Positions 1-64,000 of a stretch of DNA of 64,000 bases are shown one piece after another. Under the pieces are notes generated by a model, which saw only the letters and a program-made list of their open reading frames with translations, was not told the origin of the DNA and made no database searches. Position 1 is the stretch's first letter. The number at the start of each line of letters is the position of its first letter. The DNA lies in contig WRPG01000001.1 of NCBI GenBank assembly GCA_009773355.1, positions 186,001 through 250,000 of the forward strand, written 5' to 3'. Position numbers and translations under genes: made by a program. Source of the stretch: Limisphaerales bacterium (lineage in GTDB: Bacteria; Verrucomicrobiota; Verrucomicrobiia; Limisphaerales; SXTU01).

Positions 1-2
1 TG

Positions 3-2108
3 CTGCCGGATGCGAAGGCGGGCGAGGCGTGGCTCACGGTCAAGGCGGTGGCGGACTTGGCGCGCGGGAGCTACGAGTTGTCCGTGAAGAGTGCGGCGGG
101 CGAGAGTGCGCGGGTGAAGCTGCATGTGGATGACTTGCGGCAGGCGACGGATGCGGCGCAGACGGAAGCGTTGCCCGTGAGTTTCTGGGGCACGCTGGAG
201 CAGCCGGGCAGGCCGGTGGAGTTCAGCTTCAACGCCGTCGCGGGCCAGAACCTCGTCTGCGACCTCGCCGCCGAGCGCCTCGGCTCCAAGGCCGTCAACG
301 CCATGCTCACGCTGCTGGACGCACGCGGGCGCGTGCTGGCGGTGAACCGCGGCTTCGACGGCAGTTCGGACGCGTTGCTCGTCCATCGTCTGACCGCCGC
401 CGGTCGCTACACCGTGCGCGTGAGCGACCTGCAATACATGGCGTCGCCGGAGCATTTCTTCCGCGTGTCAGTGGGCGAGCTGCCGGTGGTCACGGGCGTT
501 TTCCCGCTCGCGGTGCCGGCAGACAAGGAGACGGAAGTGCAACTCTCAGGCGAGAATTTGCCGCCCGGCGCGAGCGCGAAGGTGAAGGCTGGCACGATGG
601 GCGAAGTCACCGTGCCGGTGGACGCGGAGAAGTTCCGCGCCAGGAAAGAATTCAAAGTGCTCGTGAGTGCGACGGCAGAGCTGTTGGAGACGGAGCCGAA
701 TGACACGCCGGCCAGCGCGACTTCCATTCAAGTTCCAGGCGGCGCGAACGGACGGTTGAGCAAGCCCACGGACGCCGACCTCTTCCGCTTCGACGCCAAG
801 AAAGGCCAGCGCTGGGTCATCGAAACGATGGCCGCGCGGCGTGGTTCGCCGGCGGACACGAAGATTGAGGTGCTGCACGCTGATGGCCAGCCCGTCGAGC
901 GGCTGTGGCTTCAGGCCGTGCGCGATTCGAGCGTCACCTTTCGTGGCATTGACTCGAACAACCCCGACGTGCGCCTCGTGAACTGGGAGGAGATGGAGTT
1001 GAACCAGTGGCTCTACCTCGGCGGCGAAGTGTGCCGGCTCTTCCGCGCGCCGCGCGGGCCAGACGCGGGCTTCCTGCTCTACAACCGCGCCGGCCGCCTC
1101 GCCTACTTCGATACCAGCCCGGTCGCGCATCCGCTCGACGAGCCGGCCTACATCGTGGAGCCGCACCCGCCCGGCGTGCGGTTCGTGCCGAACGGACTAC
1201 CGGTCTTCAAACTGCCCTACGCGAACGACGACGACGGCGAGCGCAAGCTCGGCACCGACTCGCGGCTGAACTTCTCCCCGCCCGCCGACGGCAGCTATCT
1301 CGTGCGCGTCACGGAGTCGAAGGGTTTCAGCGGCGACCGTTACGCCTACCGGCTCATTGTGCGCGAGGCGAAGCCGGACTTCACCCCGACGCTCACCGGC
1401 GCGAACCAGACCATCCCGCGCGGCTCGGGCCGGAACTTCTCGGTGAAGCTCGACCGCGCGGACGGCTTCACCGGCGCGGTGCGCGTGGATGTGAGCGGCA
1501 TGCCGCGCGGCTGGTTCGCCTCGACGCCGCTGGTGGTCGAGGCCGGGCATTTCGAGGCCGACGGCTCGTTGTTCGCCAGCGCCGACGCCGCCGAGGTCTC
1601 CACCGCCGCGTGGAAACTGGTGAAAGTCACCGCCACCGCGACCGTGGACGGCCAGCCGGTCACGAAGCCGCTGAACAACTTCGGCACGCTCAAGCTTGGC
1701 GACGCGCCGAAGGTTTTCCTCTCGCTCCAAAACTCAGCGTTGCCGCTGCCGGCCGCCGCCGTGGGCGCGATTCCCACCAGCATCCCCGAAATCACCATCG
1801 CGCCCGGCACGGAAGTCCCCGCGTGGCTGCGCGTCGTGCGCAACGGCGACACGAACCTCGTGGACATGGACATCGAGAACCTTCCGCACGGCATCATCGT
1901 CTCGGACATCGGCTTGAACGGCGTGCAAATCGCGGCGGGCGAAGCCGAGCGGAAAATCTTCTTCAGTTGCGCCCGTTGGGTGCCGGAGACCGACCGCCTC
2001 TGCCATGTCATCAACCGCAGCGCCCGCCAAAACGCCGGCGACGGCAAGCCGACGAGTTCGCCGGTGCTCATCAAAGTGCGGAAGGCGACGCAAGCCGCCG
2101 CCAAGTAG
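3..2108 (+). CDS. Exported PPC-domain protein, 3' part
   Basis: The reading frame is open to the left edge, so the start and N-terminus lie outside the window; about 701 residues are visible. The sequence is beta-rich and contains two regions typical of bacterial pre-peptidase C-terminal (PPC) domains: one around visible residues 60-150 (FSFNAVAGQNLVCDL, then GRYTVRVSD) and one after the EPNDTPASA signature around 230. No catalytic motif or membrane segment is visible in this part. Large cell-surface or periplasmic proteins built from PPC repeats are common in Verrucomicrobiota and Planctomycetes; their ligands are usually unknown. The stop codon TAG is part of the GTAG foot of the REPIN that follows. 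Whether a peptidase or cytochrome domain precedes it cannot be told from this window. Confidence 0.8.
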   Translation: MPDAKAGEAWLTVKAVADLARGSYELSVKSAAGESARVKLHVDDLRQATDAAQTEALPVSFWGTLEQPGRPVEFSFNAVAGQNLVCDLAAERLGSKAVNAMLTLLDARGRVLAVNRGFDGSSDALLVHRLTAAGRYTVRVSDLQYMASPEHFFRVSVGELPVVTGVFPLAVPADKETEVQLSGENLPPGASAKVKAGTMGEVTVPVDAEKFRARKEFKVLVSATAELLETEPNDTPASATSIQVPGGANGRLSKPTDADLFRFDAKKGQRWVIETMAARRGSPADTKIEVLHADGQPVERLWLQAVRDSSVTFRGIDSNNPDVRLVNWEEMELNQWLYLGGEVCRLFRAPRGPDAGFLLYNRAGRLAYFDTSPVAHPLDEPAYIVEPHPPGVRFVPNGLPVFKLPYANDDDGERKLGTDSRLNFSPPADGSYLVRVTESKGFSGDRYAYRLIVREAKPDFTPTLTGANQTIPRGSGRNFSVKLDRADGFTGAVRVDVSGMPRGWFASTPLVVEAGHFEADGSLFASADAAEVSTAAWKLVKVTATATVDGQPVTKPLNNFGTLKLGDAPKVFLSLQNSALPLPAAAVGAIPTSIPEITIAPGTEVPAWLRVVRNGDTNLVDMDIENLPHGIIVSDIGLNGVQIAAGEAERKIFFSCARWVPETDRLCHVINRSARQNAGDGKPTSSPVLIKVRKATQAAAK

Positions 2109-2180
2109 CTCGACATTCCAATGTCGAGAGCCTTGCGCGACTGTGGCGACCCAACCCTCGACATTGGAATGTCGAGCTAC
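2105..2180. repeat. REPIN, family 1, copy 1
   Basis: Two inverted arms of 24 bp enclose a short spacer. Each arm is a GTAG tetranucleotide followed by a near-perfect palindrome (CTCGACATTCCAATGTCGAG), which is the architecture of REP sequences. The arms are exact reverse complements of each other. The TAG of the upstream gene is bases 2-4 of the element. Two more copies flank the RAYT gene at 23.6-24.6 kb. Confidence 0.9.
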
Positions 2181-2188
2181 GTTCACGC

Positions 2189-2761
2189 GTGAAAGCTCTC
2201 CTCCGTGAAATCTCGCAGTGCATGGTGTGCGCCGCCTCGCTCCCACACGCACCTCGGCCAGTGGTCGCCGCCAGTAGGAACTCGCACATCCTCGTCATCG
2301 GACAGGCCCCGGGAAGGAAGGTTCACGCGACGGGAATTCCTTGGAACGACCCAAGTGGCGACACGCTGCGCGCGTGGCTAGGCGTGGACCGGACGGCGTT
2401 CTACGACACGCGGAACTTCGCGCTGATGCCGATGGGCTTTTGCTATCCGGGCAAAGGCCGCAGCGGCGACCTGCCGCCGCGCCCGGAGTGCGCCCCGCTG
2501 TGGCACGAACGCCTGCGCCGCGCGATGCCCCGCATTCAGCTCACGCTGCTCATCGGCCAATACTCGCAGGCGCACTACCTCAGGGAGAAAGCTGGACCAA
2601 CGCTCGCTGCGACGGTGCGCCGCGCAGCGGAGTTTCAGCCGGAGTTCCTGCCGCTGCCGCATCCCTCGCCGCGCAACCGGCTTTGGTTGCGGAAGAATGC
2701 GTGGTTCGAGGCGGAGGTGGTGCCGCTGCTGCGCGAGCGGGTGAAGGCAATCCTCCAATAG
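2189..2761 (+). CDS. Uracil-DNA glycosylase family protein
   Basis: A 190-residue protein with the hallmarks of the uracil-DNA glycosylase superfamily. These are the N-terminal GQAPGRK motif and the following PWNDPSG segment, which correspond to the uracil-binding and water-activating loop, and a C-terminal PLPHPSPRN motif that matches the HPSP-type DNA-intercalation loop. Members remove uracil from DNA at the start of base excision repair. A CxxC near the N-terminus (CMVC) could be the first pair of an Fe-S site as in family 4/5 enzymes, but I do not see a clear second pair, so the subfamily is open. The GTG at 2189 starts 9 bp after the REPIN; an ATG at 2222 is the alternative. The ORF track runs it into upstream sequence, which is read-through of the repeat. 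Confidence 0.82.
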   Translation: MKALLREISQCMVCAASLPHAPRPVVAASRNSHILVIGQAPGRKVHATGIPWNDPSGDTLRAWLGVDRTAFYDTRNFALMPMGFCYPGKGRSGDLPPRPECAPLWHERLRRAMPRIQLTLLIGQYSQAHYLREKAGPTLAATVRRAAEFQPEFLPLPHPSPRNRLWLRKNAWFEAEVVPLLRERVKAILQ

Positions 2762-2783
2762 GTCAGGCTGGAAGCCTGACCTA
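2759..2783. repeat. Single REP hairpin at convergent gene ends
   Basis: An 11-bp perfect stem with a 3-nt loop (TAGGTCAGGCT/AGCCTGACCTA). Read on the minus strand it is GTAG followed by a hairpin, the REP form. It lies between the convergent ends of the glycosylase and moeB genes and its first three bases are the glycosylase stop codon. It could act as a bidirectional terminator but has no U-tract. Confidence 0.75.
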
Positions 2784-2785
2784 CT

Positions 2786-3934
2786 TCAATACTTCGGCAC
2801 GCTGTGGTCCACCTCGTCGCTCCACGCGGCGATGCCGCCTTTGACGGACTTCACATACTTGAAGCCTTGCTCGCGGAGGAAGTTCAGCGCCTTGAGCGAG
2901 CGCACGCCGCCTTTGCAGTGCAGGTAGTATTGCTGGTTAGGGTCCAGCTCGGTGAAGCGCTGGTTCAGCTCGCTCAACGGCAGCAGCGGCACGCCGTTGA
3001 CCTTCGCGATTTCGTATTCGTCCGGCTCGCGCACGTCCACGACCTTGATGTGGAGCGACGGGTCATCGAGCGCCTTCTTCATGTCCTGCACGGTGACTTC
3101 GTCGGGATTCGTGGCGGGTTCGGTGGACGCGGGCTGGATGCCGCAGAACATCTCGTAGTCAATCAGCTCTTTGATGGTCGGCGCGTCGCCGCAGAGGGGG
3201 CACTTCGGGTCGCGGCGAAGCTTGAGTTCGCGGAACTTCAGGTCGAGCGCGTTGAAGAGCACGAGGCGGTTGACGAGCGTGGTGCCCTTGCCCAAGGCGA
3301 GTTTCAAAATCTCCGTGGCCTGGATGCAGCCGATGATGCCGGGCAGCACGCCCAGCACGCCGCCTTCCGCGCAGCTCGGCACCATGCCCGGCGGGGGCGG
3401 CTCGGGGTAAAGGCAGCGGTAGCACGGCCCGCCGAGGTGCGGCGCGAAGACGCTGGCCTGCCCCTCGAAGCGGAAGATGGAGCCATAGACGTTGGGCTTC
3501 TTGAGCAGCACGCAGGCGTCGTTGGTGAGGTAGCGCGTGGGGAAGTTGTCGGTGCCGTCCACGACGATGTCGTAGGGGCGGATGAGGTCGAGGGCGTTCT
3601 CGGCGGAGATGCGCGTGTTGTGGAGGACGACCTCAGTGTTCGGATTGATGCCTGCGAGCGTCTCCTTCGCGGACTCGGCCTTCGAGCGGCCCACGTCGGC
3701 GTCGGTGTGGAGGATTTGGCGCTGGAGGTTCGAGTAATCCACGGTGTCGAAGTCCACGATGCCAATCTTCCCGATGCCCGCCGCAGCGAGATACATCGCG
3801 ATGGGCGAGCCGAGTCCGCCCGCGCCGATGCACAGGACAGAGGTGCCCTTAATCTTCTTCTGCCCCGCCATGCCGACCTCGGGCAGGATGAGGTGGCGCG
3901 AGTAGCGGCGGATTTCTTCGTTGCTCAATTGCAT
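2786..3934 (-). CDS. moeB: MoeB/ThiF-type adenylyltransferase with rhodanese domain
   Basis: A 382-residue two-domain protein. Residues 1-250 are a ThiF/MoeB/UBA-like adenylation domain with the nucleotide-binding GAGGLGSP loop and two CxxC pairs (CYRC and CPLC) that bind structural zinc. The C-terminal 110 residues are a rhodanese domain with active-site cysteine in HCKGGVRS. Such MoeZ/MoeBR-like proteins adenylate the C-terminal glycine of a small sulfur-carrier protein and then transfer sulfur to it, serving molybdopterin, thiamine or tRNA thiolation. No carrier protein is encoded nearby, so the pathway is unresolved. The ATG at 3934 gives the canonical start. It is divergent from the purine nucleoside phosphorylase gene across a 69-bp gap. 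Confidence 0.92.
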   Translation of the reverse strand: MQLSNEEIRRYSRHLILPEVGMAGQKKIKGTSVLCIGAGGLGSPIAMYLAAAGIGKIGIVDFDTVDYSNLQRQILHTDADVGRSKAESAKETLAGINPNTEVVLHNTRISAENALDLIRPYDIVVDGTDNFPTRYLTNDACVLLKKPNVYGSIFRFEGQASVFAPHLGGPCYRCLYPEPPPPGMVPSCAEGGVLGVLPGIIGCIQATEILKLALGKGTTLVNRLVLFNALDLKFRELKLRRDPKCPLCGDAPTIKELIDYEMFCGIQPASTEPATNPDEVTVQDMKKALDDPSLHIKVVDVREPDEYEIAKVNGVPLLPLSELNQRFTELDPNQQYYLHCKGGVRSLKALNFLREQGFKYVKSVKGGIAAWSDEVDHSVPKY

Positions 3935-4003
3935 ATCTCAAATCTCTCAAATAGGCTGCGCAGCGTAGTTCCAAGCGATGAGAAAGCAAGTCGGCAGGCC
4001 ATT

Positions 4004-4825
4004 ATGAGTCGAGGGAAGCCAGCCACTACGGCACACGTGCTTGCCAAAGGCAGCGCGCTGCGGCCCAAGCTCGCCATCGTGCTGGGCAGCGGCTTCGGGC
4101 CGGTGCTGGAGCGGGTGGCGGGGGTGAAGGAAATTCCCTACGCGAAGCTGCCGGGCTTTCCTAGGCCGGCGGTGCAAGGCCACGCGGGCAAGCTCGTGCT
4201 GGGCACGCTCGGCGGCACGCCCATCGCCGTGCTCAGTGGCCGGGCGCATTACTACGAAGGACACTCAATGGCGGAAGTCACCTTTGCCGTGCGCGTGCTC
4301 GCGGAGTTCGGCATCCGCGACCTGCTGCTGACCAACGCGGCGGGTGGCGTGAACCGCCGTTTCCGCCCCGGCGACTTCATGCGACTGACGGACCACATCA
4401 ACTTCATGGGCGCGAACCCGCTGCGCGGCCCCTGCCCTCCCGGCCTCACGCGCTTTCTCGACCTCTCGCAAGTCTATGACCCCGTGCTCGGTGGCTTGCT
4501 GGACAAGGCGGCGAAGAAGGCCCGCGTGCGCTGGCATCGCGGCGTGTATTTGGCGCTGTCGGGGCCGACTTACGAGACGCCTGCCGAGGTGCGCGCTTTC
4601 GCCAAGCTCGGCGCGGACGCAGTGGGCATGAGCACGGTGCCGGAGGCCATCGTGGCGCGGCATCTCGGACTGCGTGTCGCGGCGGTCTCGTGCATCAGCA
4701 ACCTCGCCGCCGGCCTCAGCCCGCACGCGCTTTCGCATGACGAGGTGCTCGCGACGGCCAAAGAAGCGAGTCGCCACACGGGCGCATTGCTGGAAGAATT
4801 CGCCCGGCTCTATGGCAGACCTTGA
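4004..4825 (+). CDS. punA: Purine nucleoside phosphorylase
   Basis: A 273-residue trimeric-type (PNP family 2) enzyme that splits inosine or guanosine with phosphate to the free base and ribose 1-phosphate. Recognised by the phosphate-binding GSGFG motif near residue 27, the HYYEGHS and NAAGGVN motifs, the GPTYETPAE segment and the MSTVPEAIVARH base-binding region. The ORF track extends it far upstream over moeB antisense; ATG 4004 is chosen because family similarity begins just after it. Its 3' end overlaps the cytidine deaminase start by 14 nt, and that gene overlaps the next, so the three genes form a translationally coupled unit for nucleoside salvage. apt and upp lie a few kilobases away. 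Confidence 0.93.
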   Translation: MSRGKPATTAHVLAKGSALRPKLAIVLGSGFGPVLERVAGVKEIPYAKLPGFPRPAVQGHAGKLVLGTLGGTPIAVLSGRAHYYEGHSMAEVTFAVRVLAEFGIRDLLLTNAAGGVNRRFRPGDFMRLTDHINFMGANPLRGPCPPGLTRFLDLSQVYDPVLGGLLDKAAKKARVRWHRGVYLALSGPTYETPAEVRAFAKLGADAVGMSTVPEAIVARHLGLRVAAVSCISNLAAGLSPHALSHDEVLATAKEASRHTGALLEEFARLYGRP

Positions 4826-5228
4826 ACCACTCTCCCTCCTCCGCGAAGCCGTGCGCGCCAGCCGCCGCGCGGTCGCGCCTTACTCGAAGTTCCGGGTCGG
4901 CGCGGCACTGCTCACGAGTGACGGGACAATCATTCGTGGCGCGAACGTCGAGAGCGTGAGCTACGGGCTGACGTGTTGTGCGGAGCGGATTGCGCTCTTC
5001 AAGGCGCTCACCGAGGGACACAAACACTTCACCGCCGTCGCCATCGTCGCGCCGAACGCCAAGACCGCGCCATGCGGCGCGTGCCGGCAGTTGCTTGCAG
5101 AATACGCGCCGGCCGCGCGGGTGTTCGTCGCGGACAGCCGTCGGCCCGCGAAGTTCCGCGAATTCTCCGTTGACCAACTGCTGCCCGAGGCGTTTCGCTC
5201 TTTGCGCAACAAGCGCGCGCGCAAGTGA
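4812..5228 (+). CDS. cdd: Cytidine deaminase
   Basis: A 138-residue protein of the small homotetrameric cytidine deaminase class, which converts cytidine and deoxycytidine to uridine forms. The zinc-binding and catalytic motifs are intact: CAERIA with the proton-shuttling glutamate, and PCGACRQ with two further cysteine ligands. ATG 4812 lies inside the end of the phosphorylase gene (14-nt overlap), and the TGA stop overlaps the GTG of the next gene in a GTGA arrangement, which indicates translational coupling. Confidence 0.95.
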   Translation: MADLEPLSLLREAVRASRRAVAPYSKFRVGAALLTSDGTIIRGANVESVSYGLTCCAERIALFKALTEGHKHFTAVAIVAPNAKTAPCGACRQLLAEYAPAARVFVADSRRPAKFREFSVDQLLPEAFRSLRNKRARK

Positions 5229-6940
5229 AAGGCTCCGGTTTCACCCAGATGTTTTTCCGCCGGCCCCAGGCCAAGGCGGATGCGCAGGCTGCCGATTTCC
5301 CGCTGGAGTCCGCCGCGTGGCCGGTGCTCGTGGTCAGCGCGCTGGGCGAGGTCACGCAGGCCAACGCCTTCGCCCGCGCGGTGTTCGGCGGCGCGGATGG
5401 GAACCCGCCCAAGCGGCTCGTCGGCCTCTGGACCTTCGAGAACGGCTGCTCCGCCGAGCAGTTCCTGCGGCAGCTCGACAGCGGCGCGACGTTCACCTTC
5501 CCGCTGAAGCTCCAGACTACGAAGGAGGGCCTGGTCGGCTTCCTCGTCCACATTTCGCCGTGGCTGCGCGGGGGGAAGAAGGAGTTCATCTTTCAGGTTC
5601 ATCCCAAGCCCGCCACGCGGCCCGCGAGCGTGAACCAGCCGCCCGCCGAGGTTCCTGCGCCGGCGCCTGCTGCTCCGGAAACCAACACCACCCCTGAGCC
5701 AAAGCCCGCTCCCGACGCGACCGCACTCACGCTCCAGCAGAAGCTCCTCTGCGCGCTCCAGCTCACGCGCACCGTGGCGATGGACTTCAACAACGCGCTC
5801 ACGAGCATCATGGGCCACGCGACGCACGTCCTCGGCCAGATGCCGCCGGACCATCCGTGGCGCGGCTCGGTGCAGCAGATTGAGAAGGCCGCCGAGCGCG
5901 CGACGCAGGTGTCCTTCGACCTGTCCGCCTTCAGCCGGGAGGAGAAGGAGGCGCAGCCGGACACGTCGGGGAACTTGGGCCGGCTGGTGCGCAAGCTGGT
6001 GGACCAATACAAGGGCCGTTCCCCTGGCGCGGTCATCTGGCGTGTGAACCTGGAAACCCGCCTGTTCTCCGCGCCGTTCAGCGAGGCGAAGCTGTCGCAG
6101 GCTGTCGAAAAGATTTTGGACAACGCCATCGAAGCCGTCGGCGCGGAAGGCACGCTGTCCGTCTCCACGCAGAATCGTGACCTCAACCGCCCCACCGAGG
6201 ACGGGCGCGTCACGCTGCCGCCGGGCACCTACGTCTGCATCGAAATCAACGACACCGGGCCGGGCATCCCGGCGGATGTGCTGCCGCAGGTCGTGGACCC
6301 GTTCTTCACGACCAAGCGCGGACATCGCGGCCTCGGCCTCGCGTGGGCCTACGGCATCATCACCAACCACGGCGGCTGCCTCGCCCTCACCAGCCCGCCC
6401 GGCCAGGGCACGACCGTCCGCATCTATCTCCCCGCGCACGGCAAAACGCTCGAAGAAGGCGCGCTCGCGGACGAGGATTTGCGCGGCGACCAGACCGTGC
6501 TCATCGTGGACGACGAGGAATTGCTCCTGACCATGAGCGAGATGGTGCTGACCTCGTTCGGCTATCGCGTGCTCACCGCCAGCAACGGCCGGCAGGCGCT
6601 CGACATCATCGAGCGCTCCGATTCGCATGTGGACCTCGTCGTGACCGACCTCGTGATGCCGCACATGGACGGCCACCAGTTGATTCAGCACCTGCAAAAC
6701 GTCGCGCCCGGCCTGCGCATCATCTGCACCAGCGGCAATTTCCGTCCCAGCAACCGCCAACTTGGCGTGACGTATCTGCAAAAGCCCTTCACGAGCCAGG
6801 ATTTGCTCCGCGTGGTGAAGGAAGCCTTCCAGCAGCCCGCGCCCGGCGAGCCGCGCCCGGCGGCGGAAGTCCGGTCGGCCAACGCCGCAGCGGAAGAGCA
6901 GGCCGACGCGAACTCGGCGGCACAAGTGGGCCACTCGTAG
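5225..6940 (+). CDS. Hybrid histidine kinase-like protein lacking the phosphoacceptor histidine
   Basis: 571 residues. An N-terminal PAS-like sensor region (about 25-130) is followed by a proline/alanine linker, a dimerisation-like helix pair (180-245), an HATPase domain (about 255-395; DTGPGIP, GHRGLGLAWAYG, GQGT) and a receiver domain (about 415-530) with the DDE pair, Asp475 in VVTDLVMP and the lysine in LQKPF. In related kinases the helix reads HDFNN with the phosphorylated histidine; here it reads AMDFNN, with Met186 in its place. The HATPase appears intact. Start codon is GTG 5225, in a GTGA overlap with cdd; an in-frame ATG at 5249 is possible. It may act as a phosphatase, a heterodimer partner or a ligand sensor for its receiver domain. 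Function is not known. Confidence 0.85.
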   Translation: MKGSGFTQMFFRRPQAKADAQAADFPLESAAWPVLVVSALGEVTQANAFARAVFGGADGNPPKRLVGLWTFENGCSAEQFLRQLDSGATFTFPLKLQTTKEGLVGFLVHISPWLRGGKKEFIFQVHPKPATRPASVNQPPAEVPAPAPAAPETNTTPEPKPAPDATALTLQQKLLCALQLTRTVAMDFNNALTSIMGHATHVLGQMPPDHPWRGSVQQIEKAAERATQVSFDLSAFSREEKEAQPDTSGNLGRLVRKLVDQYKGRSPGAVIWRVNLETRLFSAPFSEAKLSQAVEKILDNAIEAVGAEGTLSVSTQNRDLNRPTEDGRVTLPPGTYVCIEINDTGPGIPADVLPQVVDPFFTTKRGHRGLGLAWAYGIITNHGGCLALTSPPGQGTTVRIYLPAHGKTLEEGALADEDLRGDQTVLIVDDEELLLTMSEMVLTSFGYRVLTASNGRQALDIIERSDSHVDLVVTDLVMPHMDGHQLIQHLQNVAPGLRIICTSGNFRPSNRQLGVTYLQKPFTSQDLLRVVKEAFQQPAPGEPRPAAEVRSANAAAEEQADANSAAQVGHS

Positions 6941-6948
6941 CTTTTCGC

Positions 6949-7022
6949 GCGCGGAGCGCAGGTGTCCAACCTGCGCGTTGTGAGATGCGCCGCCTCGTGC
7001 AGGATGGACTCCTGCGCTCCGC
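6949..7022. repeat. REP-like inverted repeat, family 2, copy 1 (degraded)
   Basis: Left arm GCGGAGCGCAGGTGTCCAAC and right arm related to its reverse complement with several mismatches. It begins about 10 nt after the stop of the kinase gene. Better preserved copies are at 8887 and 45732. The ORF track reads it as an N-terminal extension of proB, which is an artefact. Confidence 0.7.
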
Positions 7023-7066
7023 ACTTTCCGCTTCGCCGTCCCCTGCCCTTCTGTTACGAAATCCGC

Positions 7067-8143
7067 GTGCGTTCCGCGGTCCTCCAAGACATCTCGCGCC
7101 TCGTGGTCAAGCTCGGCACCGGCGTCCTCACGGACAGCCGGAAGCAGCCGGACCTCGCGCAGATGGAGCAGCTCGTCGCGCAAGTCGCCGCGCAGCGCAA
7201 GGCCGGGCGCGAGGTCGTGCTCGTCACTTCGGGCGCGGTCGGCGCGGGCATGGGCGTGCTGGGTTTTGAAGCGCGGCCCAAGGAACTCGCCGAGCTGCAA
7301 GCCTGCGCCGCCGTCGGCCAGTCGCGGCTGATGACGACTTACGAGAACTTGTTCGCCAAGTCCGGCCTGCACGTCGCGCAGGTGCTCCTGACGCACGAAG
7401 ACCTTGAGCATCACGAGCGCCACCTCAACGCCCGCAACACGCTCGTCGCGCTGCTCGACCGGGGCGTCATCCCCATCATCAATGAGAACGACGCCGTCTC
7501 CTGGACCGAGCTGAAGTTCGGCGACAACGACAAACTTTCCGCCCTCGTCGCCTCGCTCCTGCCGGCGGACCTGCTCGTCATCCTCACGACGGTGGACGGC
7601 GTCATCGAAGGCTTCGGCACGCCCGAGGCGCGCCTGCTGCCGACGGTCGAACGCATTGACGACTCGGTGGAAAACATGGCGGGCGGCACGTTGAGCGCGA
7701 CCGCCGTGGGCGGCATGGCGACGAAGATTCAGGCGGCGAAGATTGTCACGCGCTCCGGCATCCCGCTCGTCATCGCCAGCGGACGGAAACCCGCCGTGCT
7801 CGCGGACATCCTCAGCGGTGCGGAGGAAGGCACGCTCTTCATCCCGCAGCCTGACCGGCTTCCCGGCCGCAAGCGCTGGATTGCCTTCTTCCACCATCCC
7901 AAGGGCACGCTCTACGTTGACGACGGTGCAAAGAAGGCGTTGCGCGAGAAAGGCCGCAGCCTGCTGCCGCCCGGCATTACCCGCTGCGAAGGCGACTTCG
8001 CAAAAGACGAAGTCGTCCGCATCTGCGACGAGGACGGGACGGAGTTTGCGCGTGGCATCGCCCGCTTCCACTCCGTGCAAATCGCCGACCACCAACTCCC
8101 CCGCGAGGAAGTCGTGCATCGGGATGACCTCGTGATTCTCTAG
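7067..8143 (+). CDS. proB: Glutamate 5-kinase
   Basis: A 358-residue protein that phosphorylates glutamate to glutamyl 5-phosphate, the first step of proline synthesis. The amino-acid kinase domain (about 1-255) carries KLGTGVL, VTSGAVGAG, the INENDAVS segment and the GGMATKIQAA motif; a C-terminal PUA domain follows (about 275-355), giving the usual ProB architecture and length. GTG 7067 is chosen because family similarity (the strand ending in KLGTG) starts directly after it and the upstream extension lies in a repeat. No proA is present next to it; the nearest neighbour is mazG. Confidence 0.95.
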   Translation: MRSAVLQDISRLVVKLGTGVLTDSRKQPDLAQMEQLVAQVAAQRKAGREVVLVTSGAVGAGMGVLGFEARPKELAELQACAAVGQSRLMTTYENLFAKSGLHVAQVLLTHEDLEHHERHLNARNTLVALLDRGVIPIINENDAVSWTELKFGDNDKLSALVASLLPADLLVILTTVDGVIEGFGTPEARLLPTVERIDDSVENMAGGTLSATAVGGMATKIQAAKIVTRSGIPLVIASGRKPAVLADILSGAEEGTLFIPQPDRLPGRKRWIAFFHHPKGTLYVDDGAKKALREKGRSLLPPGITRCEGDFAKDEVVRICDEDGTEFARGIARFHSVQIADHQLPREEVVHRDDLVIL

Positions 8144-8201
8144 CTGCGCTCGCGACGGAACCACCCGTGATTCGGCACTAATCGCTAATCACTTTTTCCC
8201 C

Positions 8202-8882
8202 ATGCCCTGCCCCAAGCCCTCACGCCGCCTCCCCGCCATCCGCCAGCTCCTCGAAGTCATGGCCAGCCTCCGTTCGCCGCAGGGCTGCCCCTGGGACCGC
8301 GAGCAGGACCACATGACCCTCCGCACGCACGCCGTCGAGGAGGTTTATGAGCTGATGGACGCCATCGAGGCGGGCGACGACCACGAGATGGCCGAAGAAC
8401 TCGGCGACCTGCTGCTGCAAGTCGTTTTCCACTGCCAGCTCGCCCGCGAGCGCGGCGCTTTTGACTTCGAGCAGGTGGCCCGCCGCATCACCGACAAGCT
8501 CCTGCGCCGCCACCCGCACGTCTTCGGCGACGTGAAGGTCAAGGACGTGGACGAGGTCTGGGCCAACTGGGAGAAGATCAAGCACGCCGAGAAGCACGGC
8601 ACCAAGCACGCCCGCCCCTCCGCGCTGGACGGCATCCCGAAACACCTCCCCGCCCTCGCCTGCGCCGAGAAGCTCGTGAAGAAGGCGCGCAAAGCAAAGC
8701 TCCTCACCTCCTTAAAGCAACCTGTCGGCACCACCAAAAGGAAACTGGCGAAAAACATTTTTGAACTCGCCGCCGCCGCGCAGGCCCAGGGCTGGTCCGC
8801 CGAGGAATTGCTGCGCTCGGAGGTTAAGCGCCGCGAGCGCGTCTTCCGAAAAACCGAAATGAAACGCCCGGCGGCTGCTTGA
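8202..8882 (+). CDS. mazG: Nucleoside triphosphate pyrophosphohydrolase MazG
   Basis: A 226-residue MazG protein that hydrolyses (d)NTPs to monophosphates and pyrophosphate, a house-cleaning activity. The N-terminal MazG domain has the CPWDREQDH motif and the metal-binding EEVYEL and EELGDLLLQVVFH helices. The second half keeps the KRRHPHVFG-like (RRHPHVFGD) and VWANWEKIK motifs of full-length MazG. The acidic and lysine-rich C-terminus is shorter and more degenerate than in Escherichia coli. It lies 58 nt after proB and converges with apt. Confidence 0.93.
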   Translation: MPCPKPSRRLPAIRQLLEVMASLRSPQGCPWDREQDHMTLRTHAVEEVYELMDAIEAGDDHEMAEELGDLLLQVVFHCQLARERGAFDFEQVARRITDKLLRRHPHVFGDVKVKDVDEVWANWEKIKHAEKHGTKHARPSALDGIPKHLPALACAEKLVKKARKAKLLTSLKQPVGTTKRKLAKNIFELAAAAQAQGWSAEELLRSEVKRRERVFRKTEMKRPAAA

Positions 8883-8886
8883 CCGG

Positions 8887-8957
8887 ACGGAGCGCAGGTG
8901 TCCAACCTGCGTGCAGCCGGACGCTCAAGACACGCAGATTGGACATCTGCGCTCCGT
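8887..8957. repeat. REP-like inverted repeat, family 2, copy 2
   Basis: Left arm ACGGAGCGCAGGTGTCCAAC and right arm ending in TCTGCGCTCCGT; few mismatches between arms. It fills the gap between the mazG stop (8882) and the apt stop (8958), with 4 nt on one side and none on the other, so it may serve both genes as a 3' end structure. Confidence 0.85.
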
Positions 8958-9491
8958 TCAGTAAGTCACGAGGGACTTGACCGGGTAGCCCTTGAGCTTG
9001 CTGCGGCCGGCGAGGAACTGTAGTTCGATGAGGAAGTGGACTTCGAGGATTTTGGCCCCGATTTTCTCCAGCAAATGCACTGCCGCCGAGGCCGTGCCGC
9101 CGGTGGCCAGGAGGTCGTCCACGAGCAGCACGCGCTCGCCGGGCTTCACGGCGTCAATGTGGATGGCGACGGTGTTGGAGCCGTATTCGAGGTCGTAGCT
9201 CTGCTCGTGCGTGGCGTAGGGGAGCTTGCCCTTCTTGCGCACCGGCACGAAGCCCGCACCCAGCCGCACCGCCACCGCCGAGGCGAAAATGAACCCGCGC
9301 GCGTCAATGCCCACGACGGCGTCCACGTCGCCGGGTTTGTAGTTCGCGCAGAGGAGATCAATGGTCCCGGCGAAGAGGCGGCCGTCCGCGAGGACGGGGG
9401 TGATGTCCTTGAACTGGATGCCGGGTTTGGGGAAGTCCGGGACGTTGCGGATGGCGGCGGCGATGTCGGCAGCGGTGACGTGCTTGCTCAT
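8958..9491 (-). CDS. apt: Adenine phosphoribosyltransferase
   Basis: A 177-residue enzyme that salvages adenine to AMP using PRPP. It has the class I phosphoribosyltransferase PRPP loop VLLVDDLLATGGTA, the N-terminal FPKPGIQFKDITP segment specific to Apt and the DARGFIF loop. Length is normal for Apt. It is the last gene of a minus-strand run and starts 6 nt after the stop of the sigma factor gene. Confidence 0.96.
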   Translation of the reverse strand: MSKHVTAADIAAAIRNVPDFPKPGIQFKDITPVLADGRLFAGTIDLLCANYKPGDVDAVVGIDARGFIFASAVAVRLGAGFVPVRKKGKLPYATHEQSYDLEYGSNTVAIHIDAVKPGERVLLVDDLLATGGTASAAVHLLEKIGAKILEVHFLIELQFLAGRSKLKGYPVKSLVTY

Positions 9492-9497
9492 TAAGGG

Positions 9498-10565
9498 CTA
9501 AATGGTCTGCGCCTCGCGCTTCTCGATCATGCGGCGCATCTTGCGCAGGGCGATGTTCTGAATCTGGCGGACGCGCTCGCGGGTGACGCCGAACTTCTGC
9601 CCAACTTCCTCCAGCGTCCGCTCCGGGCCGCCGTCCATGCCGAAGCGGTAGGTGAGGATGGTCGCCTCGCGCGGCGGCAGGGTCTTGACCATGTCACGGA
9701 GCATGGTGGTGACGGTCTTCTCCTCCAGTTGCTCGTAGGGCGTCTCGGCCTGCTCGTCCTCGATGATCTCGCCGAAGAGGTGCGAATCGTCGCCGTCGCC
9801 GACGGGCGCGTCGAGCGAGGCGGGCCGGATGGCCGCAGTGCGCAACTGGGCGACGCGGCTGGCGGTCATGCCCATCTCCTCGGCCAGCTCGTCGTCGGTC
9901 GGCTCGCGGCCAAATTCCTCCTGCAGCTTCATCGCCACGCGGCGCATCTTGGAAATCTTGTCCACGAGATGCACGGGCAGGCGGATGGTCTTGCCCTGGT
10001 TGGCGAGGGCGCGCTTGATGGACTGCTTGATCCACCACGCGCCGTAGGTGGAGAGCTTGCCGCCCTTCTTGGGGTCGAAGCGTTCGACGGCCTTCATCAG
10101 GCCGATGTTGCCCTCGTTGATGAGGTCGAGGAGCGGCATCCCGAGCCAGTCGTAGTCGTGGGCGATCTTCACGACGAGGCGGAGGTTGGCCTTGATCATC
10201 TGCTCGCGGGCGGCCTTGTCGCCCTTCTGAATCTTGGCGGCGAGATCAATCTCCTGCTGGATGGTCAGCAACGGCACCTGGCCGATCTCGCGGAGGTAGA
10301 GCTTGATCGCGCTGTCGCCATCGTAAGGCGTGCGGGCGCGCTCGGCGGCCTCGCTGGGCGTCGGCAACTCCACACGCGGGACGTTGACGCCGGGCACGGG
10401 CTGGCCCGGCTCGGCCGTCGGCGGCTTGGGCGTGCCGGGCCGCGGGCGCGGGCGGAAGGCGTTGAAGGCGCGCCCGTTCTTCGGGGCGGCGCGCTTGGGC
10501 GCGGGCGGGCGGGAAACGGCCGCGCGCTCCTTTGTCCCTTTCGCCTTGGTTTTGCGCGCGGCCAT
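9498..10565 (-). CDS. RNA polymerase sigma-70 factor (RpoD/RpoS-like)
   Basis: 355 residues from ATG 10565. An alanine/proline/lysine-rich tail of about 70 residues precedes region 1.2 (IKLYLREIGQVPLL), region 2 with the core-binding and -10 recognition segment (DLINEGNIGLMKAVERFDP, YGAWWIKQSI), region 3 and region 4 with the helix-turn-helix (TLEEVGQKFGVTRERVRQIQ). There is no region 1.1 and the length is that of group 2 or compact primary sigma factors, so it could be the housekeeping factor or a RpoS-like paralogue; sequence alone does not decide. The ORF track extends it 21 codons upstream without family support. It is in a minus-strand run with htpX upstream and apt downstream. Confidence 0.9.
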   Translation of the reverse strand: MAARKTKAKGTKERAAVSRPPAPKRAAPKNGRAFNAFRPRPRPGTPKPPTAEPGQPVPGVNVPRVELPTPSEAAERARTPYDGDSAIKLYLREIGQVPLLTIQQEIDLAAKIQKGDKAAREQMIKANLRLVVKIAHDYDWLGMPLLDLINEGNIGLMKAVERFDPKKGGKLSTYGAWWIKQSIKRALANQGKTIRLPVHLVDKISKMRRVAMKLQEEFGREPTDDELAEEMGMTASRVAQLRTAAIRPASLDAPVGDGDDSHLFGEIIEDEQAETPYEQLEEKTVTTMLRDMVKTLPPREATILTYRFGMDGGPERTLEEVGQKFGVTRERVRQIQNIALRKMRRMIEKREAQTI

Positions 10566-10635
10566 GTTGAAGGCAGAGGATTCGTTAGTGGCGACGCTCG
10601 CGGCAAGGAAAATTCCCGCCCGTGCCACGCGTCGT

Positions 10636-11586
10636 TCAACGCCCGAGGCTTTCCAGGTGCGCGATGCGCTCCTCCAGCGGCGGGTGGGTGGAGAAGAGCG
10701 CCATGAAGCCGCCGGACTTGCCGGAGATCTTCAGGGACTGGAAGCCGGAGTCCGCGCCCTCACTCGCGAGCCGGGGGTCGTAAATCCGTTGCAGCGCCCG
10801 CAGCGCGCCGACCATCTGAGCCTTGCCCGCGAGCAGCATCCCGCCGGCGTCGGCCCGGAACTCGCGCGTCCGCGAGAACCACGCGACGACGATGGCCCCC
10901 AGCAGGGTGAAGAGGATTTCAAAGAGGATGACGAAGACCATTTGCAGGAGCGACTGGCCGAAGCTCGGGCGGTCGTCGTTGCTGCGGTTGCCGCTGAGCG
11001 CCTGCGCCGCGAGGAAGCCCAGGACGCGAGAGAGAAAGATGACGAAGGCGTTCACGACGCCCTGCACGAGGGTCATCGTGACCATGTCGCCGTTGGCGAT
11101 GTGCGCGACCTCGTGCGCGATGACGCCTTCCGTCTCCGTGCGGTTCATCTGATGAAGCAGCCCGGTGGAGACGGCCACGAGCGAGCGAGCCTTGCTCGGG
11201 CCGGTGGCAAAGGCGTTCACGTCCGGCGACTCGTAAATGCCAACCTCGGGCATCGCCGGCAGCCCGGCGCGCTGGGCAAAGCCGTGAACCATCCGCACCA
11301 GTTCGCGCAGCTCCGGGTCGCTGGTGCGCGGGTCAACCACCTGCACGCCCATCATCCACTTCGCCATCACACGGGACAGGGCCAGCGAGATGAACGCGCC
11401 CCCCATGCCGAACACGAGACTGAACACGGCCATATAGCCCAGCCAGCCCTCGGTGCCCCGGCGGCCTCCCAATTGCGGGAAGAAATGCAGCACCACGCCC
11501 AGGAGGATCGAGAGCGTGATCATCACCAGCAGGTTGACCGCGATGAAGAGGAAGAACCGCTTGCCCATTTGCAGGAAGTTTTTCAT
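10636..11586 (-). CDS. htpX: Membrane zinc metalloprotease HtpX
   Basis: A 316-residue M48 peptidase involved in quality control of membrane proteins. Two N-terminal transmembrane helices (about 9-30 and 45-70) precede the zinc motif HEVAH, the conserved SPDVNAFATG segment and a third ligand in the TREFRADAGG segment. Two further hydrophobic segments follow HEVAH. The C-terminal STHPPLEERIAHL motif is diagnostic. Length fits HtpX (about 290-320). It lies 70 nt upstream of the sigma factor gene on the same strand. Confidence 0.95.
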   Translation of the reverse strand: MKNFLQMGKRFFLFIAVNLLVMITLSILLGVVLHFFPQLGGRRGTEGWLGYMAVFSLVFGMGGAFISLALSRVMAKWMMGVQVVDPRTSDPELRELVRMVHGFAQRAGLPAMPEVGIYESPDVNAFATGPSKARSLVAVSTGLLHQMNRTETEGVIAHEVAHIANGDMVTMTLVQGVVNAFVIFLSRVLGFLAAQALSGNRSNDDRPSFGQSLLQMVFVILFEILFTLLGAIVVAWFSRTREFRADAGGMLLAGKAQMVGALRALQRIYDPRLASEGADSGFQSLKISGKSGGFMALFSTHPPLEERIAHLESLGR

Positions 11587-11779
11587 GGCTCGTTGTCTAG
11601 TTCAGTTGTTCAAGTCCGTGGTGGGTTCGACACCCGCGCCCACGACGCGTTCAGTTCAGCCGGGGGCGTGCCAGCCGCCAAGTGGAACTCTGGCGGCAGA
11701 TTTGTAGGCGATTTCGCACGGGAGGGCAATTGGCGAATCGAGCAGCCTCGCCCCGCGCTGTCCCAGTGTGCCCGCGCTG

Positions 11780-12910
11780 TCACAACTCCAGCACCTTCTC
11801 GGACTTCGTAAGATTCTTCGCGCCGTTGCGCGTGACCAGCGCCACGTCTTCCAGCCGCACGCCGCCGATGTCGGGGTAATACAGCCCCGGCTCGACCGTC
11901 AGCACCTGGCCGGCGCGCAGGAGATCACGCGAACTGGCGCTCAAGTGCGGGGCCTCGTGCAGGTCGAGACCGACACCATGCCCGGCGGTGTGGACAAACC
12001 CCTCCATGTGCCCGTCGCGACGAGCAGTCTCGAAGCCGGCCTTCTTGAGCGAGCCGAGAATCGCCCGGTGAACCACCCGGCCCTCCGCGCCGTGCCGCAC
12101 CAAGTTCAACCCCAGCTCCTGCGCCGCCTCCACCGCCCGATACATCCTGCGCACGCCGTCGGAGGCGCGGCCCTTGACCACGGTGCGCGTTATGTCGGCG
12201 TGGAAGCCCGTCTTCTGTGAACGCGGGCAGATGTCGAGCAGGATGGGCTGGTTGGCCCGCAGCACGCCGTGGCCGAGATGGTTGGGGTCGCAGCCCTGCT
12301 TGCCGCCCGCGACGATGGTCCGCGCCGACACGCCACCGGCCTGCACCACCGCCGCGTCAATCACCGCGCGCAACCGGTCGGAGGTCAGCGGCAGGCCGCG
12401 CCACAGGAGGCGCTTGTTGCGCCCGACCTTGGCGTTCTTGAGCACCTGCATTCCCTCGGAAAGCCCGACTTCCGCCATGACCAGCGCGGCGCTGACTTTC
12501 TTCACTTCGTCGGCGGACTTCAGCTCACGCTGCGGGAAAAACTCGCCCTTCACCGGCTTGACCTTCACTCCGGCGTCCCGCAACTGCCGGGCGAAGCCGA
12601 GCGAGAAATCCTCCGGCACAGCGACCTTCCGAAGCCCCTTGTCGAGCAGCACAGCGGCTGCTATGTGCGCCAGCGTCACGCGCTTGCGGCCTTCCTTGCG
12701 CAGCCGCTCGGCGATGCGCGCCGCCGAGAGGATGCGGCAATGGCCCGCCTGCTTGCGCGCGCGCCCCAGCTCCGCGTCGCTCACGAGGAGATGGCAGCGC
12801 CCGCCGAGCCGCAGGTAGATGAGCGTGTCATCCGCGAACATGCCCGCCGCGTAAAGCATGTTGGCGTCGCGCGCGCTGGCGGCGATCATCAACAGGTTGT
12901 CGGAGGGCAT
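11780..12910 (-). CDS. M24 family metallopeptidase (Xaa-Pro aminopeptidase-like)
   Basis: 376 residues. An N-terminal creatinase-like domain of about 150 residues is followed by a pita-bread catalytic domain. The five metal ligands are recognisable: two aspartates in LLDIC...FHADITRTVV, a histidine in HTAGHGVGLDLHE, and glutamates in LTVEPGLYY and RLEDVALV. Members cleave N-terminal residues ahead of proline or dipeptides with C-terminal proline. Substrate is not determined here. A sigma-70-like promoter is visible just upstream, so it is probably transcribed from its own promoter. Confidence 0.9.
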   Translation of the reverse strand: MPSDNLLMIAASARDANMLYAAGMFADDTLIYLRLGGRCHLLVSDAELGRARKQAGHCRILSAARIAERLRKEGRKRVTLAHIAAAVLLDKGLRKVAVPEDFSLGFARQLRDAGVKVKPVKGEFFPQRELKSADEVKKVSAALVMAEVGLSEGMQVLKNAKVGRNKRLLWRGLPLTSDRLRAVIDAAVVQAGGVSARTIVAGGKQGCDPNHLGHGVLRANQPILLDICPRSQKTGFHADITRTVVKGRASDGVRRMYRAVEAAQELGLNLVRHGAEGRVVHRAILGSLKKAGFETARRDGHMEGFVHTAGHGVGLDLHEAPHLSASSRDLLRAGQVLTVEPGLYYPDIGGVRLEDVALVTRNGAKNLTKSEKVLEL

Positions 12911-12919
12911 GGGGTTGGC

Positions 12920-12948
12920 ACGCTAGGCAGCGCTGGAAAACTTGGCAA
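12920..12948 (-). promoter_or_regulatory. Predicted sigma-70 promoter for the M24 peptidase gene
   Basis: Read on the minus strand: TTGCCA, 17 nt, TAGCGT, ending 10 nt before the ATG. The same spacing and very similar boxes occur before sppA and the nucleoside transporter gene. The short leader would leave little room for a ribosome binding site. Confidence 0.5.
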
Positions 12949-12979
12949 GCGGAAGAATGGCCAGAGAATTTCGCCGCGC

Positions 12980-13603
12980 TCACACGCCGAACAGCCGATC
13001 GCCCGCGTCGCCGAGGCCGGGGACGATGTAGCCCTTGTGGTTCAGCTTGCGGTCCAGCGCGGCGGTGAATATCGGGACTTCGGGATAATGCCGGTGGACG
13101 AACTTGATGCCCTCCGGGGCGGCGAGCAGGTTGACCAACCGCACGCGCTTTGCCTTGCGCTCCGCCATCAGGTCCAGGGCGGACACGGCGCTGCCGCCGG
13201 TCGCCAGCATCGGGTCCATGAGGATGATTTCAAAACCGCTCAAGTCCTCCGGCAGGCTCTTGTGATAGGTCATTGCTTCGAGCGTGTGCTCGTTGCGCTT
13301 CAGCCCGATGAAGCCGACCCGGGCGTGCGGGATGACGCGCAGGATCGGGTCGAGCATTCCCAGCCCCGCGCGCAGCACGGGCACCAGCAGCACCTCGTGC
13401 CGCAGCTTCACGCCGCGCGTCTTCTCCAACGGCGTCTGCACGGTCACTCGCTCCGTGGCAAAGGTGCGCGTGGCCTCATACACCATCAGCGCGGCGACTT
13501 CGCCCAGCGCACGCCGGAACTCCTCCGGCTGCGTGGCCTGGTCGCGGAGGCGCGTGAGGTTTTGCTGGATGAGCGGGTGGGTGATGACGGTGACGTTTTT
13601 CAT
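12980..13603 (-). CDS. upp: Uracil phosphoribosyltransferase
   Basis: A 207-residue enzyme making UMP from uracil and PRPP. It has the PRPP loop MDPMLATGGSA, the VPVLRAGLGM segment and the C-terminal uracil-binding YIVPGLGDAGDR motif, all intact, and the usual length. ATG 13603 is chosen because the upstream extension in the ORF track is repeat sequence. With apt, cdd and the purine nucleoside phosphorylase it forms a local set of nucleotide salvage genes. Confidence 0.96.
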   Translation of the reverse strand: MKNVTVITHPLIQQNLTRLRDQATQPEEFRRALGEVAALMVYEATRTFATERVTVQTPLEKTRGVKLRHEVLLVPVLRAGLGMLDPILRVIPHARVGFIGLKRNEHTLEAMTYHKSLPEDLSGFEIILMDPMLATGGSAVSALDLMAERKAKRVRLVNLLAAPEGIKFVHRHYPEVPIFTAALDRKLNHKGYIVPGLGDAGDRLFGV

Positions 13604-13613
13604 GGGAGTTTGA

Positions 13614-13740
13614 TTGGCCGCGAAAGAACACAGAGAACGCAGAGCCGAAACTTTCAACGTCCAACGCTCAACTTTCAAAGGCCGGGGCCTTGCCCATTGG
13701 CTGTCTTCGCCTCTGCGCTCTTTGCGCCCTCTCGCGGCAA
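13614..13740. repeat. Inverted-repeat element between sppA and upp
   Basis: Imperfect arms of about 30 bp, GGCCGCGAAAGAACACAGAG at the left and a near reverse complement (CTCTTTGCGCCCTCTCGCGG) at the right, separated by about 65 nt. It starts about 10 nt before the upp start and ends 3 nt from the sppA stop (minus strand). The sequence is unlike coding DNA. Confidence 0.7.
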
Positions 13741-13743
13741 ACC

Positions 13744-14919
13744 CTACTGCACGACGTTGAACGACAGGAAATACATCCGCCCCGCTTGAAGGCGCGGGAA
13801 ATCAAAGCCCAGGTCCACCTTCACCGCGTGGGCGTCGGACTTGCCCAGCAGGCGGAAGATGTTCCCGAAGGTGAACGGCGGCTGATACTTCACGATGTTC
13901 GCCTCGGTGACGCCCGCCAGCTTCTTCGCGCGCTTCACCGCCACGTCGAAGTTGCCCAACTCGTCCACGAAGCCCAGCCGCTTCGCCTCCTTGCCCGAGA
14001 AAATCCGACCGTCCGCATACGACTCCCAATCGCTCGCCAGCTCGGTGCTTTCCTTCTCCAGGCCCGCCTTCTTGTTCGCCGTGCGCGCCGCCGCGCGGCC
14101 CTTGCGCACGACGCCCTTGAAGGTCGCGTAGGTCTCGTCAATGAGCGCCTGCACCATCTCGCGCTCGCCCGCCGGGATGTCCTCGGGCCGGCGCGTGCTG
14201 CTCATCATGTCCTTGAACTTCCCGCTTTTGTAGACCTGTGGCTGGATGCCGACCTTGTCCATCAGCCCGCGGAAATTCATCCCCGACATGATCACGCCAA
14301 TGCTGCCCGTGAGCGTCAGCTCGTTCGCCACGATCCACCGGCACGGCGCGCTCACGTAGTAGCCGCCGGACGCCGCCAGGCTGCCCATTTGCGCGACCAC
14401 CGGCTTGCCGGTCCGGTCCTGAAACTCGTGGATGGCCCGGTAAATCTCGTCGGACGCCAGCACTTCGCCGCCCGGTGAATCCACCTTGAGGATGACCGCC
14501 TTCACCTGCGCGTCCTTCTCGGCCAGTTCCAACTCGTCCTTCACGCGCACCACCATGTCGCCGGACCCGTCGAGATCGTGACTCGTGATGACGCCGCCAA
14601 CGTCAATCGCCACGATCTTGTTGTCCGTGTCCTTGCTGGTGAGCGTGTGCTCCTCGTAAAGCTTCCCGTCCAGCCGCGCCGTGTGCGAGCCGTGGCCGCC
14701 CAGGCCAAGGCCAAGGAGCATCACTCCGCCCGCCACAATCACGCCCAGCACCAGCAGCCAGACCCACGCCCGGCTGCGGCGCGGCGGAGGTGATTTCGCG
14801 GGAGCGATGAATTGCGGAGGCGGTGCCGGAGCCAGGGGCGGCGGAAGCGCGGGCGGGGGTGATGTCGCCGCAGTTGCGGATGGAGGCGGAGGTGGCTGCG
14901 GATTGTCGCTCGATTCCAT
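13744..14919 (-). CDS. sppA: Signal peptide peptidase SppA
   Basis: A 391-residue membrane-anchored serine protease of the S49 family. A proline-rich cytoplasmic N-terminus (about 50 residues) precedes one transmembrane helix (VWLLVLGVIVAGGVMLLGL) and a catalytic domain with the KVDSPGGEV motif, the nucleophilic serine in MGSLAASGGYY, the TGSIGVI segment and the lysine in YKSGKFKD expected to be the general base. Length matches the short, single-domain SppA forms. ATG 14919 rather than the track start is supported by the promoter just upstream. It degrades remnant signal peptides and possibly other membrane peptides. Confidence 0.93.
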   Translation of the reverse strand: MESSDNPQPPPPPSATAATSPPPALPPPLAPAPPPQFIAPAKSPPPRRSRAWVWLLVLGVIVAGGVMLLGLGLGGHGSHTARLDGKLYEEHTLTSKDTDNKIVAIDVGGVITSHDLDGSGDMVVRVKDELELAEKDAQVKAVILKVDSPGGEVLASDEIYRAIHEFQDRTGKPVVAQMGSLAASGGYYVSAPCRWIVANELTLTGSIGVIMSGMNFRGLMDKVGIQPQVYKSGKFKDMMSSTRRPEDIPAGEREMVQALIDETYATFKGVVRKGRAAARTANKKAGLEKESTELASDWESYADGRIFSGKEAKRLGFVDELGNFDVAVKRAKKLAGVTEANIVKYQPPFTFGNIFRLLGKSDAHAVKVDLGFDFPRLQAGRMYFLSFNVVQ

Positions 14920-14926
14920 GCCGCGC

Positions 14927-14955
14927 ACGCTACTGTCCGTCACAGGAGCGGGCAA
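14927..14955 (-). promoter_or_regulatory. Predicted sigma-70 promoter for sppA
   Basis: Read on the minus strand: TTGCCC, 17 nt, TAGCGT, ending 8 nt before the ATG of sppA. Same form as the promoter before the M24 peptidase gene. Confidence 0.5.
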
Positions 14956-15078
14956 GTGTGTTTCCGGTGGTCTTGCGGAAGGCGGCCTCACACCGCTTCA
15001 GCCGATGAGCTTGTGGTGTCCTCAAGGTTGGTTTTTTCGTTCCCCGTCAACCCCACCCCGCTATGCTCGGGCACACTC

Positions 15079-16842
15079 ATGACACGCCAATGCATCCTGC
15101 TCGCCCTTGGGATCGCCATCGCGACAACTCAGGCCGCCGACGCCGCCAAAGCTCTCCACGACTTCTTCGCCGCCGAGTGGGATTACACGATGCAGCGCAA
15201 CCCAACGTGGGCCTCGCAGCTCGGCGACCGCCGCTGGAACGACCGCTGGGAAGACCTCACGCCCGCCGCCATCGGGGCCGAGCATCGCCACCAGCAGGAT
15301 GCGCTCGCGCGGTTGCGCAAACTCGACCGCAAGTCGCTCTCCTCGCGCGACCAGCTCAACTACGACCTCTTCGAGCATCGCCTCACGCAAAGCATCGAGG
15401 GCCACGCCTTTCGCTGGCACTTCGTTCCCTTGAATCAGCGCGGCGGTCTCCAGACCGAGGACGAACTTGCCGACAGCCTGCGCTTCGAGACGCTCAAGGA
15501 CTTCGAGGACTGGCTCGCCCGCCTGCGCGCCCTGCCCCGCTACGCCGCGCAGACCACCGACCTCATGCGCGAGGGCATCCGCGCCCGCATCGTCCACGCG
15601 AAAGTCGTCATGCAGCGCGTGCCGGGACAGATTGAAAAGCAAGTCGTCGCGGATGCAGAGAAAAGCCCGTTCTACAAGCCCTTCGCCAGCATCCCAAAGG
15701 CGCTCTCCGCCGACCGCGAGCGCCTGCAACGCGAAGCCCGCGCCGTGATCGCGCAACAAGTCGTCCCCGCTTACCGCGCGTTCCACACGTTCTTTGTGAA
15801 GGAGTATCTGCCCGCGTGCTTCGACGGCGTCGGTTGCTGGCAGATGCCGGAGGGTGCGGCACGCTATGCGTTTGAGGCGAAGAAGTTCACCACCACGTCG
15901 CTCACGCCGCGCGAGATTCACGAGCTGGGCTTGCAGGAAGTCGCGCGCATCCGCGCCGAGATGCTCGCCATCAAGGACAAGGTGGGCTTCAAGGGCGAGC
16001 TGCCGGCCTTCTTTCAGTTCCTCCGCACCGACGCGCAGTTCTACTACAAGACGCCGCAGGAACTCCTCGTCGGCTACCACGCCATGTCGCGGCGCATTGA
16101 CCCGCTGCTCGTGAAAGTCTTCAAGACGCTGCCGAGGATGCCCTACGGCATTGAGGCCATCCCGGACAAGATCGCGCCTGACACGACGACCGCCTACTAC
16201 CGCCAGCCCGCCGCCGACGGCTCGCGCGCCGGCACCTACTTCGTGAACCTCTACCGGCCCGAGACGCGCCCCAAGTGGGAGATGATGGCCCTCTCGCTGC
16301 ACGAGGCCGTGCCTGGCCACCATCTGCAAATCGCGCTCGCGCAGGAGCAGGGCGAGCTGCCGAAGTTCCGGCGCTACGGCGGCTACACCGCGTTCATCGA
16401 GGGCTGGGGCCTTTACTCCGAGCACCTCGGCGAGGAACTCGGCCTCTACGCCGACCCGCACGACAAGTTCGGCCAGCTCACCTACGAGATGTGGCGCGCC
16501 GTCCGCCTCGTGGTGGACACCGGCATCCACTCGCTGAAGTGGGAGCGCCAGCGCGCGATAGACTTCTTCAAGGCCAACGCGCCCAAGCAGGAAAACGACA
16601 TCACCAACGAGATTGACCGCTACATCAGTTGGCCCGGCCAGGCGCTCGCCTACAAGGTGGGCGAACTCAAGCTCAAGGAACTCCGCGCCCGCGCCGCGAA
16701 GGAGCTGGGGCCGAAGTTCGACGTGCGCGAGTTCCACGACGTCGTCCTGCGCAACGGTGCGGTGCCGTTGGAGATTCTAGAGCGGTTTGTGAGCGAATGG
16801 GTAAAGATGAGGCTGAATGAGCCTCAAACGCCGAACAAGTAA
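15079..16842 (+). CDS. Exported DUF885 family hydrolase
   Basis: 587 residues with an N-terminal signal peptide (about residues 1-22, hydrophobic CILLALGIAIATTQA then cleavable ADA). The body is mostly helical and matches the DUF885 family, with the metalloprotease-like motif HEAVPGHH around residue 415 followed by the YTAFIEGWGLYSE segment containing the third-ligand glutamate. Members are presumed secreted zinc peptidases or carboxypeptidases; substrates are not known. ATG 15079 places the signal peptide correctly; the track start at 14956 would put it internally. It is divergent from sppA. Confidence 0.88.
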   Translation: MTRQCILLALGIAIATTQAADAAKALHDFFAAEWDYTMQRNPTWASQLGDRRWNDRWEDLTPAAIGAEHRHQQDALARLRKLDRKSLSSRDQLNYDLFEHRLTQSIEGHAFRWHFVPLNQRGGLQTEDELADSLRFETLKDFEDWLARLRALPRYAAQTTDLMREGIRARIVHAKVVMQRVPGQIEKQVVADAEKSPFYKPFASIPKALSADRERLQREARAVIAQQVVPAYRAFHTFFVKEYLPACFDGVGCWQMPEGAARYAFEAKKFTTTSLTPREIHELGLQEVARIRAEMLAIKDKVGFKGELPAFFQFLRTDAQFYYKTPQELLVGYHAMSRRIDPLLVKVFKTLPRMPYGIEAIPDKIAPDTTTAYYRQPAADGSRAGTYFVNLYRPETRPKWEMMALSLHEAVPGHHLQIALAQEQGELPKFRRYGGYTAFIEGWGLYSEHLGEELGLYADPHDKFGQLTYEMWRAVRLVVDTGIHSLKWERQRAIDFFKANAPKQENDITNEIDRYISWPGQALAYKVGELKLKELRARAAKELGPKFDVREFHDVVLRNGAVPLEILERFVSEWVKMRLNEPQTPNK

Positions 16843-17080
16843 TCAAGCAGCCGATCCAGGTGGGCCTTTATTCTCTGCGCCGGCCCGGCTCCCGGCGGAA
16901 GCTCGACCAGCGGACGGCTGGGCCGACATTTCACGTTCAACTGGATCAGGCCGTGTTCATTCGCGCAGAGCTGCAGACGGTGCAGGGAAAACCGCTTGCT
17001 GAATTGAACTTTCACGGTGGAAGGAGAAAGCACACCGAATGCCTCTCGCAAATGCTCTCGTCGAACGGCTCAAATGTCAT
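16824..17080 (-). pseudogene. Probable decayed small gene
   Basis: On the minus strand an ATG at 17080 starts MTFEPFDESI, and after a one-base shift the reading continues in a protein-like way (REAFGVLSPSTVKVQFSKRF) to LLDYLFGV at 16824, overlapping the end of the DUF885 gene by 19 nt. In one frame only a TTG-started 75-codon ORF is open. The continuation after the shift suggests a gene broken by a single indel, but no family is recognised. The remaining part of this gap (17081-17222) shows no ORF I would defend. Confidence 0.3.
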
Positions 17081-17222
17081 GTGCCCCGATTGCGTCTGCC
17101 TTGATCTACCCCGTAATCACTCGGCCCTCGACCATGCTCTCGCGCACGAGCAGCATTTCGTCGGATTACCTTCCGTGCGCCAGCAATCTGGGCGAGGAGG
17201 CGGGAGGGCCTAGTTCTTCTCA

Positions 17223-17241
17223 ATTTAGAATAGTTCTAAAT
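17223..17241. promoter_or_regulatory. Palindromic operator upstream of the Fur-family gene
   Basis: A perfect 8-3-8 palindrome, ATTTAGAA TAG TTCTAAAT, in an AT-rich island of otherwise GC-rich DNA. It ends 1 nt before the predicted -35 box. Dyads of this size and composition are typical Fur/PerR-type boxes, and the next gene encodes a member of that family, so autoregulation is the simplest reading. Confidence 0.7.
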
Positions 17242-17242
17242 C

Positions 17243-17270
17243 TTGACGCGCGAGACTGACGCGCTAACGT
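17243..17270 (+). promoter_or_regulatory. Predicted promoter of the Fur-family gene
   Basis: TTGACG, 16 nt, TAACGT, with the start codon at 17279. The transcript would start within a few bases of the ATG, implying a leaderless or very short-leader mRNA. The palindrome lies directly upstream of the -35 box. Confidence 0.5.
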
Positions 17271-17278
17271 CCGTCCCC

Positions 17279-17725
17279 ATGAATGCGGTTGCGAGCAAAC
17301 CCCCGCCGGAAAACAACCTGAACGAACGCCTGGCCCACAGCGGGCTGCGCCTCACACCCCAGCGCCAGCAAGTCCACGAGGTGCTCCGCGAAAAGATGGA
17401 CCATCCCACCGCCGACATGGTCTTCATGCGGGCCAAGGCCAAGATGCCGGAGATTTCCATGGCGACGGTCTACAACTGCCTCGATGCGCTGGTGCAGTGC
17501 GGGATGGTCCGGCAAGTGACACTGGATCGCGGCGCGACGCGCTACTGCCCGAACATGCAGGACCACTCGCACTTTTACTGCGACGAGTGCGGCAGCGTTC
17601 ACGACATCCTCCAGACGATCTCGCCCGAAGACGCCGACATCAAGCTCCCGCGCGGTTTCCGGCTAAAGAACATCGAGACCAACCTTCACGGCCTCTGCCC
17701 CGACTGCGCGGCGAAGGCCAAATGA
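17279..17725 (+). CDS. Fur/PerR-family transcriptional regulator
   Basis: 148 residues. N-terminal winged helix (LRLTPQRQQVHEVLRE; ISMATVYNCLDAL recognition helix) followed by the dimerisation domain with the metal motif HSHFYCDECGSVHDI and a second CxxC (GLCPDCAAK), so the structural zinc site is complete. The family senses iron, zinc or peroxide. The close linkage to sufB and the palindrome at 17223 suggest it controls the SUF operon in response to iron or oxidative stress. It is followed by a repeat and then sufB, 114 nt away. Assignment to Fur or PerR cannot be made from motifs alone. Confidence 0.9.
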   Translation: MNAVASKPPPENNLNERLAHSGLRLTPQRQQVHEVLREKMDHPTADMVFMRAKAKMPEISMATVYNCLDALVQCGMVRQVTLDRGATRYCPNMQDHSHFYCDECGSVHDILQTISPEDADIKLPRGFRLKNIETNLHGLCPDCAAKAK

Positions 17726-17729
17726 TTTC

Positions 17730-17825
17730 AACCACGAATGAACACGAATAGACACCAATTGAAACACAACGGAGCCGGCCCATTGCCTGGCTCGGATTCG
17801 TGTTCCTTCGTGTCCATTCGTGGTT
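17730..17825. repeat. Inverted-repeat element between the regulator and sufB
   Basis: Imperfect arms of 26 bp (AACCACGAATGAACACGAAT at the left; the right arm ends CATTCGTGGTT), starting 4 nt after the regulator stop and ending 14 nt before sufB. The right arm could affect sufB translation as it overlaps the expected leader. Confidence 0.8.
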
Positions 17826-17839
17826 AACCCCCTTTCCCC

Positions 17840-19285
<1,446 letters not shown>

Positions 19286-19287
19286 AG

Positions 19288-19344
19288 ACACGAATTGCAC
19301 GGATGAACACGGATTGAATCCGTTCCAATTCGTGAAATCCGTGT
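19288..19344. repeat. Inverted-repeat element between sufB and sufC
   Basis: ACACGAATTG at the left faces CCAATTCGTG, and ACACGGAT faces ATCCGTGT, forming interlaced dyads that start 2 nt after the sufB stop. It is made from the same kind of short words (ACACGAAT, ACACGGAT) as the element before sufB. Confidence 0.65.
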
Positions 19345-19386
19345 CCACGACTGAACACCGAAAACTGATGACTGACTACTTTCCGA

Positions 19387-20151
19387 ATGAAACAACCCCT
19401 CATCGAAATCAAAAACCTCAGCGCCGGCATCAACGGCAAGCAAATCCTCAAGGGCATCAACCTCACCGTCCGCCCCGGCGAAGTCCACGCCATCATGGGA
19501 CCGAACGGCTCCGGCAAGAGCACGCTCGGCTACGTGCTCGCCGGTCGTAAGGGCTATGATGTGACCGGCGGCTCCGTGACCTACGACGGCAAGGACTTGA
19601 TTGAGCTGGCACCCGAAGACCGTGCGCGCGAAGGGCTGTTCCTCGCCTTCCAGTATCCCGTCGAGATTCCCGGCGTGAACAACACCTACTTCCTCCGCGC
19701 CGCCTACAACGAGCAGCGCAAACACCGGAAGCAGGAGGAAGTGGACGCCGTGGACTTCCTCGCCATCGTGAAGGAGAAGATGAAGCTGCTCGACCTGCCC
19801 GACTCCATGATGAAGCGCGCCGTCAACGAGGGCTTCTCCGGCGGCGAAAAGAAGCGCAACGAGATTTTCCAAATGGCCGTGCTCGACCCCAAGCTGGCCA
19901 TCCTCGACGAGACCGACTCCGGCCTGGACATTGACGCGCTGCGAATCGTGGCCGAGGGTGTGAACAAGCTGAAGCGCCCCGACAACGCCGCCATCGTCAT
20001 CACCCACTACCAGCGCCTGCTGAACTACATCGTGCCCGACTTCGTTCACGTGCTTTTCGACGGCCGCCTCATCAAGTCCGGCGGCAAGGAACTCGCGCTG
20101 GAGCTGGAGGAAAAAGGCTACGACTGGCTCATCGGCAAGAACGGCAAGTAA
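19387..20151 (+). CDS. sufC: Fe-S assembly ATPase SufC
   Basis: A 254-residue ABC-type ATPase of the SufBCD complex. Walker A GPNGSGKST, the family-specific signature FSGGEKKRNE and Walker B LAILDETDSGLDID are all intact. It energises conformational change in the SufB/SufD scaffold. It is 101 nt after sufB, with a repeat in the gap, and 12 nt before sufD. Confidence 0.98.
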   Translation: MKQPLIEIKNLSAGINGKQILKGINLTVRPGEVHAIMGPNGSGKSTLGYVLAGRKGYDVTGGSVTYDGKDLIELAPEDRAREGLFLAFQYPVEIPGVNNTYFLRAAYNEQRKHRKQEEVDAVDFLAIVKEKMKLLDLPDSMMKRAVNEGFSGGEKKRNEIFQMAVLDPKLAILDETDSGLDIDALRIVAEGVNKLKRPDNAAIVITHYQRLLNYIVPDFVHVLFDGRLIKSGGKELALELEEKGYDWLIGKNGK

Positions 20152-20163
20152 CCGGAGCGCACG

Positions 20164-21504
20164 ATGACCACGACGAAATCAAAAGCCGCCTCCGAACTCG
20201 CCGCGCATCTCGCCGCGTGCGAGTCCTTCGCCGCGTCCGCGCCCGGCCCGGAATGGCTCCGCCGTCTGCGCCGTAACGGCGTTACCCACTTCACCGAACT
20301 CGGCTTCCCCACCACGAAGCTGGAGGACTGGATTTACTGCAACGTCGCGCCCATCGCGAAGCTCGCCTTCAAGCCCTCTGCGGGTGCCGACGCCAGCGTG
20401 ACTGCGAAGCAGCTCGAACCCTTTGCCTTCCCCGGCTGGACCGGCTCGCGCCTCGTCTTCGTGAATGGCCACTTCTCCCCTGCCCTCTCGACACTCCCCG
20501 CGCCGCAGAAGGGCGTGACGGTCACGAACCTCGCCGCTGCGCTCACCAGCGGCGACCCGCTTGTCCAAGCCCAGCTCGCCCACCACGCCGGCCTTGATGC
20601 CAGTGGCTTCTCCGCGCTGAACACCGCGTTCATCGCCGACGGCGCGTTCATCGCCCTCGCGCCGAACGCCGTTGCTGCGGAGCCGGTTCACCTGCTCTTC
20701 GTCAGCGCGCCCGGCGACGTGGCAAACACCGCACAGCCGCGCAACCTCATCGTCGCCGGCGCGAACAGCTCGGCGAAGGTCGTGGAGCACTTCGTCAGCC
20801 TCGGCGGTGCGGCGCACTTCACCAATGCCGTTACGGAAGTCGTAGTCGGCGAGGGCGCGAACCTTGAGCACGCGAAGTTTCAGGAGGAGAATCTCGAGGC
20901 GTTTCACATCGCCACCGTGCAGGCCACGCTGGCGCGTGACAGCCGGTTTCTCTCGCACAGCATCAGCACCGGCGCGCGGCTGGCGCGGCACAACATCAAC
21001 CTCGTCATGATCGATCAGGGCGTGGACTGCGTGATGAACGGCCTCTACGCCGTCGGCGGCAAACAGCTAGTGGACCACCACACCGTCGCCGACCACGCGC
21101 AGCCGCACTGCGGGAGCCACGAGTTTTACCATGGCATTCTCGGCGGCAGCTCGCGCGGGGTGTTCAACGGCAAAATCTTCGTCCGCAAGGACGCGCAGAA
21201 GACCGACGCCAAGCAGACCAGCCGCAACCTCCTCCTCACCGACACGGCAATAGTGGACACCAAGCCACAGCTCGAAATCCTCGCCGACGACGTGAAATGC
21301 ACGCACGGCGCGACCGTGGGCCAGCTCAACGACGAAGCGCTGTTTTACTGCCGCACGCGCGGCATCGCCGAAGTGAACGCGCGCCGCCTGCTCACCCACG
21401 CCTTCGCCAGCGAAATCGTGAACCGCATCACCGTCGAGCCGGTGCGCGAGCACTTGGAGCAGGTGCTCTGGGCGCGGCTGGAGGAGTTGATTGAGAAGAA
21501 GTGA
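20164..21504 (+). CDS. sufD: Fe-S assembly protein SufD
   Basis: 446 residues, the SufB paralogue that completes the SufBC2D scaffold. The N-terminus has the family LGFPTTKLEDWIYCN segment and the C-terminal half the conserved beta-helix (HCGSHEFYHGIL, CTHGATVGQLNDEALFY) with the histidine used at the SufB interface. It lies 12 nt after sufC. The suf order then breaks: three unrelated genes separate it from sufU. Confidence 0.96.
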   Translation: MTTTKSKAASELAAHLAACESFAASAPGPEWLRRLRRNGVTHFTELGFPTTKLEDWIYCNVAPIAKLAFKPSAGADASVTAKQLEPFAFPGWTGSRLVFVNGHFSPALSTLPAPQKGVTVTNLAAALTSGDPLVQAQLAHHAGLDASGFSALNTAFIADGAFIALAPNAVAAEPVHLLFVSAPGDVANTAQPRNLIVAGANSSAKVVEHFVSLGGAAHFTNAVTEVVVGEGANLEHAKFQEENLEAFHIATVQATLARDSRFLSHSISTGARLARHNINLVMIDQGVDCVMNGLYAVGGKQLVDHHTVADHAQPHCGSHEFYHGILGGSSRGVFNGKIFVRKDAQKTDAKQTSRNLLLTDTAIVDTKPQLEILADDVKCTHGATVGQLNDEALFYCRTRGIAEVNARRLLTHAFASEIVNRITVEPVREHLEQVLWARLEELIEKK

Positions 21505-21553
21505 CGGCCGGCGGAGTGTCCAATGTCCAATTCCAAACCCCAAAAGAACGCCC

Positions 21554-22093
21554 ATGAATAGCAAACCTACAGCAGAAGAAAACGGTCGGTTCCGCGGGCG
21601 GCTGGTGCTTGCATTCGCTTGGTTGACACTTGCGCTCAGCGGCGGCTGCGTGGGTGGCGGTCCGGCTTACGAACTCAAATGCGAAGTTCGCCGCACGCTC
21701 TCCCAACCGATTCCGTTCAATGGCAACCTCGAAGCTGTGACACAACACAGCATGGCTGGTCATCACCTCCAAACAGTGAAGCGACAAGTTCAAGGGGATT
21801 ATGCCGTCCTTGAACACGGCGGCCTGATTTACGAGGGCACTCGTCGGGCCATCGTTATCAAACCTGCCGGTGAGCCCGCACAGGTTTTTGTCCTGCCGAT
21901 TCCCTTCATGCCGAAGAATTCAGACTGGTCTGAATGGCGGAAGCCAGATTACGCCGACGCGACACCTGCGCCTGACTTGCGCTTTATGCATGAGGGACGA
22001 CCAAAGACGGACATTCTCCCGGTTCCTGCCAACTTCTTTGAGATGCGCTTCAAGCTGCATCTTTGGGATTCTCGTCCGAACGCCCCACAGTAA
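21554..22093 (+). CDS. Hypothetical lipoprotein
   Basis: 179 residues from ATG 21554. A basic N-terminus, a hydrophobic stretch (LVLAFAWLTLALSGGC) and a lipobox-like LSGGC indicate a lipoprotein signal peptide. The mature part has no recognised domain. Its base composition is noticeably less GC-rich than that of its neighbours, hinting at a separate origin. It sits between sufD and the ceramidase-like gene, 17 nt before the latter. Confidence 0.65.
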   Translation: MNSKPTAEENGRFRGRLVLAFAWLTLALSGGCVGGGPAYELKCEVRRTLSQPIPFNGNLEAVTQHSMAGHHLQTVKRQVQGDYAVLEHGGLIYEGTRRAIVIKPAGEPAQVFVLPIPFMPKNSDWSEWRKPDYADATPAPDLRFMHEGRPKTDILPVPANFFEMRFKLHLWDSRPNAPQ

Positions 22094-22110
22094 CCTTGAC
22101 GTTCCGCTCA

Positions 22111-23622
22111 ATGAAACCCGCTCTGTCCGTCCTGTTCGCCCTGCTACTGTCGCTCCTTGCGTCCGCGCCTGCCTATGCCGCCCAACTCCTCGCTGGCGTC
22201 GCGAAGGTGGACATCACAGACCGCGCGGCGGGGCCGGTCAACGACCCTTCCTACGTGAAAGCGCTCGTGCTCAAGGACGGCGCCACCACCGTCGTGCTCG
22301 TCACGGTGGACGCGGTGGCCATCGGCGGCATCGGGCGGATTGGGAATGATTACCTCGGGAAGGTGCGCGCGGAGTTGCAGCGGGAGCTGGGCATCCCGCC
22401 TGCGAGCGTGCTCGTCAACGCCAGCCATTGCCACAGCGTCGTGCGGCGCGACACGGACGCGCTCACGGTGCAGGCCGTGAAGGAGGCGGCGAAGAATCTC
22501 GTGCCCGTGCGCACCGGGGCCGGGCGGGGACGCGAGGACCGCATCATGGAGAACCGCCGCCTCAAGCTGAAGGACGGCAGCGAACTGGACCTCCGCCGCG
22601 CCTACGCGACGCCGCGCGACGAGGACGTGGCCAGCGTCGGCCCCGTGGACGCGGAGATTGGTCTGCTGCGGCTCGACCGCACGGATGGCCGGCCCTTCGC
22701 GCTGGTCTACAACTTCGCGTGTCATCCCATCCACGGCGTGCCGGCGGGCGGGAACACGGCGGATTTCCCCGGCTTCGCGTCGAAGGTCATCGAGGAGAAT
22801 TTCGGCGAGGGCGTGATGGCGTTCTTCGTGCAGGGCTGCGCGGGCGACATCAACCCGTCGCTCTACAAGGCCACGCAGCACCCGCACGACGCGGAGGCTT
22901 ACGGAAACCTGCTCGGCCTGAGCGCGCTGCGGGCGGCGCGCGGCATCAAGACGGGCGAGGCCAGCCCGTTGCGCGTCGTGCGCGAGACGGTGTCGCTGCC
23001 GCGCGCGGCGGACTATGAGCAGCGCATCGCGGCCATCGAGAGCGAGCAGGCGCGGCTGTTGAAGTCGTTTCGCGGCACGAGCCTGAACTTCAAGGCGTTC
23101 CTCCCGCTGTTCCTCCAACAAAAACTTTCGCCGGATTTCCCCGCGTATCCAAACTATGGCTACCTCCACGAGAAGGCGCAGGGCCGCGATGCCTTGGCTA
23201 AGCTCGACGCCGAGAACCGCGCGAACGTCGAGGCCTACCTGCGAAACATCCAGGCGATGGAGCGGCTCACGCACTTGCAGGTGAACGTCGCGCTGCTCAA
23301 GCGCCACCACGCCGAGGCCATCGCGGCGGGCACGCCGACGCTTGACGTCGAGATGTCCGGCCTGCGCGTCGGCGAGTTCGTGATGGTGACGTTCCCCGGC
23401 GAGCTGACGGTGGAGCTGGGGCTTGCCGTGAAGAAGCGCGCGCCGGGCAAGTTCAGCTTCGTGGCCGGCTACACCAACGGCTACCTCTTCTACCTGCCCA
23501 CCGAGGCGCAGCGGAAGAACCCCGGCTACGCGCAGGAAGATTGCGACTGCCTCGTGGCCCCGGAGTGGCGGAAGATTTTTGACGAGCGGACGGATGCGGT
23601 GCTGAAGCGGTTGAACCAGTAG
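22111..23622 (+). CDS. Exported neutral/alkaline ceramidase-like protein
   Basis: 503 residues from ATG 22111 with a signal peptide (ALSVLFALLLSLLASAPAYA). The body resembles the N-terminal domain of neutral ceramidases: a start with GVAKVDITDRAAGPVND, the SHCHS histidine motif, the NFACHPIHG segment with likely zinc ligands and FVQGCAGDINP. In this group such proteins are annotated as neutral/alkaline non-lysosomal ceramidase family. Real substrate is unknown. The TAG stop is bases 2-4 of a REPIN, so the last codon is set by the element. Confidence 0.8.
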   Translation: MKPALSVLFALLLSLLASAPAYAAQLLAGVAKVDITDRAAGPVNDPSYVKALVLKDGATTVVLVTVDAVAIGGIGRIGNDYLGKVRAELQRELGIPPASVLVNASHCHSVVRRDTDALTVQAVKEAAKNLVPVRTGAGRGREDRIMENRRLKLKDGSELDLRRAYATPRDEDVASVGPVDAEIGLLRLDRTDGRPFALVYNFACHPIHGVPAGGNTADFPGFASKVIEENFGEGVMAFFVQGCAGDINPSLYKATQHPHDAEAYGNLLGLSALRAARGIKTGEASPLRVVRETVSLPRAADYEQRIAAIESEQARLLKSFRGTSLNFKAFLPLFLQQKLSPDFPAYPNYGYLHEKAQGRDALAKLDAENRANVEAYLRNIQAMERLTHLQVNVALLKRHHAEAIAAGTPTLDVEMSGLRVGEFVMVTFPGELTVELGLAVKKRAPGKFSFVAGYTNGYLFYLPTEAQRKNPGYAQEDCDCLVAPEWRKIFDERTDAVLKRLNQ

Positions 23623-23739
23623 CTCGACATTCCAATGTCGAGACTCCGACACCCGCCATCACGACAGAACGACGGAGTCTGAAATTGAACGCGAAGTAAC
23701 TTAGAATGACCAAGACTCGACATTGGAATGTCGAGCTAC
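23619..23739. repeat. REPIN, family 1, copy 2
   Basis: GTAG plus the palindrome CTCGACATTCCAATGTCGAG at the left and its exact reverse complement at the right, with a 73-nt spacer that contains its own short dyad (AGACTCCG/CGGAGTCT). It overlaps the stop codon of the ceramidase-like gene and ends 8 nt before the RAYT start. Confidence 0.92.
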
Positions 23740-23747
23740 GGTGACCG

Positions 23748-24536
23748 ATGAAGAAACTCTCGCTGCCTAAGAGCATTCCCGCACGCCCCACCTTCCGTGG
23801 GGTTGATGTGGAGGAACTGTGGCTGGTGCCGGGGTATCGGCGGAACTTGCCGCACTTGCGCGTCGAGGGTGCGACTTACTTCGTGACCTTTCGACTCGCG
23901 GACTCCATCCCCGAGTCCGTCGCGAAGCAGTGGCATGAGGAGCGGGACTTCTGGTTGCGGGTGCATGGCGTGGACCCGGCGTGGGCGGAGTTCGACCCAA
24001 AGCGTTGGAGCGATGCCTACCAGGCCATCTCCATCGGCGAACGCCGGGCCTTCGAGCGCGAGCAGCAACGGCAGTTCTTGGTCGAGTTGGACAAGTGTCA
24101 CGGCAGTTGCCTGCTAGCGCAAGCCCACGGCATCGTCGCGCAGGCGTTGGAGTTCTTCCACGGCCAGCGCGTTTGGGTGGGCGACTACGTCGTGATGCCC
24201 AATCATGTCCACGTGTTGGCGCAGCCGTTTCCCGGCGTGCAACTCGAAGAGTGGCTGTATTCGGTCAAACGCTTCACGAGCACGGAGATGGGCAAGGACG
24301 CCGGACTGAACGCACACGCACTGATGCGTCAGGGACATCTGTGGCAGACAGAGTCCTTCGACCGCATCTTGCGCGGCGTCGAGGAACTGGCGCGCACGCG
24401 ACGATACATTGCGAACAACCCGGAAAAGCTGCGGCCCGGCACGTTTGCCCTGAAGCAAGCAGACTGGCTCGACGAGTATGCGCCGCCCGCTGGTAGCTCG
24501 ACATTCCAATGTCGAGTCGAGGAGCAACCAGCATGA
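23748..24536 (+). CDS. REP-associated tyrosine transposase (RAYT)
   Basis: 262 residues of the IS200-like Y1 transposase superfamily. The HUH motif is present as HVH in VVMPNHVHVL, and the catalytic tyrosine is in RYIANNP. The first strand (YFVTFRLADSIP) and the length of the linker to HVH, which includes an insertion of about 50 residues, match large RAYT forms. RAYTs bind GTAG-footed REP hairpins and are thought to spread them. The last 15 residues (SSTFQCRV and following) are encoded by the left arm of the downstream REPIN, so the natural C-terminus may end just before it. Confidence 0.9.
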   Translation: MKKLSLPKSIPARPTFRGVDVEELWLVPGYRRNLPHLRVEGATYFVTFRLADSIPESVAKQWHEERDFWLRVHGVDPAWAEFDPKRWSDAYQAISIGERRAFEREQQRQFLVELDKCHGSCLLAQAHGIVAQALEFFHGQRVWVGDYVVMPNHVHVLAQPFPGVQLEEWLYSVKRFTSTEMGKDAGLNAHALMRQGHLWQTESFDRILRGVEELARTRRYIANNPEKLRPGTFALKQADWLDEYAPPAGSSTFQCRVEEQPA

Positions 24537-24589
24537 AACAGCCTCGCCGCTTACGACAACGGGTTCTCGACATTGGAATGTCGAGCTAC
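24493..24589. repeat. REPIN, family 1, copy 3
   Basis: Same 24-bp arms as the other two copies. The left arm is read through by the RAYT frame because the TAG is out of frame there. The right arm ends 56 nt before sufU. Confidence 0.92.
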
Positions 24590-24645
24590 GTGGGCGGCCA
24601 GATTTCATTCGCGCTGCGCCACCCGGCATTCAACACTTTCCCGCC

Positions 24646-25101
24646 ATGAACGACGACCTCAACGACCTCTACCAAGAAGTCATCCTGGAGCACGCGAAAA
24701 GCCCGCGGAACTTCAAGGTGCTGCCCGACGCCAACCGCGTCGCCCACGGCACCAATCCGCTGTGCGGCGACAACTACACCGTCTATCTCGTCATGGACGG
24801 CGATGTGGTGCGGGACGCGAGCTTCCAAGGCTCCGGCTGCGCCATCTCGAAGGCGTCGGCGTCGCTGCTCACCAGCACCATCAAGGGCAAGACGCGCGCG
24901 GACGTGGAGGCGCTTTTCGGCAAGGTGCATGACATGGTCACCACCGGCCACGCGGACGACAGCATGGGCAAGCTCGCGGCGTTCGCGGGCGTGCACAAGT
25001 TCCCGGCGCGCGTGAAGTGCGCCATCCTCTCCTGGCACGCGGCCAAGGCGGCGGTGGCCGGCGGCGGGACGGTGAGCACGGAAGGCGAAGAAAATGCCTG
25101 A
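24646..25101 (+). CDS. sufU: Fe-S cluster assembly / sulfur-transfer protein SufU
   Basis: 151 residues. The N-terminal LYQEVILEHAKSPRNF segment and three cysteines (NPLCGDNY, GSGCAISKAS, RVKCAILSW) define the IscU/SufU fold; the FPARVKC spacing with its extra loop is the SufU type. SufU accepts sulfur from SufS, usually with bound zinc. ATG 24646 follows the REPIN. Its TGA is overlapped by the start of the next gene (8 nt). Confidence 0.93.
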   Translation: MNDDLNDLYQEVILEHAKSPRNFKVLPDANRVAHGTNPLCGDNYTVYLVMDGDVVRDASFQGSGCAISKASASLLTSTIKGKTRADVEALFGKVHDMVTTGHADDSMGKLAAFAGVHKFPARVKCAILSWHAAKAAVAGGGTVSTEGEENA

Positions 25102-25525
25102 TTCCACAGCAATCAGCTCGGCGCAACAGGAGCACGAAGCGAAATTCGTTCGGGCCTTTGTATTGCCAGAGAAGCAGGAGCGATGGTTGATGATGCTGGC
25201 GAAACCAAAGCGAAGAAGCGACATCACTCACTCATTGGCTCATTCACGAGACCTTGATGAAAGCTGGGCCATTCCGATTCAATCGGCTGAACAAACTGCG
25301 GCGGGAGTTTCCAGACTGCTTGCCACGAAAGGAGCGCCAAAGTTGTGCCATTTGATTTCGGAGTCCAGCGAGTTGGATGGACGTGAGATGGGTTTGGAAG
25401 AAGCCATTGATGCGGTGCTTGGCATGGGTTTGGGCACAGTCGTTTCCTGCATTCCTGGACGGCTTGTCTATTACGAAGCTGAATTCCGAACACGATTCCT
25501 TTTGGAACGAAACCAGCCAGTTTGA
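25094..25525 (+). CDS. Hypothetical protein in the suf locus
   Basis: 143 residues, no recognised family. It is soluble, with a central LPEKQERWLMMLAKPKRR segment, an ISESSELDG segment and an acidic loop followed by GLGTVVSCIPGRLVYYE. Two isolated cysteines are present but no metal motif. It overlaps sufU by 8 nt and ends 3 nt before sufT, so it is co-translated with iron-sulfur genes. Its G+C content is lower than its neighbours, which suggests a later insertion into the operon. Function unknown. Confidence 0.75.
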   Translation: MPDSTAISSAQQEHEAKFVRAFVLPEKQERWLMMLAKPKRRSDITHSLAHSRDLDESWAIPIQSAEQTAAGVSRLLATKGAPKLCHLISESSELDGREMGLEEAIDAVLGMGLGTVVSCIPGRLVYYEAEFRTRFLLERNQPV

Positions 25526-25528
25526 TTT

Positions 25529-26092
25529 ATGCACTCCTACGAAACCGTCACCCTCACCCGCGACGTGGATGCCACGCGCATTCCGTCCGGCGAGAAGGGT
25601 TTTATCCCCAAGGGCACCGAGGTCACCATCACGCAGGTGCTGGGCGGCGCTTACACCGTGCAATTCATCGGCGGCCTCGCGCGCATCGAGGGCAAGGACG
25701 CCGATGCGCTCGGCAAGGTGCCCGTGGCCGCTCCGGTGCCCAGCACCACGCCCGCGCCCGCCGGGCCGGTCACGAAGGAGGCGCTCGTCGAGCAGGTCTG
25801 GACCGCGCTCCGCACCTGTTACGACCCGGAAATCCCCGTCAACATCGCCGACCTCGGCCTCATCTATAACTGCGACCTCACCGAGCTGGGCACCAACAGC
25901 TACAAGGTGGACGTGAAGATGACGCTCACCGCGCCCGGATGCGGCATGGGCCCGGTGCTCGTGCAGGACGTGCAGAACAAGCTCCTCTGCCTCGAAGGCA
26001 TTGACGACGTGAACGTGGAGCTGGTCTGGGATCCGCCGTGGAACCAGGGGATGATGACCGAGGCGGCCAAGCTTCAGCTCGGACTCATGTAG
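25529..26092 (+). CDS. sufT: Fe-S assembly protein SufT (DUF59/MIP18)
   Basis: 187 residues. An N-terminal segment of about 70 residues (small beta domain) is joined by an AP-rich linker to a MIP18/DUF59 domain with YDPEIPVNIADLGLIY and APGCGMGP, the conserved cysteine of the family included. SufT acts in maturation of Fe-S proteins in several bacteria. The ATG is 3 nt after the hypothetical gene. Confidence 0.9.
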   Translation: MHSYETVTLTRDVDATRIPSGEKGFIPKGTEVTITQVLGGAYTVQFIGGLARIEGKDADALGKVPVAAPVPSTTPAPAGPVTKEALVEQVWTALRTCYDPEIPVNIADLGLIYNCDLTELGTNSYKVDVKMTLTAPGCGMGPVLVQDVQNKLLCLEGIDDVNVELVWDPPWNQGMMTEAAKLQLGLM

Positions 26093-26127
26093 CAGCCGAC
26101 GTGAGGAGGCTCTGGTTTTTTTATGAA

Positions 26128-26217
26128 GCAGGTGAGAAAGCGGGAAAGCGTGAAAGTGAGCCGAGTGCTCCCGATGCCGAACCCTCACCTGCCCGCTTTC
26201 CCACTTTCTCACTTTCC
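26128..26217. repeat. Inverted-repeat element between sufT and sufS
   Basis: Left arm GCAGGTGAGAAAGCGGGAAA, right arm ending CCACTTTCTCACTTTC, imperfect reverse complements of about 30 bp. It ends 6 nt before the sufS ATG, so it may cover the translation start of sufS. Confidence 0.7.
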
Positions 26218-26223
26218 ACTCCG

Positions 26224-27459
26224 ATGACTCCACCAACTCCCGACTGGCAGAAACTCCGCGCGGACTTCCCAATCCTCGACCAACAGGTCCACGGCCATCC
26301 GCTCGTTTACTTTGACAACGCCGCCACTTCGCAGAAGCCGCGCGCGGTGATTGACGCCCTCGTGCGCTACTACGAGCGCGACAACGCCAACGTCCACCGC
26401 GGCATCCACGAGTTGAGCAACCGCGCCACCGCCGGCTACGAGGCCGCGCGCGTCCGCACCGCCAAGTATCTGAACGCCCGCGACCCGCACGAAATTGTCT
26501 TCACGCGCGGCACCACCGAGGGCATCAACCTCGTCGCGCAGGCGTGGGGCAGCCAGTTCATCAAGGCCGGCGACGTCATCCTCGCCACCGAGATGGAGCA
26601 CCACAGCGACATCGTCCCCTGGCAGCTCCTGGCCGCGCGCACCGGCGCGAAGCTCCGCTTCCTGCCCATCCGCGACGACGACCACACGCTCGACCTCGCG
26701 CGCCTCGACGAGTTCCTCACGCGCGACGTAAAGCTCTTCGCCATGGCGCACATCTCGAACGCCCTCGGCGTCGTGAACCCCGTCGCGGAACTCTGCGCCC
26801 GCGCGCGCCAGCTCGGCGCGGTCACGCTCGTGGATGGCGCGCAAAGCGCCGGCCACCTCCCCGTGGACGTGCAGGCCATCGGCTGCGACTTCTTCGCCTT
26901 CAGCGGCCACAAGATGTGCGGCCCCACCGGCAGCGGCGCGCTTTACGGTCGCCGGGAAGTCCTCGAAGCCACCCCGCCCTACATGGGCGGCGGCGAGATG
27001 ATCTCCACCGTGGACTACGACCACAGCACCTGGAACACCATCCCGCACAAGTTCGAGGCCGGCACGCCGGACATCTCCGCGCCCATCGGCCTGCACGCCG
27101 CGATGGATTACCTCGACGCCATCGGGCGGGAGAACATCTGGCGGCACGACCAGGAACTCGCGGAGCATTGCCACGACCGGCTCGCCTCGCTGAACGGCGT
27201 CCGGCTCTTCGGTCCCGCGAAGGGCCGCGCCGGTCTTGTGAGCTTCCTCCTGAACGACGTCCACGCGCACGACGTGGTGACCATCGCCGACCGCTACGGC
27301 GTGGCGTTGCGCGGCGGGCACCACTGCACCCAGCCGTTGATGAAGAAACTCGGCGTCCCCTCCACCGCCCGCGCCAGCTTCTACTTCTACAACACCAAGG
27401 CCGAGGTGGACCGCTTCATCGAGGTGGTGAAGGAGATACAGAAGTTCTTCGGGGTGTGA
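26224..27459 (+). CDS. sufS: Cysteine desulfurase SufS
   Basis: A 411-residue PLP enzyme that takes sulfur from cysteine for cluster assembly. Group II cysteine desulfurase motifs are clear: DNAATSQKP near the N-terminus, THEHHSDIVPW-like EMEHHSDIVPW, the PLP lysine in FSGHKMCGPTG and the active-site cysteine in RGGHHCTQPLM. Length fits SufS. ATG 26224 is chosen; the ORF track includes repeat sequence upstream. Last gene of the suf locus. Confidence 0.97.
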   Translation: MTPPTPDWQKLRADFPILDQQVHGHPLVYFDNAATSQKPRAVIDALVRYYERDNANVHRGIHELSNRATAGYEAARVRTAKYLNARDPHEIVFTRGTTEGINLVAQAWGSQFIKAGDVILATEMEHHSDIVPWQLLAARTGAKLRFLPIRDDDHTLDLARLDEFLTRDVKLFAMAHISNALGVVNPVAELCARARQLGAVTLVDGAQSAGHLPVDVQAIGCDFFAFSGHKMCGPTGSGALYGRREVLEATPPYMGGGEMISTVDYDHSTWNTIPHKFEAGTPDISAPIGLHAAMDYLDAIGRENIWRHDQELAEHCHDRLASLNGVRLFGPAKGRAGLVSFLLNDVHAHDVVTIADRYGVALRGGHHCTQPLMKKLGVPSTARASFYFYNTKAEVDRFIEVVKEIQKFFGV

Positions 27460-27507
27460 CGGGCAAGTTCAGCCGCTTCATCCCAGAATCACTTTGGGGC
27501 AGCTTCG

Positions 27508-27548
27508 GGAACCGGCCCGACCGCTCCGCCTCGCCGGTCGCTGGTTCC
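27508..27548. other. Stem-loop after sufS
   Basis: GGAACC faces GGTTCC and GACCG faces CGGTC, giving an interrupted stem of about 11 bp about 50 nt after the sufS stop. There is no U-tract, so it is not a standard terminator. The 268-nt gap from 27460 otherwise holds only the conserved leader described next. Confidence 0.4.
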
Positions 27549-27630
27549 GCATTCCAGCGCCCGCTCGCGGCGGGCATTCGAGCATGTCGAGCTTCTCCGG
27601 TCTCCGAACCCGCCGCGCCTCGCAACTCAG

Positions 27631-27727
27631 GTAGGCGTTTCCCTTAACCGGCTAGGCCGGACGGCTATTGCGATTCAGGGAGGCAACCTATGGCCGGTGA
27701 CGCGGCAGGCCGCCTAGTCTCGTCGGC
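27631..27727 (+). promoter_or_regulatory. Conserved leader element, copy A
   Basis: About 97 nt immediately ahead of the gene at 27728, roughly 80 percent identical to 38561-38655. The best conserved stretch is GGACGGCTATTGCGATTCAG followed by GGAG-CAACC and ATGGCCGG. Both copies end exactly at an ATG (ATGACA...). It may hold a promoter and an RNA structure or a decoy start codon: AGGGAGG lies before the inner ATG at 27690, which opens a 13-codon reading frame ending in ATGA overlap with the main start in copy A only. Similarity extends a few codons into the genes. Confidence 0.6.
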
Positions 27728-28288
27728 ATGACAACGAAGTGGACCGATCCGGCAAGGGGTGGCTGCGGAGTGACCGCCAGCGAACTGTTCAACGTGGTCC
27801 TGGTGTATGAAGACCAGTTTTGCGCGCAGCGCGGCCTGGCATTCTATCAAAACCTCATGGGCGAGCTGGGCATCGCGTGCGAGTTCAACCTCAGCGCCTG
27901 GAAGTCCGCCGTGCTGGCCCTGGCCCGGCTGGATGAGCTTACGCGGGAACAGGCGGCGGCGGCCGACCTCGTCATCGTCTGCTCACGGGGCAGTTCAGCG
28001 CCAGCGGACCAGATTCAGTCGTGGCATCAGCGCTGCGCGGACCTGAAAGATGGCAATGATTGCGCCTTGGTCGTGCTGGATGCCGAGGCCGGGGAAAACT
28101 CCAGGGCGGGGCGGCCGGACCAGTTTATTTCCAACCCCGCGCACCGTCGCGGCACGGCCGGCTCTCCTGCGGCAACGGGGTGTGCCCGGGCCGACAGTCG
28201 GGCCTGGTTTGCGCCCCGGCAAGCCGCCCGCGCCTGGCAACCGAGGCAGGCTTGCTCAACGAGCGCCACGGCCTGCGCCGGAACCTGA
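27728..28288 (+). CDS. Conserved hypothetical protein (VYED family-like)
   Basis: 186 codons. The first 115 residues look like a real alpha/beta protein: ELFNVVLVYEDQFCAQRGLAF, LGIACEFNLSAWKSAVLALA and AADLVIVCSRGSSAPADQ, ending in the LVVLDAEAG strand. I recall similar small proteins in Verrucomicrobiota without known function; this is memory, not a search. The last 65 residues are rich in Ala/Arg and read like non-coding DNA translated, so a frameshift or extended non-native tail is possible. It is preceded by the conserved leader and followed by the microprotein at 28327. Confidence 0.6.
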   Translation: MTTKWTDPARGGCGVTASELFNVVLVYEDQFCAQRGLAFYQNLMGELGIACEFNLSAWKSAVLALARLDELTREQAAAADLVIVCSRGSSAPADQIQSWHQRCADLKDGNDCALVVLDAEAGENSRAGRPDQFISNPAHRRGTAGSPAATGCARADSRAWFAPRQAARAWQPRQACSTSATACAGT

Positions 28289-28326
28289 TCCCATCGTCCG
28301 CTCGAAACCTTCACCCACTGCCCACC

Positions 28327-28524
28327 ATGAACGAAGTCTCAGCCATCCCGCTCGCCGACCTCGCCAACGCCTACGCCACCCGCTGGTCAGCGCAACGCCC
28401 GCCGCCGGAAAAGGGGTGGCCGGCCCATCGCGCCGAGCTGCGCCGGACCCGCGAGGCCAACGAGGTGTTTCTCTGCCTCACGGAGTTCCTGCCAGATCAT
28501 CCGCGCTGCGGAATCCATGAGTGA
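28327..28524 (+). CDS. Microprotein with EANEVFL...CGIxE tail (copy A)
   Basis: 65 residues starting MNEVSAIPLADLANAYATRW. Its last 23 residues align with the microprotein at 38656: EANEVFL, then PD, then CGI-E (14 of 23 identical by eye). No known domain, signal peptide or membrane segment. It is followed by a strong terminator, so it ends the transcription unit that begins at the leader at 27631. Confidence 0.6.
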   Translation: MNEVSAIPLADLANAYATRWSAQRPPPEKGWPAHRAELRRTREANEVFLCLTEFLPDHPRCGIHE

Positions 28525-28633
28525 TCCGAGGGGCTGGTCCGGGGAGCCGGGCGCTGACGCACCGCCGCCGGTTCCTGCTTTCGTCAGGGCGCAGCCTTGG
28601 TCGCGGCCGGTCGGCAGTGGCATGTCCGCCGCC

Positions 28634-28657
28634 GGGCGCCGTGATGCGCCCTTTTTT
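28634..28657 (+). terminator. Rho-independent terminator
   Basis: A GGGCGC/GCGCCC stem with a 6-nt loop followed directly by six T residues. It separates the microprotein gene from the response regulator gene at 28687. Confidence 0.85.
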
Positions 28658-28686
28658 GCCAGCTTGCCAACCAATAAAAGGGTGAT

Positions 28687-29145
28687 ATGACCATGCCCGT
28701 GACCAAAGAAGTTGTGATCCTGATCGCGGAAGATGACGCCGGCCATGCAGTGCTCATCGAGAAGAACCTCAAGCGCGTGGGCCTGCACAATCCCATCCAG
28801 CGCTTCGAGAACGGCCAGGAGATTCTCGACTTCCTCTTCCGCCGCAGCCCTGGTCCGCAGCGCCGGGCGGACACGGCGTATCTGCTGCTGCTCGACATCC
28901 GCATGCCGAAGGTGGACGGCGTGGAAGTGCTCCGCCAAGTCAAGGCGGACCCCTCGCTCCGCAAGCTGCCCACCATCATGCTCACCACCACCGAGGATCC
29001 GCGCGAGGTCGCGCGCTGCCACGAGCTGGGCTGCAACAACTACATCGTCAAGCCGGTGGACTACGAGAAGTTCTCCGAGGCCATCAAGCAGCTCGGCCTG
29101 TTCGTCTCCCTCGTGCAGGTGCCGGACATCAACGGCAAGCCGTAG
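28687..29145 (+). CDS. Single-domain response regulator (Rcp1-like)
   Basis: 152 residues forming one receiver domain: acidic pair in LIAEDD, phosphoacceptor Asp70 in LLLDIRMPKVDG, threonine in MLTTTED and lysine in YIVKPVDY. The extended loop RRADTAYLLLLD is typical of Rcp1-like regulators that partner with phytochrome-type or PAS-rich kinases. No output domain, so it works by protein contact. An AAGGG sequence 6 nt before ATG 28687 is a good ribosome binding site. A cognate kinase is not adjacent; the hybrid kinase at 33124 is a candidate. Confidence 0.92.
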   Translation: MTMPVTKEVVILIAEDDAGHAVLIEKNLKRVGLHNPIQRFENGQEILDFLFRRSPGPQRRADTAYLLLLDIRMPKVDGVEVLRQVKADPSLRKLPTIMLTTTEDPREVARCHELGCNNYIVKPVDYEKFSEAIKQLGLFVSLVQVPDINGKP

Positions 29146-29177
29146 CGCCGGGACATCCGCCGGAGCGGCCCGCGCGC

Positions 29178-29474
29178 CTACCGCCAGCTCTTCCACAACG
29201 CCGCGACCGAGCGTCCGAGGGAAACCATCCCGGCGAGCTTGCCGAGGAAGCCGGAGGATTCCGACTTTCGCGAACCCCACAGCGACAGCAGCGGGGCCAG
29301 TGCGCTCAAGGCGGTCCGCACCTTGCGGGCGAGGGCGACGCCCAAGTCCACCCACACGACGACCGGCTGGAGGTTCTGCGCCACCTCGGCGAGCGCCTGC
29401 CGGTTCGCCGCGCTTTGCCGGAGCAGCGCGGCCTTTCGCGCCTGGCACCCGGCTAGTTCTCGGTTTCCAAACAT
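29178..29474 (-). CDS. YqjK-like small protein
   Basis: 98 residues from ATG 29474: an N-terminal helix rich in Arg/Gln/Ala (CQARKAALLRQSAANRQAL), then a hydrophobic region (VALARKVRTALSALAPLLSLW). Sequence similarity is weak, but the position after YqjD- and YqjE-like genes, as in enterobacteria, suggests the YqjK role in that operon. Overlaps the upstream gene by 22 nt. Confidence 0.55.
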   Translation of the reverse strand: MFGNRELAGCQARKAALLRQSAANRQALAEVAQNLQPVVVWVDLGVALARKVRTALSALAPLLSLWGSRKSESSGFLGKLAGMVSLGRSVAALWKSWR

Positions 29475-29839
29475 GAGCGGTCTTTCTTGAGTTCGTCGAG
29501 CGTGCTGGCAAAGGCGCTTCTCGCCTTCAGGCGCGCCTGCAAGGCCCGCCAGGCCAGCACGGTGACCAGGAGATACAGCCCGCTCAGGCCGGCCAGCGCC
29601 GGCAGGAGACCGTTCTCCCAGCAGAGGACGACGATGGTGAGCGTCACCAGCGAGAGGGCCATGAGGCCGAAGGCGACCACGGCGGCGGCGCACAGGATGG
29701 CCTCCACCAGCCGGCACTTCTCCTCCTGCAACTCGACGGCGAACAGCTCGACGCGGTTGTGGGTGGTGGCGAGCAGGGCGTCGAGGCCGCGCCGCAGCGA
29801 GGCCCAGACGCCCGGTTTGGTTTCAGTGTCCTCGCTCAT
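29453..29839 (-). CDS. Phage-holin-like membrane protein (YqjE family)
   Basis: 128 residues with two transmembrane helices (about 48-70 and 78-100) separated by a short loop, after an amphipathic N-terminus (LRRGLDALLATTHNRVELFAVELQEEK). This pattern matches the Phage_holin_3_6/YqjE family of inner membrane proteins, often co-expressed with YqjD and induced in stationary phase or stress. It is not evidence of phage. Confidence 0.82.
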   Translation of the reverse strand: MSEDTETKPGVWASLRRGLDALLATTHNRVELFAVELQEEKCRLVEAILCAAAVVAFGLMALSLVTLTIVVLCWENGLLPALAGLSGLYLLVTVLAWRALQARLKARSAFASTLDELKKDRSCLETEN

Positions 29840-29845
29840 GCGCGC

Positions 29846-30142
29846 TCACTTTCTCGTGACGAGCACGCCGATGAGCAGGCCCAGGCCAAACGCGACGCCG
29901 ATGGATTGATACGGATGCTCGCGGATGGTCCGGTCGGCGGCCTTCGCGCCTTCGACGGCTTTGGCCTCCAGGCGCTGGCAGGCACGCTTGGCCGACTCCA
30001 TCGCGTCATGCAGGCGCGCGCGCATTTCCTGGGCCTTCGCGCCGGCGGCATCTTTCGAGTCGTGCAGCAACTCCTCGGAGTCGGTGACGATGCGTTTGAG
30101 ATCGGTGACCAGCTTGTCCGTGTTGACTTCGGTGGCATTCAT
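29846..30142 (-). CDS. DUF883 family protein (YqjD/ElaB-like)
   Basis: 98 residues: a charged amphipathic helical region (residues 5-72) and a C-terminal anchor (REHPYQSIGVAFGLGLLIGVLVTRK) with the EHPYQSIGVA motif diagnostic of DUF883. In Escherichia coli YqjD and ElaB attach ribosomes to the membrane in stationary phase. A good ribosome binding site (GGAAGGAG) precedes the ATG at 30142. First gene of a three-gene stress-type operon on the minus strand. Confidence 0.9.
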   Translation of the reverse strand: MNATEVNTDKLVTDLKRIVTDSEELLHDSKDAAGAKAQEMRARLHDAMESAKRACQRLEAKAVEGAKAADRTIREHPYQSIGVAFGLGLLIGVLVTRK

Positions 30143-30340
30143 AGGTGGCTCCTTCCGGTTGGTTTCATTTCCCGTTTCGGTGCCCGCGACGGCGGGCCGT
30201 TACACAACGCAGGCTCCAATCCTCGCCCGCAACGGGCTACACGCGAATTGTCAATCGCTGGTCCAATTCACGCCATGGCCTCGTGTGGGTGAAGGCAGTA
30301 AGAGCTACCCAATCGAACCCGGGTTGGTTATGACTTCCGC

Positions 30341-31798
30341 GTGCCTGACCGTCCGCCAAAGTCCACGCCCACGACCGTCTTCGTGGTGGACGATGACTGC
30401 GGGCTGGCCCGCCTCATCGAACGCGCGCTCAAGCGCGCCGGCCACACCACCGCCTCCGCCAGCTCCGGCTTCGACGCCATCAACTGGCTGGGACAGCACC
30501 GGCCGGAGCTGCTGCTGCTTGACCTGAAATTGCAGGATCTCGAAGGCCGGGAGCTGATCAGCCAGCTTGAGGCGCTCGGGCGCACCGTCCCCTTCATCGT
30601 CATCACCGGGCAGGGCGACGAGCGCGTGGCCGTGGAGATGATGAAGCGCGGCGCGCTGGACTACCTCGTCAAGGACGCACAGTTCCTCGACCTCGTCCCC
30701 GCCGTGGTGCAGCGCGCGCTGGCGCAGATCGAGCGCGACCGCCGGCTCGCCGCGACTGAGGAGGCGCTGCGCCACAGCGAGGCCATCCTGGCCAAGGCCC
30801 AGCAAATCGCACAGCTCGGCAGCTATGAAGTCGAGCTTGGCCCGCCGCCCGTGGCCCGCTGGTCCGCGCAGATGTTCCGCATCCTCGGCGTCGCGCCGGG
30901 CGCGGTGCGGCCCCTCTCCGATGAGTTCTTCGACCACTTGGTCCACCCGGACGACCGGGCGCGCGCGCGCGCGACCATCGAGGATGGCATCCGCCGCGGC
31001 GAAGGCTGGAAGTTCGAGTATCGCATTCTGCGCCCCGACGGTGAGGTGCGCCATGTGCAAAGCTCCAGCGAGGCCGTCGGCAACAGCGGGGTGGCCCGCA
31101 AAATTGTCGGCACCATGCTCGACATCACCGAGCGCCGCCGGCTGGAGCAGGAGATTCTCAGCATCAGCGAGCAGGAGCAGCGGCGCATCGGGCAGGACCT
31201 GCACGACGGCATCTGCCAGCAGCTCGCGGGCATCGAGCTGATGAGCCAGGTGCTGGAGCAGGCGCTGGCCCCGAAGGCGAAAAAGCATTCCGCCCAGGCC
31301 GGGCAGATTGCCGCGCATGTGCGCGACGCCATCACCCAGACGCGGATGCTCGCGCACGGCTTGTGCCCGGTCGTCTTGGAGTCCGAAGGGCTGATGTCCG
31401 CATTGCAGGAGCTGGCCAATGCCACCACGAAGATGTTCGGCGTGGACTGCGTCTTCCGCTGCGACCATCCCGTGCACATCCACGACAACGCCACGGCCAC
31501 GCACCTCTACCGCATCGCGCAGGAGGCGGTGAGCAACGCCATCAAGCACGGCAGATCGCGCCGCATCGAGGTCGGCCTGGCCGCCGAGTCCAACCGCGTC
31601 TTCCTCGCCGTGAAGGACAACGGCTGCGGCATCCCCGCCACGCCGCCGCGCACCGGCGCCGGGCTGCGCATCATGCAATACCGCGCCGGCATGATTGGCG
31701 GGTCCGTCATTGTGCAGCGCGGCGAGCCGGACGGCACCACCGTCGCCTGCTCCGTGCATCAGTCCCCGCCGCTGCCGAAGGGCAAGCCACGACGATGA
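30341..31798 (+). CDS. Receiver-PAS-NarL-type histidine kinase
   Basis: 485 residues from GTG 30341. An N-terminal receiver (residues 8-125; Asp61 in LLLDLKLQ) is followed by a PAS domain (about 140-275; TERRRLEQE coiled coil) and a HisKA_3/HATPase_c kinase core with the phosphoacceptor His288 in GQDLHDGICQQL and the ATP motifs NAIKHG and DNGCGIP. The HisKA_3 form pairs with LuxR-type regulators, and the next gene encodes one. Divergent from the DUF883 gene; the 198-nt gap should hold both promoters, though I do not see clear boxes. Confidence 0.9.
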   Translation: MPDRPPKSTPTTVFVVDDDCGLARLIERALKRAGHTTASASSGFDAINWLGQHRPELLLLDLKLQDLEGRELISQLEALGRTVPFIVITGQGDERVAVEMMKRGALDYLVKDAQFLDLVPAVVQRALAQIERDRRLAATEEALRHSEAILAKAQQIAQLGSYEVELGPPPVARWSAQMFRILGVAPGAVRPLSDEFFDHLVHPDDRARARATIEDGIRRGEGWKFEYRILRPDGEVRHVQSSSEAVGNSGVARKIVGTMLDITERRRLEQEILSISEQEQRRIGQDLHDGICQQLAGIELMSQVLEQALAPKAKKHSAQAGQIAAHVRDAITQTRMLAHGLCPVVLESEGLMSALQELANATTKMFGVDCVFRCDHPVHIHDNATATHLYRIAQEAVSNAIKHGRSRRIEVGLAAESNRVFLAVKDNGCGIPATPPRTGAGLRIMQYRAGMIGGSVIVQRGEPDGTTVACSVHQSPPLPKGKPRR

Positions 31799-31943
31799 GC
31801 TGCTCCCAAAATCCAAATGGCTGCCGCCTCCATCTGCGAGCCTCGCCCCACCAGCGCATCGGTCGGCTGGAGCGGTGGTCCGGGGATCGGATGGAAAGCA
31901 GGGCAGAGCACCGCCGACCAGCTTGCTTTGGAGGGAATCCCCG

Positions 31944-32636
31944 ATGAAAACGAAGAAGAAAAAACCCGCCGCGCCCGCGCCGAAGAAAATCCTCATCGTG
32001 GACGACCACCCGTTGATGCGCGACGGCCTCGTTGCGCTCATCACCGCGCAGCCCGACCTCGCCGTCTGCGCCCAGGCCGCCGACGCGCGCGAAGCCCTGC
32101 AGGCCGTCGAGGCCCACTGGCCCGACCTCGTGCTCATGGACATCTCGCTCCCCGGCAAGAGCGGCCTCGAAGCCATCAAGGATTTGCAGGCCATCCAGTC
32201 CGGCCTCGCCATCCTCGTCCTCTCGATGCACGACGAGGCGCTCTACGCCGAGCGCGTGCTGCGCGCCGGCGCGCGCGGCTACGTGATGAAGCAGGAGGGC
32301 GGCAAGCGCATCATGGACGGCATCCGCGCCGTGCTGGAGGGCCGCGTCTTCGTCAGCGAGAAGATGTCCGCGCGCATCATGGACGCCTTCACCGGCCACC
32401 GGACCGGCGGCGCAGGCAGCTCGGTCGAGTCGCTCTCCGACCGCGAGTTCGAGGTGTTCCAGCTCATTGGCCGGGGCCGCAGCACGAAGGAAATCGCCGC
32501 GCAGCTTCACCTCAGCGGCAAGACCGTCGAAGTCCACCGGGTCAACATCAAGGCCAAGCTCAAGCTCGCCACCAGCCCCGAACTGGTCCACTACGCCGTG
32601 CGCTGGGTGGAATCGCAGTCTGCCGCCGGCCATTGA
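31944..32636 (+). CDS. LuxR/NarL-family response regulator
   Basis: 230 residues. Receiver with Asp66 in LVLMDISLPGKSG, preceded by a lysine-rich leader (MKTKKKKPAAPAPKK), then a LuxR helix-turn-helix (SLSDREFEVFQLIGRGRSTK and SGKTVEVHRVNIK). Starts 145 nt after the kinase gene, close enough to form a two-component pair. ATG 31944 is supported by a GGAGGGAATC ribosome binding site; the ORF track start is an artefact. Confidence 0.93.
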   Translation: MKTKKKKPAAPAPKKILIVDDHPLMRDGLVALITAQPDLAVCAQAADAREALQAVEAHWPDLVLMDISLPGKSGLEAIKDLQAIQSGLAILVLSMHDEALYAERVLRAGARGYVMKQEGGKRIMDGIRAVLEGRVFVSEKMSARIMDAFTGHRTGGAGSSVESLSDREFEVFQLIGRGRSTKEIAAQLHLSGKTVEVHRVNIKAKLKLATSPELVHYAVRWVESQSAAGH

Positions 32637-32707
32637 CGCACGCCCTGCCGTGCGCGGTGAGCCAGAGCGCCTCGCCGGCAAGGCCTGATTCCAATTCCCG
32701 GATAAAG

Positions 32708-32798
32708 TGTGGCGGCTGTGGTGGCGCTCTATGAGCGCCGAGTTGCGGCCGCCTGCACGCCAGGACGACCCGGTCGGCGGCCACAGACCGCCGCCACA
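32708..32798. repeat. Inverted-repeat element downstream of the response regulator
   Basis: TGTGGCGGC at the left faces GCCGCCACA at the right, with further partial pairing inside (CTGTGG and CCACAG). Placed about 70 nt after the regulator stop in a 487-nt gap without a convincing gene. Confidence 0.55.
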
Positions 32799-32843
32799 GG
32801 TTCATGGGGAGAACCCACGAGCCACCAAGTCCCGCGATTTCAG

Positions 32844-32970
32844 CCCCTGAACCGGAACCCGGCCCTCCGGGCCGCAGCGGCAACTTGCACCGGCCCCCGT
32901 GCGAACATCCGCAGCGCCCCCCGGTTGAGGTGGCTGCTGCGGGCCGGAGTCCCGCGCTCCGGTTCAGGGG
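32844..32970. repeat. Second inverted-repeat element in the same gap
   Basis: A perfect 13-bp outer stem (CCCCTGAACCGGA facing TCCGGTTCAGGGG) with an inner GGCCCTCCGGGCC hairpin. The rest of the gap up to 33123 shows no ORF I support; a T-run at 33102 is not preceded by a clear stem. Confidence 0.6.
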
Positions 32971-33123
32971 TAGCCGCGAGGACGAGCACAGCTCGTCCCT
33001 GCCGGCGGCGGGCGGGCGCGCAGTGCCTCATGCATTCATTGCTTGGGCGGGAAACTGTTTGACCGGGGGCGTGGGAGGGCGTCTGCTCGCCCCAGCCCAA
33101 GGATTTTTTCACCTGAGCCATGA

Positions 33124-36100
33124 ATGGAACGAACATCGCCACCTGACTTGACGGAGCGCCTGCGGCTGGCGGTGCGCGCGGGCAACGTGGGGCTGTGGGA
33201 TTGGGACTTGCGGACGAACGAGGTGTATTTCTCCCCGGAGTGGAAGCGCCAGCTTGGCCACGCGGAGGAGGAGATCACGAATCGCTTCGCGGAGTGGGAA
33301 AGCCGCGTCCACCCGGACGACCTCGCGCCCACGCTGGCGAAGGTGCAGGCGCTCATCGCCAACCCCGTGGCCGGCTACGCGATGGAGTTCCGGATGCGGC
33401 ACAAGGACGGATCGTATCGGTGGATCCTCGCGCAGGCGGACGTGCTCCGCGACGCGTCCGGCCAGCCCGTGCGGATGCTCGGCTGCCATCTGGACATCAC
33501 GGAACGCAATCAGGCGGAGGCCCTGCTGAACGCCCAGAAGCAGGTGCTGGAGATGATCGCCACGGGCGCGCCGTTGACGGAAACGCTCACCAACCTGGTG
33601 CGTCTCACCGAAACCCAATCCCCGGAGATGCTCTGCTCCATTCTGCTGCTCGACGAAGCCGGCCTGCACGTCCGCCACGGGGCCGCACCGAGCCTGCCGG
33701 CGGCGTTTGTCGCGCTGGTGGACGGCCAGCCGATTGGCCCGTGTGCCGGCTCGTGCGGCACGGCGGCCTATCGCCAGGAGGCGGTGTTTGTGCAGGACAT
33801 CGCCACCGACCCGCTCTGGGCGGCCTATCAGGCGGCGGCGCTGCCCCACGGGTTGCGGGCCTGCTGGTCCACCCCGATTTTCGACCAGCAGCGGCGGGTG
33901 CTGGGCACGTTTGCGATGTATTACCGCCAGCCGGGCCTGCCCCGGCCGGAGCATCGTCGGCTCATCGAGTTCGCCACGCACCTGGCGGCCATCGCCATCG
34001 GCCGCCACCGGGCCGAGGCGGCGCTGCGGGAACGCGAGCAGCAGATGCATCTTTTTGTCGAGCACAGCCCGGCGGCCATCGCGATGTTCGACCGCGACAT
34101 GCGCTACCTCGTGGCCAGCCGGCGCTGGGTGACGGACTACCGGCTCGCCGAGCAGAGCATCATCGGGCGCAGCCACTACGAGGTCTTCCCTGAAATCCCG
34201 GACCGCTGGAAGGAAATCCACCGGCGCTGTCTTGCGGGGGCCGTGGAGAAATGCGAGGCGGACCCGTTCCCGCGCGCGGACGGAACGACGGACTGGGTCC
34301 GCTGGGAGGTGCGACCGTGGCACACAGCGCACGGGGAGATCGGCGGGGTGATTGTTTTCTCGGAGCTGGTCACGGAGCGCAAGCAGGCGGAGGCGGCGCT
34401 GCGGGAGAGCGAAGCGCGGCTGCGGATCGTGACGGACAACGCGCGCGTCGGTCTCGTGATGGTCAGCCCCGACCGCCACTACCTCTTTGCCAACGTGGCT
34501 TACGCGGAAATCCTCGGCCTGCCCACCGCCGACCTGGTCGGGAAGCGTGTGCCCGATGTGCTGGCCGGGGTTTATGAAAAGCAGATCGGCCCGCGCCTGG
34601 ATCGTGCGTTTGCCGGGGAGCGGGTCGCCTACGAACTGCAACTGCCCCGGCCGGGCGGCGAGCACCATTACGCCGTCAAGTATGAGCCGATCCGGGAGGG
34701 CGACGGCGTGGCGCGCGTCGTGGTGGTGATCGCGGACGTCACCGAGCGCAAACGGGCGGAGGAGGCATTGAGCCTGAGCGCGCACCAAAGCCTCCAGCGT
34801 GCGGCGGCCTTGATTGACCTGTCCCGCGAGACCACCGCGAGCCAGCGCGACCTGACCGCAACCTTGCAGCGCATCACCGAGCGAACGGCGAAGACGCTCG
34901 GCATCGCCCGCGGCAGCATCTGGCGCTACACCCCGGCGTGCGACGGCATCCAGTGCGTGGACCTGTTTGAAGCAACCTCCGGCCAGCACTCCGCCGGCCT
35001 CCAGCTCGCCGCCAAGAACTATCCCGCCTATTTCGCGGCGATGGCCGGCTCCGATGTCATTGACGCCGACGACGCCCACACGGACGCCCGGACCCGGGAG
35101 TTCTCGGAGGGTTATCTGCGCCCGCTAGGCATCAGCTCGATGCTGGACGCGGGCATTCGCATCCACGGCCGGCCCAGTGGCGTTGTGTGCCACGAGCACA
35201 CCGGCCCGGCGCGGCAGTGGACGGCGGATGAGAAATCGTTCGCCGTGGCCATTGCCAACCTGGTCTCGCAGGTGTTCGAGGCCGAGGAGCGCGCCAAGCT
35301 CGAAGGCCAACTGCGCCTCGAAGCCGCCGCGCTGAGCGCCGCCGCGAACGAGGTGGTCATCACGGACCGCACCGGCACGATCCAGTGGGTCAACCCGGCC
35401 TTCACCAAGACCACCGGCTACACGCTCGCCGAGGCCGTGGGCCGGAACTCGCGCATCCTCAAATCGGGCAAGCACGACGGCGCGTTCTATGAGAATCTCT
35501 GGGCCACCATCCTGCGCGGCGAGGTGTGGCGGGGCGAGATGGTCAACCGGAAGAAGGACGGCAGCCTCTTCACCGAGGAGACCATCATCACGTCCGTGAA
35601 GGACGAGCGCGGCGTGATCACACACTTCGTCGCCATCAAGCAGGACATCACGGAGAAGAAGCTGCTGGAGGCGAAGTTTCTCCGCGCGCAGCGGCTCGAA
35701 GGTCTGGGCGCGCTGGCCGGCGGCGTGGCGCATGACTTGAACAACGTGCTCGCGCCCATCCTCATGGCGTCGGAGCTGCTCAAGTCCCAGAGCACCGACC
35801 CGCCGACGCGCCGCCTGCTGGAGATGATCGAGGGCAACTCCCAGCGCGGGGCGGGCATGATCCGGCAGATCCTCGCCTTCGCGCGCGGCACGGCCGGGGA
35901 GAAGATCGTGCTGCAGGCGGGCCACCTGTTGAAGGACATCAGCAAGATGATGAAGGAGACCTTCCCGCCCAACATCCGGTGCGAGCTGCGCGTGGCCGGC
36001 GGGCTGGAGCCGGTGCTGGGGGAGTCCACGGAGTTGTATCAGGTGGTGCTCAACCTGTGTGTCAACGCCCGCGACGCCATGCCCAAGGGCGGCACCATCA

Positions 36101-36810
36101 CGCTCGGCGCGGAGAACATCGTGCTGGACGAGACCTACGCGCGCCTGAGCCAGGAGGCCAGGCCGGGGCATTACGTCGTCCTGACCGTGGCCGACACGGG
36201 CGACGGCATCCCTGAGGAGATCCGGGGGAAGATCTTCGAGCCGTTCTTCACGACCAAGGAGCCGGGCAAGGGCACGGGCCTCGGGCTGGCGACGGTGAAG
36301 GACATCGTCGCGAACCACGGCGGGTTCATCCATCTCTACAGCGAGGTGGGCGTGGGCACGCAGTTCAAGATTTACCTCCCCGCCGTGCTCGGGGAGGAGA
36401 CGACCTCCGACACCACGCTCACAACGCTGCCCGCCGGCCACGGCGAGCTGGTGCTGGTGGTGGACGACGAGGCGGCCGCGCGCGAGATCGTCAAGGCCAC
36501 GCTGGAAGGCTACGGCTACCGCGTGGTGACCGCCGGCGACGGCACCGAGGCGGTGGCGCGGTTCGTGGAGCACATGAAGGAAGTCCAGCTCCTCCTCACC
36601 GACATGCAGATGCCGCACATGGACGGCGCGGCGACCATCCGCGCGCTGCGGAACATCCAGCCGGACTTGAAGGTGATCGCCGCCTCCGGCCTGAACACGC
36701 ACGAGGCCGCGCTGAAGGCCACGGGCCTCGAAGTCCAGGGCTTCATCCCCAAGCCATTCACCGCCGCCAGCCTCCTGCTCGCCCTCGACGCCGCGCTGCA
36801 TCCGAAGTGA
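33124..36810 (+). CDS. Multi-PAS/GAF hybrid histidine kinase
   Basis: 1228 residues without membrane segments. Order: PAS (about 10-135), GAF (150-300), PAS (315-430), PAS (435-555), GAF (565-725), PAS (735-860), kinase core with His870 in [13 protein letters not shown] and ATP motifs NARDAMP, DTGDGIP and [10 protein letters not shown], then a receiver (about 1105-1225) with Asp1160 in LLTDMQMP. Intact as a hybrid kinase. It lacks an output domain, so signal must pass to another regulator such as the Rcp1-like protein at 28687. The first domain's WDWDL...RVHPDD sequence is PAS_3-like. The ATG at 33124 is one of two overlapping ATGs; only this is in frame. Confidence 0.93.
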
Positions 36811-36861
36811 AAGAGCCGGCCGGGCGACCAGCGCGCTTCCCGGCCCCAGAGGGGCCAGTGA

Positions 36862-37057
36862 GGGTAGCCGGTGGGCAGATTCGACCGAAGGGAGAGGCGC
36901 ACCCACCGGTCGGCAAGCCAACCGGGCCGCGCCCCGGCGGGGCGCATGAGCGCCCCGATTGTGTGGCGATGATTCATGCGCCCCGCCGGGGCACCGGGCA
37001 CTTGGGGCCAGCACCGGTGGGTGCGCTCCCAGGGCGGAGCTTCCCACCGGCTACCTT
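36862..37057. repeat. Large nested inverted-repeat element
   Basis: An outer imperfect stem of about 45 bp (GGTAGCCGGTGGG at the left, CCCACCGGCTACC at the right) encloses a perfect 19-bp inner dyad, GCCCCGGCGGGGCGCATGA facing its reverse complement. It fills most of the 342-nt gap between the hybrid kinase and the CNNM gene; the remaining bases hold no visible gene. Confidence 0.8.
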
Positions 37058-37152
37058 CATTCGCGCCTCCAGCGCGGCCTTCACCACTCACGCCCGTTCC
37101 ACCGAAACAGCGGGGAACATTTTGTCCGAGGGCTTCAGCCTCGACTTCGGCC

Positions 37153-38481
37153 TCAAAGCTGCGGCTTGTCCGCGGGACCGCCCGGCTTCACCGGCAGCAA
37201 GAGCACCTTGTCCACGCGGTGCCCGTCCATGTCTATGACCTCGACGTGGTAGCCCGAGTGCGGGAAGGACTCGCCTTCCACCGGCATCCGGCCCAGTTGC
37301 TTGAGCACGAACCCGCCGAAGGTCTGGTAGTCCCGCTCCGGCCCGGCGTGCAGTTTGAAGTCCGGCACCAGGCGGGCAAACTCCTCGGCGGCCAGCATCC
37401 CGTCCACCAGCCATGAGCCGTCGTCGCGGCGCACCGCGCGGGGTCGCGCGCGCTCGTCGGGCGTGGGCATCTCGCCGATGATGGCCTCCATGATGTCGTG
37501 CAGCGACACCAGGCCGATGATGCCGCCGAACTCGTCGGCCACGAGCGCGACGTGCTTGCCGCTTTGCTTGAACTTCTCGAGCAGCCCGCTGGCGGACTGT
37601 GTGGCCGGCACGATGAGCGGCGGCACCATCAAGTCCTTCACATTGGCCGGCGCGCCGGCGGCGAGGTTGGCGTAAATCGCCTTCACGGACACGACGCCGA
37701 CGACGTGATCGCGGTTGCCCTCATACACCGGGAAGGTCGTGTGCCCGCTGACGACGATCTTGTGCCAGACCGACTCGTGCGGGTCGGCGACTTGAAGCCA
37801 GATGATCTTGGCGCGGGGCGTCATCAGGTCGCGCACCGGGAGCCGGTCCAGCGCCAGCACGCTGTCCACCATCTCGGACTCGTGCTTGAAGAACACGCCG
37901 GCGCGCGTGCCTTCCTTCACCAACAAGCGCACCTCCTCCTCCGTGATGCCCGCGTCCGGCGCGGGCTTGATACGGAAGACTTTCAGGAGCGTGTCCGTGG
38001 ACCAGCTCAGGAGCGACACGAGCGGCGACGCGAGATTCGAGAGCCACCGCATCGGCCCCGCCAGCGCGCAGGCGATGCCCTCGGGGTTGCCGAGGCCGAG
38101 GCGCTTGGGCACCAGTTCGCCGATGACGAGGGTGAAGTAGGTCAGTGCCGTCACTACGAGGGCGAAGGCCACCTTGTCCGCGTAAGCCGCCAGCCAGGCA
38201 ACCTCCTTGAGCGGCCCGGCGAGCTTCTCTGTCAAGGTCGCGCCGCTGAACACCGCCGCGAGCACGCCGACGAGCGTGATGCCGATCTGCACGGTGGAGA
38301 AAAAGGTGTTGGGCGACTCGGCGAGTTCGAGCGCGGCACGGGCGCGGGCGTCGCCGCCCTCCGCCCGCTGGCGGAGCCGTGACTTGCGGGCGGAGACCAC
38401 GGCCAGCTCGGTCATCGAGAACACGCCGTTCGCCACCAGCAGGGCGAAGATCACGGCCAGCTCCAGCGCGACGGAATTCAT
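37153..38481 (-). CDS. CNNM/CorC-type (hemolysin family) membrane protein
   Basis: 442 residues. An N-terminal DUF21 domain with four hydrophobic segments (about 4-25, 60-80, 95-120, 130-150) and the ELVPKRLGL motif is followed by two CBS domains (about 200-320; MTPRAKIIWL, FPVYEGNRDHVVGVV, VADEFGGIIGLV) and a CorC_HlyC domain (about 345-425). The architecture is that of CNNM/CorC magnesium or cobalt efflux-associated proteins. ATG 38481 is preferred to the track start 7 codons upstream. Confidence 0.9.
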   Translation of the reverse strand: MNSVALELAVIFALLVANGVFSMTELAVVSARKSRLRQRAEGGDARARAALELAESPNTFFSTVQIGITLVGVLAAVFSGATLTEKLAGPLKEVAWLAAYADKVAFALVVTALTYFTLVIGELVPKRLGLGNPEGIACALAGPMRWLSNLASPLVSLLSWSTDTLLKVFRIKPAPDAGITEEEVRLLVKEGTRAGVFFKHESEMVDSVLALDRLPVRDLMTPRAKIIWLQVADPHESVWHKIVVSGHTTFPVYEGNRDHVVGVVSVKAIYANLAAGAPANVKDLMVPPLIVPATQSASGLLEKFKQSGKHVALVADEFGGIIGLVSLHDIMEAIIGEMPTPDERARPRAVRRDDGSWLVDGMLAAEEFARLVPDFKLHAGPERDYQTFGGFVLKQLGRMPVEGESFPHSGYHVEVIDMDGHRVDKVLLLPVKPGGPADKPQL

Positions 38482-38560
38482 GGCAGGAGAGTAGCCGGCC
38501 ACGGTTGCGATGTCACCGTCCGCCCGCGCAACGACGCGCGCCCAGGCGCGGATTGGAGCG

Positions 38561-38655
38561 TAAGCGTTTCCCCTAGCGCGCTAGGCTGGACGGCTATTGC
38601 GATTCAGGGAGACAACCAATGGCCGGCGGCGCGCCGGGCGGTCAGTCTCGCCGCC
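38561..38655 (+). promoter_or_regulatory. Conserved leader element, copy B
   Basis: Second copy of the leader found at 27631. Shared features are GTTTCCC near the 5' end, the GCTAGGC-GGACGGCTATTGCG core, CAGGGAG-CAACC and an inner ATGGCCGG, ending at the ATG of the downstream gene. It is one base shorter between the two ATGs, so the inner reading frame is not conserved and is unlikely to be a translated leader peptide. Confidence 0.6.
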
Positions 38656-38865
38656 ATGACATCGCATTGGAACGACTCGCTGAACGAGGAATCATCCTTC
38701 ATCCCGCCCCATATAGCCACCGCCCGGCCATCCGGGAGCCTGCGCGCATCCGCCACGCGGGCCATGCGCCAATCGGAATTGCTCTTCACCATGGAAGCCA
38801 ACGAGGTGTTCCTCGCCTTCCTGGAAACGCCGCCGGATTTCTCCCATTGCGGCATCAACGAATAG
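38656..38865 (+). CDS. Microprotein with EANEVFL...CGIxE tail (copy B)
   Basis: 69 residues starting MTSHWND. The start resembles that of the gene at 27728 (MTTKWTD) while the last 23 residues (EANEVFLAFLETPPDFSHCG then INE) match the microprotein at 28327. It therefore looks like the copy A locus with the middle removed, or the ancestral minimal form. No domain or membrane segment. It converges with the pseudo-receiver gene, 22 nt away. Confidence 0.6.
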   Translation: MTSHWNDSLNEESSFIPPHIATARPSGSLRASATRAMRQSELLFTMEANEVFLAFLETPPDFSHCGINE

Positions 38866-38887
38866 CCCGCCGGGGAAACGCGGCCGG

Positions 38888-39364
38888 TCAAATCTTTCCC
38901 TGCGCGGCGGCGGCCTGGACTTCGCGGTAGCTGTGGAGGAAGAGGTCGTTGTCCGCCACCGCCTTCTGGATGATGGAGCCGAGGCTGCTGAGGTCGGCCT
39001 TGTTGATGACGGCGTGGACGCTCTGCTGGAACGCGTGCATCGGGTTGAGCGTCTGGAGCCGCTCGCTGATGAGGAAGACGACGCAGTGGCGGCGGCGGGC
39101 CATGGGCATCCATTGGAGGCCGCGCAGGGTGGTGTTTTCGTCGGGGGTGCCGGCGGCAAAGAGCTCCTCGACGACGACGATGTGGTAGTTCAGCGCGGTG
39201 AAGCGCTTGCTGAAGTCCGCGTGGTTGCTGGCAACGTGGATCTTGAAGCCGCACTCCAGCACGATGGTCTGGACGTTGGCGAGGACCTCCATGCTGCTCA
39301 ACGCGAGCAGCGCGGGCTTGTCCGAGGGGCTGATGAACTCGTATTCGGCGAATTGCTGGCTCAT
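38888..39364 (-). CDS. Pseudo-receiver protein of the pilT operon
   Basis: 158 residues with an alternating alpha/beta pattern like a receiver domain (ALLALSSMEVLANVQTIV, YHIVVVEELFA, CVVFLISERL, HAVINKADL). The phosphoacceptor position after the third strand is Glu-Glu rather than Asp, so it probably is not phosphorylated in the usual way. It starts 25 nt after the upstream pilT paralogue and is likely co-transcribed, suggesting a role in pilus retraction or polarity. No database family recognised from memory. Confidence 0.65.
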   Translation of the reverse strand: MSQQFAEYEFISPSDKPALLALSSMEVLANVQTIVLECGFKIHVASNHADFSKRFTALNYHIVVVEELFAAGTPDENTTLRGLQWMPMARRRHCVVFLISERLQTLNPMHAFQQSVHAVINKADLSSLGSIIQKAVADNDLFLHSYREVQAAAAQGKI

Positions 39365-39389
39365 GGGTGGAGAAGGTTGGGAGCAGGAC

Positions 39390-40598
39390 TCACTTCAGCT
39401 TCAACGTCAGCGGCGGCGGGGCGGCGGCGGGCGCGCCGTGGGCGGCGGCGTCCTTCTTCATGCCCAGGTTGGTGACGTTCGTGGTCACCTCGCCGCGCTT
39501 CTTCTTGATGTTGTCTATGCCGCGCGAGGTCGGGCCTTTCTTGCTGCAATAGAGCAAGGCGCTCTCCTCCGTGATGAGGTTCTGCTCGAAGGCCTCCATG
39601 CACGCCTGGTCAAAGCTCTTCCAGCCAAAGGTGTAGCTGGCCTCGATGATCTCGTAGAAGGTCTTGCCCTCGGCCTCGCCCTGGAGGATGGACTCCTTGG
39701 TGCGGACGCTGTTGCCCATGATCTCAAGGATGGCCTGACGTCCGCCGCCCACCTTCGGCGCGAGGCGCTGGCTGACGACCCAGCGCAGCGTGTCCGCGAG
39801 GCGCTCGCGGATCTGGTCCTGCTCGCTCAACTCGAACATGCCCAGGATGCGGTTGATGGTCTGGCCGCAATCAATCGTGTGCAGCGTGCTCATCACGAGA
39901 TGGCCGGTCTCGGCGGCGGAGAGGCCCAGCTCGACGGTTTCGCGGTCGCGCATTTCGCCGACGAGAATCACCTTGGGCGCCTGGCGCAGCGCGGCCCGTA
40001 GGCCGCTGGAGAAGCGGTCGAAGTCCGTGCCCATCTCGCGCTGGTTGAAGGTCGCCTTCTTCTGCGGATGCACGAACTCGACCGGGTCTTCCAGCGTGAC
40101 GATGTGGATGGACTTGGTTTCGTTGAGGTCGTTGAGCAGCGCCGCGAGCGTGGTGGACTTGCCGGAGCCGGTCGCGCCGGTGACAAGGACGAGGCCGGTC
40201 TTTTCCTTGGAGATTTCCTTGAAAATGGGCGGGAGCTTGAGCTGCTCAAGCGTGGGAATCTGCGTGGTCAGCTTGCGCAGGATGCAGGAGTAGTTCCCGC
40301 GCTGGGAGAAGATGTTCACGCGGAAGCGAGCCTTCTGGCCGAGGGAGTAGGAGGAGTCGCACGAACCGGTGCGCAGCAGATCCTCGGTGAGGCGGCGGCT
40401 GCCGCCGATGAGATTGAGGGCGATCTGCTCGGTCTGGAAGGGCGTGAGCCGGTCCACCGGCGGGTTGATGGGCACGGCGACGAGCTGGCCGGAGGACTCC
40501 ACCTGGAGCGGCTTGTCCACGGTGATGTTGAGGTCGGACACGTCCTTGTTGGAGTCCAACATCGTGGTGAGGATGTAGTCGAGTTCGTTGGCGCGCAT
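39390..40598 (-). CDS. PilT/PilU-family twitching motility ATPase
   Basis: 402 residues. Walker A GATGSGKSTT, the Asp box LEDPVEFVHPQ, Walker B VILVGEMRDRET and the His box STLHTID are intact, as in PilT-type retraction ATPases. The C-terminal 50 residues are a lysine- and alanine-rich extension lacking in PilT. With the second ATPase upstream this forms a PilT/PilU-like pair. Confidence 0.9.
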   Translation of the reverse strand: MRANELDYILTTMLDSNKDVSDLNITVDKPLQVESSGQLVAVPINPPVDRLTPFQTEQIALNLIGGSRRLTEDLLRTGSCDSSYSLGQKARFRVNIFSQRGNYSCILRKLTTQIPTLEQLKLPPIFKEISKEKTGLVLVTGATGSGKSTTLAALLNDLNETKSIHIVTLEDPVEFVHPQKKATFNQREMGTDFDRFSSGLRAALRQAPKVILVGEMRDRETVELGLSAAETGHLVMSTLHTIDCGQTINRILGMFELSEQDQIRERLADTLRWVVSQRLAPKVGGGRQAILEIMGNSVRTKESILQGEAEGKTFYEIIEASYTFGWKSFDQACMEAFEQNLITEESALLYCSKKGPTSRGIDNIKKKRGEVTTNVTNLGMKKDAAAHGAPAAAPPPLTLKLK

Positions 40599-40606
40599 GG
40601 GTCAGA

Positions 40607-40686
40607 GCGTGTTGCGTGTTGCGTGTTGCGTGACGCGGTCAGATCGCGTTGCGCCTGAATCACGCAACACGGAACACGGAACACGC
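40607..40686. repeat. Inverted-repeat element between the two pilT genes
   Basis: Left arm GCGTGTTGCGTGTTGCGTGT, right arm the near reverse complement (ends GGAACACGC). Tandem 7-nt words (GTTGCGT) make it unusual among the dyads here. It lies in the 133-nt gap, starting 9 nt from the start of the downstream ATPase gene. Confidence 0.8.
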
Positions 40687-40731
40687 GAAGTGGAACAAGG
40701 GTGCATGGTTGGAATCTGGGCTGTCTGTTGC

Positions 40732-41844
40732 TCAATCCGCATCGCCATTCGACCGCGCCTCCTCCTGCTCCGCCGGGGTGAGGAAGGGGAAGAATTTTTT
40801 CTTGTCGAGGGACTTGTCGAAAGCGTCCTTCGCCGCGATGCGTTTCATGCGCAAGTGATCCATGATCGAGTCGTCCAGCGGCGTGTTGCCGAGCTTTTTG
40901 CCGACTTGGATCATGCCCGGAATCTGGTGCGTCTTGCCTTCGCGCACCATGTTCGCAACGGCGGTGGTGAAGACGAGAATCTCCAGCGCGGCCACGCGGC
41001 CCGGCTTGTCAATGCGCTTGAACAGGTTCTGCGCCACCACGCCCTTGAGCGCCTCGGAGAGCGTCGCGCGCACCTTGTTCTGCTGGTCGGCAGGGAACAC
41101 GTCAATGATGCGGTCCACGGTCTTCGCGGCGCTGGGCGTGTGCAGCGTGCCGAAGACCAGGTGGCCGGTGCTCGCCGCCGTGAGCGCCAGCTCGATGGTT
41201 TCCAAGTCGCGCATTTCGCCGACCAGAATGATGTCCGGGTCTTCGCGCAGCGCGCCCTTGAGCGCGGATGCGAAGGACTTCGTGTGCATGCCGACCTCGC
41301 GGTGGTTGATGAGGCAGCCCTTGCTCTGGTGGACGAACTCGATCGGGTCCTCGACGGTCAGGATGTGGTCGTGGCGGTTCTTGTTCGCGTAGTCAATCAT
41401 CGCGGCGAGCGTGGTGGACTTGCCGGAGCCGGTGGGGCCGGTGACGAGCACGAGGCCCTTGTGCATCATCGGGAACTTGCGCAGCACGGCGGGCAGCGGG
41501 GCATCGAACTTCTCGAAGTCCTCGAAGGAAAGCACCGTGCTGGGAATCTGGCGGAAGACGGCGGAGCAGCCGTATTTCTGATTGAAGAAGTTCGCGCGGA
41601 AGCGGGCGACGGTGGGGATTTCGTAGCCGAAGTCCACGTCGCCGGTTTCCTCGAACTGCTTCACTTTGATTTCCGGCGCGATTTCGTAGAGCATCGCCTT
41701 GAGCGCGTCGCTCTCCAACGGCGGGTAGTCCACGCGGCGCAGTTCGCCGCTGATGCGGAGAATGGGCGGGCTGCCGGAAGCCAGGTGCAGATCGGATGCC
41801 TTCTGCTGCATCATCAGGTTGAAGAACGCGTCAATCTTGGCCAT
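40732..41844 (-). CDS. pilT: Type IV pilus retraction ATPase PilT
   Basis: 370 residues, the canonical PilT length. Walker A GPTGSGKSTT, Asp box VEDPIEFVHQ, Walker B IILVGEMRDLET, and the AIRNLIRE-like C-terminal region (MVREGKTHQIPGMIQ). It drives retraction of type IV pili. First gene of the minus-strand operon with the PilU-like ATPase and the pseudo-receiver. Pilin candidates at 50.3 and 52.1 kb are of a different, secretion-like class. Confidence 0.93.
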   Translation of the reverse strand: MAKIDAFFNLMMQQKASDLHLASGSPPILRISGELRRVDYPPLESDALKAMLYEIAPEIKVKQFEETGDVDFGYEIPTVARFRANFFNQKYGCSAVFRQIPSTVLSFEDFEKFDAPLPAVLRKFPMMHKGLVLVTGPTGSGKSTTLAAMIDYANKNRHDHILTVEDPIEFVHQSKGCLINHREVGMHTKSFASALKGALREDPDIILVGEMRDLETIELALTAASTGHLVFGTLHTPSAAKTVDRIIDVFPADQQNKVRATLSEALKGVVAQNLFKRIDKPGRVAALEILVFTTAVANMVREGKTHQIPGMIQVGKKLGNTPLDDSIMDHLRMKRIAAKDAFDKSLDKKKFFPFLTPAEQEEARSNGDAD

Positions 41845-41912
41845 AGGAAATCGGGTTTATGTTTCGGCGTGTCATAACGAATAGCGAGGCGGACTGCAAG
41901 CCATCGCCGTCA

Positions 41913-43067
41913 ATGGAGGAAATTCTTCGCGAGGAAATCGCACGGTGTGGTCCCCTGCCCTGCGCGCGCTTCATGGAACTGGCGCTCTACCACCCGGAGC
42001 ACGGCTACTACGAACGCAACCGCGCGGCGGTTGGCCAGCGCGGGGACTTCTACACGAGCGTGAGCGTGGGTGAGCTGTTCGGGCAACTGCTGGCGTTTCA
42101 GTTCGCCGAGTGGCTCACCGAACTCGGAACGCGGAATGCGGAACGCGGAATGGCCGACGCGCCGCTTCAAGTCGTCGAGGCCGGCGCGCACGACGGGCAA
42201 CTGGCCGAGGACATTTTGCTCTGGCTGCGAAAGCGTCGGCCCGACCTCATGGACCGGGTCGAGTATTGGATACTCGACCCATCCGAGCGGCGGCAGGAAT
42301 GGCAGCGCGGTCGCTTAAGCATGTTCGGCTCGCGTGTTCGGTGGTTCGCAAACTGGGGCGAAGTTCAGCAAGCCGGCGGCGTGACCGGCGTCATTTTCGC
42401 CAACGAGCTGCTCGACGCCTTCCCGGTCCACCGGCTCGCGTGGAGCGCGGCGGAGCAGCGGTGGTTCGAGTGGGGCGTGCGGAGCATGGGCGAGCGCTTC
42501 ATCTGGACGCGGCTGCCGGAGCTGCACGCGAATGTCGCCGCGCTGGCGCAGCCGTCCGCCGCGCTGGGCAACCTCGACGAGGCGCTGCGGGAAAGTTCCT
42601 GGGCCAGCCTCGCACCCGTGCTGCCGGATGGCTTCATTCTGGAACTGGCCCCCTTCGCGGAACTCTGGTGGAACATCGCCGCGCAAAGTCTGCGGGCGGG
42701 CAAGCTGCTGACCTTCGACTACGGCCACACCACCGGCGAGGTCATCAACCCAACCAAGCCCGCCGGCACGCTCCGCGCCTATCGCGACCACCAGCTTGTG
42801 GACGACATCCTCGCCGCGCCTGGCACGCAGGACATCACGGCCCACGTCAGCTTCGCCGTCATCACCCACGCCGGCGAGCGCGCCGGCCTCGCCACCACGG
42901 AGCTGACCGAGCAGTCCCGTTTCCTCACGCGCATCGCCCAGCGCACGATGCAGCAGCCCGCCGCCTTCGGTGAATGGACGCGTGAGCGGGGGCGGCAGTT
43001 CCAGACCCTCGCACACCCGGACCATCTGGGACGCAGCTTTTCGGCGTTGTTGCAGGAGCGGGCCTGA
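41913..43067 (+). CDS. SAM-dependent methyltransferase, MidA/NDUFAF7 family
   Basis: 384 residues from ATG 41913; an in-frame ATG at 41859 adds 18 residues. Family similarity starts with the LPCARFMELALYHPEHGYY motif, followed by the SAM-binding VVEAGAHDGQL loop and the FANELLDAFPVHR segment. Eukaryotic homologues methylate an arginine of complex I subunit NDUFS2; the bacterial role is not established. Divergent from pilT across a gap of fewer than 70 bp. Confidence 0.88.
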   Translation: MEEILREEIARCGPLPCARFMELALYHPEHGYYERNRAAVGQRGDFYTSVSVGELFGQLLAFQFAEWLTELGTRNAERGMADAPLQVVEAGAHDGQLAEDILLWLRKRRPDLMDRVEYWILDPSERRQEWQRGRLSMFGSRVRWFANWGEVQQAGGVTGVIFANELLDAFPVHRLAWSAAEQRWFEWGVRSMGERFIWTRLPELHANVAALAQPSAALGNLDEALRESSWASLAPVLPDGFILELAPFAELWWNIAAQSLRAGKLLTFDYGHTTGEVINPTKPAGTLRAYRDHQLVDDILAAPGTQDITAHVSFAVITHAGERAGLATTELTEQSRFLTRIAQRTMQQPAAFGEWTRERGRQFQTLAHPDHLGRSFSALLQERA

Positions 43068-43087
43068 GCTTTCAGCCCAGAAGCAAT

Positions 43088-43161
43088 CCCCAAAGATTCA
43101 GGGAAGACAAGGATCGAGCAGGTGAAGGCGGGCCAATCTTTGCCTTGCCTGAATCTTTGGG
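43088..43161. repeat. Inverted-repeat element with terminator-like end
   Basis: Arms of 26 bp with 3 mismatches (CCCAAAGATTCAGG at the left, CCTGAATCTTTGGG at the right), followed by GCTTTTT. It begins 20 nt after the methyltransferase stop and could act as a terminator as well as a repeat. Confidence 0.75.
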
Positions 43162-43256
43162 CTTTTTCCGAATGTCGGGGCCATTCGCCGCCGATGGTTA
43201 AGCTTGCCGCGCCGCCGGGGCTTTGCCATCTTGGCGCTACGTTCAGCCCAAACCCG

Positions 43257-45728
43257 ATGTCCCGCCCTCACGGCAAACGGCTTCAGTGGCACGCAGCGTT
43301 CCTCGGACTGCTGCTGGCTTGGGGAGTGTGCGCGCCCGGCGCGTGCGCGGCGGAGGACAGTTATCAGAAAGCCCCTGCCCCCATCGGCGAACTGCTCTCC
43401 ACGCCCGCCGCGCCCTCGGTCCACTTTAATCCGCAGCGCGACGCGATGATCATCTACCGCGCCGAGCGGCACCCGCCGGTCGCGGATTTGGCGGAGCCGG
43501 TGCTGCGCCTCGCCGGCCTGCGCATCAACCCGCTCAACAACGGCCCGCACCGCACCGCGCGCTGCGTCGAGCTGACGTTGCACCCGCTGCCCGAGGGCAA
43601 GGAGCGGCCCATCCCGATCCAGCCCGGCGCGCGCATCACGCCGCCGGCGTGGTCGCCGGATGGGAAACAATTCGCCTACCTTCGCTTCGGCTCGCGCGAG
43701 GTCGAGCTGTGGGTGGGCGACGCCAAGCGCGGTTCCGTCCGCCGCCTGCGTGGCGGCCTCAACGCCGCCATCGGCGAGGCGTTCCAGTGGATGCCCGACA
43801 GCCAGTCGCTCCTTTGCCAGACCCTCCCGGCGAACCGCCCCAAGCCGCCCGCAGTGCCGCGCTCGCCGGAAGGCCCGGTGGTGCAGGAAACCACCGGCAA
43901 GGCCGCCCCCGCGCGGACCTTCCAAGACCTCTTCGAGTCGCCGCACGACGAAGACTTGTTCGACTACTACGCCACGTCGCAACTCGCGCTCGTGAACGCG
44001 AAGAGCGGCGAATCCAAACTCATCGGCCCGCCCGCGATCTTCTCCACGCTCGACGCCTCGCCGGACGGCCAGCATATCCTCGCGTCGCACATTCAGCGGC
44101 CCTACTCCTACCAGCTCCCGGCCACGATGTTCCCGCGCACGGTTGAAGTGCTGACGCTCGACGGCAAGGTCGCGTTCCACCTCGCCAGCCTGCCGCTCGC
44201 GGAGGAAATCCCCATCGGCGGCGTGCGCACCGGCCCGCGCAGCTACCAGTGGCGTCCGACCAGCCCAGCGACGCTCGCGTGGGTCGAGGCGCTCGACGGC
44301 GGCGACCCGCGCAAAAAGGTCGCGCACCGCGACCGCATCCTGATGCTGGACGCGCCCTTCACCGGCAACCCGATTGAGCTGGAGCAGCTTGAGCATCGCT
44401 TCCAAGGCCTGACCTGGACCGAGCGGCCCGACATGGCACTCGTGCGCGAGTATCAGGCCAGCCGACGCTGGAACCGCACCTGGCTCATCAACCCCAGCGC
44501 GCCGACCGAGCCGTCTCGCTTGCTCTGGGACGTTTCCTCGCAGGATCGCTACAGCGACCCCGGCTCGCCCCTGCTCCGTCCGCTGACCAACGGCTTCCGC
44601 GTCGCGCGCGTGCATGAAGGCAGCCTCTTCCTCGTCGGCGCGGGCGCGACGCCCGACGGCGAGCGCCCGTTCCTCGACACGTTCAACCTCGTTTCCCTGC
44701 GCTCCGAGCGCCTGTTCCAAAGCGACGAGGCCTCGCACGAGTCCGTCGTCGCCCTGCTCAAGCCTGACGCCGCGCAGTTCATCACCCGCCGCGAATCGCC
44801 CACGCGCCCGGCCAACTACTTCATCCGCACCCTCGCCGATGGCGCGCGCCAGCCGATCACGGAGTTCCCCGACCTCATGCCGCAGCTCCGCGGCATCCGC
44901 AAACAGCTCGTCACCTACCAGCGCCCCGACGGCGTGCCGCTCTCCTTCACCCTCTACCTGCCCGCCGACCACCAGCCCGGCCAGCGCCTGCCGACGGTCC
45001 TCTGGGCCTACCCACGCGAATTCAACGACCCCGACACCGCCGGCCAGGTCACCACCACGGCGAACCGTTACACCACCTTCAGCGGCGCGAGCCACCTCTT
45101 CCTCGTCACGCAGGGCTACGCCGTCCTCGACAGCGCCACGATGCCCGTCATCGGCGACACCAAGAAAGCCAACGACACCTTCCTCGAACAAATCATCTCC
45201 AGCGCCAAGGCCGCCGTGGACAAGGCCGTGGAGATGGGCATCGCCGACCCGAACCGCGTGGGCGTGGGCGGCCACAGCTACGGCGCGTTCATGGTGGCGA
45301 ACCTCATGGCGCACACGGACATCTTCAAGGCCGGCATCGCGCGCAGTGGCGCCTACAACCGCACCCTCACGCCCTTCGGCTTCCAGAACGAGCGCCGCAC
45401 CCTCTGGGACGCGCCGGAGGTTTACGCGCGCATGTCGCCCTTCATGTTCGCCCACCGCATCAACGAGCCGCTGCTGCTCATCCACGGCGAGGCGGACAAC
45501 AACCCCGGCACCTTCCCCATGCAGAGCGAGCGCCTCTATCAGGCCGTGAAGGGCAACGGCGGCACCGCGCGCCTCGTGCTGCTCCCGCACGAGAGCCACG
45601 GCTACGAGGCCCGCGAAAGCGTCGAGCACGTCCTCTGGGAAACCCTCCACTGGTTTGACAAATACGTGAAGCGCGCCCCCGAGCCGGCGGTGAGCACCTT
45701 CACGCCGAGCGACCTCCCGCCGCCGTGA
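43257..45728 (+). CDS. Exported S9-family peptidase (prolyl oligopeptidase-like)
   Basis: 823 residues from ATG 43257, with a signal peptide (LGLLLAWGVCAPGACA). A beta-propeller-like N-terminal part of about 550 residues (repeating WSPDGKQFAYL, TLDASPDGQHIL) precedes an alpha/beta hydrolase domain with Ser674 in GGHSYGAF, Asp747 in HGEADNN and His781 in HESHGY, the complete triad. Closest in layout to the acylaminoacyl/glutamyl endopeptidase-type S9 group. It follows a repeat and is not in a clear operon. Confidence 0.88.
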   Translation: MSRPHGKRLQWHAAFLGLLLAWGVCAPGACAAEDSYQKAPAPIGELLSTPAAPSVHFNPQRDAMIIYRAERHPPVADLAEPVLRLAGLRINPLNNGPHRTARCVELTLHPLPEGKERPIPIQPGARITPPAWSPDGKQFAYLRFGSREVELWVGDAKRGSVRRLRGGLNAAIGEAFQWMPDSQSLLCQTLPANRPKPPAVPRSPEGPVVQETTGKAAPARTFQDLFESPHDEDLFDYYATSQLALVNAKSGESKLIGPPAIFSTLDASPDGQHILASHIQRPYSYQLPATMFPRTVEVLTLDGKVAFHLASLPLAEEIPIGGVRTGPRSYQWRPTSPATLAWVEALDGGDPRKKVAHRDRILMLDAPFTGNPIELEQLEHRFQGLTWTERPDMALVREYQASRRWNRTWLINPSAPTEPSRLLWDVSSQDRYSDPGSPLLRPLTNGFRVARVHEGSLFLVGAGATPDGERPFLDTFNLVSLRSERLFQSDEASHESVVALLKPDAAQFITRRESPTRPANYFIRTLADGARQPITEFPDLMPQLRGIRKQLVTYQRPDGVPLSFTLYLPADHQPGQRLPTVLWAYPREFNDPDTAGQVTTTANRYTTFSGASHLFLVTQGYAVLDSATMPVIGDTKKANDTFLEQIISSAKAAVDKAVEMGIADPNRVGVGGHSYGAFMVANLMAHTDIFKAGIARSGAYNRTLTPFGFQNERRTLWDAPEVYARMSPFMFAHRINEPLLLIHGEADNNPGTFPMQSERLYQAVKGNGGTARLVLLPHESHGYEARESVEHVLWETLHWFDKYVKRAPEPAVSTFTPSDLPPP

Positions 45729-45731
45729 AAC

Positions 45732-45793
45732 CGGAGCGCAGGTGTCCAACCTGCGCGTCCTCGTCCAGCCGCAGGTTGGACACCTGCGCTCCG
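45732..45793. repeat. REP-like inverted repeat, family 2, copy 3 (perfect)
   Basis: Perfect 24-bp arms (CGGAGCGCAGGTGTCCAACC... and reverse complement), the cleanest of the three family 2 copies. It starts 3 nt after the S9 peptidase stop. A remnant of the right arm is also visible at 53571-53593. Confidence 0.9.
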
Positions 45794-45845
45794 AGAAATT
45801 TCTTTCCACTTCCGCCCGCCTTCTGCTTCGCTTGCCGCCCAGACC

Positions 45846-46778
45846 ATGAACCCGATCACCCGCCGCCATTTCCTCCAGACCACCGCCGCCACCCTGCTCG
45901 CCGCGCCCGCCGCGCGGGCCATCGAGCCGCTGGGCCGCACCGGCAAGGCCCGTCTGCAACTCAGCCTCGCCGCCTACTCGTTCCGCGAGTTCTTCGCGGG
46001 CGAACTCCAGCGCGGCGCGGGCAAGAAAGGCCCGGCCCCGGGCGCCTCGATGGACATGTTCAAGTTCCTCGATTTCTGCGCCGAGCACGGCTGCGACGGC
46101 GCGGAGCTGACGAGCTATTTCTTCCCCAAGGCGCTCTCCGCCGACTATCTGGTGCAGGTGCGCCGGCACGCGTTCCTCAAGGGCGTGGCCGTCAGCGGCA
46201 CGGCCATCGGCAACAACTTCTCGCATCCCAAGGGCGAGAAGCGCGACGCGGAGATCGCGCTGACGAAACAATGGATTGACCGCGCCGCCGTGCTGGGCGC
46301 GCCGCACATCCGCGTCTTCGCCGGGCAGACCAAGGAGCTGGACCGGGAGGCGGCGGACAAGCTCGTGGTCGCCGCGCTGGAGGAGTGCAGCGATTACGCC
46401 GGGCAGAAGGGCATCTTCCTCGGCATCGAGAACCACGACGCCATCGGCAGCGCGGAGCACCTGCTCAAGCTCATCAAGCCGGTCAACAGCCGCTGGCTCG
46501 GCGTGAACCTCGACTCCGGCAACTTCCGCACCGCCGATCCCTACAAGGACTTTGCCGAAATCGCGCCCTACGCGGTCAACGTGCAGCTCAAGACGGAGAT
46601 CAACCCCGTGGGCGCGGCCACGAAAGGTCCGCAGCCGGCGGACCTGCCGCGCTTCGTGAAGCTGCTGCGCGCGGCCCACTACCAGGGCTTCGTGGCGCTG
46701 GAGTTCGAGGGCAAGGAAGACCCCTTCAAGGCCGTGCCGCCGGTGCTCAAGCGGATGAAGGAGTTGTTCGCCGCGTAA
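45846..46778 (+). CDS. Tat-exported sugar phosphate isomerase/epimerase-like protein
   Basis: 310 residues. The N-terminus has a Tat-type signal (TRRHFLQTTAATLLAAPAARA). The body is a xylose-isomerase-like TIM barrel (QLSLAAYSFREFF, IFLGIENHDAIG, WLGVNLDSGNFR, VALEFEGKED) with acidic residues at the barrel ends suited to a divalent metal. Such secreted isomerase-like proteins are abundant in Planctomycetes and Verrucomicrobiota. Specific substrate unknown. The stop TAA is 1 nt before a repeat. Confidence 0.88.
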   Translation: MNPITRRHFLQTTAATLLAAPAARAIEPLGRTGKARLQLSLAAYSFREFFAGELQRGAGKKGPAPGASMDMFKFLDFCAEHGCDGAELTSYFFPKALSADYLVQVRRHAFLKGVAVSGTAIGNNFSHPKGEKRDAEIALTKQWIDRAAVLGAPHIRVFAGQTKELDREAADKLVVAALEECSDYAGQKGIFLGIENHDAIGSAEHLLKLIKPVNSRWLGVNLDSGNFRTADPYKDFAEIAPYAVNVQLKTEINPVGAATKGPQPADLPRFVKLLRAAHYQGFVALEFEGKEDPFKAVPPVLKRMKELFAA

Positions 46779-46779
46779 T

Positions 46780-46849
46780 CGTAGTCGCAACCTTCAGGTT
46801 GCGGATCGGTCCTGCTTACCAGACTCGCAGGCTCAAGCCTGCGACTACG
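46780..46849. repeat. REPIN-like element with GTAG feet (family 3)
   Basis: Each arm is GTAG-T-CGCA followed by a hairpin (CGCAACCTTCAGGTTGCG at the left; CGCAGGCTCAAGCCTGCG at the right). The outer 10 bp are complementary; the inner stems differ but have the same geometry. It starts 1 nt after the upstream stop. Confidence 0.82.
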
Positions 46850-46851
46850 GC

Positions 46852-46880
46852 TTGCCCGCCCTGCCCCGCCTCCCTACGCT
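46852..46880 (+). promoter_or_regulatory. Predicted sigma-70 promoter for the nucleoside transporter
   Basis: TTGCCC, 17 nt, TACGCT, ending 8 nt before the ATG at 46889. Same spacing and boxes as the predicted promoters of sppA and the M24 peptidase gene. Confidence 0.5.
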
Positions 46881-46888
46881 TCGCCGCC

Positions 46889-48136
46889 ATGCTCCTCAAG
46901 CTCACCAGCCTCCTCGGACTGGCCGCGTTCCTCGCGATGGCCTGGGCACTGTCCACCGACCGGAAGCGGTTTCCCTGGCGCACCGTCATCACCGGCGTGC
47001 TGCTCCAGTTTGTCTTCGGGTTGTTGATCCTCAAAACGGAACCCGGGCAGAAGTTCTTCAAGAGCTTCTCCGACGCCGTCAGCGCCGTGCTCGGCTACGC
47101 GGCGGAAGGCTCCAGCTTCGTCTTCGGCCCGCTGGCGAACGCGGAGGCCATTCAGAAGGGGCTGGCCATCCCCTCCGGCTTTGTCTTCGTCGTCACCGTC
47201 ACCGGCACCATCATCTTCGTCTCCGCGCTGTCGTCCCTGCTCTATCACTACGGCGTGCTGCAATTCATCGTGCGCGGCGTGGCCTGGGTGATGGAGCGAC
47301 TGATGAAGACCAGCGGCAGCGAAAGCCTCGCGGCGGCGGCGAACATCTTCATGGGCCAGACCGAGGCCCCGCTCATCATCAAGCCCTACCTGCCCAAGAT
47401 GACCCGCAGCGAAATCATGGCCCTGATGACCGGCGGCATGGCGACCATCGCGGGCGGCGTGCTGGCGGCGTATGTGGGCTTCGGCGTTTCCGCCGGGCAC
47501 CTGCTCACGGCGTCCGTCATGAGCGCGCCCGCCGCGCTGCTCATCGCCAAGATCATGCTGCCCGAGACCGAGGTGAGCGAGACCGCTGCCGGCGCGAACG
47601 CCAAGATCGAGCGCCAGTCCCACAACGGCCTCGACGCCCTCTGCCGCGGCGCGAGCGACGGCGCGCTGCTCTCGATCAACGTCATGGCCATGCTCATCGC
47701 CTTCGTGGCGGTCGTCGCGCTGGCCAACGGCCTGTTGAGCTGGGGGCTGGGCGAGCTGGGCGTGAAACACGACGCGCCGCTGCAAACCCTGTTCGGCTGG
47801 CTGAACTACCCCTTCGCCTGGCTCATGGGCGTGCCGCTTAAGGACTGCTTCGCCGTAGGGCAAATTCTCGGCGAGCGCATCGTCCTCAACGAGTTCATCG
47901 GCTACCTCTCGCTGGCGAAGGTGCAGGCCACGCTCGACCCGCGAAGCGTCACGCTCACCACCTACGCGCTGTGCGGCTTCGCGAACTTCGCCAGCATCGC
48001 CATCCAGATCGGCGGCATCGGCTCGATGATGCCCGAGCGCCGCGCGGACCTCGCCCAGATCGGCCTGCGCGCGATGATCGGCGGCCTGCTGGCCTGCTAC
48101 GTGACGGCGACCATCGCCGGCCTGCTGGTGAACTGA
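46889..48136 (+). CDS. Concentrative nucleoside transporter (NupC/CNT family)
   Basis: 415 residues with about ten hydrophobic segments. The CNT signature elements are present: AANIFMGQTEAPLIIKPYL, NEFIGYLSL near the C-terminus and the GFANFASIAIQIGG helix. CNT proteins import nucleosides with protons or sodium. This fits the nucleoside salvage enzymes elsewhere in the window. The following MFS gene begins 12 nt after the stop. Confidence 0.92.
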   Translation: MLLKLTSLLGLAAFLAMAWALSTDRKRFPWRTVITGVLLQFVFGLLILKTEPGQKFFKSFSDAVSAVLGYAAEGSSFVFGPLANAEAIQKGLAIPSGFVFVVTVTGTIIFVSALSSLLYHYGVLQFIVRGVAWVMERLMKTSGSESLAAAANIFMGQTEAPLIIKPYLPKMTRSEIMALMTGGMATIAGGVLAAYVGFGVSAGHLLTASVMSAPAALLIAKIMLPETEVSETAAGANAKIERQSHNGLDALCRGASDGALLSINVMAMLIAFVAVVALANGLLSWGLGELGVKHDAPLQTLFGWLNYPFAWLMGVPLKDCFAVGQILGERIVLNEFIGYLSLAKVQATLDPRSVTLTTYALCGFANFASIAIQIGGIGSMMPERRADLAQIGLRAMIGGLLACYVTATIAGLLVN

Positions 48137-48148
48137 ACCTCACCGCGC

Positions 48149-49504
48149 ATGGCCAACGAACCCTCCGGCACCCCCACCGCCTCCGCCCTCGACCGCGCCC
48201 GCACCAAGGCCTACTGGCGCCTCCTCCCGCTCCTCTTCGTCTGCTACGTCATCGCCTACGTGGACCGCGCGAACGTCTCCATCGCCAAGCTCACGATGAC
48301 GCGCGACCTGCCGGGCTTCGACAACGCCGTCATCGGCCTCGGCGCGGGGATGTTCTTCCTCGGCTACTTCCTGCTGGAGATTCCCGGCACGCTCATCGTC
48401 GAGCGCTGGAGCGCGCGCAAATGGATCAGCCGCATCATGGTCTCGTGGGGCATCGTGGCCGCGCTCACGGCGCTGGTGAAGACGCCGGAGCAGTTCTACG
48501 GCGTGCGCTTCTTCCTGGGCCTCGCGGAAGCCGGCTTCTTCCCCGGCATCATCGTCTATCTCACGCACTGGTTCCCCAGCCGCGACCGCGCCAAGGCGCT
48601 GGCCTACTTCCTTGTCGCCACGCCCTTCGCGCAGATCTTCAGCCCGAAGATTTCCAACGCCCTGCTCAAGATCGGCACCGACGAGGTCGTCAACGGCGTC
48701 ACCGTGCATCACCCGGAGCTGTTCGGCCTCGAAGGCTGGCAGTGCGTCTACATCTTCTGGGGCATCCCTGCCGTGGTGCTGGGCGTCGTCGTGCTTTTCG
48801 CCATGACCGACCGGCCCAAGGACGCCAAGTGGCTCACGACCGAGGAACGCGACGCCTTGGAAGCGGAGCTGGAACGCGAACGCGTCAGCCGCTCGCAAGG
48901 CAAACGCATGACCGTGCTGGAAGCCCTGCGCCACCCCAAGGTGCTCCTGCTCGCGCTGGCCTACTTCTGCACCGTCACCGGCAGCTACGGCATCGAGTTC
49001 TTCCTGCCGAGCATCTTGAAGGACTGGTATGGCATGAGTTTCAACCAGCTCACCTGGCTCGTCATGCTCCCGCCAATGCTCGGCCTGACCGGGCAGCTCT
49101 TTGTCGGCTGGAGTTCCGACCGGCACAAGGAACGCCGCTACCACGCCGTCGTGCCCATCATCATTGGTGCGAGCGCCATCGGTCTCGCGCCCTTCACGCG
49201 CGGCGAGCTGTGGCTCACCGTGCTGTGCTTCATGGTGGCCTTCGCGGGGTTCAAGTCCTACATGCCGGCCTTCTGGTCGCTGCCCAGCCTCTTCCTCACC
49301 GAGGCGGCGGCGGCGGGCAGCATCGGCCTCATCAACTCCATCGGCAACCTCGGCGGCTTCCTCGGCCCGACCGTGCTGGGCGCGGTGGAGAAGAGCACCG
49401 GCTCCTACGCCGGCGGCCTCTGGTTCCTGTGCGCCTCAATGCTCGTCTCGTCCGGGATCATCTTCTTCCTCGGGCTGGGGCACCGGGAGGAAGTGGGGAA
49501 GTGA
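48149..49504 (+). CDS. MFS transporter, anion:cation symporter family
   Basis: 451 residues with twelve predicted membrane segments. It has the ACS-family N-terminal motif YVIAYVDRANVSIAK, a central cytoplasmic loop of about 30 charged residues and a second-half YFCTVTGSYGIEFFLPSIL segment. Substrates of ACS members are organic anions such as hexuronates, phthalate or glucarate; here not known. In operon with the nucleoside transporter (12-nt gap). Confidence 0.9.
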   Translation: MANEPSGTPTASALDRARTKAYWRLLPLLFVCYVIAYVDRANVSIAKLTMTRDLPGFDNAVIGLGAGMFFLGYFLLEIPGTLIVERWSARKWISRIMVSWGIVAALTALVKTPEQFYGVRFFLGLAEAGFFPGIIVYLTHWFPSRDRAKALAYFLVATPFAQIFSPKISNALLKIGTDEVVNGVTVHHPELFGLEGWQCVYIFWGIPAVVLGVVVLFAMTDRPKDAKWLTTEERDALEAELERERVSRSQGKRMTVLEALRHPKVLLLALAYFCTVTGSYGIEFFLPSILKDWYGMSFNQLTWLVMLPPMLGLTGQLFVGWSSDRHKERRYHAVVPIIIGASAIGLAPFTRGELWLTVLCFMVAFAGFKSYMPAFWSLPSLFLTEAAAAGSIGLINSIGNLGGFLGPTVLGAVEKSTGSYAGGLWFLCASMLVSSGIIFFLGLGHREEVGK

Positions 49505-49536
49505 ACCGTGTCGTGCCGCCGTAAGCGCTCCACGCC

Positions 49537-50160
49537 TCACTTGGCCTTCTGGACTGCATAGACCCGCGCAAACCATTGCGGCGGCGTCTCGGTGCCGCCG
49601 GGCGCGGGGGGGGGCGGCGTCTTGCCGACGACGGCAAGCCGGATGACACCGCTGTCCACCAGCGACTTGACCAGCGGCGACTGCGTTCCCAAAACCACCA
49701 GGCTCGCCTGGCTGCCCTTCAGCGCGGCGATGTCGTTCGGCGGCAGTGATTGCGGGAAGTTGCCGAGATAGACCAAGGCCTTTGCGCCCGCGCCCATGCC
49801 GGCCAGTTTGGTCGCGTGCTGGGGCGGCCAAAATCGCGGATCCTCCGACATGCTGCGGGGAAGCTCCCTCACTTCCTTGAGCGTCACGCCCTTGCTCTTT
49901 CCCAAACCGGCCTTGAAGCCTTTGACCTGTGCCTCCGCGCTTGGGTTCTTGGTGCCGTCCATGGTTTCCACCACCAGCACGACGCTGCCCTGATTGTTGA
50001 GGAGCGCGGCGGTCTCGGCGGCCAACGTCGAACCGAGGTATTCGAAGGGCTTCGTGCTCGCGCGGGGTGAATCACCGGAATTGGAGCGCACGAGATGGAC
50101 GACCGAACCGGCGATGGCAAGGACGGCGACCAAGGCGATCAGGAGCGTTTTCTTATCCAT
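49537..50160 (-). CDS. Single-TM exported protein, paralogue of 51400
   Basis: 207 residues. N-terminal transmembrane anchor (LLIALVAVLAIAGSVVHLV) and a soluble domain with the pattern KPFEYLGSTLAAETAALL, a central VVLVVET strand and a C-terminal SGVIRLAVVGKTPPPP...WFARVYAV segment. The gene at 51400 shares these segments in the same order, so the two are paralogues. It follows the pseudopilin gene at 50313 on the same strand after 152 nt. No known family. The Rossmann-like strands suggest a receptor- or ABC-substrate-like fold, but that is speculative. Confidence 0.75.
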   Translation of the reverse strand: MDKKTLLIALVAVLAIAGSVVHLVRSNSGDSPRASTKPFEYLGSTLAAETAALLNNQGSVVLVVETMDGTKNPSAEAQVKGFKAGLGKSKGVTLKEVRELPRSMSEDPRFWPPQHATKLAGMGAGAKALVYLGNFPQSLPPNDIAALKGSQASLVVLGTQSPLVKSLVDSGVIRLAVVGKTPPPPAPGGTETPPQWFARVYAVQKAK

Positions 50161-50312
50161 GATGAGATGCGGAGTGAACTAAATCAGAGCCAAAGTTTTC
50201 GGAGAACGACCCCGGCAGAATCTGCGGAGCCAAACCGAACAAGCCAGACCAAAGCCTTCGCTGCGGCTGTGATCGTAATGGCCTGGCGCTGTCGTTTCCA
50301 CCCCAGGACGAT

Positions 50313-51182
50313 TTAGCGGAGGTTCCAGTTGTTGTCGTTGGCTGTGCCTGAGGCGATGCCACCGAAGGTGATGGGGCTGGTCTTGGGCACCATCTCGGAA
50401 TGTCCGTCCATGAATGTTATGGAGGACTTCCCGTCGTGAGCCGTGCCGATGTTCGGGCTGTAATAGACCAGCGTGTAGTTGTTGGCGTTGGCTGGGTCGC
50501 CGCCGTTGAAGGTCGTCAGGTTGTTGTAGGTGCCCGGCGTGGTCGTGTAGGCATACCACCACAAACTCGCGATGCAGGAGGTTTCAAACGCAAAGACCTT
50601 GTCCGCAGTGCTCCGCACCGTCGTAAGCCGGACGGGGTTGTTGGCCGGAGCTCCAGAGATGTTCGCGCCCAAGCCCGTCGCACCGAGGTAAGGATTAAGC
50701 CGGAAGCGCATGTTCGCGACGAACTTCGTTGACCCATTCGCATAGACCACGGTCGGGATGGATCTTGGATCGTCGTGGGGTTGCACTGGACAATCGTAGC
50801 TGCTGTTGCCGGGTTGACCCGTCGGCCGGCCCGCCGGCGGCGTTGGGAATCCGGTGCAGTTTGCCGGCACGGTCATGTAAGGCGACATCAACGAACCGCC
50901 GCCTGTGGCACTGTAGTATGGCTCGCCAGTGCCGGGGAGGCCCCCAACCGACCAAGCATACGGCAGCCGGTCGTCTTGATCGGCCGCGTAGAGCGAAGAC
51001 GAGATGCCCCATTGCTTCAGGTTGTTCGTGCAGACCGTCCCTTTGCCCTTGCTCTTCGCCTTGGCCAGCGCGGGCAACAACATCCCGGCCAGAATCGCGA
51101 TGATGGCGATGACGACGAGCAGTTCGATCAGGGTGAAGCCGCGCGCGGCGAGTGAACGACCTCGGGATAAAGCAAAGTTCAT
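50313..51182 (-). CDS. Type II secretion-type pseudopilin with H-x9-DG domain (1)
   Basis: 289 residues from ATG 51182. Prepilin peptidase site and helix ([20 protein letters not shown]) followed by [11 protein letters not shown] and a C-terminal H-x9-DG motif ([16 protein letters not shown]). Such proteins are numerous in Verrucomicrobiota and Planctomycetes and likely form surface fibres or secretion pseudopili. It starts 217 nt away from the divergent gene at 51400. Confidence 0.93.
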
Positions 51183-51399
51183 AATCGGGTCTGGATGTGT
51201 TGCTGCTCTGCCACGGCCTCCCATCGCTGCCAATCACGGCGCACTACCTTTGATCCGCTGGGCGTTAGTTGTTCGTGGTGTCGCAACTTCTGACGCGGCG
51301 GGCTGGTTGTCATTCAGTAGTCTTGCCCGACGGGAGCCTGTCTGGGCGGGAGAACTTGGTTGATTGACCGATGCCGGAGCGACGTCAAGTTGCGCACGG

Positions 51400-52083
51400 A
51401 TGAAACCGAAACCCGTTGTCGAAACGGAAGAGAAGACCCGGCATTACCTGAAGCTGGTCGGAGCGCTCTTGTTCCTGATCGGTGCCGGCTGGTTTCTCTT
51501 TCGCTCGCTACGAGGGGAGGTGCGAGAGCCGAACCTGAAACCGTTTGCGTCGTTGGGAAGCTACGCCGCACTGGAGACTGCGAAACTGCTGGGCAGAGCA
51601 GCTAAGATCCTGGTCATCTACGACAGCAATCCCGTCGGCATGGCGGGAGCCGGAAAGCCCCTGGGCAGGCAAGCAATTGAAGTTGAGTCGTTCAAGGCCA
51701 AACTGGGAAGCTCCGGCCGGTTCTCCTTTGCACCCGACTGGAAGCTCCCACGCCCGGCAATGGCCGTCTCAACTGTTTGGCCGAAGGGGGAGTTTGAGCG
51801 ACTCCTCAGCCAGCAGTCGGCGGAGACGGCGCTGGTGATTTTCTGCGACCCTCCTGCGCTCAACATGACCGACAAAGCCAGACTGAAGGCGCGCTCCGGT
51901 CGCCTCATCCTCGTGGGGGCTTTGATGCCAACGGCCCAAGGCCTAGTGCGGGAAGGCGTCGTGCATCTGGCGGTGGCCACCCGTGTCCCTCCGCGACCGA
52001 GCGAAAAGGCGTCCGAAAGCCCGGACGAATGGGTGGCCCGTGTGTTTGCGAGGCTGACCCCGGAGACGAGCCGTGCCCCCTGA
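51400..52083 (+). CDS. Single-TM exported protein, paralogue of 49537
   Basis: 227 residues from ATG 51400; the ORF track adds 12 residues. It has an N-terminal anchor (LVGALLFLIGAGWFLFRSL), KPFASLGSYAALETAKLL, and the C-terminal GVVHLAVATRVPPRP...DEWVARVFARL block, all shared with the gene at 49537. It faces the second pseudopilin gene, whose stop lies 12 nt from its own. Confidence 0.75.
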   Translation: MKPKPVVETEEKTRHYLKLVGALLFLIGAGWFLFRSLRGEVREPNLKPFASLGSYAALETAKLLGRAAKILVIYDSNPVGMAGAGKPLGRQAIEVESFKAKLGSSGRFSFAPDWKLPRPAMAVSTVWPKGEFERLLSQQSAETALVIFCDPPALNMTDKARLKARSGRLILVGALMPTAQGLVREGVVHLAVATRVPPRPSEKASESPDEWVARVFARLTPETSRAP

Positions 52084-52095
52084 CAGGCACCTGCG

Positions 52096-52977
52096 CTACC
52101 GCCCCAAAACCCACCAATTGTCGTTGGTGCTGTTGTGCATGGCCGGATGATTGATGTCAGGAGCCTCCACATGACCATCTAGGAACACCATTGACGCGCG
52201 CCGATTATGGAAGGTGCCGATGTTCGGGCGCCGCCACGAAACCGAGTATTTCCATGGATCAGCCCGGCTGTCGCTTTGGGAGCCGGTGAAATATGTCGGC
52301 GCATGCCCGGGCGTCGGGGTGTAAGGGCGCCAATCTTCCGTGTCGTAGGCCAGAACACGCTCGGACGGCTTGGACACTTGTTCCATTTTGAACGCAACGG
52401 CAACCAAGGCACCCGCCGCATCGCGCGCCCAAGTGCCGCCTTCTCCGCCTGCGGGTGCGCCGTTGATCGTTCCCGGTCCCATGCCGGCGATCCCCAGGTA
52501 GGGATTTGCCCGAAAGTGCGAGCTTTCAACCCAATCAAAGCCAAAAGTTTTTTGAGCAACGCGTGGAACATACGTGCTCCGATCAAACGGGCCGAGGTCT
52601 GGATACGTCAAAACATCGCGGGGGAATCCAGGACAGGTGTAGCTCTTTATTCCTCCCAAGTAGCGTGTCAGCAATGACAGCCCGTTGCAGGCTCCATACG
52701 TGGTGACACCGCCATACGGGTTTTCAGAGGGTGAGATGTAACCGAAGGGGAGTTTTTCTCCATCCCCGCTGTAAAGGTAGGCCGCCGTCCCGAACTGCTT
52801 GACTTGATTGCTACAGGCGGTCGCTTGGGCTTTCATCTTTGCCTTGCTCAAGGCTGGCAACAACATCCCTGCCAGAACCGCGATGATGGCGATGACCACC
52901 AGCAGTTCGATGAGGGTGAACGCGCGCGCGACTTTCCGCCGTCCAGCTCCGGGCTTGACGTTGGTTGAGGTTGGCAT
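52096..52977 (-). CDS. Type II secretion-type pseudopilin with H-x9-DG domain (2)
   Basis: 293 residues. N-terminal [18 protein letters not shown] cleavage and assembly helix, the [17 protein letters not shown] segment and a C-terminal [15 protein letters not shown] (H-x9-DG). Paralogue of 50313. ATG 52977 is preferred; the track start would include dtd antisense. Divergent from dtd by 18 nt. Confidence 0.93.
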
Positions 52978-52995
52978 CGCAATCACAGACGCACC

Positions 52996-53448
52996 ATGCG
53001 CGCCGTCATTCAGCGGGTCTCCCAGGCCAGCGTCACCATCGCCGGGCAGGTCAAAGGGGCCATCGGGCGCGGGTTGCTCGTGCTCGTGGCGGTGGAGGAC
53101 GCGGACACGCCGGAGGACAGCGAGTGGCTCGCCGGGAAGCTGGTGCGCCTGCGCATCTTCGCGGACGACGCGGGGCTGATGAACCGCTCGGTGCAGGACG
53201 TGGGCGGGGACATCCTGGTGGTGAGCCAGTTCACGCTCTTTGCCAGCACGCAGAAGGGCAACCGGCCATCCTACCTCCGCGCCGCGCGGCCCGAGGCGGC
53301 CATTCCCAAATACGAGGCGTTCGTCGCGCGGCTCACGGCGGAACTCGGCAAGCCCGTCCACACCGGCGAGTTCGGCGCGGACATGCAGGTGGCGCTGGTG
53401 AACGACGGCCCCGTGACCATCACGGTGGACACGAAGGCGCGGGAATGA
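52996..53448 (+). CDS. dtd: D-aminoacyl-tRNA deacylase
   Basis: 150 residues, full-length Dtd, which hydrolyses D-aminoacyl-tRNA. The Gly-Pro chirality-checking motif region and the SQFTLFAS and [12 protein letters not shown] motifs are intact. The ATG at 52996 begins MRAVIQRV, the usual family N-terminus. The stop TGA is immediately followed by a repeat. Confidence 0.97.
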
Positions 53449-53473
53449 CCGTGCCGGCGATTTGCAATCGCCG
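53449..53473. repeat. Single-arm repeat, family 4
   Basis: CCGTGCCGGCG plus the hairpin CGGCGATTTGCAATCGCCG, matching the left arm of the two-armed element at 55910. It starts directly after the dtd stop; I see no matching right arm within the next 150 nt. Confidence 0.65.
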
Positions 53474-53614
53474 CAGGGCGGGCTGGCCGCCCGAACTACT
53501 TGTCCGGCCAGCGGCCCGGCCCACGGCGGGGCAGCATCGAGACGCGCCCATTCACGCCGCGTTGTGATGTGCCGGTTGGACACCGCTGCTCCGGGTGCGC
53601 ACACTCGGCACATT

Positions 53615-54727
53615 GTGAACACGGGCAAGCCGGCTCCTCCCCCGCGCCGCACGCGCTGGGTGACGCTCACCTTTGGGGTCGCGCTGGGCGTGTTCACGGC
53701 GCTGACCGTCCGCGACGCGGGCCGGCCAGCCGTCCGTCCCGTTGCGGGCGGCACGTTCACCGGGCGCGATGTGGACGGGCGATTGGTGCAGGTGTGCCTG
53801 TTTGACCAAGGCTACGGCTTGTCGGGCTGGCAAGGCTGGCTGTATCGCGAGGGCCGCGAGCAGACGGAATGGTTCAGCACGACGAACCGCGCGCACCCGT
53901 GGCAGGCAGTGATCAACGTCCGCGAGCGCGAAGACGCGCCGAAGCTGCCTGAGCCAGTCGTCGCCTCGACCGATGACCCGCTATGGCTCAACGCCACGCT
54001 CCCGCGCACCAACGGCTGGGCCAGCGACACGGCGAACCTGACGCGGCAGTTCGGGCATGTGAGCTTCCGGCGGCTGACGGGGCTGCGGCTTTGGGGCTGG
54101 GGCGGGACGCAAGAGTATCGCGCGCAGTTTCCGCGCTTGCCATCTAGCTCGGCCTTTTGCGCCGCCATCACCGGGGGAATCCTGCGGCGATGCGAGACGG
54201 AGGCTGAAAAATTCACCGCCGAGCCAATGGAGTTCTGGCGGGAGAATCTGCGTTCCCGCCAACCCATGACCTTGAACCAGCACGAGTTGACGGCGCATTG
54301 GCAGCCTCGCCTGCTCACGACCAACGTCGCCAGTTTTTGCGTGTGGAGCTACGATGAAGTGGGCGGCAACGGCAACCATTCACACTGGAGCGGGGAGAAC
54401 TTCGTCTGGGAGGCCGGCGAGATTCGCACGCTTCGCCTCGTGGACCTGTTGGGCGGACGGGCGGATTGGCCGGTTGAACTCCGGCAACGATGCGCGCAGA
54501 AACTTGAAGCCATCGGCGCCCCAGATTATGCGCAGGGTGCCGTCACCGAGAAGACCACTGCCCCGGCTGTCTTCACCGTCTCGCCCACCGGCCTCCAAAT
54601 CTACTTCAACCCCTACGAAATCGCCTCCGGCGCGGATGGCGAGTTCGTGCTCCACTTCGACTACGCCGAGTTGAAGGGTTTGCTCCGCACCGACGGGCCG
54701 GCGCGCTGGCTGCCGCGTGACCAGTGA
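53615..54727 (+). CDS. Exported hypothetical protein (RsiV/DUF3298-like)
   Basis: About 370 residues if it starts at GTG 53615; earlier starts would include repeat remnants. An N-terminal membrane anchor or signal segment ([18 protein letters not shown]) is followed by a globular domain with the [21 protein letters not shown] motif and a C-terminal [21 protein letters not shown] pattern characteristic of RsiV/DUF3298-type proteins, which in some bacteria are anti-sigma factors that bind lysozyme. No sigma factor gene is adjacent, so that role is not implied here. Low similarity otherwise. Confidence 0.65.
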
Positions 54728-54774
54728 CGGTCGTTGGCTTGACGCTTGCGGCCCGGAATGGCCAGAGTCCGGGC

Positions 54775-55908
54775 ATGAAGCCGCTTTCCTCACTGCGTCT
54801 CCTCGCGTCCTTGTGCGCCGCCTCCATTTGCTTCGCCGCCGCGCTGCCCGCCGCCGCCCAGTTCAAGGAAATCATCTGGGTGGACGACGACTTCCCGCCG
54901 GGCGCGAACTCGCAGGTCAACGCGGACAACCATCCGCACTCGTGGGTCACGCAGGGCGACGGCAACCAGGTCTTCTTCGGCAAGAAGGCGCTCCAGCGTT
55001 CCGGCATGGGCGTGGCGCAGGACTACTTCTCCACCTGCGACAAGCCGCTGCTCGTGTGCGAAGGCGACAAGCTGTTCACCCACATCTACCTCACGCCGGA
55101 GAACCCGACCCGCGCCGTGATGCTCCAGTTCCACTCGTCCGGCTGGTATCACCGCGTGTTCTGGGGCGATGGCGATGCCGTGCCCTTCGGCACGCCGCGC
55201 ACGACGCAGAAGGTGGACATGGGGCCGCTGCCCGCCGCCGGCAAGTGGGTGCGCCTCGAGATCGAGGCCGCGAAGCTCGGCCTCACGCCCGGCATGGAGA
55301 TCACCGGCATGGCCTTCACCATCTGCGACGGCGAGGTGTTCTTCGACAAGACCGGCCTCGCCACCACCGGCAAGGAGCCGCCGCACGGCGAGGCGCGCGA
55401 CGTGGTGTGGCTGGACGACGACTTCCCTGCCGGCTCCACCCCGCAGGCCTCCGGCGCGCCCGCGCAATGGGTCACGGCGGCGGACGGCAAGGTCCACTCC
55501 GGCCAGCGCGCCCTCAAGCGCACCGGCGGCGGCCCCACGCAGGATTTCTTCACGGGCGCGACCAATCTGACGGAGCTGAAGCGCGGCGACGTGCTTTACG
55601 CGCACGTCTTCATTGACCCGACGGCGAAGCCCAAGGCGGTCATGCTCCAGTTCAACGACGGCGTCTGGGAGCACCGCGCCATCTGGGGCGACCCCGAGGG
55701 CATCAAGTGGGGCGCGCTCAACACCGTCAGCCGCCGTCCGCTCGGCCCGCTGCCCGAGGCCGGCAAGTGGATTCGACTCGAAATCCCGCCTGCCAAGATC
55801 GGCCTCTACCCCGGCGCGAAGCTCAACGGCATGGCCTTCACGCACGAGGGTGGCACGGTGTATTGGGACAAGGCCGGGCTGTCGAATCCGGGGCCGGGGA
55901 AGAAATAA
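54775..55908 (+). CDS. Secreted protein with two tandem repeats of a ~170-residue domain
   Basis: 377 residues, signal peptide at the N-terminus (LLASLCAASICFAAALPAAA). The mature part consists of two copies of a similar domain: VDDDFPPGA...QRSGMGVAQDYF, VMLQFHSSGWYHRVFWGDG and GMAFTICDGEVFFDKTGL recur as LDDDFPAGS...KRTGGGPTQDFF, VMLQFNDGVWEHRAIWGDP and GMAFTHEGGTVYWDKAGL. The sequence resembles jelly-roll carbohydrate-binding or LamG-type domains, as found with DUF1549/DUF1553 proteins, but I cannot name the family. The ATG at 54775 fixes the signal peptide. Confidence 0.75.
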   Translation: MKPLSSLRLLASLCAASICFAAALPAAAQFKEIIWVDDDFPPGANSQVNADNHPHSWVTQGDGNQVFFGKKALQRSGMGVAQDYFSTCDKPLLVCEGDKLFTHIYLTPENPTRAVMLQFHSSGWYHRVFWGDGDAVPFGTPRTTQKVDMGPLPAAGKWVRLEIEAAKLGLTPGMEITGMAFTICDGEVFFDKTGLATTGKEPPHGEARDVVWLDDDFPAGSTPQASGAPAQWVTAADGKVHSGQRALKRTGGGPTQDFFTGATNLTELKRGDVLYAHVFIDPTAKPKAVMLQFNDGVWEHRAIWGDPEGIKWGALNTVSRRPLGPLPEAGKWIRLEIPPAKIGLYPGAKLNGMAFTHEGGTVYWDKAGLSNPGPGKK

Positions 55909-55909
55909 C

Positions 55910-56008
55910 CCGTGCCGGCGACTTGCAGTCGCCGCCCAGCGCGTCCGGCGGTGGCGGGCGGGTTCGGACAAGGACGCCACAGACGGCGGTTGCAAACCGC
56001 CGGCACGG
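55910..56008. repeat. Two-armed repeat, family 4
   Basis: CCGTGCCGGCG at the left and CGCCGGCACGG at the right; each arm carries a hairpin (CGGCGACTTGCAGTCGCCG; CGGCGGTTGCAAACCGCCG). Starts 1 nt after the stop of the upstream gene. Confidence 0.8.
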
Positions 56009-56106
56009 CCATTGCCAAGCCACACGAATTGCCCAAAGGTTGCCGCGTCCGCCCGTTGCCGCCGGTGAATCCGCCCGCGCCGGCACGGGTCGAACAAACT
56101 GATTTT

Positions 56107-59100
56107 ATGCCGACACCACGCCTGTTCCTCGGTCTCGCCATCGGCCTGCTGGCCGCGTCCACCGCGCTGGCCGCGCCCGCGAAGAAGGTGGATTACAACC
56201 GCGACATCCGCCCGCTGCTCTCCGACAACTGCTTCTTCTGCCACGGCCCCGACGAGAAGCAGCGCAAGGCCAAGCTCCGCCTCGACGTGCGCGAGGACGC
56301 CATTGCGGCGAAGGCCTTCATCCCCGGCAAGCCCGACGCAAGCGAGCTGGTGAAACGCCTCTTCACCAAGGACGCGGACGATCTGATGCCGCCGCCGGAC
56401 TCGCACAAGAAGCTCACCGCCGCGCAGAAGGATTTGTTCAAGCGCTGGATTGCCGACGGCGCGGAATACCAGACGCACTGGGCCTACGTCGCACCGAAGC
56501 GCCCCGCTGTGCCCGCCGGCAGGAACGGCGTGGACCATCTCGTGCAGGCGCGGTTGAAGGAGGTGCGCCTCAAGCCCTCGCCCGAAGCCGACCGCCGCAC
56601 GCTCGCGCGCCGGCTCTACTTCGATTTGCTCGGTCTGCCGCCGAAGCCGGAGGAAGTGGACGCCTTCTCGAATGACAAGTCGCCCAACGCCTACGCGAAA
56701 CTCGTCGAGCGCCTGCTCGCGTCGCCGCACTACGGCGAGCGCATGGCCATCGGCTGGCTGGACGTGGTGCGTTACGCGGACACCATCGGCTATCACTCGG
56801 ACACACCGCGCAACGTCTTCCCCTACCGCGACTACGTCATCAAGTCGTTCAACGAGAACAAGCGCTTCGACCAGTTCACGCGTGAGCAGCTCGCCGGCGA
56901 TTTGTTCCCGAATGCGTCGCAGGAAACGCGCGTCGCCTCCGCCTTCAACCGGCTCATCCTCTCCACCGAGGAGGGCGGCGCGCAGCCCAAGGACTACGAG
57001 CAGCGCTACCTCACCGACCGCGTCCGCGCCGTGGGCACCGTCTGGCTCGCGCAGACCACCGGTTGCGCCCAGTGCCACGACCACAAGTTCGACCCGGTGA
57101 CGATGCGCGACTTCTACTCGCTGGGCGCGTTCTTTGCGGACATCAAGGAGCCTATCGTCGGCCGGCGCGAGGAGGGCATGCCCGTTCCCAGCGCGCAGGA
57201 CACGGCGGAAGTCGCGCGGCTCGATGGCGAAATCACCAAGTTCCAGTCAGACTTCGACGCGCCGCATCCCGAGCTGGCCGCCAAGTTCAACGCCTGGCAG
57301 GACGCCGCCTTCACCGCCGTGCAGCACGACGCGAAGTGGAAGCCGCTGAAGCCCGCCAAAGTCGCGTCCGCACAAAAGTCGAAGCTCGCCGTGCAGGCCG
57401 ACGGCTCCGTGCTCGCCAGCGGCAAGACGCCGGACAAGGACACTTACACCGTCACCGTCACGAACGCGCTCAAGGCCATCACGGGCCTGCGCGTCGAGGC
57501 GCTGCCCGATGACTCGCTGCCCGCGAAGGGGCCGGGGCGCGGAGCGAATGGCAACTTCGTGCTCACCGAAGTCGCGGTGAAAGTCCAGGCGGGGAAAGCC
57601 AAGGCCGAGCCGGTGAAGCTTGCTGCGGCGCGTGCGACGATCGAGCAAGCCGCAGCCGGCTCGCAGAAAGCCTGGGCCGCCGTGTCAACGATTGATGGCG
57701 ATGCGAAGGACGCCACGCTCGGTTGGGCCGTGCTACCGGAGGTCGGGCAGGCGCAGCACCTCGTGTTGGAGCTGGCCGCGCCGCTGTCCGTCGAGGCGGG
57801 CGACACGCTGACGATTGAGCTGCGCCAGAACAGCACGAAGAAGGAGCACCTGCTCGGGAAGTTCCGGCTGGCCACGACCAGCGAGGCCGAGGCCGCACGC
57901 GTTGCGCATCCGGCCCCGCCCCCGGCGGACATCGCGGCGATTCTAAAGGTCACGACCGACAAGCGCGCCGCCGCGCAGAAGGACAAGTTGTTCGCCCACT
58001 TCAAGGGCCTTGCGCCTGAGTTGGCGAAACTGCGCCAACAACTCGCCGATGCGAAGAAGGCCAAGACCGACTACGAGGCGAAGATTCCCAAGTGCATCGT
58101 GTCGGTGTCGTCGGAGACCAAGCGCACGGTCCGCATTCTCCCGCGCGGCAACTGGATGGACGAGAGCGGCACGGTGATGCAGCCCGCGCTGCCGGCCTTT
58201 CTGCCGGTCTCGCTCAAGAAGGACGCGAAAGCCGACGCGCCGCTCACGCGCGCGGACTTGGCCGAGTGGATTGTGGCGAAGGACAATCCGCTCACCGCGC
58301 GCGTGTTCGTGAACCGGCTGTGGAAGCAGTTCTTCGGCACCGGTCTCTCGAAGGTGCTCGATGACATGGGCGCGCAGGGCGAGCCGCCCGTGAATCCCGC
58401 GCTGCTCGACTGGCTCGCGAGCGAGTTCCGTGACAGTGGCTGGGACGTGAAGCACATGGTCCGCACCATCGTGAACAGCTCGACCTACCGGCAGACTTCC
58501 GTGGCGACGAAAGAGCTGCAAGCGCGCGACCCTTACAACCGCGAGCACGCCCGCCAGAGCCGCTGGCGCATCGAGGCCGAGATGGTGCGCGACAACGCCC
58601 TGACCGTCGCCGGCCTGCTGAACCCAAAGATTGGCGGCCCGAGCGTGAAGCCTTACCAGCCCGACGGTTATTGGGAGAACCTGAACTTCCCCGTGCGCAG
58701 CTACGATGCGAGCAAGGGCGACGACCAGTTCCGCCGCGGCCTCTACACCTGGTGGCAGCGCAGCTTCCTGCATCCCTCGATGCTCGCCTTCGACGCGCCC
58801 AGCCGTGAGGAATGCGCCGCCGAACGCACCCGCTCGAACATCCCGCAGCAGGCCCTCGTGCTGCTCAACGACCCAACCTACGTCGAGTCCGCCCGTGCCT
58901 TCGCCGCGCGCATCATGAAGGACAACCCCGGCGACGCGACCCAGCGCATCAAATGGGCCTGGCGGCAAGCCTTATCCCGCGCCCCGCGTGCCGATGAACT
59001 CGCCACCGCCCGCGCGCTCTTCGACAAACACCTCGCGCAATACAAGGCCGACGCCAAAGCCGCAGAGTCGCTGCTGAAAGTCGGCCTCGCCACGTTGCCC

Positions 59101-59187
59101 CCCGTCGCCGACCAGGCCGAACTCGCCGCGTGGACCAGCGTCGCGCGCGTCATTCTCAATCTTCACGAAACGATTACGCGCTCCTAA
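56107..59187 (+). CDS. Planctomycete-type cytochrome c / DUF1549 / DUF1553 protein
   Basis: 1026 residues, signal peptide at residues 1-22. A planctomycete-type cytochrome c domain (CFFCHGPDEKQRK around residue 40), DUF1549 (about 130-340, with the second haem-like motif CAQCHDHKFDP) and DUF1553 (about 700-960) in the usual order. An insertion of about 300 residues between the two DUFs contains a beta domain rich in Lys and Ala. These proteins are usually paired with a DUF1501 gene, as here, 3 nt downstream. Function is not known; roles in polysaccharide or extracellular degradation have been proposed. Confidence 0.92.
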   Translation: MPTPRLFLGLAIGLLAASTALAAPAKKVDYNRDIRPLLSDNCFFCHGPDEKQRKAKLRLDVREDAIAAKAFIPGKPDASELVKRLFTKDADDLMPPPDSHKKLTAAQKDLFKRWIADGAEYQTHWAYVAPKRPAVPAGRNGVDHLVQARLKEVRLKPSPEADRRTLARRLYFDLLGLPPKPEEVDAFSNDKSPNAYAKLVERLLASPHYGERMAIGWLDVVRYADTIGYHSDTPRNVFPYRDYVIKSFNENKRFDQFTREQLAGDLFPNASQETRVASAFNRLILSTEEGGAQPKDYEQRYLTDRVRAVGTVWLAQTTGCAQCHDHKFDPVTMRDFYSLGAFFADIKEPIVGRREEGMPVPSAQDTAEVARLDGEITKFQSDFDAPHPELAAKFNAWQDAAFTAVQHDAKWKPLKPAKVASAQKSKLAVQADGSVLASGKTPDKDTYTVTVTNALKAITGLRVEALPDDSLPAKGPGRGANGNFVLTEVAVKVQAGKAKAEPVKLAAARATIEQAAAGSQKAWAAVSTIDGDAKDATLGWAVLPEVGQAQHLVLELAAPLSVEAGDTLTIELRQNSTKKEHLLGKFRLATTSEAEAARVAHPAPPPADIAAILKVTTDKRAAAQKDKLFAHFKGLAPELAKLRQQLADAKKAKTDYEAKIPKCIVSVSSETKRTVRILPRGNWMDESGTVMQPALPAFLPVSLKKDAKADAPLTRADLAEWIVAKDNPLTARVFVNRLWKQFFGTGLSKVLDDMGAQGEPPVNPALLDWLASEFRDSGWDVKHMVRTIVNSSTYRQTSVATKELQARDPYNREHARQSRWRIEAEMVRDNALTVAGLLNPKIGGPSVKPYQPDGYWENLNFPVRSYDASKGDDQFRRGLYTWWQRSFLHPSMLAFDAPSREECAAERTRSNIPQQALVLLNDPTYVESARAFAARIMKDNPGDATQRIKWAWRQALSRAPRADELATARALFDKHLAQYKADAKAAESLLKVGLATLPPVADQAELAAWTSVARVILNLHETITRS

Positions 59188-59190
59188 GCC

Positions 59191-60654
59191 ATGAATCTTC
59201 ATTCCGAACTCCGTCAGTTCCGGCAGCAACAGCAGACGCGCCGCGTCTTCCTTGGCCGCACCGCGCAAGGCGTCGGCACGTTCGCGCTGGCTTCTTTGCT
59301 GAACTCGCCTGCTTTCGCCGCCGCGAAGAAGGCCGCTTCACCCGCGAAGGACAAGTGGCTTGGCGTCGTAAATCCGCTGCACTTCCCCGCCAAGGCCAAG
59401 CGCGTCATCTGGCTCACGATGGCGGGCGGGCCGTCGCACTTGGAGACGTGGGATTACAAGCCCCAGCTCGCGAAGATGCACGGCGAGCCGATGCCGGAGT
59501 CGTTCACGAAGGGCAAGCAAATCGCCCAGCTCCAGAACGCGAAGTTGAATTGCTTTGGCCCGCAGCTTGGCTTCAAGAAGTTTGGGCAGAACGGCCAGGA
59601 GATTTGCGAACTTCTTCCGCTCATCGGCTCCGTGACTGATGAGATGTGCGTCATCCGCTCGATGACCACCGAGGCCATCAACCACGACCCGGCGCACATG
59701 TTCATGAACACTGGCTCGCAGATCGCCGGTCGTCCCAGCGCGGGCGCGTGGGTCACTTACGGCCTCGGCACGGAGGCGGAGGATTTGCCCGGCTTTGTGG
59801 TGCTGACTTCGCTCGGCAAGGGCGGGCAGAACCAGCCCATCGCCGCGCGGCAGTGGTCGCCGGGTTTCTTACCGAGCCGCTTTCAAGGCGTGCAGTTGCG
59901 CAGCAAGGGCGACGCGGTGCTCTACCTCGGCACGCCCGCCGGCGTCACGCGCGACCGGCAGGGCGACGTGGTGCAGGCCGTCAACTCGCTCAACAAGAAA
60001 TACGATGCCGTCGTGGACGACCCGGAAATCGCCACGCGCATCGCGCAGTATGAAATGGCCTTCCAGATGCAGGCCAGCGTGCCTGAGCTGATGGACACCG
60101 CGAAGGAGCCGCAGGCCATCATGGACCTCTACGGCTGCAAGCCCGGCGACGGGTCGTTCGCGGCGAATTGCCTCCTTGCGCGCCGGCTCGCCGAGCGCGG
60201 CACGCGCTTCATCCAGCTCTACCACAAAGACTGGGACCACCACGGCGGCGTGAAGGATGGCATCACGCAGAAAGCCGCCGAGATTGACCGCGCGTGCATG
60301 GCGCTCATCACCGACCTCAAGCAGCGCGGCATGTTCCAGGACACGATAATCGTCTGGGCCGGTGAGTTCGGGCGCACGCCGATGAGCCAGGGCGGTAGCG
60401 GTCGCGACCACCACAACGCCGGCTTCAGCATCTGGCTCGCGGGCGGCGGCATCAAAGGCGGCATCAGCTACGGCGCGACCGACGAACTCGGCTACTCCGC
60501 TGTCGAGAACGTCGTCAACGTCCACGACCTGCACGCGACGATTCTGAAACTCCTCGGCATTGACCACACCCGCTTGTCCGTGAAGTTCCAGGGCCTCGAC
60601 GCCCGTCTCTCCGGCGTCGAAGGCGCGAAGCCGATTCAGGGAATTCTGGCGTAA
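59191..60654 (+). CDS. Tat-exported DUF1501 protein
   Basis: 487 residues. A Tat-like signal (RRVFLGRTAQGVGTFALASLL) precedes a DUF1501 domain (LTMAGGPSHLETWDYKP, EFGRTPMSQGGSGRDHHNAG). DUF1501 is part of the alkaline-phosphatase/sulfatase-like superfamily; the metal-site aspartate and histidines near DWDHHGG and GRDHHN are visible. It overlaps nothing but lies 3 nt from the DUF1549/1553 gene. Confidence 0.92.
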   Translation: MNLHSELRQFRQQQQTRRVFLGRTAQGVGTFALASLLNSPAFAAAKKAASPAKDKWLGVVNPLHFPAKAKRVIWLTMAGGPSHLETWDYKPQLAKMHGEPMPESFTKGKQIAQLQNAKLNCFGPQLGFKKFGQNGQEICELLPLIGSVTDEMCVIRSMTTEAINHDPAHMFMNTGSQIAGRPSAGAWVTYGLGTEAEDLPGFVVLTSLGKGGQNQPIAARQWSPGFLPSRFQGVQLRSKGDAVLYLGTPAGVTRDRQGDVVQAVNSLNKKYDAVVDDPEIATRIAQYEMAFQMQASVPELMDTAKEPQAIMDLYGCKPGDGSFAANCLLARRLAERGTRFIQLYHKDWDHHGGVKDGITQKAAEIDRACMALITDLKQRGMFQDTIIVWAGEFGRTPMSQGGSGRDHHNAGFSIWLAGGGIKGGISYGATDELGYSAVENVVNVHDLHATILKLLGIDHTRLSVKFQGLDARLSGVEGAKPIQGILA

Positions 60655-60695
60655 GTGCTGCGCGGCATTCCTGCCGCAGAAGCACCGGATCGTCG

Positions 60696-61871
60696 CTAGG
60701 CCGACACCCACCTTCGCGCCCGACTGCTCCGTAAAATTGCCTCGCACAGGCGCACCTCGTGATGGCCGTCCTCCGCCGTGGCGAAAAGCGCCGGTCTCCG
60801 CCGCCCGCTCGCGATGTGCTCATAGACCGCGCGGTAGTGCATCTTGTGGCTGTCGGGGAAGCCCTCGGGATGGCCGCCGGGATAGTCGGTGAAGCCCGCC
60901 ACGTCCTCGCTGAAGCCGGCGGTCGCGCGCTGGAGCACCTGGTTCGGCTCATCGCGGCGGCCCACGAGGATTTCGTTCGGCTGCTGCAAATCCCACCGCA
61001 CGCTGCCCTTGGTCCCGTAGATGCCCAGCGCGAGGCTGCATTTCCAACCGGCGGCGACCTGCGAGATGGAGGCGTTGGCGTGCGTGCCGTCCACGAAGCC
61101 GTGCTCCGCCCTGCCGAACTTCAGCAGCACGCTGCCAAAGTCCTCGGTGTCGCAGCGGTAGGGCGCCATCGTCTTCGGGTCCGCCTTGGCGAAGGTTTGC
61201 ACCTCACCGCGCGGTCGGTAGCGCGTCTTGTGGAAGGTCTCCAGATGCGCGAACACGGCTTCCGCGCGCGCACCGAGGATGAATGAGACGGCGTCAATCC
61301 AATGCGTGCCGATGTCGCCGACGGCGCGGAGCTTGCCGCCCTCGCTGGCGAGGAGCCGCCAGTTGTAGTCGGTCTCGTCCAGCAGCCAGTCCTGAAAGAA
61401 ATGCCCCTGGACGTGGATGATCCGGCCCAGGTCGCCGCGCTGGACCAATGCGCGCATCTGGAGCACGGCGGGAAAAAAGCGGCACATGTAGTTCACGGCG
61501 AAGACCGGCGCGTTCTTCCGCTTCACAACGGTGACAACCCTCGCCGTCTCCCTCGCCGTCATGCCCAGTGGCTTCTCGCAGACGACGTGCTTGCCCGCCG
61601 CTAGCGCGGCCAGCGACTGCTCGACGTGAACCTTGTTCGGCGAGGTGATGTGGACGACATCCACGTTCGGCGAGCGCAGCAGGGCGTGATAATCGTAGTC
61701 GCCATAAACCTCGGGGATGCCCCACCGCTCGGCGGTGGCGCGGGCGTTCCTGGTCGAACCGCAGATGGCCGTGACCTGCACGCCCAGACGTTTGAGCGCC
61801 TCGATGTGGACCGGGCCGATGAAGCCGGTGCCGATGACGCCGGCGCGGAGTTGATGCAGCGGGATGCTCAT
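60696..61871 (-). CDS. Gfo/Idh/MocA family oxidoreductase
   Basis: 391 residues from ATG 61871. N-terminal Rossmann fold with GVIGTGFIGPVH, the conserved KHVVCEKPLG motif with its catalytic lysine, and the C-terminal GDIGTHWIDAVSFILG segment. Family members use NAD(P) on sugars, inositols or similar compounds. The GFO_IDH_MocA C-terminal part seems full-length. Substrate unknown. Divergent from the PQQ-like gene by 64 nt. Confidence 0.92.
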   Translation of the reverse strand: MSIPLHQLRAGVIGTGFIGPVHIEALKRLGVQVTAICGSTRNARATAERWGIPEVYGDYDYHALLRSPNVDVVHITSPNKVHVEQSLAALAAGKHVVCEKPLGMTARETARVVTVVKRKNAPVFAVNYMCRFFPAVLQMRALVQRGDLGRIIHVQGHFFQDWLLDETDYNWRLLASEGGKLRAVGDIGTHWIDAVSFILGARAEAVFAHLETFHKTRYRPRGEVQTFAKADPKTMAPYRCDTEDFGSVLLKFGRAEHGFVDGTHANASISQVAAGWKCSLALGIYGTKGSVRWDLQQPNEILVGRRDEPNQVLQRATAGFSEDVAGFTDYPGGHPEGFPDSHKMHYRAVYEHIASGRRRPALFATAEDGHHEVRLCEAILRSSRARRWVSA

Positions 61872-61935
61872 GGGCGGCAGCGTGGCTTGAATTGACATCG
61901 GCTGGCAATCCGTCTTCCTACGTGCCGTCAAACGC

Positions 61936-63270
61936 ATGAACGCAACCAAACTTTTGCTCGCTGCCGCGCTGCCCCTTGTCTCCGCTTCGCTCTCCGCCGC
62001 CGAGTGGCCGGAATGGCGCGGCCCCGGCGGGCAGGGTCACGCGAAGGCCACCGGCCTGCCCGCGTCGTGGAGCGAGACCAAGAACGTCACCTGGAAGACC
62101 GAGCTGCCGGGACGCGCATGGTCCTCGCCGGTCATCGAGGGGAATAACATCTGGCTGACCACCGCCCTTGAGACGCCCGCGAGGAAGGAAGACGCCGAGC
62201 GCCGCCTCAAATCCAACACCGGCGACCAGGCGCTCACGTTGCTGGAGCGGGTCGAGCTGCGCGCCCTGTGCGTGGACCGTGCCACCGGCCAGCTCACGCG
62301 GAACATCCTGCTGCTGTCCCTGCGCGAGCCGCAGTGGGTCCACGCGCTCAACAGCTACGCCTCGGGCACGCCGGTCATCGAGGACGGGAAGCTCTACTGC
62401 CACTTCGGCGCGATGGGCAACGCCTGTCTCGACACCCGCGCCGGCAAGGTGCTGTGGACCAACACCGACCTCGTGGTCATGCACGAGAACGGCCCCGGCA
62501 GCACGCCAGTCGTCTGGAAGAACCTGATGGTCTTCCACCTCGACGGCAGCGACCGGCAGTTCATCGCCGCGCTCGACAAGCGCACGGGGAAACTGGCTTG
62601 GAAGACGACGCGCTCCGGCGAGATGAACAAGAATCCGCAGCTCAAGAAATCCTACGGCACCCCGCTCATCCTGGCCATCAACGGCCGGGAGCAGATCGTC
62701 TCGCCGGCCTCCGACTGGATTTACGGCTACGATGAGCAGGGCAAGGAGCTGTGGCGCGTGAAGTATGGCCAGCTCGGCTTCTCGCTCACGCCCCGGCCCG
62801 TGGCCGGACACGGGATGATTTTCATGAGCAGCGGCTTCATGAAGGCGCAGATCCTCGCGCTCAAGTATCAGGGGCTGGAAAAGCCTGAACTCGCCTGGCG
62901 CTACGAGAAGGGCGCGCCGACGATGCCTTCGCCGCTGCTCGTGGGCAACGAACTCTACTTCATCACTGATTCCGGAGGCCTGTTGACCTGCCTCGACGCC
63001 AGGACCGGCGCGGAGCATTACCGCGAGCGCCTCGGCGGCAACTACAGTTCGTCCCCCACGTTTGCGGACGGCAAGATTTACATCCACAGCCGCGAGGGGC
63101 TGACCACGGTCGTGAAGCCGGGAACGAAGTTTGCCGTGCTGGAGAAGAGCCAGCTCCCGGGAAAAATCTTCGCCTCGCTCGCCGCCGCCGACAACGCGCT
63201 CTTCCTGCGCACCGACACGGCGCTGTATCGCATCGAGGAGAAGGCCGGCCAGCGGGCGGCGGCCCGGTGA
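61936..63270 (+). CDS. Exported PQQ-like beta-propeller protein
   Basis: 444 residues with a signal peptide (LLLAAALPLVSASLSA). The motif EWPEWRGPGGQG at the mature N-terminus and repeated blades (WSSPVIEGNNIWLTT, GTPVIEDGKLYCHF, SYGTPLILAINGREQ) are those of the PQQ-like/outer membrane BamB-like repeat family common in Planctomycetes and Verrucomicrobiota. No quinoprotein catalytic residues are recognised, so a binding or scaffolding role is likelier than dehydrogenase activity. Confidence 0.88.
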   Translation: MNATKLLLAAALPLVSASLSAAEWPEWRGPGGQGHAKATGLPASWSETKNVTWKTELPGRAWSSPVIEGNNIWLTTALETPARKEDAERRLKSNTGDQALTLLERVELRALCVDRATGQLTRNILLLSLREPQWVHALNSYASGTPVIEDGKLYCHFGAMGNACLDTRAGKVLWTNTDLVVMHENGPGSTPVVWKNLMVFHLDGSDRQFIAALDKRTGKLAWKTTRSGEMNKNPQLKKSYGTPLILAINGREQIVSPASDWIYGYDEQGKELWRVKYGQLGFSLTPRPVAGHGMIFMSSGFMKAQILALKYQGLEKPELAWRYEKGAPTMPSPLLVGNELYFITDSGGLLTCLDARTGAEHYRERLGGNYSSSPTFADGKIYIHSREGLTTVVKPGTKFAVLEKSQLPGKIFASLAAADNALFLRTDTALYRIEEKAGQRAAAR

Positions 63271-63291
63271 GCCAGGGGCCGCCGGTCCGGG

Positions 63292-64000
63292 TCACTTGAC
63301 CGGTCTGGGGATGTGCACCGTCACGCGGGTTCCCTTGCCGACCGTGGAGGCGATCCACATGGAGCCGCCGAGCTTGCAGGTGGTGTGATACGCCTTGGTC
63401 AGGCCAAAGCCGCCGCCCTTGGTGGCCTTGTCGCGGACGTTCGAGGCCCGGTAGCCAAAATCCACCACGCGCTCGATCTCCGCCTCGGGAATGCCGGAGC
63501 CGGTGTCCTCCACCACCATGCGCAGCTCCCTGCCGTTGTCGTGCAGGCCGGCGGCGATGTGGCCGCCGGGGGCGGTGTATTTCCGCGCGTTGGCGATCAG
63601 GTCCCGGAACACATCCTGCAACACCGGCGGCATGTTGATGGTGTCGCCGTCCACGCTCTCGATCTTGAAGTTCACGAGGTAGTCCATGGGATCCTGCGAG
63701 GCGATGTTGAACAGGATGTGATACCGCCCCTTGCTGTTCTTCTCGAGCGCGGCGAAGAAGTTCACGAAGTTGTCGGTGAGCTGCAGGATGCTGTGCGGCC
63801 GCCAAGTGCAGCCGGTGCGCTGGCGCTCCTGATATTCCCCGAGCCGGACGGCCATGACCTTGAGGATCGAGTCCAGGTTGGCGGCGGCTTCGCGCGCCGG
63901 AACATGGCTGGCGGCGTCCGGCACATGGCGCAGCAAGTCCGACCATTCCTTGAGGAACGCGGCGTGCAGGCTGGCCGCCGTCCGGGAGGCCTCGTCATCC
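63292..64000 (-). CDS. Sensor histidine kinase, C-terminal part
   Basis: The frame is open to the right edge, so the N-terminus is missing; about 235 residues are visible. HATPase_c motifs are complete: DLIANARKYT (N box), DTGSGIPEAE (G1) and GGGFGLTKAY (G2). The preceding helices (LDSILKVMAVRLGEYQERQ) do not show a standard H-box within the window. The stop lies 21 nt from the end of the convergent PQQ-like gene. Confidence 0.85.
   Translation of the reverse strand, partial: DDEASRTAASLHAAFLKEWSDLLRHVPDAASHVPAREAAANLDSILKVMAVRLGEYQERQRTGCTWRPHSILQLTDNFVNFFAALEKNSKGRYHILFNIASQDPMDYLVNFKIESVDGDTINMPPVLQDVFRDLIANARKYTAPGGHIAAGLHDNGRELRMVVEDTGSGIPEAEIERVVDFGYRASNVRDKATKGGGFGLTKAYHTTCKLGGSMWIASTVGKGTRVTVHIPRPVK

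Follow-up and report, generated by a model that had tools for sequence, protein, structure and literature searches.

Two related elements and their genes

The window analysed here, a 64,000-nt stretch of contig WRPG01000001.1 from a Limisphaerales bacterium, contains two copies of a short element that lie about 11 kb apart on the same strand (Table 1). A first-pass annotation had described them as a conserved leader of roughly 97 nt ending at a start codon, and the pair is real. The two copies are 85% identical across 80 nt (27631-27710 and 38560-38639), 83% identical across about 102 nt and 81% identical across the aligned ~97 nt, and an ATG terminates both (27728 and 38656). The core sequence GGACGGCTATTGCGATTCAG (20 nt) occurs exactly twice in the window, at 27659-27678 and 38588-38607, where 0 occurrences are expected by chance, and these are its only exact matches in the 6.16-Mb genome. 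Outside this genome and its very near kin, which the collection may omit, an exact 24-nt core had no match among 84,980 genomes. A third core-like match (C59) fell within coding-like sequence, lacked the remainder of the element and was rejected.

Table 1. Features of the two loci and of the neighboring regulatory genes, in window coordinates.
Feature	Position	Strand	Basis
Promoter/operator element, copy 1 ("leader")	27631..27727	+	R1 and R2 models; alignment with 50 other promoters
Box A, copy 1: near-palindrome TAGGCGTTTCCCTTA, consensus TARGG-N5-CCYTA	27632..27646	+	Promoter alignment, symmetry test, genome pattern scan
Box B, copy 1: GATTCAGGG-N6-CCTA, consensus AATCAGG-N7-CCAAT	27672..27690	+	Promoter alignment
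Putative -35, copy 1: TGGCCG, 18-nt spacer	27691..27696	+	Register from pocR promoter alignment; missed by consensus scan
Putative -10, copy 1: TAGTCT, 7 nt 5' of ATG	27715..27720	+	pocR promoter register; consensus scan negative
YED-family flavodoxin-like ORF, 186 aa, without its own C-terminal tail	27728..28288	+	Family alignment, profile search, structure model
Microprotein 1 (65 aa), tail PDHPRCGIHE	28327..28524	+	ORF translation, tail comparison
Terminator-like hairpin then T6, before CheY-like gene	28634..28651	+	1 found vs 0.7 expected in shuffles
CheY-like response regulator	28687..29145	+	PF00072, 1.7e-17
Receiver-PAS-histidine kinase (HisKA_3)	30341..31798	+	Domain search; homologous kinases in G007 and G008 clusters
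NarL/LuxR-type response regulator, candidate palindrome binder	31791..32636 (start approximate)	+	PF00072 and PF00196; homologues beside many YED genes
Promoter/operator element, copy 2	38560..38655	+	Repeat comparison; R1 and R2 models
Box A, copy 2: TAAGCGTTTCCCCTA	38561..38575	+	Promoter alignment, genome pattern scan
Putative -35, copy 2: TGGCCG, 17-nt spacer	38620..38625	+	Promoter alignment
Putative -10, copy 2: CAGTCT, 7 nt 5' of ATG	38643..38648	+	Promoter alignment
Microprotein 2 (69 aa), N-terminus MTSHWND, tail PDFSHCGINE	38656..38865	+	ORF translation, tail comparison

The same annotation placed a microprotein downstream of each copy. At locus 2 the microprotein itself begins at the element. 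At locus 1 the ORF starting at the element encodes a protein of 186 amino acids (27728-28288), and the microprotein is encoded in a different frame by a further ORF, some 600 nt beyond. We term the family of the 186-aa protein "YED", a label coined here from its VVIVYED motif. The shared C-terminus reported for the two microproteins is confirmed: REANEVFLCLTEFLPDHPRCGIHE (ORF 28327-28524) and MEANEVFLAFLETPPDFSHCGINE (ORF 38656-38865) both carry the motif PD...CGI-x-E. Past microprotein 1, the terminator-like hairpin would end the first operon 5' of the CheY-like gene.

Beyond this species, a degenerate box-A pattern, a protein query and model R1, which is described below, located five further copies of the element within the genus, spread over four species: two in G007 and a single copy in each of G003, G004 and G008. 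A microprotein with the tail PD(Y/F/H)xx CGI(N/H)E comes after six of the seven genus copies. The seventh (G007a) lies 5' of an internally deleted YED ORF, which is followed by a CheY-like gene; in all, a CheY-like gene lies beside the element in G004, G007 and G008 as well as in the window.

Several other features of the window were noted. Directly 5' of copy 1, the region 24478-27459 holds NifU-like, SufT-like and cysteine-desulfurase-like ORFs and resembles, by eye, an Fe-S assembly cluster. A palindromic repeat, CTCGACATTGGAATGTCGAG, is present in several copies (2094-2193, 23608-23752 and 24482-24602), four of them around ORF 23748-24536, which resembles a REP-associated (RAYT) transposase. 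Tandem PilT/PilU-type ATPase genes with stretches of 71-76% identity occupy 39390-40598 and 40732-41844, the first of which matches TIGR01420.

The element precedes pocR genes throughout the order

Model R1 was built from the seven microprotein leaders alone, without structure. It matched the region 5' of a PocR-AraC regulator gene in the same genome (C27:350911, E 4.9e-5), and also pocR upstream regions in six other genomes, two of them from other families. A second model, R2, was built from 51 promoters, mostly those of pocR, and has matches at E <= 0.01 in 129 of the 320 genomes of the order. Eighty R2 matches, picked by score and multiplicity and not randomly, were fetched; 71 lie directly 5' of a frame with PocR (PF10114) and AraC domains, and one more (L310) is truncated at a contig end. 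This share is partly a result of construction, because R2 was trained mostly on pocR promoters, whereas the recovery of pocR by R1 is not. The element was also recognised 5' of about 45 of 78 pocR orthologues in a separate collection of 80 orthologue loci from named genomes, 78 of which had usable upstream sequence. Within the genome of the window R2 yields exactly three matches at E <= 1, namely pocR and the two window copies (E 1.5e-12 for copy 1), which indicates a small regulon. On these alignments the window elements are most likely of the same kind as the order-wide pocR/araC promoter, and the earlier suggestion of a shared, promoter-type control element tied to a protein family is borne out in other genomes.

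Nine of the fetched R2 matches have no adjacent PocR frame, and four of these precede YED-family genes; two of the four proteins end in SHWGINE and ARWGLTE. Weaker R2 matches before other genes (L330, L334, L338 and L342) are either chance matches or additional targets. Genes that they precede encode multicopper-oxidase-like (G246), PRC-barrel-like (G039) and metal-binding-like (G002) proteins.

The regulator whose gene most often follows the element matches PF10114 (6.3e-22) and HTH_18 (2.5e-25), the same domain make-up as PocR of Salmonella, which joins a PF10114 sensor to an AraC helix-turn-helix. It matches the NCBIfam PocR profile at 4.2e-29, but with 101.7 bits against a cut-off of 500; it is not a PocR equivalog, and its candidate targets, in contrast to those of the Salmonella protein, are itself and YED genes. 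Five cysteines (C57, C67, C70, C90 and C95) are invariant in seven aligned PocR-AraC proteins and perhaps form a metal or redox site. The pocR genes of the genus are preceded by a conserved uORF of about 30-34 codons, started by GTG and reading VKAR(T/S)ERQDK... (L133, L120-L123). It begins at the predicted transcription start, and its stop codon overlaps the ATGA start of pocR in three of the loci that were checked. A search of the literature for PocR regulation or leaderless promoters in Verrucomicrobia returned nothing relevant.

Probable promoter architecture

The pocR promoters share the arrangement CTAAGGNTTTCCCTTAG-N4-CTAG ... AATCAGG-N5-CCCCAATTGT-N17-TAWWTTG-N5-ATG. Both a -35 and a -10 could be scored in 50 fetched promoters. 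The two hexamers are 17 nt apart in 42 of these and 18 nt apart in the other 8; in 29 of the 50, the first ATG or GTG lies 6-7 nt past the -10. Read from the alignment, this spacing and the position of the ATG are the geometry of a leaderless promoter of the sigma-70 type. We propose a regulated promoter in which box A, a palindrome of the kind bound by dimers, would be followed by a further CTAG and by box B abutting the -35, then by the spacer of 17-18 nt, the -10 and a transcription start at or beside the ATG, so that the mRNA would be leaderless; boxes A and B would both be bound by protein. Like other leaderless sigma-70 promoters, the element has its -10 6-7 nt before the start codon and no Shine-Dalgarno sequence. 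It differs from them in the extra conserved operator boxes that extend over ~60 nt upstream.

Box A is two-fold symmetric, with 68% complementarity in register compared to at most 37% when slid. This symmetry, unaccompanied by covariation, fits a site for a protein dimer with a fixed half-site. The exact box-A pattern TARGSNNTTYCCYTA occurs in the whole genome only in the three promoters, those of pocR and the two window copies. Box A alone, with up to one mismatch allowed, is not enriched genome-wide (18 matches, compared to 25 in the control). Boxes A and B are spaced about 2 nt differently in the window leaders than in the pocR promoters of the genus. By themselves, the window hexamers (-35 TGGCCG and -10 TAGTCT or CAGTCT) are poor matches to consensus, and a consensus scan for sigma-70 promoters did not recognise copy 1. 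The weakness of these hexamers would fit activator dependence and suggests that the window copies need a bound activator.

The YED family and the microprotein tail

The YED ORF of the window aligns with its family at 24% to the first alignment row and 43% to the G008 protein, and a search with a YED profile detects the family in 48 of the 384 genomes of the class. Of 30 YED ORFs, 12 have a C-terminal tail of the form [WCF]G[ILV][NTS]E; the other 424 frames of 100 aa or more at these loci all lack it. Among the best nine weak R2 matches in 25 YED loci, seven lie just 5' of the YED gene on the same strand (binomial ~1e-10), so it seems that diverged forms of the promoter precede YED genes across the order. 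A single-sequence structure model, of low confidence (pLDDT 53.5), has alternating strands and helices, and its best Foldseek matches are to the flavodoxin 2ark (probability 0.95-0.99, E 7e-3); one member has a weak match to MioC (9e-4). In searches with YED sequences, every Pfam and NCBIfam family stayed below its cut-off, and comparison of the YED profile with solved structures found no relative. The core is probably flavodoxin-like, and we regard YED as an undescribed protein family. Its predicted core resembles flavodoxin and MioC-like flavoproteins in that strands alternate with helices, and some members also have a THGxGxL-type loop; the family differs from those proteins in its C-terminal xWGINE tail.

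In the last 16 codons of six microprotein tails, differences at the three codon positions number 57, 50 and 117, and this excess at the third position indicates that the tail is selected as protein. A profile of the 24-aa tail gave only chance-level matches (E >= 0.005) beyond the six genus members, and full-length microprotein queries were too weak past the genus. Compared with the YED tail pattern, which is short, microprotein 2 (SHCGINE) fits and microprotein 1 (RCGIHE) is off at one residue. On the strength of this match and near-match, the microproteins look like YED derivatives that have retained the tail. The YED core would have been deleted in copy 2, G003, G004 and G007b, and would be encoded on a separate ORF in copy 1 and G008. 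The tail may dock on a partner. A more speculative extension, which we think improbable, is that flavodoxin-like signalling proteins dock through the xWGINE tail, and that microproteins reduced to this tail, expressed from the pocR-type promoter, cap the partner or compete for it.

Alternative readings of the element

The "leader" is, with good confidence, double-stranded promoter DNA of a pocR-type regulon and not RNA. The first-pass annotation had also entertained an RNA element or a translational switch, and a transcribed cis-regulatory RNA (riboswitch, thermometer or translational switch) controlling the downstream ORF might be expected from two strongly conserved copies that end at a start codon, and from an 8-bp stem, UUUCCC(U)/AGGGAG(A), that is possible in several genus leaders. 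However, neither this stem nor a hairpin at box A covaries clearly above shuffles, an RNAalifold consensus of 51 sequences predicts no pairs, and the fold z-scores of the seven leaders range from -2.0 to +0.3, with one at -2.0 and the other six at -0.5 or above. An Rfam search of the window gave 0 matches at gathering scores, the best sub-threshold one (E ~5) lying around copy 1, and the -35/-10 pair at fixed spacing at the end of the element leaves no room for a transcribed leader. What had appeared to be a ribosome binding site with an inner ATG, GGGAGGCAACCTATGG, coincides with box B and the -35, a block conserved as promoter sequence in dozens of pocR promoters. We therefore consider an RNA very unlikely. 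Recent local duplication of the whole leader-gene unit, without wider meaning, would account for the fact that, among the genus leaders, the two window copies form the most similar pair (81%); it is refuted by the presence of the leader with a protein family in other genomes, with five copies spread over four further species of the genus and pocR promoters throughout the order. A mobile repeat (REP, MITE or integron-like) would likewise be short and intergenic with inverted parts, but the genome has only three copies, all of which keep a constant spacing to a start codon and accompany orthologous genes, and we give this reading almost no weight.

Within the promoter reading, the choice of binding protein is more evenly balanced: on present sequence comparisons PocR has about an even chance, and a NarL-type regulator a chance somewhat below even. 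If PocR is the binder, it would regulate its own gene and two further targets; the element is chiefly a pocR promoter, for which autoregulation would be the simplest reason. The competing candidate is the NarL/LuxR-type regulator of the kinase/regulator pair at 30341-32636, with pocR as one of its targets, a reading that we hold to be a substantial possibility. A two-fold symmetric site is expected for a LuxR/NarL dimer, and box A is such a site. Operators of NarL/FixJ/LuxR-type proteins (e.g., the DosR-type GGGAC..GTCCC) are two-fold symmetric GG..CC sites 5' of the -35 that appear similar to box A; the element here differs in its half-site, TARGG. Genes for a kinase and a LuxR-type regulator lie directly 5' of YED genes in several genomes (L344, L348, L352, L360, L364 and L365), the second element of G007 starts about 40 nt past a LuxR regulator frame, and related palindromes precede some other YED genes (6 of 30, compared to 25 of 529 control windows, a modest enrichment). 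Such adjacency is weak evidence, however, because kinase/regulator pairs of this kind are common, and the element is overwhelmingly tied to pocR, which autoregulation explains most simply.

Significance

The pocR-type promoter reading gives a Verrucomicrobiota regulator, for which we found no regulatory literature, an operator and promoter model that can be tested across the order, and defines, in one genome, a minimal regulon of three promoters. It would also stand as an example of a conserved block 5' of a start codon that acts as a leaderless promoter instead of an RNA leader. Through its promoter the regulator is linked to YED, a probably flavodoxin-like family, as yet undescribed, whose C-terminal tail is conserved. 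If the tail-only microproteins do compete for the partner of that tail, they would feed back on a two-component/PocR circuit in this genus.
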